A DNA stretch of 64,000 bases from Diphasiastrum complanatum (lineage: Eukaryota; Streptophyta; Lycopodiopsida; Lycopodiales; Lycopodiaceae): positions 17,522,445 to 17,586,444 of the forward strand of contig CM055113.1 in NCBI GenBank assembly GCA_029204225.1. The letters are read 5' to 3'. A program made the translations under genes and the position numbers. Of the stretch, positions 1 through 64,000 are shown one piece after another; position 1 is the first letter of the stretch, and every line of letters begins with the position of its first letter. A model generated the notes under the pieces. That model had not been told where the DNA came from and did not search any database. It saw only the letters and a program-made list of their open reading frames with translations.

Positions 1-750
1 GGAAGATGCGATGGTGATGGATGGAGTAGTGGACACTGGAAGAGAAGTAGGAGTGGTATCAACAGAAGAAACGAGGATGGAGACAGAAACAAATGTGGAT
101 GGAACAAGAAGAGAGGTAGCGACAACATAAATCGGAGTGGGGGGTTGCATGGAAGAAGAAGTGGCAGTTGTTGATGGAGTGGTTAGTGCGGTAGTGGAGG
201 TGCATCTTTGGTAGCAGGTGGAGATGTGGATGTAGAGGCAGCGCTACGCATTCGTTTGCTGGCCGTTGTATTAATAACTACAGGCTGGGATGCTTGAGAT
301 GGTGGATAAAGGTTAGTATGTGGCACAAGGGTAGACAAAAGGAATGAGAATTGGAAACCGTGCACTTTCGCCTCGAGAAGTGCGTAGGCAAAGTTACACA
401 ATAGGGGACCTGCTGCGATACGGTCACGGTTGTTGGGTTTAATGGAAAGGGTTAGTTCACGAAGGAGGAAGCTATGCCAGTTGTATGGCACAACGGAGGG
501 GTTAGGGAATTTTAGAAAGTATTCCACTATCTGACTCAGCAGCTTAGACTAGATTCTGTCCTTGCGAAATGTTGAAATGACTAGAAAGTTATTCAACAAA
601 TGCACAGCTGCCTGTATGACGGGTTCCGTGATAGCTTCTATCAGGTAACCATTGTTAGTCTGTATGGGAATTTCGGGTGTAGTTTGGGTGACGAAAGGTT
701 CGATCAAACCTTTGACGTAGCGATGGGAGATGGGTTGACGATCACCAGAC
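1..750 (-). pseudogene. Fragment of Ty3-type 3' extra ORF (env-position ORF), N-terminal part
   Basis: On the minus strand, reading from about 750 down to the window edge, the translation matches the protein encoded at 7905-6850: a helical N-terminal domain (motifs EAITEPVIQAA, LLNNFLVIS, AAGPLLCNF) followed by a Ser/Thr/Pro-rich stretch beginning around SAASTSTSPP. Frames change near 530-550, so the copy is broken, and it continues beyond position 1. In related copies here (12.4-13.9 kb and 35.3-38.1 kb) this ORF lies directly 3' of a Ty3 pol, the place where Athila/Tat-type plant elements carry an extra or env-like ORF. I cannot assign a biochemical function. It abuts a copia pol on the opposite strand at about 786, so this end is truncated or was the insertion site. 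Confidence 0.6.
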
Positions 751-785
751 ATAATGCCCCGCCAAAGAATGTACAATAGGCTCTC

Positions 786-2279
786 AATACCAAGGAGTGG
801 TATGATGCCATGAAGCAAGAGTATGATGCATTGATCACCAACAATACTTGGGAGTTTGTGGATCCACCATCCAACAAGCATGTGATTGGTTGCAAGTGGG
901 TATTTCGAATCAAACACAATTATGATGGCACAATCAACAAGTTCAAGGCAAGATTATGTGCCAAAGGATTTGCTCAAATCCATGGCCTTGACTATGAGGA
1001 GACCTTTGCACTTGTTGCAAAGATGGTGACAATAAGAATTCTTATTTTTCCTTGTTTTTTCAAATGGAAGGTGTTCCAATTAGATGTATCCAATGCTTTT
1101 TTAAATGGTTATCTTGAGGAGGAGATTTATATGGAACAACCTCAAGGATTCATCAAGAATGAGTCCAAAGTGTGCTTGCTCTTCAAAACTCTTTATGGAC
1201 TAAAGCAAGCACCAAGATCATGGTATTCAAGACTCAACACTTTTCTTATCTCACTAGGATTTGTTCTTAGTGACTATGATCCTTCCATGTATTTAAAGCT
1301 TGTTGATAATATTTTTGTCATTCTTCTAATCTATGTTGATGACATTATTCTTTGTGGAAGTTGTATCAAGCTAATTAAAGAAACTAAGCTAGCACATGGA
1401 AATGAGTTTATAATGCAAGATCTAGGAGAGATTCATTACATTCTAGGCCTAGAGATTGACTTTCATGAAGATTATGTTTCTATATGTCAATCTAGATATG
1501 CTCATTCTATGTTGAAAAAATTCCATATGGAAAATTCTAAGAGCATAGATACTCCAATGGAGCAAATTGTGAAAGATCCTAATAAAGGTGATGAAAGATC
1601 CTTCAAGGACATCACACTTTTTAGGAGCCTTATAGGCTCCTTAATTTGGCTTACGATTACTAGGCCCGATTTGAGTTTTTGTGTTCACAGATTGAGTCAA
1701 TATTTGCAAGATCCTAAGATCCATCATTGGAAGATGGCCAAGAGGATTCTTAGATACATATCTTCATCTTGTGATTATGGTCTACTTTATAAAAGTGAAG
1801 ATTTATCCATTGTTGGCTACTCGGATTTGGACATTGCAAGTGATAAGATGGATCGAAAGTCTATTAGTGCATACACTATATTTCTTGGAGGCAATCTAAT
1901 ATCTTGGCTTTCCAAAAAGCAAGATACTATATCTCTTTCTTCATGTGAGGCTGAGTACAAAGCACTCACCACAACTACCAAAGAGGTGCTTTGAATCAAG
2001 AGATTATTATTGGAGCTAAAGTGCATCAAGGAGGATGATCTACCAATGATCAAGTGTGACAATATCTCGGCCCAAGCTCTTGCCAATAATACTACATTTC
2101 ATGCAAGGAGCAAGCACATAGAAATGGCACACCACTTTGTGAGAGAAAAGTTTATTGGAGGATAAATCTATTTGGAGCATGTCAACACATCCTCTTGTAT
2201 TGCTGATCTACTCACCAAGCCTTTGAGCAAAAGTGCCTTCATCAAACATAGATCTAATCTTGGAGTTATATCAAGATCA
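786..2279 (+). pseudogene. Ty1/copia reverse transcriptase-RNase H remnant
   Basis: Copia-type pol (RVT_2 fold). Visible in order: the RT start (NNTWEFVDPP, GCKWVFRIKHN, LDYEETFA), VFQLDVSNAFLNG with a catalytic Asp, YGLKQAPRSWY, the active-site motif LIYVDDIILCG, TPMEQ, LIGSLIWLTITRPD, then RNase H with SLSSCEAEYKAL, CDNISAQALANN and the C-terminal ADLLTKPL. The first segment is open from 810 to 1994. A TGA at about 1992, where the sister copy at 21.06 kb has Trp, and a second in-frame stop near 2163 show that it is dead. Gag, protease and integrase are absent; the 5' end is cut at about 786. The sister copy at 19826-21335 belongs to the same family but lost the middle of RT. Confidence 0.9.
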
Positions 2280-5200
2280 ATGCGTGTTACGAGGAGTGTG
2301 AGAAATGCAAAAAGGTTATCTATGTTAGTTGTAGGGGTCCTATACTTTTTTGGAACACTTCCCACACGTGTGTATGTACTTTGGAAGTGAGTTAATGCAT
2401 GTAGTAGTGTGTTTTTGCCATTGATGTGAAGATAGATCTTGAATCTCAATCTAGTCTTGATCATTGTGCATCCACACACCTTAGGAGATCATAATCACAT
2501 GTGAAGGACACTCCACACGTGTGAATTCAACATAAAAAAACTACATGAAGAAACAAATAGAATCATAATGAATGGATTCGTCCATGCATAAACTTCTAGT
2601 ATCTCTATAAAACAACATCAGCCATGTGTCAAAACAATCAAATGGATAATTGTTGCGGTGTTGTGGTGTATTGATTTTTTTGTGTCTCCATCCACATGTT
2701 AGTAGTTGAGTAGGCCAATTTTGGCATTAGAGGCAACTCGAGCAAGTACACATGTAAAGTGATGATTAGGCCAAAAGTAGAGTTTGATGTGGCTGGAGCT
2801 AGCTTAGGCCTGTTACTTTTTTGGCTTTCTCTCTCTACCCGAGAGGTTGTACTTTGATTCTCTCTCTACCCGAGAGCAAGGTTTTTTTCTATTTATTTTT
2901 TTCATCCACAAGTCTCCACACATGTGAATGTACTTTGGTGAATGATATATGCATGTTTCATTGCGCGCTTGCCTTAGATTTGTGATAGATCTTGGAATTC
3001 AATCTATGCTTGATCTTTGTGCAATCACCCACATCTTCGTGTGAGCAACGATTCTCCTTGAATGGCCAACACCAAAAAAGCTTCTCTCAAAACATCAACC
3101 TTCAATAGGAGGGAGTACATAGCAAATAAGTAGGCTATAATAGTGGCAGTCAGCCTGTACCTCAAACCATCTTAATTCATGCAAGGGAGATGTATACTAT
3201 CAACTATGCAGCGACTTAGTGGTGTTTGAACGGCCAACATTGATAATGTCAGTAGCTATTTAAGAAGCTCACAACCAACATGCAGTGTAACATATGGCAA
3301 GGTAGGTTATGGCCTTCATAAGCTAAGCATGAAAAATTTATACTCAGTAGGAGTCCAAAATCAGCCTAGAGGAGAGTTCACATATTGCCACTAAAAATTC
3401 ATAACAGCCTAGTTGTAAATCTTCTCCATGCTTAACAACAACCCAATGACTTCGACAACAATCACGTTCTTGCATCAAAGACTCAGGAACAAAACGACCC
3501 ACATTTTCAATCATACATGACAGTGGTTCGTTAGTGAGCATTCGTGTATGCCTATAGGTATACATTAATGGTCCACAACAATGCCCACAGTCGCAAAAAA
3601 TAGAACGACCTCCCTTGGCAATCTCTCCCAGCAATGATTTCAGAAACATATCCTATCCACCTAAAGCCATTCTTCTCTCCCATTCAGATTTTCATCTTAA
3701 CGACAACAATAACACCTTCTCCATATTCACGAAAAATAGCAACAACATAACTGTCTCAGCCGCAGGATGACAGTAGATGAAATGACCGAATGTCTTCTAA
3801 TATAATATCAGACCAACAGAGATAAGAGCAATGAGGAGAGAGAGGGTGAGATTAGATGGAGATAGAGTGAAAGCTTCCTTTGCATTTCAGGAAATCGGTT
3901 ATCAGTTGCAACCCAACGTCAATGAGCAGCCCTCAACAATAACTCACTCATAACAACTTCCAACATCCTATGATCAGAACCAGAGCAGCAAAATGACAGA
4001 AGAGTCACGTCCCACTAGCAACGAACACTAGCCTCACTTACAGGGCATAAGTGAGATTGTCGTTTATTTTTCCATCACGTCCTCCTATGGTGAATGCCCA
4101 TGCAAAAGTTAAAAGCTTCCCAGACTGCGGTCCTTTAAAAGTCTGCTGTCACCCAGTGAATGAGTAGGTGGCCCCAGAAGTATGCTTGGTGGCCCTATGG
4201 ATTTTAGGGGCTCCTTTGTTTATCTCATAGCTAGGGTGGTTAAAAAGTTTCAAGCTTTCTACTTGCCATGTGCATTATAATCTCACTTTTTGACTTTCAA
4301 AGCTCAAGTGGTCCAAGTTGCCAATTTGCCTTGTTAGGTTTATCCCCTCTTTTCATGTCCTCCCCTTTGGTCGTTAACAACAATGCCTTTTCTTTTGGGT
4401 ACATTAGTTTCCGAATAATATTTCCCTTATTGCGCATCATGTCGTTGTGGTCCAGTGCCCACTAAATTTTTAACATTTGTTTCAAATATTCTTTGCCTTG
4501 ACCTTGGGACCCATGATTTGGGACACCTTCTTAGCAAACTAGTTTCCTGAAAAGCAAAATTTGGCAAATTTTTATATTGGCTTAAAAAAGAGTACATTAT
4601 AAATGCGGCAAAGATGTTTTCCAAAAATGTCAATCTTTACAAATTATTGCTATGCCATTTTGAAATTCACTCTAGCTAGTTTTTGGGCAGGTTGGAACCC
4701 CTATGTATGTGACATTTTATGTCATTTGCATCATGATTGTTGATTTTTTACATGCTGATTTTGCAAATATCTCAAAAAAGAATGCCCAACATTAGCCCGA
4801 AGTTGTGTGTTGAGAAATTGGCCAACATTCATCAGGTATAAGAAGGAAATACTAATTTCCAACATAGATTATAAAAAACTAGGTAGATGCATGTGAAAAA
4901 TTGCCAGCTAGTTAAGTTGTCTAATTTAAAAATTTGGAGGCCAAAGTGAATTTTCAACTTAGAGATGAGTTTCTTTATGTCAATAAGGCCTAAGAATAGT
5001 GTCCTTACAATTTATACAAGTTGATAAAGTTGGTTTTAGACCCATTTATACTGAGTAGTCGAAAACCATTGCATTTAGTCATGAAAAACTAGGTTTTTGG
5101 AGAAGTTTCTAGAAACTACCATTTAGGGTCATTCTTGGCAAGTGGCCAAATGTCATATTGTCTACTATAAATACCTATACCAACATGTAGAATGTATTCA

Positions 5201-5907
5201 AGAGTTCTTTCGTTACTTAGAGAACATTCATCTTCAATGCTATTGTCTTCTTCTAGCTCTTCTCCTTAGCTTGATATCTTGATTTCTCTAATTTTCGTGT
5301 TGTTCTTGAGTTCACACGTGTGAAGGACAATGTACTACTGCTTTTGTACGAACAGAGAAAATACTATATTGATTCATAGTCATTTTAATGATATTTGTAT
5401 GCATTTCCATGTTCTAGCATATTAGATGCATGATTTTCTACATTGTTGACGAACTAGATTCTATGGACCATAGCTTCCCATTTATATTTGAGATCACCAC
5501 TGACCACATCTTGGAAACTAACTCACCGCTCGAAAATTTGGGCTTGGAAAAAGGTAAACCCCTTACTTTTCCAATTCTCAACAAATTATCTTGATGTTTA
5601 ACAATTTTCTAAGGTGTATTCACCACTTTCTCCTTGTTTTTCAAAAGTGGTAAAAGCATGGTTGTAATAAAGGATCTCCTAAACATATTTTCGATAGATC
5701 GACATGTAATACAAGATGAATTTGAGCCATTGGTGGCAAATGAAGGTAATAAATCAAGTCAACAACATTCTTCATAAATTTCAAAGGTCCATAACACTTT
5801 GATTCTTCTTAAGTTTCATGTTCTTGTAAAGGTTGTTGCCTTAATTACGCAAAACAAACTTAAGAAAATTCACATTTAGTAATACCTTTTGATAGCAAAT
5901 TACTTCA
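2280..5907. other. Gene-free retroelement-derived DNA
   Basis: About 3.6 kb with no convincing coding region. It probably holds the 3' end and LTR of the preceding copia element and other decayed LTRs. Visible details: CACACGTGTG palindromes near 2365, 2512 and 5315, a motif that also occurs in the LTRs at 23.2, 48.8 and 53.5 kb; and a 15-bp direct repeat CTCTCTACCCGAGAG at 2831-2845 and 2862-2876. The segment around 5310-5350, with CACACGTGTG followed by a GTACGAACAG motif, resembles the LTR at 23.4 kb. Short open frames on both strands show no recognisable domains. Confidence 0.5.
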
Positions 5908-7920
5908 TCATTTATTGCACGCCCTTTGTATATTTTTACTTAGGGGGTACTTTGATAGCAATTCGTTTATTTTCTCCTCCATGGACTTGGGTCTTCGGAA
6001 GGCCCGATTGGCAGATATTATGCGCGAACCTCTAGATGATGTGGCTTGGCTTTGGTTGGTACCTGCGCCTTGGCCCTGGTCTCGCGTCTCAACAGTCGTA
6101 TCTGTTTTCCCTTGATCTTGGCCTCCAGACCCTTGATCCTGGTTAAATCCCCCTGCTGCCTGCTGGCTTTGGTCTTGGATGGTACTAGCTTGTGCAGCGT
6201 CAAAAATCGGTGGCGGTGGAATTACCACGGGGGTGGGTTGGGCCTTCGTGTTCATGAAGTTTTGGCACGCCTTGAGGGTTGGCTTGGCCTGGGCGAGCTC
6301 GTGAGTTGCGCTTGTCCGATATTTGTTGAACTCTACCTGGTAGCCGTTTAAGGTTTGGCTATAAACTTGCACCTGATGCCGAAGAAAATTCATTTTTGAT
6401 TGAGAAAGTGGCCTTGAGTCTAGTGCAAGTTGAGCTAACCAGACGAGCTTTTCATCTTGTAGGGCTTTAACCTCCGTTCCCAGGCGCGTATTCTCTGCTT
6501 CCAAAAGGTTTAGTTGCACCTGGATGGGAGCAAGCCGTTGGGCGCTTCAGATTGAAGCTCCCGCACCTTTGTGGAGGCCTCTGTCAGCGCTTTGGAGAGG
6601 CTTTGGATATATTTGTTGAGGCCCTCCTCCTTCTGCTACAGCTTGGCAATCTCCTGGTGCCCTTCTTGTTTATGTTGGTGCGTTATCTATTCGTGCTGCA
6701 GCTTGGTGAGATATGCTCGCAGTTGTGTGTTACTCGTCGCCAGGTGTAGTACCCTACTTTCCAGAATGGCTTTGGCCGCTACCGCATCCAAGATGTATTT
6801 TCCCAGAGTCTGGTACGTCGTTGTTAGGTCTGTGGGAGCAGCCGGTACACTAGCACTGATAGGGGCTTGTGTTGTATCGGCCCCGACGACTTGTGGAATA
6901 GGACCTCAAGTCATTATCTTCTATCAGGTTCTCATTGGACCTGATGCCATCAAGGGCGGTAGGATCAGCCCGATCTGGCGATGGTACAAAAACTGTTTGA
7001 ATAAATGCGTCATCAGGAAATGGTTGGTTGCCCTCGGTAACCTTTGGTGGCAAAGTAGGTGGGGTTTGAGAAGCAACTGTGGAAACAGGGGTGAGGACGG
7101 TTTGTCCGAACGAGAGGATTGGAGGAATAGAGGGGAACTGAAGGGTGGTGTGGAGTATGGAAGAAGACAAAGATGGAGCAAAAAAGGTCTGGCGTGGGGG
7201 TGAAAATTTGATAACTTGCATCCATGCCAGAGTGTCTGGAGACAATTGAAAATCAGAAGGATTGAACGGAATGGAAGCAACGGTGGCGGCAGGAGTGATG
7301 GAGGATGTGATGGTGATGGACGGAGTAGTGGATAACGGAACAGAGATAGGAATCGTATCAACAGAGGAAACGAGGGTGGACACAGAAACAGATGTGGATG
7401 GAACAAGACGAGAGGTAGCGACAATAGAGATCGGAGTGGGGGGTTGCACAGAAGAAGAAGTGACGATGGTTGATGGGGTGGTTAGTGCGGTAGTGGAGGT
7501 GTGTCTTCGGGTAGCAGGTGGAGATGTGGATGTAGAGGCAGCGCCACACATTCGTTTGCTGGTCGTTGTGTTAATATCTGCAGGTTGGGAGGAGGTGGAT
7601 GCTTGAGATGGTGGATAAATGTTAGTGTGTGGCACTAGGGTAGACAAAAGGGATGAGCGTTGAAAACCGCGCACTTTCACCTCGATAAGTGCGTAGGAAA
7701 AGTTACACAACAGGGGGCCTGCTGCAATACGCTCATAATTGTTGGGTTTGATGGAGTTGGCTAGTTCACAAATAAGGAAGCTATGCCAGTCGTATGGCAC
7801 AACGGAGGGGCCAAGAAATTCTAGAAAGGATTCCACTATGTGAATCAGAAGCTTAGACTGGATTCTATCCTTGCGAAATGCTGAAATAACTAGAAAGTTA
7901 TTCAACAGATGCGCAGCCGT
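5908..7920 (-). pseudogene. 3' extra ORF of Ty3 element 1 (env-position, structural-type protein)
   Basis: Reading from about 7920 down to 5990. The N-terminal helical domain (LNNFLVISAFRKDRI, SFLICELANSIKPNN, AAGPLLCNF) leads into about 150 residues very rich in Ser, Thr, Pro and Val, then a coiled-coil region at 6850-6350 (NTQLRAYLTKLQHE; further heptads at 6500), a Gln/Gly-rich stretch (DQGSGGQDQGKTD) and a basic C-terminus (RRPKSMEEKINELLSKYP). Frames break between 6850 and 6520. The layout (globular domain, low-complexity linker, coiled coil, tail) is repeated in the copies at 12.4-13.9 and 35.3-38.1 kb, so it is a real protein of this retroelement family. No catalytic motif is seen. Its place 3' of pol suggests an Athila/Tat-like env-position ORF; that assignment is inference. 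Confidence 0.65.
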
Positions 7921-8759
7921 CTAAATGACGGGTTCCGTGATAGCATAGAGTGCGTATTAGGTGAAATCCACTTTCCCTTGTTCAATTCCACCCAAATTTT
8001 GGTAGGCACCTTTTGCACAAAATTCTAAGACCTCAGGGAGGTCTGCGAGAGTTCAAAAGGTGATTTGACTACTATGCGAAGGTTTTGCGAGGGTTCAACT
8101 CTCGTAGGAAGTGATCTCTCGCACAACTTGTTCCTGTGATTGGATTTTCAAGATCAAACCATGTAGACAGGCTAATTTCACTGCTCTGATTCCATTTAGG
8201 CACCTTAGAGAGGGTTGATAAGTCGATCTTGATGTTCAACGAGGGTTATGAAAATTTAGCTTCTGGGAACCCTCACACACACTAGAAAATGGTGATTCCT
8301 CCATCAGGAACTCTCACAAAGATTTTCATGGATGCATCTGGGTCAGATCTGGTGACTGTCCAACTTTCAAGAGCTATCTCTTAGGGGATCTCAAAAAATC
8401 ATGAAAAGTTGCTCTTTTAGAGTGTTTTTTGACGAAATCTCGAGATTTTCTGATTTTTAACTTTTGTAAATTGGTAATCAGCCTCATCCAAGCTTGATCT
8501 GACTATTGGTAGCTGGAAGTTCTGATGGATACTTGGTATAGATCCCTCAGTCAATCTGATGATCAGCTTCCTTCTTGATCCTATCTGGATCTGGATCCTT
8601 CTTGGATTCTGATGGATTTCTCCGATCTTGCCAGATCTGGCTGAATCTTGAAGGATTTAGCTTGATTTGGTTTGATCTTCTTAGATCTAGCGGTGATGGC
8701 TTAGCAGATTAGCTTTTCGTAACGTGCCCCCACAATCTAGATCTATCTCATTATGGTGG
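7921..8759. other. Non-coding spacer with TCTCGCA-type repeats
   Basis: No coding frame. Between 8040 and 8350 variants of TCTCGCA, GCGAGAG and GCGAGGGTT recur (for example near 8045, 8083, 8091 and 8131), the same word that recurs in the leader at 22.5-23.2 kb. From 8540 to 8720 there is a GATCT/TGGATC-rich stretch. In orientation this lies between the end of pol and the 3' extra ORF of Ty3 element 1, although the matching spacers of elements 2 and 4 look different (GCGAAGG words), so an LTR or leader fragment may have been inserted here. Confidence 0.4.
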
Positions 8760-11650
8760 CTAGTACTTGTGCAACCGGCTACCGTTGATGGGTGTATCGA
8801 ATGGTGTCCCATCTAACGTTTCTAAATTCACGGCTCCATGATTAAGAATTTCCTTGATTCGATAGGCACGTGTGAATTTTAATTTTCCTTTGATCGCCTT
8901 GGTTTTATACATCAGGACCAGATCTCTGGAACGAAGATCCTTTTTTTGTAACCAACGATCATGTCATGCTTTGTGTCTTTCCTTTTCAGCTGCCACTGCA
9001 TGCACAACTAGTAAGCGTGTTTCACAAAGTTTATGCAGAGCTTCGTGGCATAGCTGTAGAGATTTGGACTCACTAAGACGTTGCATGGTGGCAATCCTTA
9101 ATGAAGGAACTAAAAACTCTACTGGCATCACATCATCCTAACCATATACCAATTGGAAGGGTGTTTGATTAGTGCTTCCTTTATATGTTGTCCTGAATGT
9201 CCATAGTGCAGCATGCAACTTATGTTCCCAATCTGATCTGCTAGCTTCATTTGTTTTCGTGAGAATGCTACACAGGATCTTATTGGATGATTCTGCTTGC
9301 CCATTACCACAAGGATAATAAGGCATATTGGTTCTGTGGATCACGAAGAATTCCTCCAACAGGACCTTGATGGTCGCATTGATGAAGTGGCTTTCGTGAT
9401 CACTGACTAACTCTACCGGGCATCTGAAGCGTACAATCATATCTTCATAAAAGAACTTGGCAGTGGTCCTAGCATCAGCTACTCTTACTGCCTTGGTTTC
9501 GACCCATTTGGTAAGGTAGTCTGTGGCTACGATTATGTATCTAGTCTGAGAACTCCTGGCCGTAGGGTGAATTGGACCGATGTAATCCAATCCCCACTTT
9601 TCGAATGGTGCTTGGGCTAAGACTGGGTGTAGTAGGTCATAATTCAATCTCGTTGGCCTTCTTGCCCTTTGGCACACATCGCACTTTTTTAAGTATTCCT
9701 CCGTATCCTTATGAATCATTGGCCACCAACATCCTGATTGCAGGATCTTGAGAACTATAATGTCGGATGCAAAATGGCCCCCACCCATGCCTTCATGTGA
9801 AATCCAAATGATCTGGGTGGCCTCATGAGGAAGAATACACCACCGAAGAATTCTGTCTAGTCCTCTTCGGTATAACTGGCTGGCAATCAGCTGATAAGGT
9901 CTAGCCTTCAAGATCAATTTTTGTTGTTCCGCCTTTGGTAGTGATTTGTCTGGTTGGGCCCGCATTAGATATTCAACAATGTTGGCAGCCCATTCTGGTA
10001 CTATCTCCACGTAAATTAAGACAGCATCTTCCAGCTCATCATCGGGTTGGGTTGCAATCTCTTTCTCCTTGATTCGTGATACATGATCTGCCATGTAATG
10101 TTGTTTTCCCTTGCGATCTACTGTCCGAAAATCAAATTCCAACAATAGAAGTAGCCATCTGGTGATTCTCCCGGTGTTGCAAGTTTTATTAACGAGATAA
10201 AGCAAGGGTTGATGGTCCGTATAAAAAGCAAAATGTGTGGCCATCAGGTAATGTCAAAATTTCTTAACCGCATAAATCATTGCCAGTGCTTCTCGCTCTG
10301 TGGTTGAATAAATCATTTCGGTATTACTAAGCTGTCGGCTTGCAAATCGGATTGGAGAATTATTTTTGTGTTCACCTAGCTGGGTTAAGACTGCTCCAAC
10401 TGCATACTTCGATGCGTCCGTATGCACGTGAAACTCAATGGACCAATTGAGTGGGTGTAAGATTGGTGCTGAAACCAATGCATCCTTAAGCTTCTGGAAA
10501 GCCTTTAGGGCTTCCTCGTTCCAATGTGGATCCGTTGTGAGTTTGTAGATTGGTTGGGCTAACTCCGCAAAATCAAGAATGAAGATCCTATAATAGTTAT
10601 CATGACCCATGAAGATATAGACTTCACAGATCATCCCCGGTGGTGGTAGATCAATAATGATCTTGATCTTTGATAGATCTGTGGCAATCCCGTGTCTTGA
10701 CACTATATGGCCGAGAATCAAGTGTTACCCAGAATTGACATTTTTCTGGATTTAGGGGGATCTTGTAGTCGCAGCATTTTTGTAACACCTTCTCCAGGTT
10801 GGATAAGTGTTTTGAGTCTGGTCCATGCACACACAGATTGTCCAAGAAAATTTCTAGAAATTTTTGCAGATAATCTTTGAATGTCGTCTGCATGACTCGC
10901 TAGAAGGTGCTTGGGGCATTGCAAAATCCGAATGGCATCACTTTATAGGGTAGGTTCCCCATTCCGTGGCAAATGCTGTTTTGTGTTGGTCTTGGGGGGC
11001 TATCTTCAGCTGGTTGTAACCGCTAAAGCTGTCTAGAAAACTGTAGGCCTTGGCATTGGCTACTCTGTCGAGGACACCTTTTGTAAAAGGTAAAGAAAAA
11101 TGATCTTTTTTGGTGACTGCATTTAGCGCCTTCAGATTCACACAAATCCTCATTTTGTCGTTCTTCTTGGGCACTATAACTATCGGTGATACCCATTCTG
11201 TGTGCTCGATTTCATAGATGAAATCTGCATCCATCAACTTCTGCAACTCCTGCTTGATCAGCTCAGTATAATTCGGGTTGCAGCGGTAATAACGGCTTAC
11301 CTTGGGGACTGCTCTGTCCACCAAGGGTATGGTGTGTTGGACTACTGTTGGTGGAATGCCCTTCAAGTCACTATAACTCCAGGCAAAACAGTCTTTATAT
11401 TCCACCAACAACAATCGTAGTCTCTTGAATTGTGTGGGTGTTAACTGCTCTCCCACATGCACCATCTTTTCTTCTTCACCTGGCTCGGCAAGATTCGTTG
11501 GCTGTGTTCGTGCAGGTCCCTCAAAGACTTGTTTCGCTGGTGCCTTACTTTGATCAGATTCTCTCTGGGCTTGCAGCATTATGATTACCACGTCGTCCAA
11601 GGTATAATTCTTGAAACTCTCAGGCATCTCGTGAACTGGCGCGCGTCCTT
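8760..11650 (-). pseudogene. Ty3 element 1 pol: RT, RNase H, integrase (Athila/Tat-like)
   Basis: Minus strand from about 11650 to the TAG at 8760. RT: SRYYRCNPNY, WVSPIVIVPKKN, ICVNLKALN, YSFLDSFSGYNQ. The expected FLDDL active site reads FLDNLCVHGP, losing one catalytic Asp. RNase H: HTDASKYAVGAVL, TEREALAMIYAVKKF, FYTDHQPLLYL. Integrase: HEGMGGGHFASD, CDVCQRARRPTR (zinc-binding Cys pair), WGLDYIGPIHP, VELVSDHESHF, YPCGNGQAESSNK with the Glu, and a C-terminal domain ending HKY. A frameshift near 10940, one at 10720-10740, stops between RT and RNase H (about 10252) and at 9137 make it a pseudogene. Gag and protease are missing; the homology with element 3 (27.5-31.9 kb) is cut at about 11650. 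Confidence 0.9.
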
Positions 11651-12399
11651 TTCTTGCTTGTTGTTGTCTTTGTGTTGCTTACTGCTTTTGCTTTTTGCTT
11701 TCTGTTTTTTTTTGCAAGCATCCTTCCTTTCTTGTTTTTCCTTCAAGAAATCTCATAAGGTTTATGCTCATAGAGGGTTTCAGGATTTATGTTCCTAGAG
11801 GGTTGTGGTGTCGTCGATGTAGCATAGGGGTCCACCACTGGGAGTGGCAACCTCGCCTTCACCTGCATAGCAAGAAGAGAGAGCGAGAAGAGAGAGAGGA
11901 GAAAGAGGAGAAAGAGAGTGGAGAGAGGGAGAGAGAGAGAACGCCTAGGTTGAGAAAGACTTTGGGGGCTCAAACGCCTACCCAAAGCTATTCTATCCCA
12001 ACATAGGGAGAGAGGGAGAAGAGAGAGAGAGAGGAGAGAGAGAGATGGAGATGGAAAAACCAAGAGAGTCTTAGAATGAGAATGGAAGATGATACAATAC
12101 AAAGGAAATGGCTCCCTCTTATAGATTTTAGAGGTGAGCCTCCTTCACTCTCATTGGCCACTTCATTGGGGCAAGGATTCTAATCCAAGCCTTTAAAACA
12201 AACACAGCTTAAATTTATTGGTGCTAAGAAAGCACAAGGGCACTCACATGATTCATGTGAGTTTTAAGTTGGGCCCTTTTAGCTTTTTTATTTGCAACTT
12301 GACTTAGGGCCTCTAATGTCATTTTAGAGTTTTAAGCCCCTAGTCTCTTATTCCTAGGAATTACAACTTGCTACTTGTGCTCATTGGGTTGGGGTTACA
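11651..12399. other. LTR-like, gene-free segment
   Basis: No supported gene. Read on the minus strand, 12430-12180 resembles the LTR segments at 21.38 kb and 38.49 kb: a shared GAGGGCAT, GACATCCTGC, CCAACCCAATGAGCA block followed by an AT-rich stretch and a CTCACATGAATCATGTGAG-like imperfect palindrome. This suggests a decayed minus-strand LTR between Ty3 elements 1 and 2. No PBS was found. The frames at 11695-12102 on both strands are low-complexity products of the GA tract. Confidence 0.4.
11875..12056 (+). repeat. GA-rich low-complexity tract
   Basis: Nearly continuous GAGA/GAAGAGAG purine tract, broken around 11940-12000 by mixed sequence. It creates artificial Glu/Arg-rich (plus) and Leu/Ser-rich (minus) open frames that should not be annotated as genes. 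Confidence 0.85.
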
Positions 12400-13910
12400 C
12401 GTGCAGGATGTCAATGCCCTCGTACTTATTACCGTACTTACAATGTACTATGGTGGGGCCCACTAGGTAAGGCTGGCCAAATCCTTCTTCTTCAAAGAGA
12501 TCTTTCTCTTCATAGCCCTCAAGCACTGTGGCGTCAAACTGCTTTGGTGATTTGATAGCTTGCTTGACCCGAAGTGTGGCTAGTGCAGCTTCAGTATGAG
12601 ATTGTTGGGAAATTTGAAATGAATCTTCAACACCAGTAGTAGTATCATGGAGGGCACAGGGCTCTGTGGCATTTCAAAAACTTCGGAGGCCCCAAGGGGG
12701 TCGGAATCATCGAACATATCCATGAAATACTGAGTGTTTGAGAAAATAGCTTCTCTGTGTGGGGGTGAGGTGGCCTAGGCAGCTGTGATGGGAATGGTAG
12801 CCCCAATGGTCACAGACTGTCTGTGAGAGGAAGCAGAGGTGAGGGAAGCATCAGAGGCGGGGGGAATAGCTAGTTCAGTGCGAATAGTAGTAGGGGGTGG
12901 AAGCACAACTAACGATGTCTGCCTAGTACGACGTCGTGATGCGGAAGGTGAGTTAGAAAAATAAAGATCTCGCTGCGTGGACAATGTTGACTATGTGAGC
13001 TAGAGGCCTGTTGAGATGATTCGGCTGGTGCTTCTTCATAAATAGAAAGCACAAAATCCAGACGAAACCCATGGATTTAATTTTCAAGGTGGGAGGCTGC
13101 TAGGAGAGATAACAAGGGGCCAACAACAAACTGCTACTTGGGATTTCTCTTAATGGCTCGTTCGAGTTCTCCAAAAATGATTTTAAACTAGTTATATGTT
13201 CCAGAGGGGGCTTGGCTATCTTGACATATGACTCAACTATCCTATGCAATATCTGAAAAGTAATGTGATCTTTCCTGAGGTTGCCAACCATCAGAAAATT
13301 GGTAAGGAGCTGAGCACTTGCGTGTATGGCAGGCTCAGTAATGGCATCTACGAGGTAGTCGTCTAGGAGGTAGCCGTAATTGGTCCAATGCAAATCATTT
13401 ATAATGTCAATATAAGGCTTAATAGCCTGTTTGGCTTGCTTATGGTTTGGTGAGGCTTGGGTACCAGATGATATTCCTATGGCAGCAAGGGTAGCCTCAA
13501 TCATGCGCACCTTGTGTGTGTCTCCCTGGAAAGTAATATAAAACTTGGATTTCTCCTCCTTCCAAGTACTTAAGGCAAGAGTGATAAAATCCATGTTTAT
13601 TCTCCCTGAGAAGGCTCTCTCATGAATACCCATTGCAGTAAGCAGAGGCTCTACAAGGGTCATCCACTGAGTGACCATGCTTGTGCTAGGAAGGATCATG
13701 ATATCTGTTGTAGATGGGACATCACGATGGATAGTATAACGAGGTGACTGAGATGTATCTGTGGAAGACATGATGAACAGAAATGGAAAGCAATACGTGC
13801 GAGTGTATATCAAAAAATAGTTTAGAAAGTTTTGAAGGCTTTGGTTGCTGGAAAATTTGGCAAGAGCTTCGCTAGCACAAGTGAGGAATGAATCAAATTC
13901 AGCCAACTGA
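12400..13910 (-). pseudogene. 3' extra ORF of Ty3 element 2
   Basis: Begins on the minus strand near 13906 (alternative Met at about 13770, MSSTDTSQSP, shared with the copy at 35494) and reads through a helical domain: SMVTQWMTLVEPLL, WKEEKSKFYITFQG, HKVRMIEATLAAIG, LVDAITEPAIHASAQ. Frames then break near 13100 and continue as a Ser/Pro/Thr-rich stretch (12984-12775, RRRTRQTSLVVLPPP) and a segment matching element 4 (FDATVLEGYEEKDLFEEE, about 12540-12480). Beyond that, homology is lost. It follows the pol at 14.6-16.06 kb on the same strand, separated by about 700 bp of untranslated spacer. No enzymatic motif. The four copies in this window give an excellent alignment set for defining the protein. 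Confidence 0.65.
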
Positions 13911-14608
13911 TAGGTGAATTTGGAGGATCCATAACACTGAATACTAGTTTGGCTAATAAGTTCTGAACAGAAATTTGCAAGCTTATATAGTATTGTGGAA
14001 ATAGGCTATAAAACTATCGACGAAGGTTTTTGAGGCTCTGAAGCCATCCAACGAACGTTTTCTAGGGTTGGCGAAGGATGAACCTTCGCCCAAGTCCTAT
14101 CATAAATGCAAATTGTCAAGATCTGAACCTATGGCCAACCTGTTTTTGACATTTTAAGACCATCTAGCATGTCAGCTAAGGTTTCTAAGGAGGGTAAGGT
14201 GCTCGACAAAGGTTTCCAAAATGGCATATTGCTGATCATTCGCCTAACTCAAAAAAGGGACTTTTTTTTGGAAAAGAACCTTCGCCCACCTCAATATAGA
14301 TATATCTGAAGTGGATGTACAATCTGAAAGCTCAGCAAAGGTTTCCAATACTGTATAGGCAACTTACGACCGATGGCAATGATTGTATAAGTCATTTTCC
14401 ATCAAAAAATATCTTTTGAAAATACTTTCCTTCCTCTTTTTTCATTCTGATGACTTTTCTGACATTTGCTCATCAGTCTTTCTTCATTTTTTTTTCTTTT
14501 CTTTAGCAAACAAAACTTAACAATTAAATATTGAAAACAAACAATTGAAAAACAATTAAAAATAAAAAATCATTTAGATCATGCTTGCTGAATTGGTGGA
14601 GCAGGCTA
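13911..14608. other. Spacer between pol and 3' ORF of Ty3 element 2, with GCGAAGG words
   Basis: Non-coding. It contains repeated GCGAAGG/CCTTCGCC and CGAAGGTTT words (for example about 14026, 14078, 14094, 14207, 14281). The corresponding plus-strand spacer of element 4 (34690-35340) has the same words. A T-rich tract sits at 14480-14510. Confidence 0.5.
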
Positions 14609-16064
14609 TCAAAACTTGCATAATTTGCTGCCATTCACAGAAGTATCAAATCGTTTTCTGTAAAAGTGCTCTAGAATCACTGTTCCATAGTTTAGGATTT
14701 CCTTCACTTTATGCAGGCCTTCACCGGTAAACTTCAATTTTTCCTTGATCAGCTTGGTTTTGTACATCAGTGTGAGATCTCTTGCTTTTAGATCCTTTTT
14801 GTGCAATCGACGATTATGCCATGCCTTATGGCGGGCTTTATCTGCTGCTAATGCATGAACTGCCATCAATTGTATTTCACATAATTTGTGCAATGCTTCA
14901 TGACGTAGTTGTAAAGACTTATCATCATGTCGCTATGCGTAAAGATGGAATTAAAAATTCAATCGTCATGACAACATCTTGACCATAAATTAGTTGAAAG
15001 GGTGTTTGATTTGTACTACTTTTGTAAGCGATTTTGAATGCCCATAATGCTGCATACAGTTTATGTTCCCAATCAGACCGACTTGTTTCAACTATTTTTG
15101 TCATAATAGTGCAAAGAATCTTATTGGACAATTCGGCTTGGCCATTCTCTCTGGGATAGTAAGGAGTACTAAATTTGTGTATAACAAAAAAGTCTTCTAG
15201 TATACACTTTATCATTTGATTAACAAAGTGTGTACCCCGATCATTGACAATCTCGATCGGACATCCAAATCTGATAATGATATTTTCGTAGAGAAACTTG
15301 GCCATAGATTCCGCATCAGCAACTTTGACAACTTTGGCTTCAACCCACTTGGTCATATAATTAGTTGCTATGATAATGTTTCGGGCTTGAGATCCTTGCA
15401 CAACAGGATGAATAGGACGAACATAATCCAGTCCCCATTTTTCAAATGGCACTTGCGATAAAACCGGATGCAAGGGTTCATAGTTCTGTCTAGTAGGCCG
15501 TCGTGCTCGCTGGCAAACATCACACGTCTTAATGTAATTTTTTGTGTCCTTATGAAGCGTAGGCCACCAACAACCTGATTGCAAAAGTTTACGAACCGTA
15601 ATATTGGTAGAAAAGTGTCCTCCGCCCATGCCATCATGTGAAAACATGATTAAATCTGGTATTTCATGCGGTAAAACACATCTACGTAGAATATTTTCTG
15701 ATCCACGATGATATAATTGTCCTGCAATCAATTGATAAGGTTGAGCCTTATGAATCAACTGTCTCTTTTGTACTTTTGTCAAAGAGTCATTCGGTTATCC
15801 TAACATCAGGTAGTCAACAATATCCGCTGCCCACTCAGGTACTACTTCTACATAAAAACAATGCAGCATCTGGTAATGCATCATCCACTTTAGTATTAAC
15901 TGGTGCGGATTCAATTCGCGAAATGTGGTCAGCTAGATAATGTTGCTTCCTCTTTCGAACCACAATTCGAAAGTCAAATTCAGTCAATAACAGTAACCAT
16001 CTTGCAATACGTCTAGTATTGCACGTCTTGTTTACCAAGTAAAGTAACGGTTGGTGATCCGTAT
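14609..16064 (-). pseudogene. Ty3 element 2 pol fragment: RNase H end and integrase
   Basis: Minus strand. Starts inside RNase H at about 16064 (LYTDHQPLLYL-like, then VNKTCNTRRIARWLLLL, HYLADHISRI), passes a frameshift near 15840, then integrase from 15782: HDGMGGGHFSTN, CDVCQRARRPTRQNY, WGLDYVRPIHP, NDRGTHFVNQMI with the second Asp, YPRENGQAELSNK with the Glu, NQTPFQLIYGQDVV. A stop near 14925 separates the C-terminal part (KARDLTLMYKTKLIKEKLKF). The D-D-E core residues of integrase are visible, but the element lacks gag, protease and RT. At 16064-16073 it abuts another Ty3 lineage on the opposite strand, marking a truncation or insertion junction. Confidence 0.88.
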
Positions 16065-16069
16065 ATAGT

Positions 16070-17240
16070 GGTAGGTCCTTTGCAGGGAGTAGATGTAATC
16101 TTAGGCATGTCTTGGCACAAAATGCACAATCCTCTGCTGGACTACAATAAGCATTTGATTTAATGGAAGCACAAAGGTAAAGACGTTAGTGTGCATGCAA
16201 GATAGAGTGGCGAAACAATTCCTTTGGTAAGCCATATTCAAGTATCAAAGGTACTAAAGAAAGCGATATTTTCTTATTTGTTGTTTGTTCAAAGTATGGA
16301 TGATGATGTTGATGGAAATGTACATTCTTTGGACAATAATAGAAAAGACTTTCTATTAAAGTATTCTTCTTGTTTTTCTGATGAGCTACCAAAGTTGTTA
16401 CCCCCTGAAAGACCTGAAGATCATATGATAGACATTATTCTTGGAAGTTCCATACCCAATAGACCTCCCTATAGGGTAAGCCATTCTCAACAAAAAAAAA
16501 TTTCTAAGCAAATTAATGATTTGTTAGAGAAAGGCCTTATAAAACCCAGTAACTCCCCCTATTGCTCTCTTGTACTTTTGGTACAAAAGAAAAATGGGAG
16601 TTTTAGAATGTGTGTGGACTATCGTGCTTTAAACAAGATTACAATTAAGAACCGCTTTCTTATTCCAAGAATAGATGACATTATGGATAGGATAAATGGA
16701 TCTTGTACCTTTAGTAGAATTGACTTGACAAGTGGATACCACCAGATCAGAGTAGCACTCGAAGATGTCCATAAAACTGCTTTTAGGACTAACTTTGGCC
16801 TTTATAAATTTTTAGTGGTACCATTTGGTCTTAGTAATACTCCTGCAACATTCACTAGAATGATGGAACGCATCTTTCGACCTCATAGACAATTTGTAGG
16901 AACATTCTTTGATGATATCTTAGTCTTCAGTGCAAATGAAGAAGAACATAAAAGACATCTAGATATCGTCTTTAGAACCCTACAAGAAAACTCACTTCTT
17001 ATAAAAGGCAAGAAAAGTGAATTCTTTCTAGAAAAGATACACTTTCTAGGACATATGATTTCTAAGGAAGGAATCCAAATGGACCCTGCAAAGATTAAAG
17101 CCATACAAGACTGGCCTAAACCAAGAAATATTCATGAAGTTCGGTTTTTCCTAGGCTTATGTTCCTATTATAGAGAGTTTATTTGCCATTTTGCTCATAT
17201 AGCCTCACCACTACATGAATTCACTAAGAAAGAGCACAGA
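16070..17240 (+). pseudogene. Ty3 pol of a second lineage (chromovirus-like): protease end, RT
   Basis: Plus strand. The first codons read GVDVILGMSWH and LDYNKHL, the C-terminal end of a Ty3 aspartic protease. A stop near 16160 is followed by an open RT: LPPERPEDHMIDI, GSSIPNRPPYR, GLIKPSNSPYCSLVLLVQKK, MCVDYRALNKITIKN, FSRIDLTSGYHQIRV, VVPFGLSNTPATF, the active site FFDDILVFSA (two Asp present), then FLGHMISKEGIQMDP and the start of RNase H (ASPLHEFTKKE). The spacing and SGYHQIRV-type motifs are typical of chromoviruses, unlike elements 1-5 here. At about 17235 the frame is broken by unrelated DNA carrying a copia remnant. Sequence consistent with the displaced 3' part of this pol resumes at about 18566. 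Confidence 0.88.
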
Positions 17241-17560
17241 ATTGTCTTCGCACGCAGGCAACCAAGTATTCTGTATTTTTCGTCTTGATTGCCTACTAGC
17301 ATCAGACTATTACATTACACTGTATGTGTATTCTGTTGATCTATATGTCAAGTATCATCGAGTAAGTATGGTCGCTCTATGTAAATCTAAGATTAGAGTG
17401 ATTAAACATCTACAACTAATCAGGGAATTACAAGAGTGGCAAATTAGCCACGACCTAAAATGTATCTACTGACATCATACCATCAGATCAGATATCTGTA
17501 CTTTTGGGTACTTGTGTGATCTTAGCTGGTACTCTTTGGAGCGTGAGGGCAAAATGGGTT
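17241..17560. repeat. Copia LTR-like segment, left copy
   Basis: Non-coding. Positions 17470-17575 (TGACATCATACCATCAGATC, then ATCTTAGCTGGTACTCTTTG and a GGAGCGTGAGGGCAAAA block) recur with few changes at 18400-18505, so the copia remnant between them is bracketed by direct repeats, consistent with LTR pieces of a minus-strand element. Exact termini were not found. Confidence 0.5.
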
Positions 17561-18310
17561 TCATTTTGCTCGTATGCCTTTCTCTCGTACTGGACCGCAA
17601 ACGAATCTCGTTCGTGGATCTTTCGTGTTCGTGAACCAATCGTCTTTGTCTCCTTTGACTTTGGTGTTCGCAAGTTGTTTGTCTTCGTCTCCTTTGACTT
17701 TCCTGTTCGCAAAACTCTTCATGTTTCGTGTCTCTAGATTTTTGAGTTCGCGAACATCTTCGTCAGGTTGAGGGCTGAAAGCTAACAAGGCTTTGTAGTT
17801 GGAAACATTTCGTTTCTTTAGCTCCCTCTCAAAGCATGATAGCTTTATGATCCCAAGACTGCTCCTTTGTCTCTCAAAGAGTCCTTTGTCCATGGTTTTG
17901 GTGAAGATGTCAGAAACCATATCTTTTGTTCCTATGAAGGCGGTCTGCATTATCTTCTTTTCAATTAGATCCCTGATCAAGTGGTACTTAATTGCAATGT
18001 GCTTCATTCTGGAATGGAACACGAGATCTTTTGTCAGGTGTATTGCAGAGGTGTTGTCCATCTGCAAGACCAGAGGCTCGTTTCTTGTTTCATCCAATTC
18101 GTCCAAGAATTGTCTTAGCCAAATTATTTCGTTGACCATCTTTGTTGCTACTACATACTCTGCTTCGCAGGATGATTGGGTCACAACGGTCTGCTTCTTG
18201 CTGACCTAGAGAATTGCTGCTCCTGATGCAATGGTGCATCCTCTTGAGATGCTTTTACAGTCATCCTTGAGAGATGCCCAACAAGCATCGCTGTAGGAAA
18301 GTATCCTGAA
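17561..18310 (-). pseudogene. Copia RNase H remnant, minus strand
   Basis: Minus strand from about 18310: YSDACWASLKDDCKS, SKKQTVVTQSSCEAEYV, WLRQFLDEL, QMDNTSAIHLTKD, SRMKHIAIKYHLIRD, VSDIFTKTMDKGLF. These are the RNase H and C-terminal signatures of Ty1/copia pol. A stop lies near 18209. The C-terminal end includes a short tandemly repeated basic segment (FANRKVKGDED then LANTKVKGDKD), reflecting a DNA repeat at 17600-17720. The fragment sits inside a Ty3 RNase H region, so it marks a nested insertion that later lost most of its body. Confidence 0.8.
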
Positions 18311-18394
18311 ACCTGCACCACCACAATAACACAAGCTATAATCCCTTGTTAATTGAAGATATTGCAAAATTCATTTTGCAATCTTCCAGTGCAT

Positions 18395-18560
18395 CGAACT
18401 GACGTCATACCATCAGATCAAATATCTGTAATTCTGGATACTTGCGTGATCTTAGCTGGTACTCTTTGGAGCGTGAGGGCAAAACAAGTTTCATTTTGCT
18501 CATAGGTTGAGGGCTGAAAGCTAACAAGGCTTTGTAGTTGGAAATGTTTCGTTTTTTCAT
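18395..18560. repeat. Copia LTR-like segment, right copy
   Basis: Matches 17470-17575 and also 17763-17812 (GAGGGCTGAAAGCTAACAAG and following), but lacks the roughly 190 bp that separate those two blocks on the left. It closes the insertion; Ty3 sequence resumes just after it. Confidence 0.55.
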
Positions 18561-18565
18561 TTCCA

Positions 18566-18990
18566 TTTTCAACTACTTCATCACCCAAGAAAGGACAATA
18601 AGGTCACTGATGCATTATCAAGAATCCCCAAGGTCAACCATATTTCCCTAGCATATCATGGAGAGTATAAAAAGTATGTATGCTAGTGATTCCGACTTCC
18701 AGCATATCTTTGAAATACTTGAAAGAAATCAAAGTCATAAAGACTATGTTTTGAAAGAAGGATATTTATTCAAAGAAGATAAGCTATCTATTCTCATAGC
18801 ATTTAGAACCAGGATCCTTCAAGAAACCCATAGTCCACCGTATGCAGGAAATCCCTTCAACTCTGGAAGCTTCAACTCTGGAAGCTCTGAAAAGATTCTT
18901 TTATTGCCTCTTGCTTTTGCTTCTATGTGTGTAGGTGCTTGGAAGAAAGCTTGGAGCTATGGCCCGAGGAAGATCTGTCAAGCTTAGATT
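18566..18990 (+). pseudogene. Ty3 second-lineage pol, resumed: RNase H end and integrase start
   Basis: The plus-strand translation resumes with a typical Ty3 junction between RNase H and integrase (HHPRKDNKVTDALSRIP) followed by the region ahead of the integrase zinc finger (SDFQHIFEILERNQ, YVLKEGYLFKEDKLS). It then degenerates at about 18860. This is most simply the continuation of the RT at 16070-17240, pushed away by the copia insertion. Most of RNase H and the catalytic integrase core are absent. The reading frame 18927-19148 is a poly-Ser/Leu artefact of a CT tract. Confidence 0.65.
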
Positions 18991-19042
18991 GGAATCAGTT
19001 TTGGAACCACTCACACACACTCACTTTCTCCTACCTCTTTCA

Positions 19043-19074
<32 letters not shown>

Positions 19075-19825
19075 CATCTCTTTTCTCTAAAACTTTTACA
19101 CCATCCATAAGAGTGATGGCCATGCATGTCACACCACCCATGACTTGATGGTCATGCATGTCACCACATCCATAATTTGATGGCTTTGCATGTCACACCA
19201 CCCATGACTTGATGGTTTTGCATGTCACATCATCCATAACTTAATGGTCATGCATGTTTGATCTGGGAGTTACATGTCTGATTGGAATTTGCATGTCTGA
19301 TTTGAGAGCTTGCATGTCAAAACTAGAGCTTGTATGTCATACCATCCCTAGCCTAATGACTTTGCATGTTGGAATCGAAGCTTGCATGTCAGATTGGATT
19401 CATGCATGTCATGCCTCCTAATGTAAAATGCCTATGCATGCTCATTTCTTAATCAATAAGTCTTTGCATGTCATTAGAAACCACTTTTCTTGGTATAAGA
19501 TTCTTTAATATCCAGAATCTGTAAACTTCTGGTTGATGTAAAGATCTAAGAATCCATCTTCCCAAAACCTCTGTATATGTAATTGGCCTTGGGCCAATTG
19601 ATCTTGCATAATTTGAAAGAAAATCCTTCAGGGGGGGTCCCCATCTTGACCCTCAGCAAGTTTCTTGAATGAATAAGTTTGTGATTGAATGTTAAATTTC
19701 CTCACTAAGTTTGAGTTCTTTTTAAAGTTCTATTCAACAGTGTTTTGTTGATTTGTTCTTTTTAAGTCACAACTTCTAAAGTCAAGACTTTAGAATTAGT
19801 AGACCTTCACTTCAAGTTCATAGAC
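18991..19825. other. Gene-free LTR-like segment
   Basis: Contains a CT-rich tract (about 19035-19090), the GCATGTC repeat cluster (annotated separately) and, at 19560-19700, a TTGGCCTTGGGCCAATTGAT inverted arrangement and a CCTTCAGGGGGGGTCCCC block. No coding frame with a recognisable domain. Probably LTR or untranslated sequence of one of the flanking elements. Confidence 0.4.
19115..19475 (+). repeat. Degenerate tandem repeat of about 35 bp with GCATGTC core
   Basis: The word GCATGTC recurs roughly every 25-40 bp, with better-preserved units at the left reading CATGCATGTCACACCACCCA then TGACTTGATGG (about 19122, 19155, 19189, 19221). To the right the unit decays to isolated GCATGTC/GCATGTT words until about 19475. 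This is a local tandem amplification inside an LTR-like segment. Confidence 0.75.
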
Positions 19826-21335
19826 TACCTCACAATACTCTTGCAAGAAGATCACCATATGAAGTCTTATTCAAGAAGAAGCCTAAGGTTGATCACCTTA
19901 GAGTTTTTGGATGTACTTGCTTTGTACATATTCCCTTGGAAACAAGGAGAAAAGATGATCCAAATTCAAGCAAAGGGATCATGGTTGGGTATTCATCCAA
20001 CAAGAAGGCATATAGAATTTATGTTCCCTCTACCTCAATCACAATTGAGAGTAGAGATGTTATATTCCATGAGAACTAGAAATACATCTTTGATGAGGCC
20101 AAGATCAAAGAGTCTCAAAAAGGTTCTCCTATTATCTCTCTTGAAGATTATCATGGAGGGATGGGGCCGAGAACTGAGGAGGAGTCACCTCAAGTCTTCT
20201 CACCTAGAAGATTACTAAGAGAAAGATCTGAGCCTAAGAGGCTCTCATATGGTGAAAAAGGAAAACAAATGGATCTTGGTTCCACTAGTTATGCATATTT
20301 TATCTCACATGAAGAGCCAAAGAATATCCAAGAGGCACTCAACTCAAAAGAATGGTTTTTAGTCATGAAGCACCAATATGATGCATTGATCACCAACAAG
20401 ACATGGGAGTTGTGGGTCTTCCATCCAACAAGCACACTATTGGTTGCAAATGGGTTTTTTGAGGAAAATATAATCAAGATGGCAGAATCAACAAATATAA
20501 GACAAGACTTTGTGCAAAGGGCTTTGTCCAAATTCATGGACTTGATTATGAAGAAACTTTTGCACCTATTGCAAAGATGGTGTCAATAAGAATTATCATA
20601 TCCATGGCTTGTTTTTTCAAATGGAAGGTGTTCCAATTAGATGTCTCAAATGCTTTTTTAAATGGATATCTAGAAGAAGAAATCTATATGGAACAACCTC
20701 AAGGATTCATCAAAGATGAGTCCAAAGTCAAAAGTCTTTATGTTTTAGTGCTCATAAGATAAGCCAAGCTATGCAAAATCCTACAATTCATCATTAGAAG
20801 ATGGCAAAAAGGGTACTTAGGTAATATCTTCAACCTATGATTATGGATTGTTGTACAAGAGTGAAGACCTTTCTATGATTGGATATTTTGACTCGGATTT
20901 TGCTAGTGATAAAGCAGATCGGAAATCTACAAGTGCATATGTAATATACCTTGGAGGGAATTTAAAATCTTGGCTTTCTAAAAAGAAAGATACCATATCT
21001 CTCTCAACTTGTGAAGCTGAACATAAAGCACTTACTACTACAACAACGGAAGTACTTTTTTGGATCAAGAGGTTGATTTTAAAGCTAAAGACTATCAAGG
21101 AAGACGATATACCATTGATCATGTGCGACAATATTTCAGCACAAGCCCTTGCCAACAACCCAATATTTCATGCAAGGAGCAAACACATCAAAGTTGCACA
21201 TCATTTTGTGAGAGAAAAACTCATTGGAGGGGAAATCTATTTGGAGCACATCGACACATCATCTTGTATTGCCGATTTGCTCACCAAACCTTTGAGCAAA
21301 AATTCCTTCATCAAGCATAGAGCCAATGTTGGGGG
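19826..21335 (+). pseudogene. Ty1/copia pol with large internal RT deletion
   Basis: Plus strand. Starts in the integrase C-terminal part (NTLARRSPYEVLF, VDHLRVFGCTCFVHIP, GIMVGYSSNKKAYR), passes a stop near 20080, the linker (RLLRERSEPKRLSYG), the RT start (LITNKTWEL), and VFQLDVSNAFLNGY and MEQPQGFIKDESKV at 20.62-20.73 kb. The RT palm, including the YVDD motif, is then missing: around 20735-20790 the sequence jumps to RNase H (SDFASDKADRKSTSAY, SLSTCEAEHKAL, CDNISAQALANN, ADLLTKPLSKN). Compared with the same family at 786-2279, the missing piece is about 1 kb. Frameshifts near 20430-20580 add further damage. Homology ends at about 21335, where an LTR-like segment begins. Confidence 0.88.
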
Positions 21336-21358
21336 TATTCCCAACAAAGTGTAAATAA

Positions 21359-22148
21359 ATAAAATTCTCCAATAAAATGTGTTGCGAGGGCATGGCATCC
21401 TGTGTGTATAAGCCCATGGCCCAATGAGCATGCAATTGAAGTTGTAAATAAAATAAACTTGACTTGGGCCTCGTAATTAAAATAAATCTAGAGGCCCAAT
21501 GTCATTTTTAAACTTAGATATTACTTTTTAGATTTGGGTCCAAATTGGGACTCACATGAATCTTGTGATTTCTAATGTACTTTTTGTGGACCCTTGGATC
21601 AAGTTGGGTCCAAGATGAATGGTTAGGATCATTGTGAATATTAGCCAAGAAGATTGAGGGGCAAGGGCCTTCCCCATTTTATAAAAATGCACCATTTGTA
21701 CACTATTTCCATGCTTAATGAGAAGGAGGAAACTCTACCATTTTTGGAAGAGAAGCATTCTCATTTGTTATTCACTACTTGCTATTGCTCTTGGTTGTGT
21801 TTTCTATTGCTTTCTATTTCCATGTTTTATTGTTTGCCATAGTGAATGTTTTTCCATTATCAAGCATAAGGAGCATTTGAGCTAACCTCCACCCTCACTC
21901 TCTTTCTCTCTCTTTCTCTTCTCTTCTCAATCTCTTCTTCTCCATCTGTTCCCTTCAACCAAAACTATGATGAATGTTAGTGTAGAGGAGTAGAGTTAAA
22001 GAGGAGTAGTATAGTGGTGAGTAGAGTTAAGGGAGAAAGTAGGAAATTAACTAAAAGTAGCATCTATGCATAGTTAGGCACCTATCTAGTGATCTAACCT
22101 TTGTTGACAGGCGGAAGGGCTAAACTACGAAAGATCCTCGACACCACA
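21359..22148 (+). repeat. LTR of a Ty3-type element (plus orientation)
   Basis: Begins near a TGTAAATAAAT or TGTGTTGCGAGGG and ends ...GACACCACA, two bases before a primer-binding site. It contains the GCATCCTGTGTGTATAAGCC and CCCAATGAGCA blocks shared with LTRs at 12.4 kb (minus) and 38.49 kb (plus). The last 130 bp (about 22014-22148) recur almost exactly at 31884-32013. The 5' boundary is approximate because no matching 3' LTR was found. Confidence 0.55.
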
Positions 22149-22149
22149 G

Positions 22150-22166
22150 TGGCGGCGTTGCCGGGG
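22150..22166 (+). promoter_or_regulatory. Primer-binding site, tRNA-Asp type
   Basis: TGGCGGCGTTGCCGGGG differs at one base from the complement of the plant tRNA-Asp 3' end (TGGCGCCGTTGCCGGGG). It follows the LTR end, as expected for the minus-strand primer site of many plant Ty3 elements. Confidence 0.75.
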
Positions 22167-23238
22167 ATAGGTTTCCACTAACTAGTTTAGTTGCATTTTA
22201 GCTATCTTCTTGTTTTTTAGAGTAGTTTAGGTAGTTTTTTGGGAGTTTAGAGTTAGTTTTCTCTATTTTTTTGTGTTTGGACTATTCACAGCTAGCGGAG
22301 GAGGTGTGAGAGGGTAGAGGAGGCCCTGAACAACCTCTAAGGGCTTGAAACCCAAACCAATCATCCAAAAAACTCAAAAAAAACACACCAATCTGCATTT
22401 TGGAGGGAAAAAGAGCCAAAAAAACTCATTCGGTTTTTATATCTCTAGAATCAGTGGGAATTAACCCTTGCATGACTGGCAGCAGCTCCAGGCTACTGTC
22501 CCAAACTTGCATAGAAGTCTGCGAGAGTTAGTTCCAAGCAGATTGTAAAAATCAGAGAAAAATCATAAAAAATTCAAAAAACCCTTGAAAATATCCAAAA
22601 AAATTCAAATCTTCATAAGAAATCTCGCAAAGCCCTCTGAAGTTTTATCTCAGTGAGACCAGGACACAGAGAAGCTTGCAAGAGTTAGTTTGATGATTAA
22701 GTGCTTGTGCGAGAGCTCCCAGTGAAAAAAAGATGAGAAAATACCAATGAACCGTCGCAGGCAGTGAAATTTCCAGTGGTCAAGAACTCTCGCAGAGGAT
22801 TCTGAAGTTCCATCTCAGTGAGACTAGGACACAGAAGAGCTTGCGAGAATTAGTTTGATTCCAGTGAGCAGAAAATTGGATTTAAGTGCAAAAAAGTCAC
22901 TAAAAAGTGAAGATCCAGCAAATCCTTCTAGTAAGAACTCTCGCAGACCCTCTCAATAGATTCAGAATGTCAATCTACATCAGTGATGAAGCCTACGAGA
23001 GTTAGTATGAAGATCTGGTGAAGATCAAGCACAAAACGTTATTTTGAACCCTCGCAGACAGTGAAGTTTTCACTTCTTGTGAGAGTTAACTCTCGTAGAG
23101 AATTCAATAGTGAGATCTGACCTAGATTCAGCTACTGTGAAGCTTGCGAGAGTTACTTCTAGAGATCTGAAAGATATCAAGTTTTTTACCTGCAAAACAG
23201 CTAAAGAACCCTCGCACAGCCAACCCTCGCACAAGATA
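22167..23238. other. Retroelement leader with CTCGCA/GCGAGAG repeats
   Basis: Non-coding. From about 22500 to 23235 the words CTCGCA(G) and TTGCGAGAGTTAGTTTGA alternate in loose repeats of about 120-150 bp (for example 22518, 22675, 22790, 22845, 22940, 23050, 23145, 23212). One unit with the phrase CCATCTCAGTGAGACTAGGA is nearly duplicated at 22645 and 22810. The opposing words GCGAGAG and CTCTCGC could pair in RNA. It is cut at 23238 by the minus-strand LTR of another element. Confidence 0.5.
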
Positions 23239-24089
23239 TGTCAAAGTACAGCAAAAATGGACCAAGAATAGCTCTAAATCAGATCCACAAGTGTGATTGG
23301 ATGTTAGATTAGATCAACCTATCAATCTACACAAGATTAGATAGCGTTTAGATCAAATCTAGATGAATAAATCTAACAAGAACAATCATTATTGATCAAA
23401 ATTTGTACTTGCTGGATTCACACATGTGAAAACCTATTAGAGTACGAACAGTAGGCTGAGAATAAAGTATACTAAGCTTAGAACCCAATCAATGCATAAA
23501 AACATAAGACAAATAGAGAGAAAACACTAGAATTGCTCCAAAACCAAGATTTAGCTTCCATGTCAATTATGGCCAAATGAGCCACCATATATACACAAGA
23601 GCTGTTGCTTACTCAGCTGATTTGGCATGTGTGAGAGTGCCTACTCATCAAAGGATCCACCAATAACCATCAATATGGCACATGGACCAAGTTTCCTAAC
23701 TTATAGCCACCTCCCTTGATTTTAGGCAATTTTCTTAATTTATAGGGACTTGCACAAATATCTACTACAAGTTGGATCTCACCTACTACTGATGTTTTCA
23801 CACATGTGAGCAGTCCTTGGCACATGTGATATCACTCCTATCCATGTGCAATAGCTTTTCCTACCAATAAAATGATGCCAAGTGGCATATAGCTAGAAAA
23901 CTAGATTTTTTCCATTTTAGCCACTAGATCTCAAATGAAATGGTATGTACAACCTATATGACTCATCTAAATGATAAATGCATTTATTTCACACGTGGGA
24001 ACAGTCTTCACACATTTCTAATGATGATATGTACTACTCATAATGGTATTTACAAGATTTGATCAAGTTAGCTTTTGCCAATTTTAACA
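23239..24089 (-). repeat. LTR of second copy of the pol-less LTR element (minus orientation)
   Basis: The complement of this segment matches the LTRs at 48831-49679 and 53472-54316: same start (TGTTAAAATTGGCAAAAGC), same CACATGTG-type words and same end (GCTGTACTTTGACA; the other copies have TTTCACA). The purine-rich GAGGAGGAG tract flanks it on the expected side at 24090-24098 (complement). Because the element is on the minus strand, this is its 3' LTR. It is clearly more diverged than the 48-54 kb pair. Confidence 0.85.
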
Positions 24090-24225
24090 CTCCTCCTCAA
24101 AACTAACTTGATAAAAATATGATGATATTGAGATTGACTCCATGGGCTGAATTGGTCTTCAAATAGGGATCCTTGCTGGTTCAAAGGTGTGAAGATCAGC
24201 CAATGAGCTTGATGTCGATCTGAAA

Positions 24226-26200
24226 TCACCATATCCATGATAATGCCTCTTTAATGTTGACTTTTTTGATGAACTTGAGAGCTTTACACCATCCTAGCAC
24301 CTCTTTCATTGACTTGTTCCATCCTTGAAGCATATGGTTGATCCAAAAGCTCTCCTCCTTGAAAATAGCTGCAATTCCATGATAAAATAAAGAGTTCTTC
24401 TTGCGCATGAGGATCACAAAGATCCAACATCATGTTACCAAGATCTCGAGGATTAGGCTCATCAACATTGGCAAGACTATGCATGTTATAATTACAAAGA
24501 GTTTGTATCATATCTTCATGCTTGGTTACCATGCTAATCTCAGATCTAATGAGGCTAGATACTTCATTATGGAGATAAGTTTCCTTAGAGGATGATTCAC
24601 TTTCTCTCATAAAGAGTTTACAATTTGCCTCAATACATGAAAAAAGACAATTATTCACACTATGAGTGGACAACTCACTCATGCTCTTGCAAGACTCAAG
24701 AGCATACATTTGATGAAATAACCATTCGCTTTCTAATTGATCTAAAATCAATTTCATATCATTAAGAAAATCAACTATGTTCTTAAGAGAGACACCATAC
24801 TCAACTAATATTGCTTTACTCCAACTTCGAAATGCAAAAGTCTGACTAAAGCAAATTGATTCACCAAATGACATAAGAGAAGCAACATGATATGTATACT
24901 ACTTGAAATGTGCTCCTCTTTTCCTTGAAATGTGAGCCATATGAGCTCAACCATGTCTCTTGATATTCTTCTTGGAATCATAACTTGAGAAGGACTCTCT
25001 TCCTCAATCCTTGGCACACTTGAACCTCGAGATGACTCCTCAAGATCAGCTTCTTGGTGCTCCTCCTTGATGGAAATCCGAGACCTCCATGTCTCAAAAT
25101 GATCACAACAAACATGATCATATAATGTCTACTTCATGTGATCATCAACATTACTTATGCTAGAAACATAAGTCCAAAAATCACCACAACTTGGCATGAT
25201 TTTCCTAATATTGAAATCAAGAAGTATTTCCATCTCAATAAGGCTAACTACTTGCTTATGGATATAAGTGTCCACTTTGGATGCCTCACTTATTCTCATA
25301 AGAAGTTTACAACTCACGTTTAAGATTGAAAATTTACAATCTTCAACATTATGAATGAACACATCATTCATGATCTTATTGAAACCAACAAAAAATACAT
25401 TATGAAGACATTTCCATTTCCTTGACTTCATATTCAAAGTAATTTTACAAGGAAAACATGCTTTGCTATCTATTAAGGCATCACACTCAACTAGTATTGC
25501 CTTAATCCACCTTTGAGATACAAAAATCTCTTCAAAGCAAAATAGTTCTTCATAAGATGTCATGAGAGCATAAATGGAACTATTTTCATTTTGTGATTGC
25601 TCCTCCTTAATCTTTCTTGGTTTCTCTTGGATCATAACAATAAATTTGAACTTTTCTAAAGTTCTAAGCAAAATGCTTTCCAAGGACATGAAATAAATCC
25701 AAGTGACATTAATGAAAGTGACATTTATCTTTGCATCTTGAACCAAACAATGCACTTCCAAATGAAAAACTTGTAAATGTTTGAAATGTGTGATGATGGA
25801 ATTTTGAAGACAAACCTTGTAAGTCCTTGTGAGACTCCAAGCCTCGTGCATCTTTCCACAAAGGAAACACCTTTCCTTGGATTTGTCCTTCTTTCCTTTT
25901 CACTTTGAAATTGAAGCTCCATCCTTCACCTCGGCCCCCTTGATTTGGTTTTCCTTGGATGGATTGGTCTTCATTTTGTAGCATCTTGAGACAAAATGAT
26001 CTCTCTTGCCACAAAGGTTGCATTTAGGATCCTTACTTGCCTCCAATAGGTTGCCACCTATTGATGCCATGATGAGGAAGTAAAGCCTAGTGATATGACT
26101 TTTCAAAATGTAATTTGTGACTCTCAAGAAACTAGATTTGAACACATTCAACAATCTAGACGGATCTACACAAGATCTAGACCACAAATTTTGAATCATA
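24226..26200 (-). pseudogene. Degenerate ORF of the pol-less LTR element, second copy
   Basis: Minus strand. Same protein as 51394-53346, but split by frameshifts and stops near 25900, 25130 and 24870. The N-terminus keeps the zinc knuckle CNLCGKRDHFVSRC with the His that the other copy has lost. Downstream are two related blocks (SYEELFCFEEIFVSQRWIKA at about 25550, and the counterpart SFGESICFSQTFAFRSWSKA at about 24860) that look like diverged versions of the copia sequence just ahead of RT. No YVDD, integrase or RNase H motifs are present, so the element could not replicate alone. Comparing the two copies gives the ancestral reading at most disrupted positions. Confidence 0.75.
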
Positions 26201-27520
26201 TCTCTTTCAACCTAGTCAATTGGAAACAAATCTTTGTTTTGATCACTAAGACAAAAGCACTCTATCAAATCACAAAAATCAGATCCAAACACCCCTATTG
26301 GACTCAACAAATACCAATGAATCTTCCTCTTGAGAGTTGGAATGGATTTGAAAAGATTTGACACCTAGAATTTCCTTTTCTCTTGACTAATTCTCTCAAC
26401 TTTTGAGATTCTTGAACAAAGTATGGGTTTTGTTTCAAATACTTGAAAATCAAACTTAGTCACTCCTTTTGGATTTACTCTTGACCCAAATAATATCACT
26501 CTTGAGATTTGGATTGAATTTGATTTGATTTGACAACAAATTAAACCACTAATTTTCACAAAAAAAGGATCTACACTAGATCACAAAAATTTGACATGTA
26601 TACTTGATTCAAACACACAAAGATCAGATCCAATCACCCATTTTGGAATCCCTCGTGATCCAAAGAATATCACTCTTGAGATTTGGAATGGACATGAAAT
26701 TGTTTGATAACAATCTATGTCAATAATTTTTCACCAAGCTTGAAATTTAGACATCTGGAGATTCACAAAGATCCCAACCATGCATGAACACTCAAATATG
26801 GACTCCTCCATGTTCTAGACTCCCAATGGGATCACAACTTGACCCTCACACTCTCACAAAGAAAGTTGAATAGAACTTATTTGAGTTTCATACATATAAT
26901 ATCAAAATTTTGCTCAAAAAATTGAATTCATTCACCCCCTATTGGACTCCACCAAGTACCAATGACTCTACCTCTTTAGAGTTGGAATGAAATTCAAATT
27001 TCCAGACATGTGATACTTCTCTCTCACTAAGATATGTGCTTACAAAGAGCTAATTCCACTTAGCAAGATTTGATCACAATGAAGAAGACAAATTTTCCAC
27101 CAAAGTCAAGAATTGAGTTACTAGTTCTTGCCCTCTACAAAGGAAGGATCTCTTGAAATTCTGGATCAACCACAACACATATGACTCACTCACCTTTATG
27201 ACTTTAATTCAAGACAAAAAACACATTCACACACTTGAGTAGGGGTGAACAATGTGATTTGGATCTCAAATTTTTCTCCTAGTACTTGCCAACAATTCTT
27301 ATCACATAGGTAGATTTTGCCTTTATGAGTGTTTGTGCTTTAGAAATTCACTAAGATTTCACTTGGAGGACTGATCCAAGAGTATCTTCTAGCATTTAGA
27401 TGCTTCTAGACTCGTCCCTTTCAATCTTGAACAAATCTAGAATGAAGGTATAATGGATTTCAATCACTCCCCTTGCAAATCACTCCTTAATCTTTGGTTT
27501 ATAGCACTCTTTCTCTCTCA
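26201..27520 (-). other. 5' untranslated leader of the second copy (truncated)
   Basis: Matches the leader at 50050-51390 in inverted orientation, including repeated phrases such as ATCTCAAGAGTGATATT and AATAGGGGTGTTTGGATCTGA. The similarity stops at about 27520 (CTCTCTCAACT), whereas the other copy continues about 380 bp further to its PBS and 5' LTR. The 5' LTR is thus missing here and Ty3 element 3 begins immediately. Confidence 0.7.
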
Positions 27521-27800
27521 ACTGGCTCCCTCACCACCACCATCGGTCACTGACGACCAAACCTCAACTTCAGCGCCATATTCAAATGTGAGGGAAGAGA
27601 GAAGACAGTACCAGAAAATAAGACACTGGGTACAAAAAGCACAAGAGGAGGAAAAAGAGCAAGAACAAAACAATCCCACAGAACCTCCAGTCGGCGTCAA
27701 ACGAGATCCGCAAACGAGCTCACCACTGCGCACTGATCAGAATGATCGGTTGCACCAACATGAACCACCTTTTCACATGGTGAATCTTGAGGAATGATGC
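27521..27800 (+). pseudogene. Ty3 element 3 gag-pol linker fragment
   Basis: Plus-strand open stretch with acidic/basic, Gln- and Glu-rich composition (EERRQYQKIRHWVQKAQEEE, then a Pro/Asn-rich stretch and RDPQTSSPLR), stopping just before the protease region. It resembles the polar linker between gag and protease in Ty3 elements. No zinc knuckle or major gag domain is preserved. The assignment rests mainly on position, immediately upstream of a recognisable protease on the same strand. Confidence 0.4.
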
Positions 27801-27818
27801 ATTGAAAGGCTCACACTC

Positions 27819-28350
27819 TTGCTGTCAAGCCACGTTAGTTTACCCCTCGGAGAACTACTACGAATTGCACCACAAGCGAAAAGCCTTTTAGCTGAATGGG
27901 CCAAGGCGGATGAGGAGCCAGTAGTGCTTGAGCCCATATATTGTGCTGGCTATGATGAAACAAGTAATGTCCTCCACATCGGAACAACATGGGAAAGTGA
28001 GGAACACAACATCAATTTGCCGATCAAACACAAGAGATATGAGGATGAGGCGGTAGTGGTAAATAGAGGATGCAATCTGATCTCCACTACTTTGTACAAA
28101 AAATGGGAATTACAAGGATTGAAGCCAGCCATATTCGCCATCAAGCTAGCAGATCAATCCTGTGTGAAACCAAAAGGTGTAGTTCCTAATATTCTCATAA
28201 AGATAGCAGGCATGCAGTATGTGATTACTTTTATGGTCATGAATATACCTGAATCTCCATCTGCATATCGTGTTTTACTGGAAAGACCATGGTTGAGAGG
28301 TTGCGCAAGTAGTACACAATTGGGGAACATGGAAACTCACCTTTGAGAAC
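27819..28350 (+). pseudogene. Ty3 element 3 aspartic protease-like domain, active site lost
   Basis: A retropepsin-type fold can be traced: EDEAVVVNRGCNLISTTLYK occupies the position of the usual V-L-I-D-x-G-S-x-x-N-L motif, followed by GLKPAIFAIKLADQS, GVVPNILIKIAG and YRVLLERPWLRGC (normally L-L-G-R-P-W). The catalytic Asp-Thr/Ser-Gly is replaced by Asn-Arg-Gly, so the protease would be inactive even without the stop near 28346. The domain would normally cleave the element's polyprotein. A frameshifted continuation follows at 28387-28803. Confidence 0.75.
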
Positions 28351-29279
28351 AGAGAACAGGCGATAAAGGTAGATCTAACCACATGGGTGGTAAAACCTAT
28401 TGCACCCAAAGCTGATGACGGATCATCCACGATAGATCATACGATTGACCGCCCAAGGCGAGCCAAGGGAGGTCACTATCATTCAAAGACAAATGTCATG
28501 AAATGGACGGATGCATTAGCAACTATTGACTGCCAGGCATGTCAATATGAATCAGATCTAGAACCGAGCACATCTTTACCCAAATGTTACACTATGGATG
28601 CACCAATCACATTTGGAGTGAATATGATAAACGTAGCATGGCTGTCAGTGGAGCCGATTGAAAACCCAGTGGACGATGATCTAGTCCCTTGGCAACATGC
28701 TCTAACTTATAATAAGGAGATTGAGCTGACTGATGAACAAGTCCTACACCACATGGACCCAGATCATTATGGAACCAAAAAGGTACCAGCTCAACCACCA
28801 TAAAGGTCTGCTATGGCGAAAGTCTCAAGGATCGAACCACCCAAGGCACCTACGAATAAGAAGAATCAGTTGAAGCAATGCTACAACCAGGTGATCCGAT
28901 GGAGTGACCTACCCGAAGAGGCAATAGCTACAGTAGACGTTGATATTCGCAACAGTCCCAAAGAATGACAACAAGGATGACCCCATCAAAATGACAAAAA
29001 AGAGCAAGAAAAAGGGTGTTGGATTCCTTGAAGTCAATCAAGTTGGACTCAGATACAACGTCATCTTCTACATAGGTGACAGAAAATAAAAAAATGACCA
29101 GTCGGGCCAAGATCAATATGCTAAAGGAGGAATCTCGACGAGCTCCAGTTCATGAGATGCCTGATACTTTCAAGAATTATACATTGGACGACATGGAAAT
29201 CATGATGCCACAAGCCCAACAAGAACTTGATCAAAGTTAGGCACTAGCGGAACAAGTCTTCGAGGGACCTGCGCAAACA
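28351..29279 (+). pseudogene. Ty3 element 3 protease-RT linker
   Basis: Plus-strand translation in several frames: RPRRAKGGHYHSK, ATIDCQACQYESDLEPS, FGVNMINVAWLSVEPIENP, ELTDEQVLHHMDPDHYG, and, after frameshifts, VHEMPDTFKNYTLDD (about 29150), which matches the start of element 1 pol at about 11640. It is the variable spacer that joins protease to RT in this family. Multiple stops between 28800 and 29280 mean it is not translatable. No catalytic motif. Confidence 0.6.
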
Positions 29280-30320
29280 TAGCCGATGAATCTTGCGGAA
29301 CCAGGAGAAGAAGAAAGGATAGTGCATGTGGGAGAGCAGTTAACACCCACGCAGTTCAAAAGACTACGATCCTTGTTGGTGGAATATAAAGACTGTTTTT
29401 CCTGGAGCTATAGTGATCTAAAGGGCATTTTGCCAACAGTAGTCCAACACACCATATCTTTGGTGGACGGAGCAGTCCCCAAGGTAAGCCGTTACTACTG
29501 CTGCAAGTCAAATTATACAGAACTGATCAAGCAAGAGTTGCAGAAACTTATGGATGCAGATTTCATTTACAAAATTAAGCACATGGAATGGGTATCGCCG
29601 ATAGTTATAGTACCCAAGAAGAATGGTAAAATGCAAATCTGTGTGAATCTGAAGGCGCTTAATGCAGTCACCAAGAAGGACCATTTATGGAAAGTGTCCT
29701 CGATAGATTAGCTGGTAACAAAGCCTACAGTTTTTTGGACGGCTTCAGCAGCTACAACCAGGTGAAAATAGCCCCCCAGGACCAGCACAAGACAACATTT
29801 GCCACAGAATGGGAAACTTATGCTTATAAAGTAATGCCATTCGGACTTTGCAATGCCCCAAGCACTTTCCAGCGAGTCATGCAGACATCATTCAAAGATT
29901 ATTTGCAAAAAATTTTGGAAATTTTCTTGGACGATCTGTGCGTGCATGGACCAAATTCAGGACACTTATCCAATTTGGAGAAGGTGCTACAAAAATGTCG
30001 CAAATACCAGATCTCCCTGAATCCAAAAAAATGTCAATTCTGGGTGACACATGGCTTGATACTCGGCCATATAGTGTCAAGACACGGGATCACCACAAAT
30101 CTATCAAGGATCTGGATCATTGTTGATTTACCACCACCGGGGACGATCCGTGAGGTCTATATTTTCATGGGTCATGCTAACTATTATAGGATCTTCATTC
30201 TTGATTTTGCGGAGTTAGCCAGACCAATTTACAAGCTCACAACGGATTCACATTTGAATGAGGAAGCTCTAAAGGCTTTCCAGAAGATTAAAGATGCATT
30301 GGTCTCAGCACCAGTCCTAT
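29280..30320 (+). pseudogene. Ty3 element 3 reverse transcriptase
   Basis: Plus strand: NLAEPGEEERIVHVGEQLTP, FKRLRSLLVEYKDCFSWSYS, SRYYCCKSNY, WVSPIVIVPKKNGK, ICVNLKALN, then a deletion or frameshift at about 29690, where the LPF block is shortened; YSFLDGFSSYNQ, VMPFGLCNAPSTFQRVM, the active site IFLDDLCVHGPNS (both Asp retained, unlike element 1), LILGHIVSRHG, and LPPPGTIREVYIFMGHANYY. Closely related to the pol at 8760-11650. It belongs to the same family as elements 1, 2 and 4 by these motifs. Confidence 0.9.
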
Positions 30321-30766
30321 GACCACCCAATTGGTCCATTGAGTTCCATGTGCATACGGACGCATCGAAGTATGCAGTTGGAGCAGTCTTAACCCAGCCA
30401 GGTGAACACAAAAAGGATTTTCCAATCTGATTTGCAAGCCGACAGCTCAGTGATACCGAAATGAATTATTCAACCACAGAACGAGAAGCATTGGCAATGG
30501 TCTATGCGGTTAAGAAGTTTTGACACTATTTGATGGCCACACATTTTGCTTTTTATACGGACCATCAACCCTTGCTATATCTCGTTAATAAAACTTGCAA
30601 CATCGGGAGAATCACCAGATGGCTCCTGTTGTTGTTGGAATTTGATTTTCGGATAGTAGTTCGCAAGGAAAAACAACACTACATGGTAGATCATGTGTCA
30701 TGAATCAAGGGAAAGGAGATTGCAATCCAACCCGACGATGAGCTGGCAGATGCTACCTTATTTTAT
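30321..30766 (+). pseudogene. Ty3 element 3 RNase H
   Basis: Plus strand, after an in-frame stop at 30320: FHVHTDASKYAVGAVL (first catalytic Asp), FASRQLSDTEM, TEREALAMVYAVKKF (Glu), ATHFAFYTDHQPLLYLVN (Asp), and HYMVDHVS. Stops at about 30428, 30521 and 30702, at positions that are sense codons or differently placed in element 1, show decay. It normally removes the RNA template during reverse transcription. Confidence 0.85.
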
Positions 30767-31883
30767 GTGGATATAGTACCAAAAGGGGCTGTCGACATTG
30801 TTGAATATCTAATGCGGGGCCAACCAGACAAATCACTACCAAAGGCGGAACAACGAATATTGATCTTGAAGGCTAGACCTTATCAGCTGATTACCGGCCA
30901 GTTGTACCGAAGAGGTCCAGACGGAATTCTTTGGCGGTGTATTCTTCATCATGAGACCACCCAGATCATTTTGCTTTCACATGAAGGCATGGGTGGAGGC
31001 CATTTTGCATCTGACATAACAGTTCACAAGATCTTGCAATCAGGATGTTGGTGGCCAACGATTCATAAAGACACGGAGGAATACTTGAAAAAGTGCGATG
31101 TGTGTCAAAGGGCAAGGAGACCAATGAGATTGAACTATGATCTACTGCACCGAATGTTAGCCCAAGCATTGTTCGAAAAATGGGGATTGGAATATATTGG
31201 TCCAATTCACCCTGCAACAAGGAGTTCCCAGGCTCGATACATAATCGTAGCCACAGACTACCTCACCAAATGGGTCAAAGCCAAGGCAGTACGAGTAGCT
31301 GACGCTAGGACCACTGCCAAGTTCCTTTATGAAAATATCATTGTGCGCTTCGGGTGCCCGGTGGAACTAGTCAGTGATCGCGGAAGCCATTTCATCAACG
31401 AGACCATCAAGGTCCTGTTGGAGGAATTCTTCGTGATCCACAGAACCAGTACGCCTTATTATCCTCGTGGTAATGGGCAAGCAGAATCATCTAATAAGAT
31501 CCTGTGTAGCGTGCTCACAAAAACAGTTGAAGCTAGCAGATCAGATTGGGAACACAAGTTGCATGCTGCACTGTGGGCATTCAGGATAGCATATAAAGGG
31601 AGCACTGATAAAACACCCTTCCAATTGGTATATGGTTAGGATGCTGTGATGTCAGTAGAGTTTTTAGTTCCTTCATTAAGGATTGTCACCGCGCAACGTC
31701 TTAATGAGTCCAAATATCTATAGCTACACCACGAAGCTTTGCATAAACTCTGTGAAACACGCTTACTAGTTGTGCAAGCACTGGCAACTGAAAAGGAAAG
31801 ACGCAAAGCTTGGCATGATCGCAGATTACAAAAGAAGGATCTTTGTTCAGGAGATCTGGTCCTGATGTATAAAACCAAGGAAT
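30767..31883 (+). pseudogene. Ty3 element 3 integrase
   Basis: Open over about 290 residues: KARPYQLITGQLYRRGPDG, HEGMGGGHFASD, CDVCQRARRPMR, WGLEYIGPIHPAT (the Asp of the core, in D-Y-I-G form, is Glu here; the D of IVATDYLTKW is kept), VSDRGSHFINE, YPRGNGQAESSNK (Glu). A stop at 31639 precedes the C-terminal domain (HEALHKLCETRLL, KKDLCSGDLVLMYKTK), which is cut at about 31883 by an LTR-end fragment, so element 3 lacks its 3' ORF. Many motifs are better preserved than in element 1. Confidence 0.9.
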
Positions 31884-32013
31884 AGAGTTAAGGGAGAAAG
31901 TGGGAAATTAACTAAAAGTAGCATCTATGCATAGTTAGGCACCTATCTAGTGATCTAACCTTTGTTGACAGGCGGAAGGGCTATACTACGAAAGATCCTT
32001 GACACCACAGCCA
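31884..32013 (+). repeat. LTR-end fragment joined directly to integrase
   Basis: About 130 bp nearly identical to 22014-22148, the last part of the LTR next to the Asp-type PBS: GAGTTAAGGGAGAAAGTGGG, ..., GACAGGCGGAAGGGCTATAC, ..., GACACCACAG. Here it follows a truncated integrase and is not followed by a PBS, so it is a recombination product rather than an intact LTR. Confidence 0.75.
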
Positions 32014-32879
32014 GTCTTGGATTAATTCCAAGATCCATGTTCAAGTCAACATAGATTAATTCTTAGGAGTGTTGAAAATGAAAAATCATCTATCTTGACT
32101 TTTGGTTTTGATAAGGTTTTTTTCTACATGTATGTAATGTTTCATATTGAAAATGCCAAATTTGGCCTAGAGAAAACTTGAGCTATATGGGTTATATGAA
32201 GTCTAGTTGGTCAAGTACAACATGCATATAGATTTAAGGCATAACCATTCTTTGATTACTAGTATGCTAGATTGTGTTTTAGTCATAAATTCTTGTACTA
32301 GATCTTGATATACAATCTAGAATCAGTTTATGTGCTAAACAGAAAGCTTAATAAGATCATTCACACTTGGAATTGGTTTTCCCACAAGTGTGAACCTGCT
32401 AGATTTCAACATAGAGGAGAAGATTTACAATGCACAATAAATCGACCTTAGAATTTTAAAACTAGCACTGTAGACTACCATTTCCATATAAAATACAATT
32501 CATAAAAGCCCATACAAAGCAACCAACTCATCAAACAAAGAATGAAACCCTTGTCAATGATGATAAGGAATTTGAAATACACAATAGAAACTTTGCACCT
32601 AGTAGTCTCAAATTTAGAACATGACAAGAACCAAGAATCAAGAACATGGACATGGATTAGAAAGAACCAAAAAAAGATATGTGAAACTTTCTTAGAAATA
32701 ATGTCTATGAGGTGATGTAAAAACTATAGCATCTAGTAATCAACCTCTCACTCTTGCGAAATCTCAACTCTCTCTCTTGTTGGGTCTTGAGATAGAGAAC
32801 CTATGGCTCTTATACCACTTGTTGGCGGTGGTACATGTATTTGAAAAAAAATAATTTATCAGCTCTGATACCACTCTTG
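32014..32879. other. Gene-free copia leader remnant (minus orientation)
   Basis: No coding frame. Its right end carries two copia-type PBS sequences in minus orientation: GGCTCTTATACCA at 32803-32815 and GCTCTGATACCA at 32864-32875, complementary strands TGGTATAAGAGCC and TGGTATCAGAGC. This marks it as the 5' internal leader of one or two minus-strand copia elements. Confidence 0.55.
32864..32875 (-). promoter_or_regulatory. Copia primer-binding site (initiator-Met type)
   Basis: The minus strand reads TGGTATCAGAGC, the canonical plant copia PBS, four bases inside the end of the LTR at 32880. Confidence 0.8.
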
Positions 32880-33825
32880 CTGAATATGAGATCTAGACAA
32901 GAGAAACACAACGTTAAACTATAACAGGGTCTTGACAATCTGTTGATTCAGACCATTTTTTAGAACGATCAAAGGAATATCTTTGTAGGTGTCTAAGACA
33001 ACCATGAAGACAACGATACAATTAGGCATCTATGACAGCCATGCTTTTTTCAAGTTAGATATTCCGCATGAGTCGTGAAAACGAGTATTAGAGATAATCT
33101 AGGAAGAATTTATTAGAAAGCATTCATCAGTGCAAATACATGTAAAGAAAATAGAGAATCTATGTATTAGCTATTTTGTGCCCGAAAATAGTTTATAATA
33201 GTAATGCACTATGTGTTGTGATCCTACTATGTTGATTACATATTGAGTAATATCTCTACTTCTTGAACTACTTTCAATCTCTCTAATAATCTTTGATTCT
33301 ATAGAATTAGATAATCTGATACAATGGAGTTCACGAAGGAACCTTGATTCAAAATTTCACTGATTGATTGACTCTCCAGTTCATTTGTATGATGTTTTTG
33401 TTGTTCTATCTACTTCTGTTATTGTGTATATAAATACATCAGTTGCGGCGCAATTGTAAGAGTAAGGTCGTGAAGTGGTGTAGTTACTACAATGTGAACG
33501 ATGACATAGTCTGTGTTGGATAGAGCAGATTGAGAGCTTCCTATTGAGTGTTAACAGTCGACGGTGGATGTCGAGGGAGTTGAATGAGTCGAGTTGACTA
33601 TTTGCCCTTGAGTCAATGAGGTTGATGTTGAATATGTCAAACTCGGGCATGTCGAAGTCAATGTTGCTCTGCTTAGAAGTCGGGTATGTCAAAGCCGATG
33701 TATAAATAGACTATTTGACTTATGCGAGTAAGGTTGCATGCTGCTGTTGAGAGAGAAGATTTACATAGTATGGTAGTACTCAGAAAATGAATTCAGTTGA
33801 GTAGGAGTGAAGATTAACTCCAACA
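32880..33825 (-). repeat. Copia LTR, minus orientation
   Basis: On the minus strand it starts TGTTGGAGTTAATCTTCACT and ends CATATTCAGCA. A PBS lies beyond its 3' end (32864-32875) and a purine-rich tract (AAGCTTACGGGGGAG, complement of 33826-33840) plus copia pol end beyond its 5' end. It therefore serves as 5' LTR for the left fragment and 3' LTR for the right one. No second LTR was found in the window. Confidence 0.6.
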
Positions 33826-33838
33826 CTCCCCCGTAAGC

Positions 33839-34265
33839 TTAACTCCTAGGATCTTGAATGAAACTTAATAAGCAGCATAAAGTAACATGCTTTTCCCTCG
33901 ACATAGGTTTAGTCAAATTATCAGCCAACATATTGTTAGTGTGACAATAATTTAATTCGACAACCTTGTTGAGAACTTTCTCTCTAAGAAAATGAAATTC
34001 AATGTCAACGTGTTTAGTTCTAGAGTGAGTTTGTGGGTTCAGAGATAGAGCAATGTAGCTCTTATTGTCAGAATGGAGTATAGTTGGTCTGAGTTGAGGG
34101 AATTTCAGATCTTGGAACAATATTCTGAGCCAAATGATTTTGTTTACTGCAAAGGTCGCTGCGACAGCAAGTAGTGATTGAATTGATTGAATGTCTCAGC
34201 GTAGTCAGTCCCATAAGTTTGTTTGTATCCTTTGATGACTAGTCGAGCTTTCCATCTGGTTGTTT
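33839..34265 (-). pseudogene. Copia pol remnant: RT start joined to RNase H end
   Basis: Minus strand: 34265-34150 reads RWKARLVIKGYKQTYGTDYAETF, split here by notation only (RWKARLVIKGYK, then GTDYAETF), the copia RT N-terminal block. It is followed directly by the RNase H end from 34120: LHSDNKSYIALSLN, RTKHVDIEFHFLREKV, NNMLADNLTKPMSREKH. The middle of pol, including YVDD, is deleted. It ends at the purine tract next to the LTR at 33825. Its 5' side abuts Ty3 integrase on the other strand at about 34266. Confidence 0.75.
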
Positions 34266-34690
34266 TTTCAACTAGTTTATGGTCAAGATGTTGTCATGCC
34301 GATTGAATTTTGAATACCATCTTTACGCATAGCAGCAACAGAATGGTTAAATGATGATAAGTCTTTACAACTATGTCATGAACCGTTGCACAAATTGTGT
34401 GAAACAAGATTGATGGCAGTTCATGCGTTAGCAACAAAGAAAGCCCATCGTAAGCATGGCACGATCGTCATTTGCACAAAAAGGATATGAAAGAAGGAGA
34501 TCTAGCACTGATGTACAAAACCAAATTGATCAAGGGAAAATTGAAATTTACCAGTGAAGGACCATATAAAGTAAAGGAAATCTTGAGCTATGGAACAATG
34601 ATTCTTAAACACTTGGACGAAAAATGTTTTGATACTCCCGTGAATGACAACCGATTTACGCAAGTTTTGACAGCCTGCTCCGCCAGTTCA
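34266..34690 (+). pseudogene. Ty3 element 4 integrase C-terminal domain
   Basis: Plus strand, starting abruptly at FQLVYGQDVVMPIEF (about 34268), then SLQLCHEPLHKLCETRLMAVHALA and, after a frameshift near 34440, HKKDMKEGDLALMYKTKLIK, LKFTSEGPYKVKEIL, FDTPVNDNRF. The GPYKVKEIL block is the G-P-Y/F module of Ty3 integrases. The catalytic core and all upstream domains are missing; the left boundary coincides with the copia fragment. It is followed by the same spacer and 3' ORF arrangement as element 2, in plus orientation. Confidence 0.8.
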
Positions 34691-35340
34691 GCAAGCCTGA
34701 TCCAAATGATTTTTTATTTTTCTTTGTTTTTAATTTATTGTTTTCACTACTTATTTGTTAACTTCTTTTGGAAAAGACAGTATGAAACAAAAAAAATGAG
34801 AAAAGACTGATGAGCAAAAGTCAGAATGTCATCAGCTCAGAAAGTAGTCAGATCTTTATGGGAAAATGACTTGAGAAATTACTTTTTTGGTCATTTTTTG
34901 CACAGACTATGTTAGAATTGTTCGCCGAGTTCTCAGAAGTAAGATCCACCTCAGATATATCCATACTGAGTTGGGCGAACGTTCTTTTCACCAATTACTA
35001 CCTCTTTTTGAGTTAGGCGAATGATCAGCAATATGCCATTTTGGGAACCTTCGCCAAGCATCTTACTCTCCTCAGAAACCTTCGCTGACATGCCAGATGG
35101 ACTTAAATTTCCAAAATTAGATTGGCTATAGGTTCAAATCTTGCAAATTTGCATTTATGACAGTACTTGGGCGAAGATTCATCCTTCGCCAGACTTGAAA
35201 AACGTTTGGCGGATAGGTTCAGAGCTTCAAAAACTTTCGTTGAAATTTTTATGGCCTATTTTCACAGTATTGAGCAAGTCTGCAAATTTTTGTTCAGAAC
35301 TGATCAGCCAAACTAGTATTCTGTATAATGGACCCTCCAA
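34691..35340. other. Spacer of Ty3 element 4 with CCTTCGCC words
   Basis: Non-coding counterpart of 13911-14608 in opposite orientation. Contains GGGCGAACGTTC, AACCTTCGCC, AACCTTCGCTG and ATCCTTCGCC words (34975-35190), with the phrase GATCAGCAATATGCCATTTT shared with the element 2 spacer. Confidence 0.55.
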
Positions 35341-38062
35341 ATCCACCTATAAGTTGGCTGAATTCGATTCATTCCTCACTTGTGCTAGCAAAGCTCTTGC
35401 CACTTTTTCCAACAACCAAAGCCTTCAAAACTTTCTATACTGTTTTCTGATATACACTCGTGCTCATTATTCTCAATTTCTGTTCTTTCCATCATGTCTT
35501 CTACAGATACGTCTCAGTCACCTCGTTACACTATCCATCGTGATGTCCCATCTACAACGAATATCATGATCCTTCCTAGCACAAGCATGGTCACTCAGTG
35601 GATGACCCTTGCAGAGCCTCTGCTTATTACAATGGGTATTCATGAGAGAGCCTTCTCTCAACATGGATTTTATCACTCTTGCCTTTAGTATGTGGAAGGA
35701 GGAGAAATCCAAATTTTACATTACCTTCCAAGGAGCCACACACAAGGTGCGTATGACTGAGGCTGCCCTTGTTGCTATAGGGATAGCATCTGGTACCCAA
35801 GCCTCACCAAATGATAAGCAAGCCAAATAGGCTATTAAGCCTTATATTGACATTATCAATGATCTGCACTGGACTAATGACGACTATCTTCTAGAGGCCA
35901 TTACTGATCCTGCCATTCAGGCTGCTGCTCAGCTCCTCAACAATTTCCTAATGGTTGACAACCTCAAGAAAGACCGTATTACTTTCCAGATTTTGCATAG
36001 GATAGTTGAGTCTCGGGCCAAGATAGCCAAGGATCTTTTGGAACCATATAACTGGTTCAAGACTATCTTTGGAGAGCTCAAACGAGCCATCAAGATCAAT
36101 ACGAAGCAGCAATTTGCTGTTGGTCTGATGTTGTCACTCCTAGGAGCCTCCCACCTTGAAAATAAAATCCATGGTTTTAATATGGACGCCATGATTTCTA
36201 TCTATGAAGAGGCAGTTGCAGAGTCATCTCAATAGGCATCGAGCTCACATAGTCATCGTCGTCCATGCAGCAAGATCGTCATTCCTAACTCACCTTCCGC
36301 GTCACGATGTCGTACTAGGTAGACATCTTCAGCTGCGCTTCCACCCCCTGATGCGATTCGTACCGAACTACCTATTCCCCCTGTCTCTAATACTTCCTTC
36401 GCCTCTGCTTCCTCACAAGGTTAGTCTATGACAATTGGATCTTCCATTCTAGTCACAGCTGCCCCGCCCATCTCTTTTCCACAGATCCAAGTCATTTCTC
36501 CAACCACACAATCATTCAAGGACATGATCAATGATTCCAACCCACTGGGCCTAGCTAGATGAAACTTTTGTAATGCCCACCAACATGGGACCCTTTCAAC
36601 TCCAATTCCCTGGAAGAGAATTCAAACAGTTCCATGATACTGCTACTGGTTGTGATGATTATTTTTAGATCAACCAACAAGATCAAGTTGCAGTCGCACC
36701 AAACACCCTTAGAGTCGATCGTGCTATTATATCTCCAAAGTAGTTCGACGCCACAATACTAGAGGGTTTTGAAGTCGAAAATATATTTGAAGAAGAAGAA
36801 CCAGCCACACAATAGAGGCCAATTAGCACGATTCCTACCGAACCTCCTTTTGTTGCTCCTGCTACTACTATGCCTACTACCGTGGATTCTAGTGACGCAA
36901 TGGGTCTTGTTTCTAACCTTGCGCGCATGATCCAGACCATGATTGATGAAAAGAAAGATATGTCCAAGCGCATCGCCGATCTTGGGACAGAGAATACCCT
37001 GATTAGCTAGAAGGTTATTCAGATCAATTGCGAGCTGACGATTGCCAAACAACGTAAGGCAAAGTATGAAGCTGATTTGAAGAAGGCCAATGAGTCTGCT
37101 CAACAACTAGAAGACTATGTGGCAACCCTTCAGAATGCACTCACCACGGCGCAGGACAAGGTTGACAAGGCAGTCCAAGAATCCAAACAACAGGTCTTGT
37201 TGCTAGCCGGACAATTGGACTTAGCAGCATTGAAATGCGAACGACTTCAAGGTGAATTGGACGCGACAACCCTTGAACATGATTCCTACTTACAGACCCA
37301 AGTGCTTGATTGTCTAGTCACACCGGATGAGATCAAATATTTGTTTTGCAAAGTGGAAACCTACCATACTGCACTAGAGGGGTTTCAAGAAAAATTCAAT
37401 GAACTCAAAAGGACAACAACCACCGAGCTAGGCAAGGACAAAGCCATTATCAAGGATTATGAGAAAGTCGCCGCTCAGGTGTTGGAATCCGGGCCTCAAA
37501 TTCTAGTTCCATTAATGCCACAGTTCTCGCCTCAGCACAGGATCAGGACATAATGGATACATAGTTGGGTTCAAGCATGGAATAGGGTGGAGACCCCGAA
37601 GTCCAAGAAGAATAGCTAGTTCCACAGGAAACACAAGCAGGTCCATCTTCATCAATGACCACACCATTGTTCAAACGACCAATCAGCATCGAGGACCAGA
37701 TCTAGAGCTTTTTAGCGCAACATCCTCATGAGTCTTAGAGTGGTGGTTGGGTCCTCAGGTTTAAGACCTCTAAAATTGAAGTCGACAAAGAATTGGATAA
37801 GATACCCACATTGGAAGAGCAGCTGGCTTGGAGAGTTACAGTTTTTGCAAAAACTTTGGAATCTATTAGGAGTTATGTGGCCAGCCCTTGCCAATTGCAC
37901 GTAGATCCATATTACGTACCAATGTCGTGTAGGAATAAGTGGAAGGATTTGGGATTGGCCATGGACATCCATACGCCGAACTGGCCAATCATCCACCAAC
38001 CATATAGTTGGGAGATATCAGTGGACTTCCATCGAGTCCTACAAGCTTACCAGCGGGAGTAA
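35341..38062 (+). pseudogene. 3' extra ORF of Ty3 element 4 (longest copy)
   Basis: Plus strand. KLAEFDSFLTCASKALATFS at about 35360, then MSSTDTSQSPRYTIHRDVPS at 35494 and the helical domain (SMVTQWMTLAEPLL, WKEEKSKFYITFQG, LEAITDPAIQAAAQLLN, RAIKINTKQQFAVGLML) to about 36235. This is followed by a Ser/Pro-rich linker, FDATILEGFEVENIFEEEE (36750), a coiled coil (ESAQQLEDYVATLQNALTTA at 37086 onward) and a C-terminal conserved block (EQLAWRVTVFAKTLESIR, SCRNKWKDLGLAMDIHTP) to 38062. At least six stops or frameshifts (35680, 35828, 36233, 36670, 37010, 37550, 37618). This copy shows the full domain order. Function unknown; env-position placement suggests an Athila/Tat-like accessory protein. 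Confidence 0.7.
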
Positions 38063-38432
38063 TAGTCAGGCAATCGACGTTGTTCGCAAAAGATCTCACT
38101 CTCTTGGCATCCGTGGCAACGTGATGGGATGATTTCCTTCCTACTTTGGCATTCGATCCGAATAAGCCAATGGCATCAGAGAGTATTAAGGATCAGCTGT
38201 CGGTGGCCAGATTGTATTTTCGTGCAGCAATGATGGGAGGCTTTTGGGAATCTCGATTCACATCATCGGAGCCCACCGTTGTTTTTTGCTGCACAATTTA
38301 TATTTCAACACTCCCCGACTCGATTTCATGGAGAAGGTGCAGTATCATTTGATAAAGATTCGACATGATGCAAATAAACGCCCACAGTAACTACATCTCG
38401 CAGGTGTTCTGGGACCGCCACCAGTTTTGGTG
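38063..38432. other. 3' untranslated part of Ty3 element 4 and polypurine tract
   Basis: No protein similarity is recognised except short fragments. The end, TTTTGGTGGGGGATAC at about 38417-38432, is a G-rich tract of the kind that primes plus-strand synthesis and sits immediately before a TGTTGAAGGG LTR start. Confidence 0.5.
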
Positions 38433-38735
38433 GGGGATACTGTTGAAGGGTTTGCGGACCCGAGGCAACCCTAACCCTAGTTAATAAGTGAAAGGGATTT
38501 GGCACCCTGCGTGCATAAGTCCAACCCAATGATCACATAGTTATTTGATTAGTTCAAAGTCAATAAAAGGACTTTAGGCCTTTTTGCGAGACTTTTAATG
38601 TCGCAGGGCCTAAATGTCAAGTTAGTGAATAAAGTTGGGTTTCCCTTCAATTTTGGATGGTTTTCGCTCTTTTTTAAGTTTGAATAATTAGGGAGGCAGA
38701 AAAGGACCAATAGGATTCAACTAAATGTTTCAATG
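38433..38735 (+). repeat. 3' LTR of Ty3 element 4, truncated
   Basis: Starts TGTTGAAGGGTTTGCGGACC after the polypurine tract. Contains GGCACCCTGCGTGCATAAGT and CCAACCCAATGA, the blocks shared with LTRs at 21.38 and 12.4 kb. It loses identity at about 38735, where minus-strand Ty3 element 5 RNase H begins, so only the U3 start remains. Confidence 0.6.
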
Positions 38736-38740
38736 CATAG

Positions 38741-40305
38741 TGATCTACATGAAAAACAAAAGGATATCCTAAAAGTTAATGTCTAAATTTCTTTACTAAA
38801 TAAATCATTCCTAGTGCTTCATGCTCTATAGCAGAATAGTTCTTTTCTGATGCTGCAAGTTGTCTACCCGCATAATAAATTGGGTAATCTATATTTTGGT
38901 CATCTTTTTGACTAAGCACTACACCTATTGCAAATGATGATATGTCTACATATACATGGAACTTTTTAGCCCAATCTGGAAATCTAACTCCAGTTGCTTC
39001 TGCTAATGACTATTTTAACTTATCAAAATCTTGCTGATGGTCTTGTGACCAATGATACTCAACAAACTTTTCTAATAAGCTTGTTAAAGGAGTCACTACT
39101 ATGGCATAATCCTTAGTTATCCTACGATAATATCCTACGTGTCCTAGAAATCCTCTAAGCTCTCATAGATTAGTTGGTTCTAATAACTCTAAAATCATTT
39201 TTACTTTTTCAATGTCGGCTTAAATACCGTCCTTTGAAATTTTATGTCCTAACAAAATGCCTTCCCTCATCCCAAAATAACACTTGGCCAGATGCAATTT
39301 AAGAGATGTCTCTTGACATCTTCTCAATGTCTTCTCTAATGCGTCTAAATTTTCTTTAGTTGATGAATAGACACTTAAGTCGTCCACGAAAATTTCTAAA
39401 AACTTTCGTAAATTAAATGTTCGTCATCATACGTTGGAATGTGGCAAGTGCATTACAGACACCAAAGGGCATTCGCGTATACACTTATGTCCCCCAATCA
39501 GTGGTAAAAGTGGTCTTGGACCTATCTTCCTCCTTAATCAAAACTTGATTATAACCTGAGAATCCGTCTAAAAAGCTATAACGCTCATGACCAGCTACCT
39601 GGTCAAGAATAGTATTTGTATAAGGCAGAGGATGATAATCCTTTGCTGTAGCAGCATTTAGTTTTCTAAAATCTTGGCAAACTCTAATCTTGTCCGTCTT
39701 CTTCTTAGGTACTATAACTATTGGTGACACTCACTCACTGCTTAGAACATGATATATAATACCTGCTTTAGACATCTATCTAATTCATTTTTAACTAACA
39801 AAAAATACTTCGGATTTAATCTATATTGGCGCTGCCTAACAAGTATTGTTCCATGAATAAGATCTATTCTATGTTCTTCCCATTTAACTGGTATTCCTAT
39901 TAAATCATTCATCGACCAAGCAAATACGTTTTGATATTTCTGAAGAAGTAATATATACTCTTCACATTCCTGGTCTGATTGATGTTTATATAAATTCAAA
40001 ATTTTACCTTAATTAATTTCTATTTCTATATAATTTGTCTTACCTATCATTCTTTCGGTCAGGCTTGCTCGGGTTCCATCCAGAACTTCCCTCGACTCGG
40101 ATGTTGTTGGTAGTTCCATGTCCTCTTCCTCGTCAATCTCAAAACATTCTATGAAATTGATCCATGATTCAATAGGTCTGGCTAACACCTCCCCCCATCT
40201 CAAAAGGTGACCCCCTATTGGACTGGCTGTGAGAATGTCTTGAAAAAATATTTGTTTAGTAGACAAATTTCTAATAGCATATGCTTGATATAAAGGAAAT
40301 AACAC
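38741..40305 (-). pseudogene. Ty3 element 5 pol, distal part: linker, RT, RNase H start
   Basis: Minus strand from 40305: a linker (GGHLLRWGEVLARPIESWIN), then after a stop at about 40006 the RT: FAWSMNDLIGIPVKWEEHRI, RQRQYRLNPKY, SPIVIVPKKKT, VCQDFRKLNAATAKD, YSFLDGFSGYNQVLI, RMPFGVCNALATFQRMM, then frameshifted remnants of the active site (about 39380) and RNase H ending at about 38760 with EHEALGMIYLVKKF-like sequence. Several stops (39740, 39484, 39420, 39190) are present. It is a lineage distinct from elements 1-4. The 5' part of the same element lies at 54676-57690; a DNA transposon separates the two. Confidence 0.85.
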
Positions 40306-40648
40306 AAAATTTCATTGTGTACTACTGCTGTATTCCAATCTACAGCTTTCCCTCAATTTCTTCATAGTTTATAGGGACACTTTCCATTCTACGTTCTTCG
40401 ATTATTCATGTTAAGCAAAGTCCTTATGTATTGTAAAAACTGATCCTAATAATCAGAGATAATTGAATATTTTTGTAAGCAAGTAGAGTTTTTCTTGTTG
40501 AAATCTGTCAAATGAATAAGAATACATATTTTGAATGATTTTATTATTGAATATGGTGGCATATCTACTGGGTTTATGACAAAGAAATTCATAACGAACG
40601 TCTCTGTCTCTACAACTACACTAATACCCTTTAGCTCACCTATTGGTG
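40306..40648 (-). pseudogene. Ty3 element 5 second protease domain, C-terminal half
   Basis: The minus strand from 40648 reads TPIGELKGISVVVETETFVM then NFFVINPVDMPPY, the second half of a retropepsin-like domain. Read directly after the segment ending ...LADAFKC at 54676, it continues the same frame across the excised transposon and one copy of TGCA. This is the empty-site logic that proves the insertion. Downstream, to 40306, the frame is broken and adds no recognisable motif. Confidence 0.8.
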
Positions 40649-40652
40649 TGCA
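40649..40652. repeat. Target-site duplication TGCA, left
   Basis: TGCA directly outside the left inverted repeat, matching 54672-54675. TGCA is palindromic, so a shorter or longer duplication cannot be fully excluded, but the rejoined protease frame needs exactly one copy. Confidence 0.75.
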
Positions 40653-40685
40653 TTAGAGGAGTTCTCAATATCAAAAAGACCCTTT
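40653..40685 (+). repeat. Left terminal inverted repeat, 33 bp
   Basis: Starts TTAGAGGAGTTCTCAATATC and ends AAAAAGACCCTTT. Complementary to 54639-54671 at every base compared by eye. Confidence 0.9.
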
Positions 40686-41173
40686 AAGGAATGCCATGTA
40701 GGATATACAAAAATATCAAAATAAATAAAACAATATTGTTTATTTGCTTGCCCACACCACTCCCAAGGCCTCCCCAACTTCCAATGATCTAACCACAGTG
40801 TCTATAGTCACAGTTAAGAACTGTAAACAGTTCACAGTATAACTTGACTAAATTCAAAAATATTCCCTCCATTGGTTACAAAAAGGGCAATATTTTCACT
40901 GGATCTAGAATATGACCGCCATCCCCAAATTCGAATTAGGAAAAATTGCAAAATGTCTACATATGCATTCCTTCCACGAGAATGGAAATATGAGCGCCAA
41001 CTACCTATTGGAATGAAAAAATGAGTGGCATTTCCAAATTTGAATCAAGCATACAAGCATGGAGATTGGATTGATCGTACATAGTATATAATATAATTAA
41101 AGATGAGTATTTTGTTTTGCTTCATAGAATCTGGTCATAGTACTTTGATGCAACTGATTACTCTATTATTTTT
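40686..41173. other. Left subterminal region of the DNA transposon
   Basis: About 490 bp, AT-rich, no coding frame. It presumably holds the promoter of gene A and transposase-binding repeats; two similar 30-base phrases at 40900 and 41030 (ATGACCGCCATCCCCAAATT and ATGAGTGGCATTTCCAAATT, each followed by a CGAAT/TGAAT) could be such sites. Confidence 0.4.
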
Positions 41174-43824
41174 TTGATGATGACATTGTATCTTCTACAT
41201 GTGGATATCCCTGTTGATTTGGCACCTTTGCAGAGAAGAGGAGGCAAAGGAGTTCAAATATCTGCTGAAGATCGTTCTCGTTACAGGGCAAAAGGAAAGG
41301 AAAACGTGGATTTGTGGACAAATGGAACATTATATCCACAAGATCCAAGCACTTTGACACATCCCACATTCTCTTCAATAACTCATTTAGTTACATGGAT
41401 ATGCAATGGGCATAGTGGATTACTAGGATATTGTGAAAGATTGCAAAACCATGGAAAACAACTTTATATGAATAAAGTTCACTTTTTAGAAGGTGAGTTA
41501 ATTCGGATATCCTCTTATTGTCAGAATAGAGATTGTCATCTCCAAAAGACGTTAGAAGAAAATGAACAACTTAAAAAAAATACTGAATCATTATAGAAGA
41601 TAGCAATCAATATCAAATCAGAACTAGAGCAAATGCAATCAGTCTTACAGTCTATTCGTATTGAAAACTTACAATTACTAAAGAATGTGGATTTGGTAAA
41701 GAAGAAGGCTGAAAGTAAGAAGCGAAAGCGACAAAGTTGCAAGGATATTCAAACGCTTTCAAAAGGAGGTTATCGAAATAGAAAGATCCGTGCATTCAAG
41801 TAAGCATATTCTAAATTTTGTAAGTTTTTCAATGACATTTGGATTTAATTTTGGCTATGGTGATATTCTGTTAACTAACTGTTTTTTTTGCAGATCTGCA
41901 TTAGTAGCTCCTCGGAATATTAAAGACAATGCTTCACTAGGAATGTCATTGGGCACAATATTGACTTGCAAATCCACTGAGCGTATCATGATGAACAATA
42001 GGATTTCAAATGTAAAGTATAAAATAGCAGAGTCTTTGATAGTGGACATTCAAAATATTTTAGATAAGACTATAGTTCAAGGTGCTTATGATTTTGCAGG
42101 TATTAGTAGGGAAGCATATGCAACAATATTTAAACTAATTAGAGAAGCTTTTAAGCAAGTTCAAATTAGAAAAGTCCCAATCCCTAGGACATACCACTTG
42201 AAGAAAGAGAGGGATACATTAAACATAGGTATGCGTAAGATCACTGGAACTCCATTTCATATTGAGGAGGTGTATGAAACTGATGGAAGATCGATATTCT
42301 ATAATTCATCAAAAATTTATTTGTTGATCTAAATTACTTGCTGAGATACATCGTCACATTCTATGATATAATCTATGAAAAGGTGAATGACAAAATAATC
42401 ATAGTACTTAAGTTAAATGAGTCAGAAATTGTGAAAGGGAAGAAGATGGAAAGGGTTAGTATAACTCTCATGAATGGTGCTCTATCCCCAACAGAGAACC
42501 AAGAAGATTTCAAATTTAGTGTCCAATCAGAAAATGATATATGGTGGTTGGCAGCGTTTCAAGTAACTAGCCTCATTATTACATTACATTCATTGAATAG
42601 TATTAATACATTGTAAACGTAGTATGATTAATTCTTTGGATAGGTGCTGAAAGAGGATCATGATATATTATTATGGATATTCTCAAGGACATCTTATCCT
42701 AGGATCATCAAGGACCATATGGATGGAGGATTTCTCAATGTTCCAGGAGTTGGAGACTTCAATGTTGAATGGCACTTAGCAGGTGATTTGAAAACATTGA
42801 AATGTATGTATAACGTCTCTCACAGTGCTACATCAAAACACCCTTGTTTATACTACATGAAAATGGCAAAAGATGTAGCTAGGCGTACAGGAATTACTAG
42901 AGAATATGCAGATCCAAACTGGAATCCTGTGCTGCCTATCCCCTTAAAAAATGTGCATGTTTGTGCTCTTCATGCAGAAGTTAGATTAATAGAAAAGATC
43001 ATTTATCTTCATATAGTTTTTGCTTGGAATACTAAGCCGGCATCATTAGCAAAGGAAGCTATCTCTCGATTAGAAGATGTTTTATCAAAAGCAGGACTCC
43101 ATAAAGGACATGTCAAAATTCAAAAAGATGAAAAGCTTTTAGGAAAGAATGGAAACATGCCAACTAAGCCAAGCATAGGAGGAGCAAAAGCACCGCGTTT
43201 CCTATCAAATCATACTGGTAAGGCTTCTAATATTCAACACTCAGTCTGGCCAGATATTATTGCTGCCACTCAAAACTTCAAGAAAGATGGCAAAACTAGA
43301 GTACTAAAAGTTGATGTATGGAAAAAGATTGATAGTATGATTGTTATTTTAAGAAAAGTAAAATACTCTGATATCGATAAGAAAGCTGTCCAAAGGACTT
43401 GTGTCGAGTTTGTTAATGCAATATCAAAAGCATGGGGAGAAGATCACATCACTCATTACATGGTTAGTATAAAATTTTCAAAATGCTTTCAAATTTTCAT
43501 ATATATATAGATCTAAACATAAGACTAACATTATGATTTTGACATATGCAGCACATACTAAGAGATCATACATCATTTTTTGCAAATACATATGGAATCT
43601 TGAGTGTATGGTCATCACAAGGGATGGAGAAGTCACATTGGCAAGCACGAGCAGCATTTCATTGAAATACACAACAAGGAGGAACCAATGAAAAACGAAA
43701 CTACATTTGTCAATTGTTTCAGTGGTTTTACCGTAGAGTTCAGATTCGACATATAACAAAGTCCACACAATACAACAAGTTTAGAAAAGCATGCAAGTTC
43801 ATACAGGAAGAGAAAATTAGATGA
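41174..43824 (+). pseudogene. Gene A: DDE transposase-like protein (RAG1/Transib/Kolobok/CACTA-like fold)
   Basis: Four predicted exons: to 41799, 41894-42562, 42644-43462, 43552-43824. The N-terminal part has a coiled coil (HLQKTLEENEQLKK onward) and a basic patch (KKRKRQSCKD). Core: IIIVLKLNES then KMERVSITLMNG (strand of the first acidic residue; Asn at 42416-42418 where Asp might be expected); AGDLKTLKCMYNVSHSATSK then HPCLYY (Asp codon 42785-42787; the C-x2-C pair is C-L-Y-Y); VCALHAEVRLIEKI (conserved His); and VWSSQGMEKSHWQARAAFH then a stop and QQGG (Glu codon 43627-43629). This G-D-x-K...HPCxxC, L-H, QG-x-E-K layout is that of RNase H-fold transposases with a zinc-binding insert. Lesions: TAG 41594, a frameshift at the A run 42311-42315, TGA in exon 4. 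Start codon uncertain. Confidence 0.65.
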
Positions 43825-43965
43825 TTGTTGAGTAGAAGATCATCATGATATGTTCAGAATTGCTTTGCAAATTCATTGAACAAGAGAGGAGCAATACCCA
43901 ATGTAAATGTATTGATTGTATTATACAAAGTGTCAACTATTCATCATCAGATCTTGTATCAGATT

Positions 43966-45002
43966 CTATGGTAGTATTGTCATGAAGAAATCTCTGCTAG
44001 GGTATGCATCTAATAGATGTGCATTATCCTTATTTCCACTAAGCTCAATATAAGTGGAATACAATGAATAATGGGAGCTCCTTAAAGGAACATTCCCATC
44101 AGTAAAGCCTAAAATGTTCAAAACATAAGATCTTTTGACAAAAATGATTTTATTTGTCTTAATAAAATTTTGTCCTCCTAATTTAACTGCCATTATAAGA
44201 CTCTCCCCGACTGGGCTCAGCTTGGAATGAGCAATACAGATCTCACTCTTCAAGAAATGCCGAAGATAATGGCCCAGTCCACTGTCCCTCTGGAATGAGG
44301 ATGCGTGTTGTCTAAAACCACCTCGTCTCGCATCAAAATCATCAATTATGAGAGCATTCTGCAATAGGAAATATGTTAGCAAAAACACATTCAGTGATTG
44401 AAAACATTCAAATGCAAGGAAGATTAAACATTTACACATTCTTCATCATCAGCAGCAACCAAATCAGGATGATCAATATAATGACCACGTACTGAAGTGG
44501 AATCATCAGTGAAATGCATTAATGATGGACGAGGGAAGCCCATCTGGGATTGAAATGCCGTGAATTCTTCATCATATGGTTTGCCTCGCCCATCCTCATC
44601 TATATTTGATAAAGTCTTATTCAGACATTCTTCACCGGTCCTAAGACCCTCCTCATCATCAAAATCAATACCAGCAACAAGGTCATCTGTCTCAAAATCT
44701 ACAAAGTCGGAGAATTCGGAAGTTGTGTCGGATAGTAAGCATAGAACCTCGTCCTCATGATAGTCAAAAAATTTACATAAATCAGCAGTAGTAAAATATA
44801 CATCATCATTAATATAATATACAGACAAATTGAAAAGACATTTCAAATCCTCCATAGATTTGGATTCATCATCAGATGTATTTTGGCCAATGAAAGAATC
44901 CCGGAGAACATCAGTATTTAAATCAATGAAGTCACTTTCTTTATCAGGAGTGTCATGTCTCGTGTTCATTTGAGTGCTTATAAACACATGTCGCTCTCGC
45001 AT
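43966..45002 (-). CDS. Gene B: acidic two-exon orphan of the DNA transposon
   Basis: Exon 1 45002-44436, intron with GT...AG, exon 2 44358-43966; the joined frame is open with no internal stop, about 319 residues, making it the only intact gene of the element. I chose the ATG at 45000-45002; MNTRHDTPDKES at about 44968 is an alternative. Exon 1 is strongly acidic (TSEFSDFVDFETDD, AGIDFDDEEG, EDGRGKPYDEE). Exon 2 is more globular: DARRGGFRQHASSFQ, GHYLRHFLKSEICIAHSKL, FVKRSYVLNILGFTDG, HYSLYSTYIELSG. I do not recognise the family. The second exon contains alternating basic and hydrophobic stretches that could bind protein or DNA. It is convergent with gene A (142 bp between stops) and divergent from gene C, sharing a 428-bp intergenic region. 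Confidence 0.6.
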
Positions 45003-45430
45003 TCGGTCGTACAAATCCCACACGTGTAGTGTGACAGAGTGAAACGTGTCACACTCGCATTTGTCTGTACAACCCCCACACGTGTGACAGGACGTTCTTT
45101 CGCATGTGCAAACCCCGATATAAAATCACAAATTTCAATGATTTTTTTTCACTTTTTTTTCGCTCCGCATATCGCATTTGTGCGCGCCCTTCACGATCAA
45201 AATTCCTCCTACTACCTTCCATGCGCACAGGTCCGATACATCTTCCTACATGTCACCTCATATCGCACTTGCACGTCTTTCCTCAAATCTAATCGTTCTC
45301 TCTGATAATCGGCTCGCATAGGTCCGATATACGGTACATTCTGTCTGTACATAGCGGTCCTCTGCGAGTTCTTTATCATCCCTTCCTTCTCATCCTAACC
45401 TTCACGCACAAGTCTGCTATCACATAGTTC
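45003..45430. promoter_or_regulatory. Bidirectional intergenic region between genes B and C with CACACGTGTG repeats
   Basis: Head-to-head starts of B and C. Contains two similar blocks, CGGTCGTACAAATCCCACAC (45005) and TTGTCTGTACAACCCCCACA (45061), each followed by an ACACGTGT word and a GTGACAG word, and a third ACGTGTCACAC at 45045. CACGTG is the plant G-box core. The right half has repeated GCACAGGTCCGATA and GCATAGGTCCGATA words (45227, 45317). Promoter function is inferred from position. Confidence 0.5.
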
Positions 45431-47164
45431 ATGCCCATGGATAGGAGAAAGCAGACAAGGAGAGACTTCTTCTCTCCTGGCTCATCCTCATCTCCTGCGG
45501 TTGCCATCACACCCCCTGCTAGACCTAGAACGCACAACCGCAGCAGGGGCTCTCTGAGATACGCAAGTATCAGAGGTCAATAGTTCTGTTGATCCCAAGA
45601 GCTCCATTCTACCGTGCTGTCCGAAACATAACAAGAAATGATCTCGAACAGCACGTTAGATTCACACCGAATGCTCTTCAGTGCCTTCAGGAGGCTGTTG
45701 AAGATTATATTAGTCTTTTTTTTGAGGATTCTTTTTTGCTTGCCATCCATACCAAGAGGGTTACCATAATGCCAAAGGATTTTCAGCTTCTGATCAGAAT
45801 GAGGGATAGGTACTATAGGTTACATGTATCTCAGCCTGCTACTCCTAGACCAACTCCTGTAGATAGGACTCATCTTCCTACGAAGCGTCCTAGTAAGCAG
45901 ACAGCCCTCAAGCGTGCTCCTAAGAAAGTGAAGCCTATCCCAGAATCCATTGTAGATAATGCTACTGTTGATAATGCTGTAAATACAGCTACCTCTATTT
46001 TGGATACTCCTAATATTGCTGTAAATACTACACTTCCACCTCCTCCTCCTCCTCCCAATTTCTATACATATATAGATTCGGATGATTATCTTAAATTTGA
46101 GAAAGACATATCGGATGGTATAGATACAATTGGTATTCCTTTTTGTTTTAGAGTAGAAGAACTTGATTTTAGTATTAATTTTAGAGTTCTAGATTGTCTG
46201 GATCTCAAAGACAGACGGGCTTCTATCAGTGATCCTGTGATAGAGTCCGGGCTGACACTCTTGCAATTTGACATTACAAGAGATTCATCAAACGAGTTGC
46301 TGGTGCTGAGTAACTTTCTGCTCCAGGCCTTCAAGGAGAATAATGACACATTGTCACAGTGTTTGAGAAGTGGATTCACACCAACAACAAAGTATCTGGT
46401 CATTCCTTATCATACCAAGTAAGATATATTAAGTGCTTCTTCATGTTTTATGCATTAACATTGACATTTTCAATTTAAATAGTTCTCAGAATTGTCGCTA
46501 AAGTACTTTCAATCTTATTTTGCAGTGAGCACTGGAGTTTAAACCGGATCTCTATTAAGGGATCTGTGAATAATATTATTAATGTTCTTGTGTCAAGATG
46601 AATTAGGTGAGAAATACACATAATGATGTAGATATATTCATTCCATATCTAAGTAAATATATTCCTACAGACATTCCCCATTCCGTGGACTGGCAGATCG
46701 TCAGCTTGGAGGTAAACTTTGTCTTTCTTAATAGCATTTTGAAATCAGTATTCAATGAAATATTTTCAATCTAATTCATTCTGTTTCATAATTGATTTCT
46801 TTTGTGCTGAATTATTTTTCAGTCACCCCAGCAAAATGATTCATTCAGCTGTGGGTGGTACACATTGTACAATGCCGAGTTGTTTTTTGAGTGGTTCACC
46901 CTTTAACAAGATGTTGATATTTCTAAGGTAATAAATTTTGTTTATTCTTATTTTGGAATCATGACTAGTTTTCTATTCTGGTGATGTTATTGGCCATTAC
47001 TAATACATGAATGTTCTATTTTGTAGTTTACACTTCCTGAGTACACATCAAGCCAGGTGTACAGATTTAGACAATAAATTATCCTGAGTATACTGGCTCG
47101 AGCAAGGCTTCAGCCTCCCGTTATTGATAATGGTGCAAAGGATGATGTAGTTGTACTAAATTAA
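45431..47164 (+). pseudogene. Gene C: CENH3/H3-like histone fold joined to Ulp1/C48 cysteine protease domain
   Basis: Exons approximately 45431-46418, 46526-46606, 46671-46711, 46823-46927, 47027-47164. The N-tail is basic (MPMDRRKQTRRDFFSPG). Histone part, after a frameshift near 45562: KYQRSIVLLIPRAPFYRAVR, RFTPNALQCLQEAVEDY, FFEDSFLLAIHTKRVTIMPK, DFQLLIRMRD; the L-L-I-P-x-A-P-F form is that of CENH3 rather than canonical H3. Then a Lys/Arg-rich linker (KRPSKQTALKRAPKKVK) and a poly-Pro run. Protease part: ISDPVIESGLTLLQ, KYLVIPYHT, NEHWSLNRIS (His codon 46530-46532), INVLVSR where the catalytic Asp appears as Val (46590-46592), WQIVSLESPQQNDSFSCGWY (Gln and Cys, Cys codon 46850-46852). Lesions: the frameshift, TGA 46599, a phase mismatch at exon 2/3, TAA in exon 4 and exon 5. 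SUMO or related protein cleavage is the known role of C48 enzymes. Confidence 0.75.
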
Positions 47165-47349
47165 GATCAGAAAAAATATAGATAGCATAGAATAAAAATA
47201 CATCTATAGACTTCATAGAAAAATATACATTGATATATCAAATGTTGCTCCAATTTATGAATTTGGGAGCACAAAATACATGTATAGATGCCCAACTTGG
47301 GCTTTCATTTATTGAATGAAAGGGTGTATACACAAATTTTTACTAAAGT

Positions 47350-48732
47350 TTATTTGAAACTATTGTTCTCCCACAATGGTGATTGTTGTAGGTAGATCTT
47401 TGCAGCACGTTATCAGCTCCTGTCTTTTTTGAATCTGTGACATGGCAAATATTAGTGAATGTGCAATTGTAAATGATGACATTTTCTATTATTTTGTTCT
47501 ATTTTGAAATGGCAATAAACATAAAGTACTTACGAGTCTTCCGTTGATGATAAATCTGAAATATGTTGGTAGATTGGTTTGTAATAGCATGAGCTCTGTT
47601 ATGATAAAATCAAGCTTCCAGTGCTCTTCCACCTCAACCATAGTCAAATATTCCTCATTGTAGATAATGCTTATCTCCATTTGGTTTGTGTGACCATTTA
47701 GTTCAAAGTCTTGATCCTGTGGTAGCCATGTACCTTCAATTTTCTTGTATCTCTGGTAGCTAAATATGAGACTGAGCATTTGCTTTTCGATATGATAACG
47801 AAAGATCATTGAGGACTTTTTAATCCTTCATTCTATGTCATTATTTGTTTTACTATCCCAGCCTTGATCCATGAGATCTGACAAAGTCTCATCTGATAAA
47901 TCCTTGCAAACAAATAAAGTTGGTGTCCTACGAACACTAGCACTCGAGAAAAAATCAACAAATGTATGCAATGAGATAAACCAACTTAGGTGAACAATTT
48001 TGGATCCTGTGCTTATCTTCATAGCATTTTTAATATCAATGAGTAGCTTGCATCTCAAGAATTTAGAAACAATGCTGTCAAGAGTAGGCCACTCATCACT
48101 TTGAAAACTTGGCAATGGAATTGCTTCGAGCTTGCCAAAACCTCCATCTATTTGTGGCGTATATAAAGATTCATAAAAATAGATACCACAATCTGCAAGT
48201 TCCTTTGGACTTCTTCCTTTGTACTGTAGCTTTCCAACATCAGAGTGAATCACGTCTAATATTCTTGCAAGTGATTGTGCGGGCTCCCATTCACTTATGC
48301 ATGATGGATATAAATCTGAAAGCAAAAAACAATGTTGAGGCATTCAAATCATAATCTGAAGAGCATCAATAAAGGAAATCACCTATGATTGCTGTTGAGT
48401 GCATATGTTTTGATATACTTACAATTACATTTTTGATGATCATGAGGATTGATATCATGTACTTTGATTTCTGAATGCATATATACATGTTGCACTAAGA
48501 CATCTGATATCGATTGACCTCCCGGGGTAGTCTTAAAATCCATAATTTTTGCTTTCCAATAAGATTTGTAGGACATTTTTGCTCTTTTCTTTTGTCAAAA
48601 ATTGTCCTTTGATGATGGATGCAACAATACCCATGAGTTCTTCGTATATTTTGTTGGCTTCCAGTTATCAGCTTCATCTTTTTCATTGTAAAGAATCACA
48701 GAATCGATTGTAGATCCGGGTCTCCTCGCCAT
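47350..48732 (-). pseudogene. Gene D: orphan with possible BAH/Tudor-like N-terminal segment
   Basis: Three predicted exons: 48732-48423, 48315-47534, 47433-47350, all with GT...AG borders. ATG 48732 is the first in frame (MARRPGSTIDSVILYNE). A segment SYWKAKIMDFKTTPGGQ, SDVLVQHVYMHSEI, NPHDHQKCNY has the W-x-A-x-I/V ... V-x-V-x-x-Y pattern of chromatin-reader barrels such as BAH, but this is weak. Exon 2 is predicted globular: EPAQSLARILDVIHSDVGKL, GFGKLEAIPLPSFQSDEWPT, HLSWFISLHTFVDFFSSASV, LIFSYQRYKKIEGTWLPQDQ, HWKLDFIITELMLLQTNLPT. No catalytic motif seen. Two in-frame TGA codons (48595-48597 and 47828-47830) disable this copy. It is convergent with gene C, with 185 bp between their stops. 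Confidence 0.55.
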
Positions 48733-48830
48733 TGCTATTTTCAAATCTCTCTGATATGTTACTTGATTTTAATTTTTCGTATCACATTTAATCTAATGTG
48801 AATGCCAACATAGTCATAGTTACTGCATGT

Positions 48831-49679
48831 TGTTAAAATTGGCAAAAGCTAACTTGATCAAATCTTGTAAATACCATTATGAGTAGTACATATCATCATT
48901 AGACATGTGTGGATCCTGTTCCCACGTGTGAAATAAATGCATTTATCATTTAGATGAGTCATATAGGTTGTACATACCATTTCATTTAAGATCTAGTGGC
49001 TAAAATGGCCAAAATCTAGTTTTCTAGCTATATGCCACTTGGCATCATTTTATTGGTATGAAAAGCTATTTCACATGGATAGGAGTGATCTCACACGTGC
49101 CAAGGACTGCTCACATGTGTGAAAACATCAGTAGTAGGTGAGATCCAACTTGTAGTAGATATTTGTGCAAGTCCCTATAAATTAGGAAAATTGCCTAAAA
49201 TCAAGGGAGGTGGCTATAAGTTAGGAAACTTGGTCCATGTGCCATATTGATGATTATTGGTGGATCCTTTGATGAGTAGGAACTCTCACACGTGCCAAAT
49301 CAGCTGAGTAAGCATCAGCTCTTGTGTATATATGGTGGCTCATTTGGCCATAATTGACAAGAAAGCTAAATCTTGGTTTTGGTGCATTTCTTGAGTAATC
49401 TCTCCATTTGTCTTGTGATTTTATGCTTCTAATGGTTTCTAAGCTTAGTGTACTTCATTATTTGCTGGTAGTTCGTACTCTGACAGGTATTCACACGTGT
49501 GAAACCAGCAAGTACAAGTTTTGATCATATTTGATTGTTCTTGTTAGATTTGTTGATGTAGATTTGATCTAGTGCTATCTAATCTTGTGTAGATTGGTAG
49601 ATCAATCTAATCTAACACCCAATCACACTTGTGGATCTGATTTGGATCCATTCTTGGTCCTTTTTGCTGTACTTTCACA
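48831..49679 (+). repeat. 5' LTR of nested pol-less LTR retrotransposon
   Basis: 849 bp, TGTTAAAATT...TTTCACA, matching 53472-54316 with about eight substitutions and one small indel counted by eye. Contains a TATA-like TGTATATATGG at about 49324 and several CACACGTG-type words (48927, 49093, 49290, 49494). Confidence 0.9.
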
Positions 49680-49691
49680 TGGTATCAGAGC
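49680..49691 (+). promoter_or_regulatory. Primer-binding site, initiator-Met type
   Basis: TGGTATCAGAGC directly after the 5' LTR end, the usual plant copia PBS; it assigns this element to the copia side despite the missing pol. Confidence 0.9.
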
Positions 49692-51393
49692 CAAGTACAA
49701 GTGCATTTAAGGCATTGATCTAAACTATACCCAAATTGGCAGGTTTTTGGAAACAAGCTAATATTGAGGTAGTGAAGCTGAATGGATTGCTAGAACCATC
49801 ATATTTGTACCAAATCTTGCTGTGGGCTGCAGGTGTACTTTCCACACGTGTGGGGCCGTACAGGACCTATTTTTGACAGTAAAATTCAGTTTGATGCATT
49901 TTGAGCTTCATACACCCAATTTTGAGTCAATTTAGTGCATTTTTCAAGCTTTCACTTGCATTGTTTCTATTCCATTGATTTGTTCTTGGTTTAGATCAAT
50001 CATATAGATGGATTAAAGCTTTTTTACAGGACATTGAAGTTGATTCTCTGATTTTTTGAGTGTACATTGAAGTTGAGAGAGAAAGAGTGCTATAAACTAA
50101 AGATTAAGGAGTGATTTGCAAGGGGGGAGATTGAAATCCATTATACCTTCATTCTAGATTTGTTCAAGAGTGAAAGGGCTGAGTCTAAAAGCATATAAAT
50201 GCTAGAAGAAACTCTTGGATCAGTCCTCCAAGGGAAATCTTAGTGAATTTCTAAAGCACAAACACTCATAAAGTCAAAATCTACCTATACAAGGTGATAA
50301 GAATTGTTGGCAAGTACTAGGAGAAAAAATTGAGGTCACATTGTTCACCCCTACTCAAGTGTGTGAGTGTGGTTTTTGGCTTGGATTAAAGTCATAAAGG
50401 TGAGTGAGGCATATGTGTTGTGGTTGATCCAAAATTTTCAAGAGATCCTTCCTTTGTAGAGGGCAAGAACTAGTAACTCAATTCTTGACTTTGGTGGAAA
50501 AATTGTCTTCTTCATTGTGATCAAATCTTGCTAAGTGGCATTAGCTCTTTGTAAGCAAATACCTTAGTGAGAGATAAGTATTACATTTCTGAAAATTTGA
50601 ATTTCATTCCAACTCTAAAGAGGTAGAGTCATTGGTACTTGGTGGAGTCCAATAGGGGTGAATGAATTCAATTTTTTGAGCAAAATTTTGACATTATATG
50701 TATGAAACTCAAATAAGTTCTATTCAACTTTCTTTGTGAGAGTGTGAGGGTCAAGTTGTGATCCCATTGGGAGTCTAGAACAGGGAGGAGTCCATATTTG
50801 AGTGTTCATACATGATTGGGATCTTTGTGAATCTCTAGATGTCTAATTTTAAAGCTTGGTGAAAAATTATTGACATAGATTGTTATCAAACCATTTCATG
50901 TCCATTCCAAATCTCAAGAGTGATATTCTTTGGGTCAAGAGGGATTCCAAAAGGGGTGATTGGATCTGATCTTTGTGTGTTTGAATCAAGTATACATGTC
51001 AAGTTTTTGTGATCTAGTGTAGATCCTTTTTTTGTGAAAATTAGTGGTTTAATTTGTTGCCAAATCAAATCAAATTCAATCCAAATCTCAAGAGTGAGAT
51101 TATTTGGGTCAAGAGTGATTTTAAAAGAAGTGACTAAGTTTGATTTTCAGATATTTGAAACAAAACCCATACTTTGTTCAAGAATCTCAAAAGCTGAGAG
51201 AACTAGTCAAGAGAAAAGGAAAATCTAGGTGTCAAGTCTTTTCAAATCCATTCCAACTCTCAAGAGGAAGATTCATTGGTATTTGTTGAGTCCAATAGGG
51301 GTGTTTGGATCTGATTTTTGTGATTTGATAGAGTGCTTTTGTCTTAGAGATCAAAGAAAAGATTAGTTTCCAATTGACTAGGTTGACAGAGAT
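49692..51393 (+). other. Leader of the nested LTR element
   Basis: About 1.7 kb of non-coding sequence with four similar phrases of the type CCAAATCTCAAGAGTGAGAT or CCAACTCTCAAGAGGAAGAT, each followed by a TTGGGTCAAGAG/TTGGTATTTG and GGGGTGTTTGGATCTGATTT-like string (about 50610, 50910, 51080, 51255). These approximate 170-bp repeats suggest a tandemly duplicated leader, possibly the packaging region. Confidence 0.6.
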
Positions 51394-53346
51394 ATGATTC
51401 AAAATTTGTGGTCTAGATCTTGTGTAGATCCTTCTAGATTGTTGAATGTGTTCAAATCTAGTTTCTTGAGAGTCACAAATTACATTTTGAAAAGTCATAT
51501 CACTAGGTTTTACTTCCTCATCATGGCATCAATAGGTGGCAACCTATTGGAGGCAAGCAAGGATCCTAAATGCAACCTTTGTGGCAAGAGAGATTGTTTT
51601 GTCTCAAGATGCTACAAAATGAAGATCAATCCATCCAAGGAGAACCAAAGCAAGGGGTCCGAGGTGAAGGATGGAGCTTCAAGTTCAAAGTTCAAAGGCA
51701 AGAAGGACAAATCCAAGGAAAGGTGTTTCCTTTGTGGAAAGATGCATGAGGCTTGGAGTCTCACAAGGATTTACAAGATTTGTCTTCAAAAGTCCATCAT
51801 CACACATTTCAAACATTTTGAAGTTTTGCATTTGAAAGTGAATTTTTTGGTTCAAGATGCAAAGATAAATGTCACTTTCATTAATGTCACTTGGATTTAT
51901 TTCATGTCCTTGGAAAGCATTTTGCTTAGAACTTTAGAAAAGTTCAAATTTATTGTTATGATCCAAGAGAAACCAAGAAAGATTAAGGAGAAATCACAAA
52001 ATAAAAATAGTTTCATTTATGCTCTCATGAAATCTTATGAAGAACTATTTTGCTTTGAAGAGATTTTTGTATCTCAAAGGTGGATTAAGGCAATACTAGT
52101 TGAGTGTGATGCCTTAATAGATAGCAAAGCATGTTTTCCTTGTAAACTTACATTGAATATGAAGTCAAGGAAATGGAAATGTCTTCATAATGTATTTTTT
52201 GTTGGTTTCAATAAGGTCATGAATGATGTGTTCATTCATAATGTTGAAGATTGTAAATTTTCAATTTTAAAGGCAAGTTGTAAACTTCTTATGAGAATAA
52301 GTGAGGCATCCAAAGTGGACACTTATATCCATAAGCAAGTAGTTAGCCTTATTGAGATGGAAATACTTCTTGATTTCAATATTAGAAAAATCATGCCAAG
52401 TTGTGGTGATTTTTGGACTTATGGTTCTAGCATAAGTAATGTTGATAATCATATGAAGTGCACATTATACGATCATGTTTGTTGTGATCATTTTAAGACA
52501 TGGAGGTCTCGGATTTCCATCAAGGAGGAGCACCAAGGAGTTGATCTTGAGGAGTCATCTCGAGGTTCAAGTGTGCCAAGGATTGAGGAGGAGAGTCCTT
52601 CTCAAGTTGTGATTACAAGAAGAATATCAAGAGACATGGTTGAGCTCATATGGCTCACATTTCAAGGGAAAGAGGAGCACATTTCAAGTGGTATACATCT
52701 CATGCTTGCTTCTCTTATGTCATTTGGTGAATCAATTTGCTTTAGTGAGACTTTTGCATCTCAAAGTTGGAGTAAAGCAATACTAGTTGAGTATGGTGTC
52801 TTTCTTGAGAACATAGTTGATGTTCTTAATGATATGAAATTGATTTTAGATCAATTAGAAAGCAAATGGTTATTTCATCAAATGTATGTTCTTGAGTCTT
52901 GCAAGAGCAAGAGTGAGTTGTCCACTCATAGTATGAAAAATTGTCTTTTTTCATGTATTGAGGCAAATTGTGAATCATCCTCTAAGGAAACTTATCTCCA
53001 TAATGAAGTATCTAGCCTCATTAGATATGAGATTAGCATGGTAACCAAGCATGAAGATATGATACAAACTCTTTGTTATTATAGCATGCATAGTCTTGCC
53101 AATGTTGATGAGCCTAATCCTCGAGATCTTGGTAACATGATGTTGGATCTTTGTGATCCTCATGAGTCAAGAAGGACTCTTTATTTTATTATGGAGTTTC
53201 AGCTATTTCCAAGGAGGAGGAGCTTTTGGATCAACCATATGCTTCAAGGATGGAACAAATCAATGAAAGAGGTGCTAGGATGGTGCAAAGCTCTCAAGTT
53301 CATCAAAAAAGTCAACATCAAAGAGGCATTATCATGGATATGGTGA
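51394..53346 (+). CDS. 650-residue ORF of the nested LTR element: zinc knuckle plus duplicated pol-derived block
   Basis: Open from ATG 51394; a likelier start is Met 44 at 51523 (MASIGGNLLEAS). Residues about 60-73 read CNLCGKRDCFVSRC, a gag-type CCHC knuckle whose His has become Cys (the older copy keeps His); a second partial knuckle is CFLCGKMHEAW. Two related halves follow: about residues 209-350 (SYEELFCFEEIFVSQRWIKA, HNVEDCKFSILKASCKLL) and about 438-575 (SFGESICFSETFASQSWSKA, HSMKNCLFSCIEANC). Each begins like the copia segment just ahead of RT (W-x-x-A-I/M-x-x-E) and then diverges into a shared Cys/His-poor helical unit. No catalytic site. An intact ORF in an element with near-identical LTRs suggests recent selection or recent insertion. 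Host annotation would list it as an unknown protein. Confidence 0.65.
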   Translation: MIQNLWSRSCVDPSRLLNVFKSSFLRVTNYILKSHITRFYFLIMASIGGNLLEASKDPKCNLCGKRDCFVSRCYKMKINPSKENQSKGSEVKDGASSSKFKGKKDKSKERCFLCGKMHEAWSLTRIYKICLQKSIITHFKHFEVLHLKVNFLVQDAKINVTFINVTWIYFMSLESILLRTLEKFKFIVMIQEKPRKIKEKSQNKNSFIYALMKSYEELFCFEEIFVSQRWIKAILVECDALIDSKACFPCKLTLNMKSRKWKCLHNVFFVGFNKVMNDVFIHNVEDCKFSILKASCKLLMRISEASKVDTYIHKQVVSLIEMEILLDFNIRKIMPSCGDFWTYGSSISNVDNHMKCTLYDHVCCDHFKTWRSRISIKEEHQGVDLEESSRGSSVPRIEEESPSQVVITRRISRDMVELIWLTFQGKEEHISSGIHLMLASLMSFGESICFSETFASQSWSKAILVEYGVFLENIVDVLNDMKLILDQLESKWLFHQMYVLESCKSKSELSTHSMKNCLFSCIEANCESSSKETYLHNEVSSLIRYEISMVTKHEDMIQTLCYYSMHSLANVDEPNPRDLGNMMLDLCDPHESRRTLYFIMEFQLFPRRRSFWINHMLQGWNKSMKEVLGWCKALKFIKKVNIKEALSWIW

Positions 53347-53461
53347 TTTCGGATCGACATCAAGCTCATTGGCTGATCTTCATACCTTTGAACTAGCAAG
53401 GATCCATATTTGAAGACCAATTCAGCCCATGGAGTCAATCTCAATATCATCAAGTTAGTTT

Positions 53462-53471
53462 TGAGGAGGAG
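53462..53471 (+). promoter_or_regulatory. Polypurine tract of the nested LTR element
   Basis: TGAGGAGGAG immediately before the 3' LTR start at 53472; the older copy has the same tract at its 3' LTR. Confidence 0.8.
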
Positions 53472-54316
53472 TGTTAAAATTGGCAAAAGCTAACTTGATC
53501 AAAATAAATACCATTATGAGTAGTACATATCATCATTAGACATGTGTGGAGCCTGTTCCCACGTGTGAAATAAATGCATTTATCATTTAGATGAGTCATA
53601 TAGGTTGTACATACCATTTCATTTAAGATCTAGTGGCTAAAATGGCCAAAATCTAGTTTTCTAGCTATATGCCACTTGGCATCAATTTATTGGTAGGAAA
53701 AGCTATTTCACATGGATAGGAGTGATCTCACACGTGCCAAGGACTGCTCACATGTGTGGAAACATCAGTAGTAGGTGAGATCCAACTTGTAGTAGATATT
53801 TGTGCAAGTCCCTATAAATTAGGAAAATTGCCTAAAATCAAGGGAGGTGGCTATAAGTTAGGAAACTTGGTCCATGTGCCATATTGATGATCATTGGTGG
53901 ATCCTTTGATGAGTAGGCACTCTCACACGTGCCAAATCAGCTGAGTAAGCATCAGCTCTTGTGTATATATGGTGGCTCATTTGGCCATAATTGACAAGAA
54001 AGCTAAATCTTGGTTTTGGTGCATTTCTTGAGTAATCTCTCCATTTGTCTTGTGATTTTATGCTTCTAATGGTTTCTAAGCTTAGTGTACTTCATTATTT
54101 GCTGGTAGTTCGTACTCTGACAGGTCTTCACACGTGTGAAACCAGCAAGTACAAGTTTTGATCATATTTGATTGTTCTTGTTAGATTTGTTGATGTAGAT
54201 TTGATCTAGTGCTATCTAATCTTGTGTAGATTGGTAGATCAATCTAATCTAACACCCAATCACACTTGTGGATCTGATTTGGATCCATTATTGGTCCTTT
54301 TTGCTGTACTTTCACA
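53472..54316 (+). repeat. 3' LTR of nested LTR element
   Basis: 845 bp, nearly identical to 48831-49679; differences include loss of four bases near 53502 and single-base changes such as the ones near 53555, 53685, 53925, 54126 and 54288. Confidence 0.9.
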
Positions 54317-54638
54317 CGTATACCATATTTTATGTAACTGTACATACTATATTTCTATAACTATAACTAGTATAGTTAGAAAATTTCATTATACTAACCA
54401 TCATAGTAAAGTAAACTTAACTTTAGATATTGACGTCGGGCAAATTAGCACGTGTCGGGCAGGAAAAAGAAACCAATGGGATACATCCATGCTGTCGGAC
54501 ACAAATTTCAAAGTTTTCTATATTGTATTTTTATTTTTTAGTTAATTTGAACTACGTTACGTAGATTTCAAATCTGTGCATTTTGATTGGGCCTAGTTAC
54601 GGTTGAAACGAAAGAAAAATAAATAAAAGAATCTTTAC
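54317..54638. other. Right subterminal region of the DNA transposon
   Basis: About 320 bp, AT-rich, no gene. Includes CACGTGTCGGGCAGG at 54451 and a related ATGCTGTCGGACAC at 54490, possible binding words, and an ACTACGTTACGTAG palindrome-like string at 54551-54564. Confidence 0.45.
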
Positions 54639-54671
54639 AAAGGGTCTTTTTGATATTGAGAACTCCTCTAA
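54639..54671 (-). repeat. Right terminal inverted repeat, 33 bp
   Basis: The minus strand from 54671 reads TTAGAGGAGTTCTCAATATC and onward, identical to 40653-40685. Confidence 0.9.
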
Positions 54672-54675
54672 TGCA
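54672..54675. repeat. Target-site duplication TGCA, right
   Basis: Matches 40649-40652; flanking minus-strand codons (...LADAFK) continue at 40648 (PIGEL...) when one copy of TGCA is kept. Confidence 0.75.
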
Positions 54676-55487
54676 TTTGAATGCGTCTGCTAAATGAATT
54701 TCATGGTAGGTAATAGGCTGTATCTGTTTTTTTGGTCCTAATTCCTTAACCATTGTTTCAGTTATTAAGTTGATACTGGATCCTGAGTCTATTAGTATTC
54801 TATCTATAGTATGATCTCCTATAATAGCATTAATCTCTGGAACTCCACAATCTCCTCTATCTACATATTCTACTTTATTGTTGTATGCAGGTATACTTAA
54901 TGTATACTTAATCTCTCCCCTTCCTCAGTCCTTAAGGACTGAAGTCCTTCATCCTCCGAAGTATAACTCGTGGATGATGTAGGTATCTCACCTTCATACT
55001 TATCCTTTTCCCAAGATATCGTAATTCTTTTATGACTTTTTCCCGTCGGTGTTTCCATCTGATCTCTGAAGGTAATCTCCTTCTTCTTCTAGTGGGTTAT
55101 GACATTGACTTGGTAGAGCCATGGTCGTCCTAATAATACTTTATATGATGATTCTCTTGTAGTCCTTAAAATAATAAAATCCATTAGGGACTTATGGTCT
55201 CCAATATAGACTGTAACTTGGGACAATTCTCCTATCAGTGATTTTCTAGTTGCATCAGCTAACTTCGAATGTCTTAATGTGGGTGCTATTCTATGGTGAA
55301 TGCCTAACTCGTATGTTGTTTCTTCAGTCATTATATTTACACTAGATCCAGAATCTATGGGCACACTATCTAAGATACAGCCATTGATTACTACCTGAAT
55401 CTCGGGTTGACCTTCATCACCGTAGTTAACTAGTCCTACATTGACTAATGGTAACTTCGCTTTTTTTTTTTTTTTTTTCCTTTGCAA
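54676..55487 (-). pseudogene. Ty3 element 5 tandem aspartic-protease domains
   Basis: Minus strand. First domain 55487-55089: GCILDSVPIDSGSSVNIMTE (catalytic Asp-Ser-Gly), LADATRKSLIGELSQVTVYI, YKVLLGRPWLYQ. A stop near 55091, a linker (SHKRITISWEKDKYEGEIPT), then an 11-bp tandem duplication at about 54893-54914 (TTAAGTATAC in the coding sense) that shifts the frame. Second domain: EINAIIGDHTIDRILIDSGS, SINLITETMVKELG, HEIHLADAFKC, continuing at 40648 beyond the inserted transposon. Both domains keep D-S-G-S-S. Retropepsins normally work as homodimers of one domain, so two in tandem in one polyprotein is notable. It is preceded by three zinc knuckles and gag on the same strand. Confidence 0.8.
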
Positions 55488-56420
55488 AAATTGCTTAATT
55501 TCTTTTTTATAATATGGAGTATCCTCTAATAACTATTTGAGAGTTATATTGGTCATTCTGGAGACAAGGTCTTTCACTATATCATATGAACAAGTTCTAA
55601 GTGGCGATAGATCTCTAGGTATCTCGTTACTTATAACTGGATCTAAGAATGTTACTTTTTTAACTTTTCTGGTTTCTTCGTCTAAAAGCTTTTTAGCTTC
55701 CGAACTAATATCAACATCATAATATTTTTTAGTAGGCCTATCAGGGTCTAATTCTTTACTATTATAAATTTCTACTGGTTGTTCTGCGACTTTCACTTTT
55801 TCTGTTGCATTTTTCGCAGATTTCGTCTTCTTAATTTTCTTCTTATATTTAAGAGTTGAAGAATCTTTACTACTTCTAGTAGTTACTTTATTTATCTCTA
55901 CATCTAAATCAGGCCATTGATGGTCTTGATCTTGTGATTCGGACTCTACTTCTATCCTTTGAACTACCAAGTGAGTGTTAGTTTTAGATGGCCGAAGGTC
56001 ATCTTCTCTACGCGAGTTTACAAACCTCGGTTTAGACCGCGACTGTTGTGACTGAGGACATTCAGCAGTGACATGCCCTTTGCCTTTACAGTTAGCATAG
56101 AGCGGCACACATCCTACTGACATCTTGGGTTCAGGGCAATCAGGCGAATAATGACTCAAGGCTCCGCAATTGTAGCATGAACCCCTTGCTTTGGGTGGAG
56201 GAGTGAAATCTCTTGTCCCTCCTCTACGCAAAATAGTATACTGTTGACCAGTACACTGTTTTGGTATAATGTTCTTTTGGTTAGTAGGAGTTGCGATATA
56301 AGCTACCTCCTCATGATTATTAATCGGATAGAGAAATAATTTCTCTTCTAAATAGTTAGCCTGTAAACTGGGACAATTAGTCTTAGAATGACCTTCCTTC
56401 TCACAAGCGGTACACCAAAC
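55488..56420 (-). pseudogene. Ty3 element 5 gag C-terminal region with zinc knuckles
   Basis: Minus strand. CTACEKEGHSKTNC at about 56415, then after a short gap CYNCGALSHYSPDC (56175) and CVPLYANCKGKGHVTAEC (56110), three Cys/His nucleocapsid knuckles. Between 56050 and 55540 lies a Lys/Ser/Thr-rich linker (LKYKKKIKKTKSAKNATEK, DIVKDLVSRMTNITLK). A stop at about 55532 and an oligo-Lys run (poly-A in the coding strand, 55460-55480) precede protease. These knuckles bind the element's RNA during packaging. Confidence 0.82.
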
Positions 56421-57535
56421 ATTGGCGTTAAGCTTTGTTTTTTTTCCATTTGGCTTTAACGTCGGACATCTGAACTTCTAAATCACTCATTTCTTTTGCT
56501 AATATCTCAATACTTTTTCTTAATAGATCCATCTTTTTGGATTTCTCCATTTTTTTCTTTCTATTTAAATTCCTACTCTTTGATTTTCTATAAGAAGATT
56601 CTTCCTTTGATGAAGAAAAATAAGATGAATACTCTGAAGACTCTTCCTCATCTGCTGAATCAGATTTTGATTCAGACTCAGTAGATGATTCAGATTCTTC
56701 TGTATGTTTCGATTTATGCTTTTTGCTACTTTTTCTCTCATTTCTCCGTCTACGAGAAATTCGAGAAGTTTCGTAATTTTCGGCAGAGGCAATGACATTT
56801 TCCAAAGAGGTCATCAATCCACGTCGACAATAACAATCCATTTTCTTACGCAAAGCCACCCAAGAACCATCCGTTTTGCATAGGAACCAGATACTGGGCT
56901 CCTAATTTTTCTATTAAATTCTTAACTCTATGTGTATACTTTCTAAGGGAGTCCTTTGAATTTTTCTCAACAGAATTAAGCCGAGCCAACAATCTAGTGG
57001 AGTATCTTATCTCCCTAAACTGCTTAAGGAATGCTGCTTTTAAAACATTCCAAGTATTAACCATTTTCAGTACTAATTGACTATACCAAATCCTAGCCTG
57101 CTTCCGCAGAAGACCTGGCAAAATTCTAACTTGCTATAGTAATAGATTCAAACTAAGACAAATAACTGTCCGCATCTTCAGACAATGATCCCTTAAAAAA
57201 ATCGTATCTGATTTTGGTAGATGTCGGTGGCACTGGGTTTGGCATATTATCAAGTGGTGAACTTGGAGGACTAGGAGGATCTGGATCTAGACTACGCTCA
57301 GATGATGGTTCTGATGAAGAAGATTTTAATTCTGAACTTGGTTGGGAAGTGGAATCAGACGAATCTGATTCTGATGAGTCTGTAAAACTTGGTGTTTTGA
57401 CAGACCTTTTCTCAAATGAATCTACAAATGCTGTAGCAGCGTTTAAAAGATCGTTAAATGCTTCAGGTGTTAATCTTGCTCTAACTGGCGAATTTTGCAA
57501 ATTCTGCAAATACAAATCTCTAGATTTTTAATATG
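56421..57535 (-). pseudogene. Ty3 element 5 gag
   Basis: Minus strand from 57535: YLQNLQNSPVRARLTPEAFN, a Ser/Asp/Pro-rich section (SSESDSSDSTSQPSSELKSS), IRYDFFKGSLSEDADSYLS, then after stops near 57150 the capsid-type domain LRKQARIWYSQLVL, WNVLKAAFLKQFREI, LNSVEKNSKDSLRKYTHRVK (the usual W-x-x-x...F-x-x-x-F pattern of plant retrotransposon gag), followed after a frameshift at 56850 by SLENVIASAENYE, a long Ser/Glu/Lys-rich section and a coiled coil (RKSIEILAKEMSDLEVQMSD). It precedes the zinc knuckles. Frameshifts and stops at 57150, 56850 and 56428 inactivate it. Confidence 0.8.
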
Positions 57536-57668
57536 TTTCTAATCGATGTGCACGCTCTAAACGTTTCTGTTCAATAGTTGCTTGAGAGTATGTTCTTGGC
57601 ATGCATTACATGAGAAAGATTTGTAGACTTAATACACTTAAAAATATTACAAAAGATGAAATTCATCT

Positions 57669-57685
57669 CCCCAGCAACGGCGCCA
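57669..57685 (-). promoter_or_regulatory. Primer-binding site of Ty3 element 5, tRNA-Asp type
   Basis: The minus strand reads TGGCGCCGTTGCTGGGG, one mismatch to the tRNA-Asp complement. Five bases separate it from the LTR end at 57691. Confidence 0.85.
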
Positions 57686-57690
57686 AATTA

Positions 57691-59270
57691 TGTGGTGGCC
57701 TAGTGGTTATAGATTTTCACAAAATTAAGAAATTAAGTAGTATAAAAAGTTTGATCGTTCTCCAAGAGAGAGAATAATCTCTTCTTTTGTATGTGTGTAA
57801 CACTTTGGCGTGTCTAAAATATCTAGACAATACATAAAAGAAAATTTGTGTTTTTTTTTTTGCATTTTAAGGTTATCAATATAAACCATACACTTCTTTC
57901 ACTTTCTATATTTCTCAAGATAAGCCATTTTCATTATTTGTACTGACTTTGAACTTGAAGGTTTTTCAACTTTCTTGTTGAGTTCAGGACAATGCATTAA
58001 GAAAACATAGGTGGCCTAGCACTTAATTGAATGGAGCTTCTTTTATATAGGAGGCACATCACAAAATTTACCCGTGTATTTTTTTTCATTCAAAACCTCA
58101 TGGAAGCAATAGTCGTAACATAGCTAATTGACATCTAAATGAATGCTTGTAACTCAAGTAAGAAACAATAAATAGTATTACTACAAAAAAAAGTAATGAT
58201 ATTCCTCAAAATAAACAAACTAGAAACTATTATTTTATTGGTAGAACTATGCTAACTTTTTTTAGTTTGTATTGGTCCACAATGACTATTTTAAATGAAG
58301 CATGTCAACAATCTTTTTCAATGTGAGTAGATATAGGTTACATCATTCAAAGAGCAAGCATCTACATAGCTTTTCTCAAAAGATCACACCATGAATTTAC
58401 AATCAATAATATGTTCTCGAACGTAGGAACCTTCATATTAGTGCAATTCCAAAAGATTTTGGAAGTTTTAAACACAAAAAGAGTCCTTGATTTTGAATAT
58501 GTAATTGTGTTTCATGTGACATATATCATGTGAATGCAAACATCGTATCCAACAATGATAAGATTTCAAGGGAAGAATTGACTTCATAGAAAATTTTGTA
58601 GGCATAATTGTTATTAGAAAAATAATCAAACTACAAAAGGTTGTTTTATAATGTGTATTGACACCAAAAGAGGTTTATTTGGGCAAATGAATTTATGTAT
58701 CATGTGCACCGTAAATCCTAAATACATATTTATTCTGCAAATATCATACTCCAATGAAAAAGAATTGATTGAAATACAATATAGGCACCGATCTATATTG
58801 CAATCACTTCAATGTGTTGAATTGACTTGTTTTGTAATAGCTTTGTTCAAAATTTTCAAGATGTGACATTTGCAATCATAATTGCTTTGAATGTCGCACA
58901 TTCTGTTAAAGCAACTTCAACTCTAAGCTTATTGAAATGTTGAAGTAGTGTTAGGTACATATGCACGTTAATAGAGTTGCATCATTTAGATATTCACAAC
59001 TACATTAAAGTATAAGACATATGCTTGATTTCATTATTCTCTAGTTTTTTTCTCTTCTCTGTCCTTATTTGTGGAATGCATTGGAGTCGAACTCTTGACC
59101 TCAAGGGGGAAAATATCGAAGTTGTAATCAACTTACTACTAATGGATAGCTCAATTTTCTTGGTTTTATTTCTCCCTTTTATGTCCTCATTTTTGTGATG
59201 GGGACTGAAGTCAACCCCAAAGCCCATGGAAAGAATACATAGTCTAAACCAGCTCCCTTCTTGTTGGAGG
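57691..59270 (-). repeat. 5' LTR of Ty3 element 5 (upstream end not located)
   Basis: On the minus strand the LTR ends ...GGCCACCACA at 57691. A minus-strand TATA box CCTATATAAAAG lies at 58040-58051, placing the transcription start around 58000. The segment further right, to about 59270, has no supported gene; the short frames at 58651-58866 and 59000-59227 have no domain. The far LTR end is not identifiable because the partner LTR is missing. Confidence 0.55.
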
Positions 59271-59672
59271 ACTGTATTCTCAATAGTATTTCTTCATTTC
59301 TACAAAATTTGCTATTGTCAATCATATTAATGTGTCAAGGATCTTACTAGCAATATAGTTAGCTAATTTGCAAGCAATCTATCATCAAATAGATAAGCAG
59401 TAAAGAGAGATCACACACCAACCCAAGAGAACACTTCTGAACTGTATTTACAAAAGAGACTGAAAGATATATATACACAGTCTAATTTTTGTGGGGTACC
59501 GCTGCATGACAGTTCGGTCCCCGTTACGGGATGCGTGTCCCAACTTACACTACGTGTACCGTCAAACTGGCACACATGCATACTATCACAAAGACAGTAA
59601 AAAACTCGAAATCACTGCTGAACATGGAAAGTCATGAACTGTGAGAGAAACTCGGGCTTACTTATTCTAACA
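59271..59672 (-). repeat. 3' LTR of minus-strand copia element
   Basis: On the minus strand it starts TGTTAGAATAAGTAAGCCCG after the purine tract AAGGGAGAG (59673-59683). Contains GGGACACGCATCCCG (about 59532-59546), also found in the LTR at 61490-61756. Left boundary approximate. Confidence 0.6.
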
Positions 59673-61110
59673 CTCTCCCTTAAGCCCTAGTTTATCTTTC
59701 TTACAAAGAGTTTTTCTCTAAAAAACTCAAACTTATCAGTACTTAAAGGTTTAGTGAATATATCAACTAACTGATTCTCTGTCTTATGTCTATTTCATTA
59801 GATAACAACTTCTCTCTAATGAAATGATACTTAATTTCCATATGCTTTGTGCATGCATGAAATACAAGATTTTTAGCTAGATGTATGGCACTCTGATTGT
59901 CACATCTGATCACAGTAGGCTTATTCTGCGGAATTCCAATGTCTTCTAACATTCTTCTTAGCCAAACTGCTTCCTGCGTAGCTGAACATAGTGCTTTGTA
60001 TTCTGCTTCTGTAGTAGGAAGAGCAACTGTGTCTTGTTTCTTACTTGACCAAGAAAATACACCATTACCAACATGAAATATATAACCTGTGGTAGATCTC
60101 CTGTCATCAATACAGCCTGCCCAATCTGAATCAACAAAGCCCTGTAAAACTTTTAAAGTATGCTGCTTCTCATATAACAATCCATGGGTTATCGTGCCCT
60201 TCACATAACGAAGAATTCTCTTCGCTGCTGTCCAATGAATCTCTCTAGGGGTAGCCATGAATTGACTTACAACGCTTACAACATAACTTATGTCAGGATG
60301 AGTAGTTGTGAGATAAATCAGCGAACCAACTAATTGACGAAATAAAGTGGCATCAACTAGTACACTCTCATCCTGATTAGATAGTTTCTTACCAACCTCC
60401 ACAGGTGTGGATACTGGCTTGCTGTCACACATTTTGAAACACTTCAAAATCTCATTCACGTACTTTGTCTGTGTTAGTGTGATGCTATTGCAACCTTGCC
60501 ATACTTCCACTCCTAAACAATAGTGCATCAAGCCAAGATCAGTCATATCAAAACTAGAGGATAAGTCTTTCTTGATTGCACCAATCAACTCATCATCATT
60601 TCCTGTGATTATGAGGTCCTCTACGTACAGCACAATCAGTGTGATACTAGAGTCACGAGCAAAGTAGTAAAGATTGAATTATGAAGAAGTGCATATCAAA
60701 CCTCTAGAAAGGAGATGCTCATCAAAGTGGCTATACCAAGCACATGGTGCTTGTTTCAATCCGTACAAGGCTTTCTTCAGCTTGCACACTTTGTCTTCCA
60801 TGCCATGTGTCACAAAGCCACTAGGTTGCTCCATGTACACTTCTTCTTCAAGTTTACCATTAAAAAATGCAGACTTTATGTCCATCTGATGTAGATTCCA
60901 TCCAAATAGTGCCGCCAAAGCAATCACCATGCAAAGTGTATTCCACTTGGCCACAGGAGCAAAGGTCTCTTCGTAGTCAATGCCCTTACTTTGTGCATAG
61001 CCTTTCACTACAAGCCTTGCTTTGTGTTTTGCAATAGTTCCATCGGCATTGTACTTTGTCCTGTATACCCATTTGTTGCCAATGGGTCTTTTGCCCTTTG
61101 GAAGATCCAC
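59673..61110 (-). pseudogene. Ty1/copia RT and RNase H, minus strand
   Basis: Minus strand from 61110: PIGNKWVYRTKYNADGTIAK, KGIDYEETFAPVAKW, LHQMDIKSAFFNG (Asp), VYMEQPSGFV, LKKALYGLKQAPCAWY, then a frameshift at about 60675. RT continues LYVEDLIITGNDDE (YVDD altered to YVED), LGVEVWQG, STPVEVGKKL, LVGSLIYLTTTHPDI, and RNase H: SDWAGCIDDRRSTTGY, PTTEAEYKALCSA, CDNQSAIHLAKN, HMEIKYHFIREKL, ending at about 59767. Better preserved than the other copia copies, but the active-site change and frameshift argue that it is dead. Its LTR follows at 59672. Confidence 0.9.
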
Positions 61111-61489
61111 TATCTCCCATGTGTCATGGTGTTGATGGAATCAATATCCTCCTGCATTGCTTTTTGCCATATCTCCTGATTTTTGGCCTCCTCAAGGCAA
61201 GAGGGTTCAGTAGATGAAATAATATCACTCATAACTGCAAGATTTACCTAAAACTTGTCAGGTTCCTTCCTCTCTCGTGTGGAATGCTAGCCTTAGCAAT
61301 TTCCCTTCCTTGTCACTCATGAGTTTAGTATACCATTTGGGTAACTTACATTGAGGTGATCTGCTACGAGGTGAATAGGAATCCCACGGTGCATCTTGCT
61401 CCTTCTTTTTATCACCTGCTACCTTAGTCTTTTTCGATCCAATAGATTTGTTTCTCACTCTCCATCTCATCTCTATGGTGGAAGGAGAG
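61111..61489 (-). pseudogene. Copia integrase-RT linker remnant
   Basis: The minus strand contains a basic linker (NKSIGSKKTKVAGDKKKEQD, PKWYTKLMSDKEGKLLR) and stops between it and the RT at 61110. The R-x-x-P-K-W-Y pattern is common in the variable linker just before copia RT. At about 61489 the sequence meets the 5' LTR of a plus-strand copia, truncating this element. Confidence 0.45.
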
Positions 61490-61756
61490 TTAGAATTAAA
61501 GTAGAATCATTGTGCTACTGTACTGTGGTTCCTATCAGTGGATAAGGATCAGTTGGCCTCGCCACAAGACAAGTCGACGGGACACGCATCCCGCCAACGG
61601 CAACCTAGGTCATGCATGGGTTGCCTGAGTGAACAACTATACGTACAATGTAATTTCATTTTGAATACAGTTGCTATGTGAGCTTGTAGTGGAGAATGTT
61701 TTCTGTCTGTGTTACTGTGTAGCATGATCTGTGTTCCTGTGCAAAGCAAATTCTAA
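61490..61756 (+). repeat. 5' LTR of plus-strand copia element
   Basis: Bounded by the inverted octamers TTAGAATT (61490-61497) and AATTCTAA (61749-61756). The usual outer TG...CA is eroded. Contains GGGACACGCATCCCG at about 61578-61592. A PBS follows two bases later. Confidence 0.65.
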
Positions 61757-61758
61757 GT

Positions 61759-61770
61759 TGGTATCAAAGC
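61759..61770 (+). promoter_or_regulatory. Primer-binding site of plus-strand copia
   Basis: TGGTATCAAAGC, one mismatch to the initiator-Met type TGGTATCAGAGC. Confidence 0.8.
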
Positions 61771-62900
61771 CATACAGAGAGTGTACACTAAAACAACATC
61801 GCCTTTGAAGAGAGCTTCGGGAGGACTGTCTTCTGAGAGTTCGGGGTTTACGACGGGTTGAAGAAGAAAAAAGGGAAGCACTGGTGCAGAGAGTTTGGCA
61901 CACAGAAGCTTGGTGAGCTTGAGACTGTGTGAGGATTCAGAGACAAGCGTTGTCGGCTGAATCAGAACTTCAGCAAACGGATTTTGAAATTCCGAGGCAG
62001 GCTATTTGGTGTTTGCAGTGAGTGTGCATTCAATCGGATACCGTTTGACGAACAGATTGAAGCATCAGCTTTCCAACAGTAGGGCAACCTCAGAGGAAGA
62101 GGATAAGCCTGTCAGAAGACTATTTATAGGAAGCCAAGTGTAGTTTTTTTGAGAAAAACCCTAGCCTAGGGTTTGAAAGCTCAAGAAAGCGGTTTTCTCT
62201 GCATTTTGAACCTTTTTAGAAGTTGTGAAAATCTAGAGGAGGGCACCCTAGCAATGCGAATCAAACCTGAGAAGTTTGTGGCTAGCCGTGGAAGTGTGAG
62301 GGTGCAGGATTAATTCTCTATTGGCAGCCATAGCTGGTAAGGAGAGAAGAAGGAGAAGAGAAGATAGGAGGAAGCTGTGAGAGAGCGGGCAGCTCGCGCG
62401 CACCCAACGCGACGGACAGTGTAGCGCTCCGGAGGGATTCCGTGTTTACAAGTGTGAAGCTCGATGCTCAAAATGGTTCATAGCCATTAGATCTTCTCCA
62501 CATAAAATCAATGGTAGGGATTTCACAGATCAAGAGAGATGTGGATCGTCCGATCATGAAAAACCATTGGATTTAATATGAAATGGCCTGAAAGGCAAGA
62601 TGGCCTTCAATTGCATTAAAAATCTTCACTCTGAAAGCTTGTGAAGGGGCCCAACGAGTTAAATTCAAATTGAAGGGCATGATTTCTTCAAAAGGAAGAA
62701 ACAGTTTAAAAACAAGGAAAATCCCTATTTTTGGGTCCTTTGCCCGTTTTGACCCAAATGAAAGCCTATAACCTCCAAACGAAGGGCACCTGGACTGTAC
62801 CTGCAAGTACGGTACAACAAAACAGAGTGATTACAATGGAGAAAGTGTTCGGAGTGCGCCAGAAGTGATTTCACCATTTCACTGGGCACGAAGTTAGGAG
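61771..62900 (+). other. Leader of plus-strand copia element
   Basis: About 1.1 kb, no gene. At 62155-62176 an inverted arrangement AAACCCTAG-C-CTAGGGTTT occurs, whose arms resemble the plant telo-box. Frames here are short and without domains. Confidence 0.5.
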
Positions 62901-62936
62901 TTGACGACTGAGTGCATTTTGGTTTTGAGTGAAAGT

Positions 62937-63690
62937 AGCAAATTGGACGGGATTTCCAACTATGCAGTGTGAAAATTCAAAATGAAAAGCAAACTGATGG
63001 AGAAAGACGTGTGGGAAGTCATCACAGGTGATGAGAGAAGGACGCCAAATGAAGCGGATATCAAAGTGTTCGACAAAAAGATGAGGAAAGCTTTGACCTT
63101 CATTAACTTGTCAGTGAAGGATCACATCATTACCCACATTTGTAATGCTGTTACACCCAGACAAACATGGGATGTGCTAAAGGAGCAGTTCGAGACGTCA
63201 AATTCGTCAAGAATCATGTTTCTGAAGTCAAAGCTGAATAGTGCCCAAATGGAACAAGGAGAGCACATTCAGACGTACATGACCAGAATCAAGACAATGA
63301 GGGATGAACTGCATTCTATTGGTGAGCGCATACATGATGTGGAGCTGGTGCACAATGCATTGTGTGGCATTGCAGAACCCTATCAGATGTTTGTGAGCGA
63401 AATAGCATCAAGAGAAAGATTGCCAACCTTTGACGAGCTCACATGAATCTTAATGTAGGAAGAGCAATGACAAGAAATGGTGAAAGCTAGATGTCAAAAT
63501 ACTGACGATCAGGCACTTGTGACATGCCAAAAACAAGGCAAGGGCAAGGGCAAGAAGAAGTCTAAGCAGCAATTTGTCAAGTCTCAGGAGGATGAGGGAT
63601 CTTCCAGTAAGACCAAGAAGAAAGGCAAGTGCTTCCATTGTGGTAAAAAGGGCCATTGGAAGAGTGAATGTTGCAAATAATTTCTGGCGG
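62937..63690 (+). pseudogene. Copia gag (UBN2-type) with zinc knuckle
   Basis: Plus strand: KLDGISNYAV, an in-frame TGA at 62970-62972 where this family has Trp, then KFKMKSKLMEKDVWEVITG, KALTFINLSVKDHIITHICN, TWDVLKEQFETSN, MTRIKTMRDELHSIGERIHD, VHNALCGIAEPYQMFVSEIA, the usual UBN2 capsid pattern. Stops cluster at 63445-63475, then KQGKGKGKKKSKQQ and the knuckle CFHCGKKGHWKSEC, ending at a TAA near 63679. It would form the particle and bind RNA. The protease continues downstream in the same frame after that stop. Confidence 0.85.
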
Positions 63691-64000
63691 AACAAGGCAA
63701 GGGGAAACCAAAACAAGCAGGTAACCTTGTCGATGAGGGTGAGATTGAAGACTCTAGCATCTTCACATCTGCGTTGTCATCTAATCAAGACGATCAAGCA
63801 TGGTATATTGACTCGGGAGCCACAAGCCACATGATAGGTAACAAGAATTGGTTCAGTAGCATGAAAGTGTTGGATAATGGAACGTCTGTTCAACAAGCAA
63901 ATGGCGAGGTGTGCAAGATCAAGGAAATAGGCACCATTTCAATCCAACTACCTGATGGAAAAAGCAGGATGATCAGGGAGGTTCTTTACGTACCAGTTTT
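63680..64000 (+). pseudogene. Copia protease start, running off the window
   Basis: The plus strand continues FLAEQGKGKPKQAGNLVDEG, then AWYIDSGATSHMIGNKNWFS, the conserved copia retropepsin site Asp-Ser-Gly-Ala, then GTISIQLPDGKSRMIREVLY at the window edge. The start is separated from gag by the TAA near 63679. Integrase and RT would lie beyond 64000. Confidence 0.85.

Follow-up and report, generated by a model that had tools for sequence, protein, structure and literature searches.

A single gene in the genome of Diphasiastrum complanatum (Lycopodiaceae) seems to join a histone H3 fold to a Ulp1/C48-type domain; is the pairing real, and what use would a transposon have for it? The question is raised by positions 45437-47164 (+) of the window (the whole stretch of DNA analysed, 64,000 nucleotides long), where the initial annotation proposed such a fusion inside a DNA transposon.

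One gene encodes the H3 fold and the C48-type domain

We found the interval to hold a single gene (gene 3 of the element described below), which encodes an H3-like tail, an H3 fold, a linker and a Ulp1/C48-type domain. Its exon borders were set from an alignment of eight copies, comprising the window and seven others:

45437-46418 (+): gene 3 exon 1, with the tail (MDRRKQTRR), H3 fold, linker and first part of the C48 domain; the tail is frameshifted in the window copy
45550-45828 (+): H3 histone fold inside exon 1 (PF00125, 7.8e-26; PDB H3)
46526-46711 (+): gene 3 exon 2, with the C48 catalytic His region; an uninterrupted exon in other copies
46823-46927 (+): gene 3 exon 3, with the C48 Gln and Cys (SPQQNDSFSCGW), from the alignment and from Pfam on locus L017
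47027-47164 (+): gene 3 exon 4, the C-terminus, from the copy alignment

The open frame at 45529-46419 (+) spans 297 codons, with the H3 fold at residues 1-93; a basic, proline-rich linker follows, and then a stretch that stops just before the C48 His. The window copy is a pseudogene: the tail and exon 2 each contain a frameshift, and three in-frame stops are present. We sought better-preserved copies and found two in the same genome, L017 and L027, in which all four exons read through in a stop-free frame (470-aa product); in L025 the aligned frame is also stop-free and is without the Cys stretch. The 470-aa product of L017 matched both Pfam Histone (1e-27, 97.3 bits) and Peptidase_C48 (PF02902; 1.1e-10, 42.2 bits against a cut-off of 20.7), each above cut-off, and the proposed joining of the two domains was thereby borne out. 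An intron at about 46,607-46,670 was ruled out, exon 2 being uninterrupted in other copies.

Because the H3 fold, the linker and the first part of the C48 domain share exon 1, the reading frame itself excludes two neighbouring genes. Using exon 1 of L017 (327 aa) as a query, we scored 122 copies in the genome, which are the best of 9,916 candidates and a lower bound, include the query's own place and contain some near-identical duplicates. Every one matched over at least 311 of the 327 residues (122/122). Two separate genes are ruled out, with H3 and C48 starting in one exon in all scored copies, and the H3-C48 fusion is fixed in family A. A local retrocopy of a host histone missing from other copies, the alternative raised by the initial annotation, is likewise ruled out by these 122 copies together with the first tree described below. 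A protein search with the window gene 3 gave three matches, confined to the H3 part.

The gene travels with a RAG1/Transib-like transposase

As proposed, gene 3 lies within a DNA transposon. The element, here called family A, is bounded by terminal inverted repeats (TIRs) and contains a transposase gene:

40651-54673 (no strand assigned): family A transposon copy, about 8.5 kb without the nested retrotransposon, from copy-match limits and inverted repeats
40651-40685 (+): left TIR, CATTAGAGGAG..., an exact reverse complement of the right end
41141-43839 (+): gene 1, a multi-exon RAG1/Transib-like transposase; broken copy, ends approximate
43966-45125 (-): gene 2, convergent with gene 1; no Pfam family above cut-off; conserved in families A and B
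47489-48768 (-): gene 4, no Pfam-recognised function; common to families A and B, at about 30% identity
48831-54316 (no strand assigned): nested LTR retrotransposon with 849-column repeats, interrupting the element
54639-54673 (-): right TIR, an inverted repeat at the match end

Matches to L017 and L029 start at 40651 and matches to L014, L017, L026, L027 and L029 stop at 54673-54676, and the TIR measures 35 bp at both window ends. In the 1.74-Gb genome we counted 2,417 occurrences of the family A end sequence (1,177 + 1,240, with up to 3 mismatches), compared to 0 for the reversed control. Genes follow the order gene 1 (+), gene 2 (-), gene 3 encoding H3-C48 (+) and gene 4 (-). The window lacks some 820-840 bp at 44955 that are present in L014, L017, L025, L026, L027 and L029; L029 measures 9.4 kb. 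The retrotransposon nested in the element's right end is young, with LTRs that are 98.5% identical and a primer-binding-like site at 49680.

At least 18 of the 122 exon-1 copies lie within 12 kb of a transposase match (135 listed), where about 0.23 would be expected by chance; in all 18 pairs the two genes share a strand, and in 17 they lie 3.2-3.8 kb apart. The H3 gene and the transposase gene move together.

The initial annotation had named Mutator-like, KI-type elements as an example of plant transposons with Ulp1-like proteases. For such a setting we found no support: the gene-1 pieces gave nothing above cut-off against Pfam-A and the predicted fold is RAG1/Transib-like. The predicted model of P0014, a gene 1 relative to which the window piece is 43% identical (alignment A1), matched RAG1/Transib in fold searches far above everything else, and the spacing of the DDE residues and zinc ligands in P0014 and alignment A1 is that of a RAG1-type core. 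Judged from this model, gene 1 is a predicted DDE transposase with a RAG1/Transib-like fold. RAG1 is the V(D)J recombinase enzyme, which shuffles human antibody genes. Partial relatives of gene 1 are present in a fern, and none were found in viral contigs.

Target duplications were sought in 13 element pairs (loci L035-L040 and L057-L068, the window, L017, L029 and L020+L042), most of which were picked by end spacing and orientation and may not be single insertions. At the TIR boundary, 0/13 had a 5-bp duplication and 2/13 had one of 3 bp; with two TIR bases trimmed, duplications of 4 bp appeared in 2/13 and of 5 bp in 1/13. Ends that start CATTAG without a consistent target duplication are unusual for a DDE transposon.

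H3 without a detected C48 domain in a second family

A second family, B, is represented by loci L009-L013, L015 and L018-L024. Its identity to family A is 45-51% in the H3 fold and, in the copies that include these genes, 39-41% in gene 1 (48% for a fragment in L022), 23-29% in gene 2 and about 29-45% in gene 4. The family A gene order is kept, with genes 2 and 3 on the opposite strand relative to gene 1. Family B inverted repeats begin CATTAGGGC; L020+L042 has them at either end and several other copies at a single end, and this end pattern has 2,092 matches in the genome compared to 0 for the control. In the single 417-aa frame of L009, a Gln/Pro-rich insert about 300 residues long separates the tail MARTKQTARDPR from an H3 fold that ends in RRERN; in L020 the H3 tail sits in a separate frame.

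Pfam found no C48 domain in the family B frames tested. Histone carriage is therefore wider than the fusion, and SUMO removal cannot be the function common to the two families. Since the histone is shared and the C48 domain is not, we regard the histone as the core and the C48 domain as an addition.

The C48-type domain may have lost its catalytic Asp

In the window, the C48 catalytic His (EHWSL), Gln and Cys are all in place, and the three are retained in L017 and L027. The C48 part also matched PDB Ulp1 chains (E 0.001-0.0015). However, an acidic residue is absent from NNIIKCSCVKMN, the L017/L027 stretch aligned to the Ulp1 Asp (column unsure by one or two), and so the full set of His, Asp and Cys with Gln is not present in these two copies. 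Read by eye, the position holds Cys in L016, L017 and L027, Gly in L014 and L025, and Asp in L029 only, a copy with seven stops. Because the Asp is apparently lost in L014, L016, L017, L025 and L027, we use the label 'C48-type domain' and treat enzyme activity as doubtful; a SUMO-binding or weakened protease appears as likely as an active one. Of the earlier proposal that the protease removes SUMO, the conserved His, Gln and Cys stand, but the missing Asp leaves the activity itself in doubt. A Pfam C48 scan of the whole genome gave only 3 matches, 0 at any scored exon-1 locus, which we attribute to introns taken to split the domain.

A chromatin factor is the favoured function

The explanation that we favour, tentatively and as plausible rather than probable, is that the H3-C48 product is a trans-acting chromatin factor which, via its H3 fold, counters silencing or opens a site for the transposase. 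The product would act in trans on behalf of the element: the retained H3 fold may pair with host H4 or lodge in nucleosomes, bringing the C48 part, whether an active deSUMOylase or a SUMO-binding remnant, to chromatin at the element. There, SUMO- or heterochromatin-linked silencing could be countered, or the site opened for transposition. The purpose would be comparable to that of the VANC and KIU anti-silencing proteins of Arabidopsis MULEs. The KIU of KIU-carrying Vandal MULEs is described as carrying Ulp1 and is linked to hypomethylation of, or relieved silencing in, related elements (PMC13317346), and it is for this reason that anti-silencing is our leading reading.

A broader reading, possible and somewhat doubtful, is that plants host a RAG1-fold transposon superfamily that makes its own H3 variants, with the variant replacing or joining host H3 to keep element chromatin open and defeat silencing. 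Such a superfamily would be C48-armed in one branch and, unlike Transib, would be without a clear target duplication.

We think it unlikely that the H3 domain is instead a structural module of transposition, which would dimerise, wrap DNA and bind the element ends or the transposase rather than serve as a nucleosome component. The location of the H3 gene between genes 2 and 4 and near the transposase in both families would suit such a role, as would genes 2 and 4 having no recognised DNA-binding domain (the AlphaFold model of gene 4, with a pLDDT of 44.9, was unusable). Nonetheless, an ARTKQTAR-like tail start is kept in several of the H3s, which would be needless for pure DNA binding, and the histone product and the transposase are encoded by separate genes. 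Under the chromatin-factor reading, entry of the product into chromatin would mean that mobile DNA can provide a nucleosome component of its own and has a new means of escaping silencing.

Histone H3 membership and the CENH3 question

The window frame 45529-46419 (+) matched Pfam Histone (PF00125) at 7.8e-26 and, over residues 7-93, PDB H3 chains at 2.5e-20. Altogether 195 PDB chains were matched, and the best 60 of the 195 were all H3. The H3 match is not due to chance, and the fold agrees with the H3 profile and with H3 structures in both the window and L017. His113, Arg116, Thr118, Asp123 and Leu126, read from the first-tree alignment, are all kept in L017; these residues are taken to hold the H3-H3' bundle and the loop-2 DNA contacts.

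The initial annotation called the histone CENH3-like. In favour of this view, the element H3s contain a LIPRAPF stretch similar to plant CENH3, and a first tree grouped them with two plant CENH3s (support 95/92). In a wider tree, by contrast, they fell among fast-evolving H3 variants without resolution of their placement, and a single clade was not rejected (p 0.237). In loop 1, family A has one additional residue and family B none, compared to two in the CENH3s of the first-tree alignment. The resemblance stands, but the trees conflict, and the label is supported only in part.

That the H3 part is a captured CENH3 which directs the element, or the protein it encodes, towards centromeric chromatin is, in our judgement, highly doubtful. 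The LIPRAPF-type sequence and the 95/92 grouping would agree with it, as would the clustering of perfect family A ends on contig C1 (101.6 Mb), where 27/83 of those listed fall at 95.0-101.6 Mb compared to 1/38 for family B. Set against these are the wider tree, which gives no resolution, the shorter loop 1 in both families and the 122 scored copies being scattered over many contigs. Elsewhere on C1, the interval 64.9-66.7 Mb holds 15/83 (family A) and 5/38 (family B) of the ends listed.

Copy number and selection

A Pfam Histone search of the genome returned at least 153 matches (150 scored, the best of 6,325 candidates). Of those listed, 13 were canonical H3 genes, with scores near 164 bits, and about 130 were divergent copies of H3 that scored near 95-110 bits. 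Of 33 Histone loci that were read (L009-L028, L030 and L045-L056), 30 contained a divergent element-type H3, two were host H3.3 and one (L052) was read in the wrong frame; the two host loci, L049 and L050, are plant-type H3.3 exons.

Between subfamilies, dN/dS for L017 vs L014 was 0.09 in the H3 fold, 0.27 in the tail, 0.61 in the linker and 0.37 and 0.26 in the C48 parts, and seven further cross-subfamily pairs gave 0.12-0.21 for the H3 fold. These pairwise values point to purifying selection on gene 3 between subfamilies. For recent copies, the overall value was 0.82 for L017 vs L027 and 0.68 for L014 vs L025, and the H3-fold value was 1.38 (from 12 changes in the fold) and 0.23, respectively. 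In family B, dN/dS was 0.39 in the H3 fold (12 copies pooled) vs 0.71 in the 20 residues preceding it. As far as sequence comparison can tell, the pattern fits a protein that is functional in source copies and decays after insertion, and the recent pairs would also fit plain decay.

Passenger capture, in which transduplicated host H3 and Ulp1 sequences hitch-hike without function, is quite improbable: plant transposons are known to capture genes (PMC13317346), 98 of the 122 exon-1 copies contain stops (24/122 are stop-free, counted by eye) and dN/dS is near 1 in recent pairs, but the H3-fold dN/dS is low between subfamilies, intact spliced frames exist, the fusion is fixed in its family and a separate family also bears H3. 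TAG was the commonest stop among the exon-1 copies listed, an excess that is expected if methylated CAG codons decay and that would agree with the family being heavily silenced.

Comparison with known systems

Compared to RAG1, ProtoRAG and Transib, the element resides in a plant host, has no recognised RAG2-like gene and carries an extra H3 gene. Family A and B ends start CATTAG, whereas those of the known systems start with a CAC heptamer; a conserved CAC start is described for Transib/RAG TIRs in PMC8355894. The 13 pairs also differ from Transib/RAG in lacking a 5-bp target duplication at the TIR boundary. No RAG1-like or Transib transposon in land plants was evident from titles or abstract starts in the best 12 of 208 open-access matches. 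Should the fold match be due to common descent, the V(D)J recombinase would have relatives in plants, with a bearing on the age of the lineage.

Like KIU/VANC MULEs, as described in PMC13317346 and PMC2528002, the element is a plant DNA transposon with Ulp1/C48 in an accessory gene. Unlike them, its transposase has a different fold and its C48 domain is fused to histone H3, not to VANC. With plant CENH3s and H3 variants the element H3s share the H3 fold and a LIP.APF stretch; they differ in being mobile and multi-copy and in having either a linker and C48 domain, as in family A, or, as in family B, a long Gln/Pro-rich insert that separates the tail from the fold. The start of the element H3 tail also resembles that of plant CENH3.

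We know of no transposon-encoded histone, and none was found in the open-access literature searched, which was judged partly by titles and abstract starts and leaves absence from print unproven; nor did that literature yield a description of a pairing of H3 with a SUMO-protease-type domain. The pairing hints at transposons tampering with surrounding chromatin, and such elements may be a source of new H3 variants and give chromatin researchers a naturally occurring fusion of histone and protease.

Other H3-carrying sequences

Further divergent H3s were found at three more loci. L028 has a third H3, with the tail MARTESTAR, adjoining gene-1 and gene-2 pieces; it has the appearance of an older element that has an H3 lineage of its own, with a family-A-like copy inside or abutting it. 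L045 and L055 hold the other two.

P0114 (391 aa, from another public contig) resembles L017 in its tail start, fold and next stretch (34% over 177 columns) and joined families A and C in the wider tree (83/82). Pfam found no C48 domain in it, and its end was likened to the C48 part by eye only. Among 20 of the 120 matches listed that were read, doubled canonical H3s from Telopea, Nymphaea and Actinidia and a partly doubled one from Taxus are not relatives. In P0002, P0003 and P0128, a long insert parts the H3 tail from the fold, as in family B, but the fold, unlike that of family B, is near canonical H3; the tails read MARTKQTARK in P0002 and P0128 and MAQTKQTARK in P0003.
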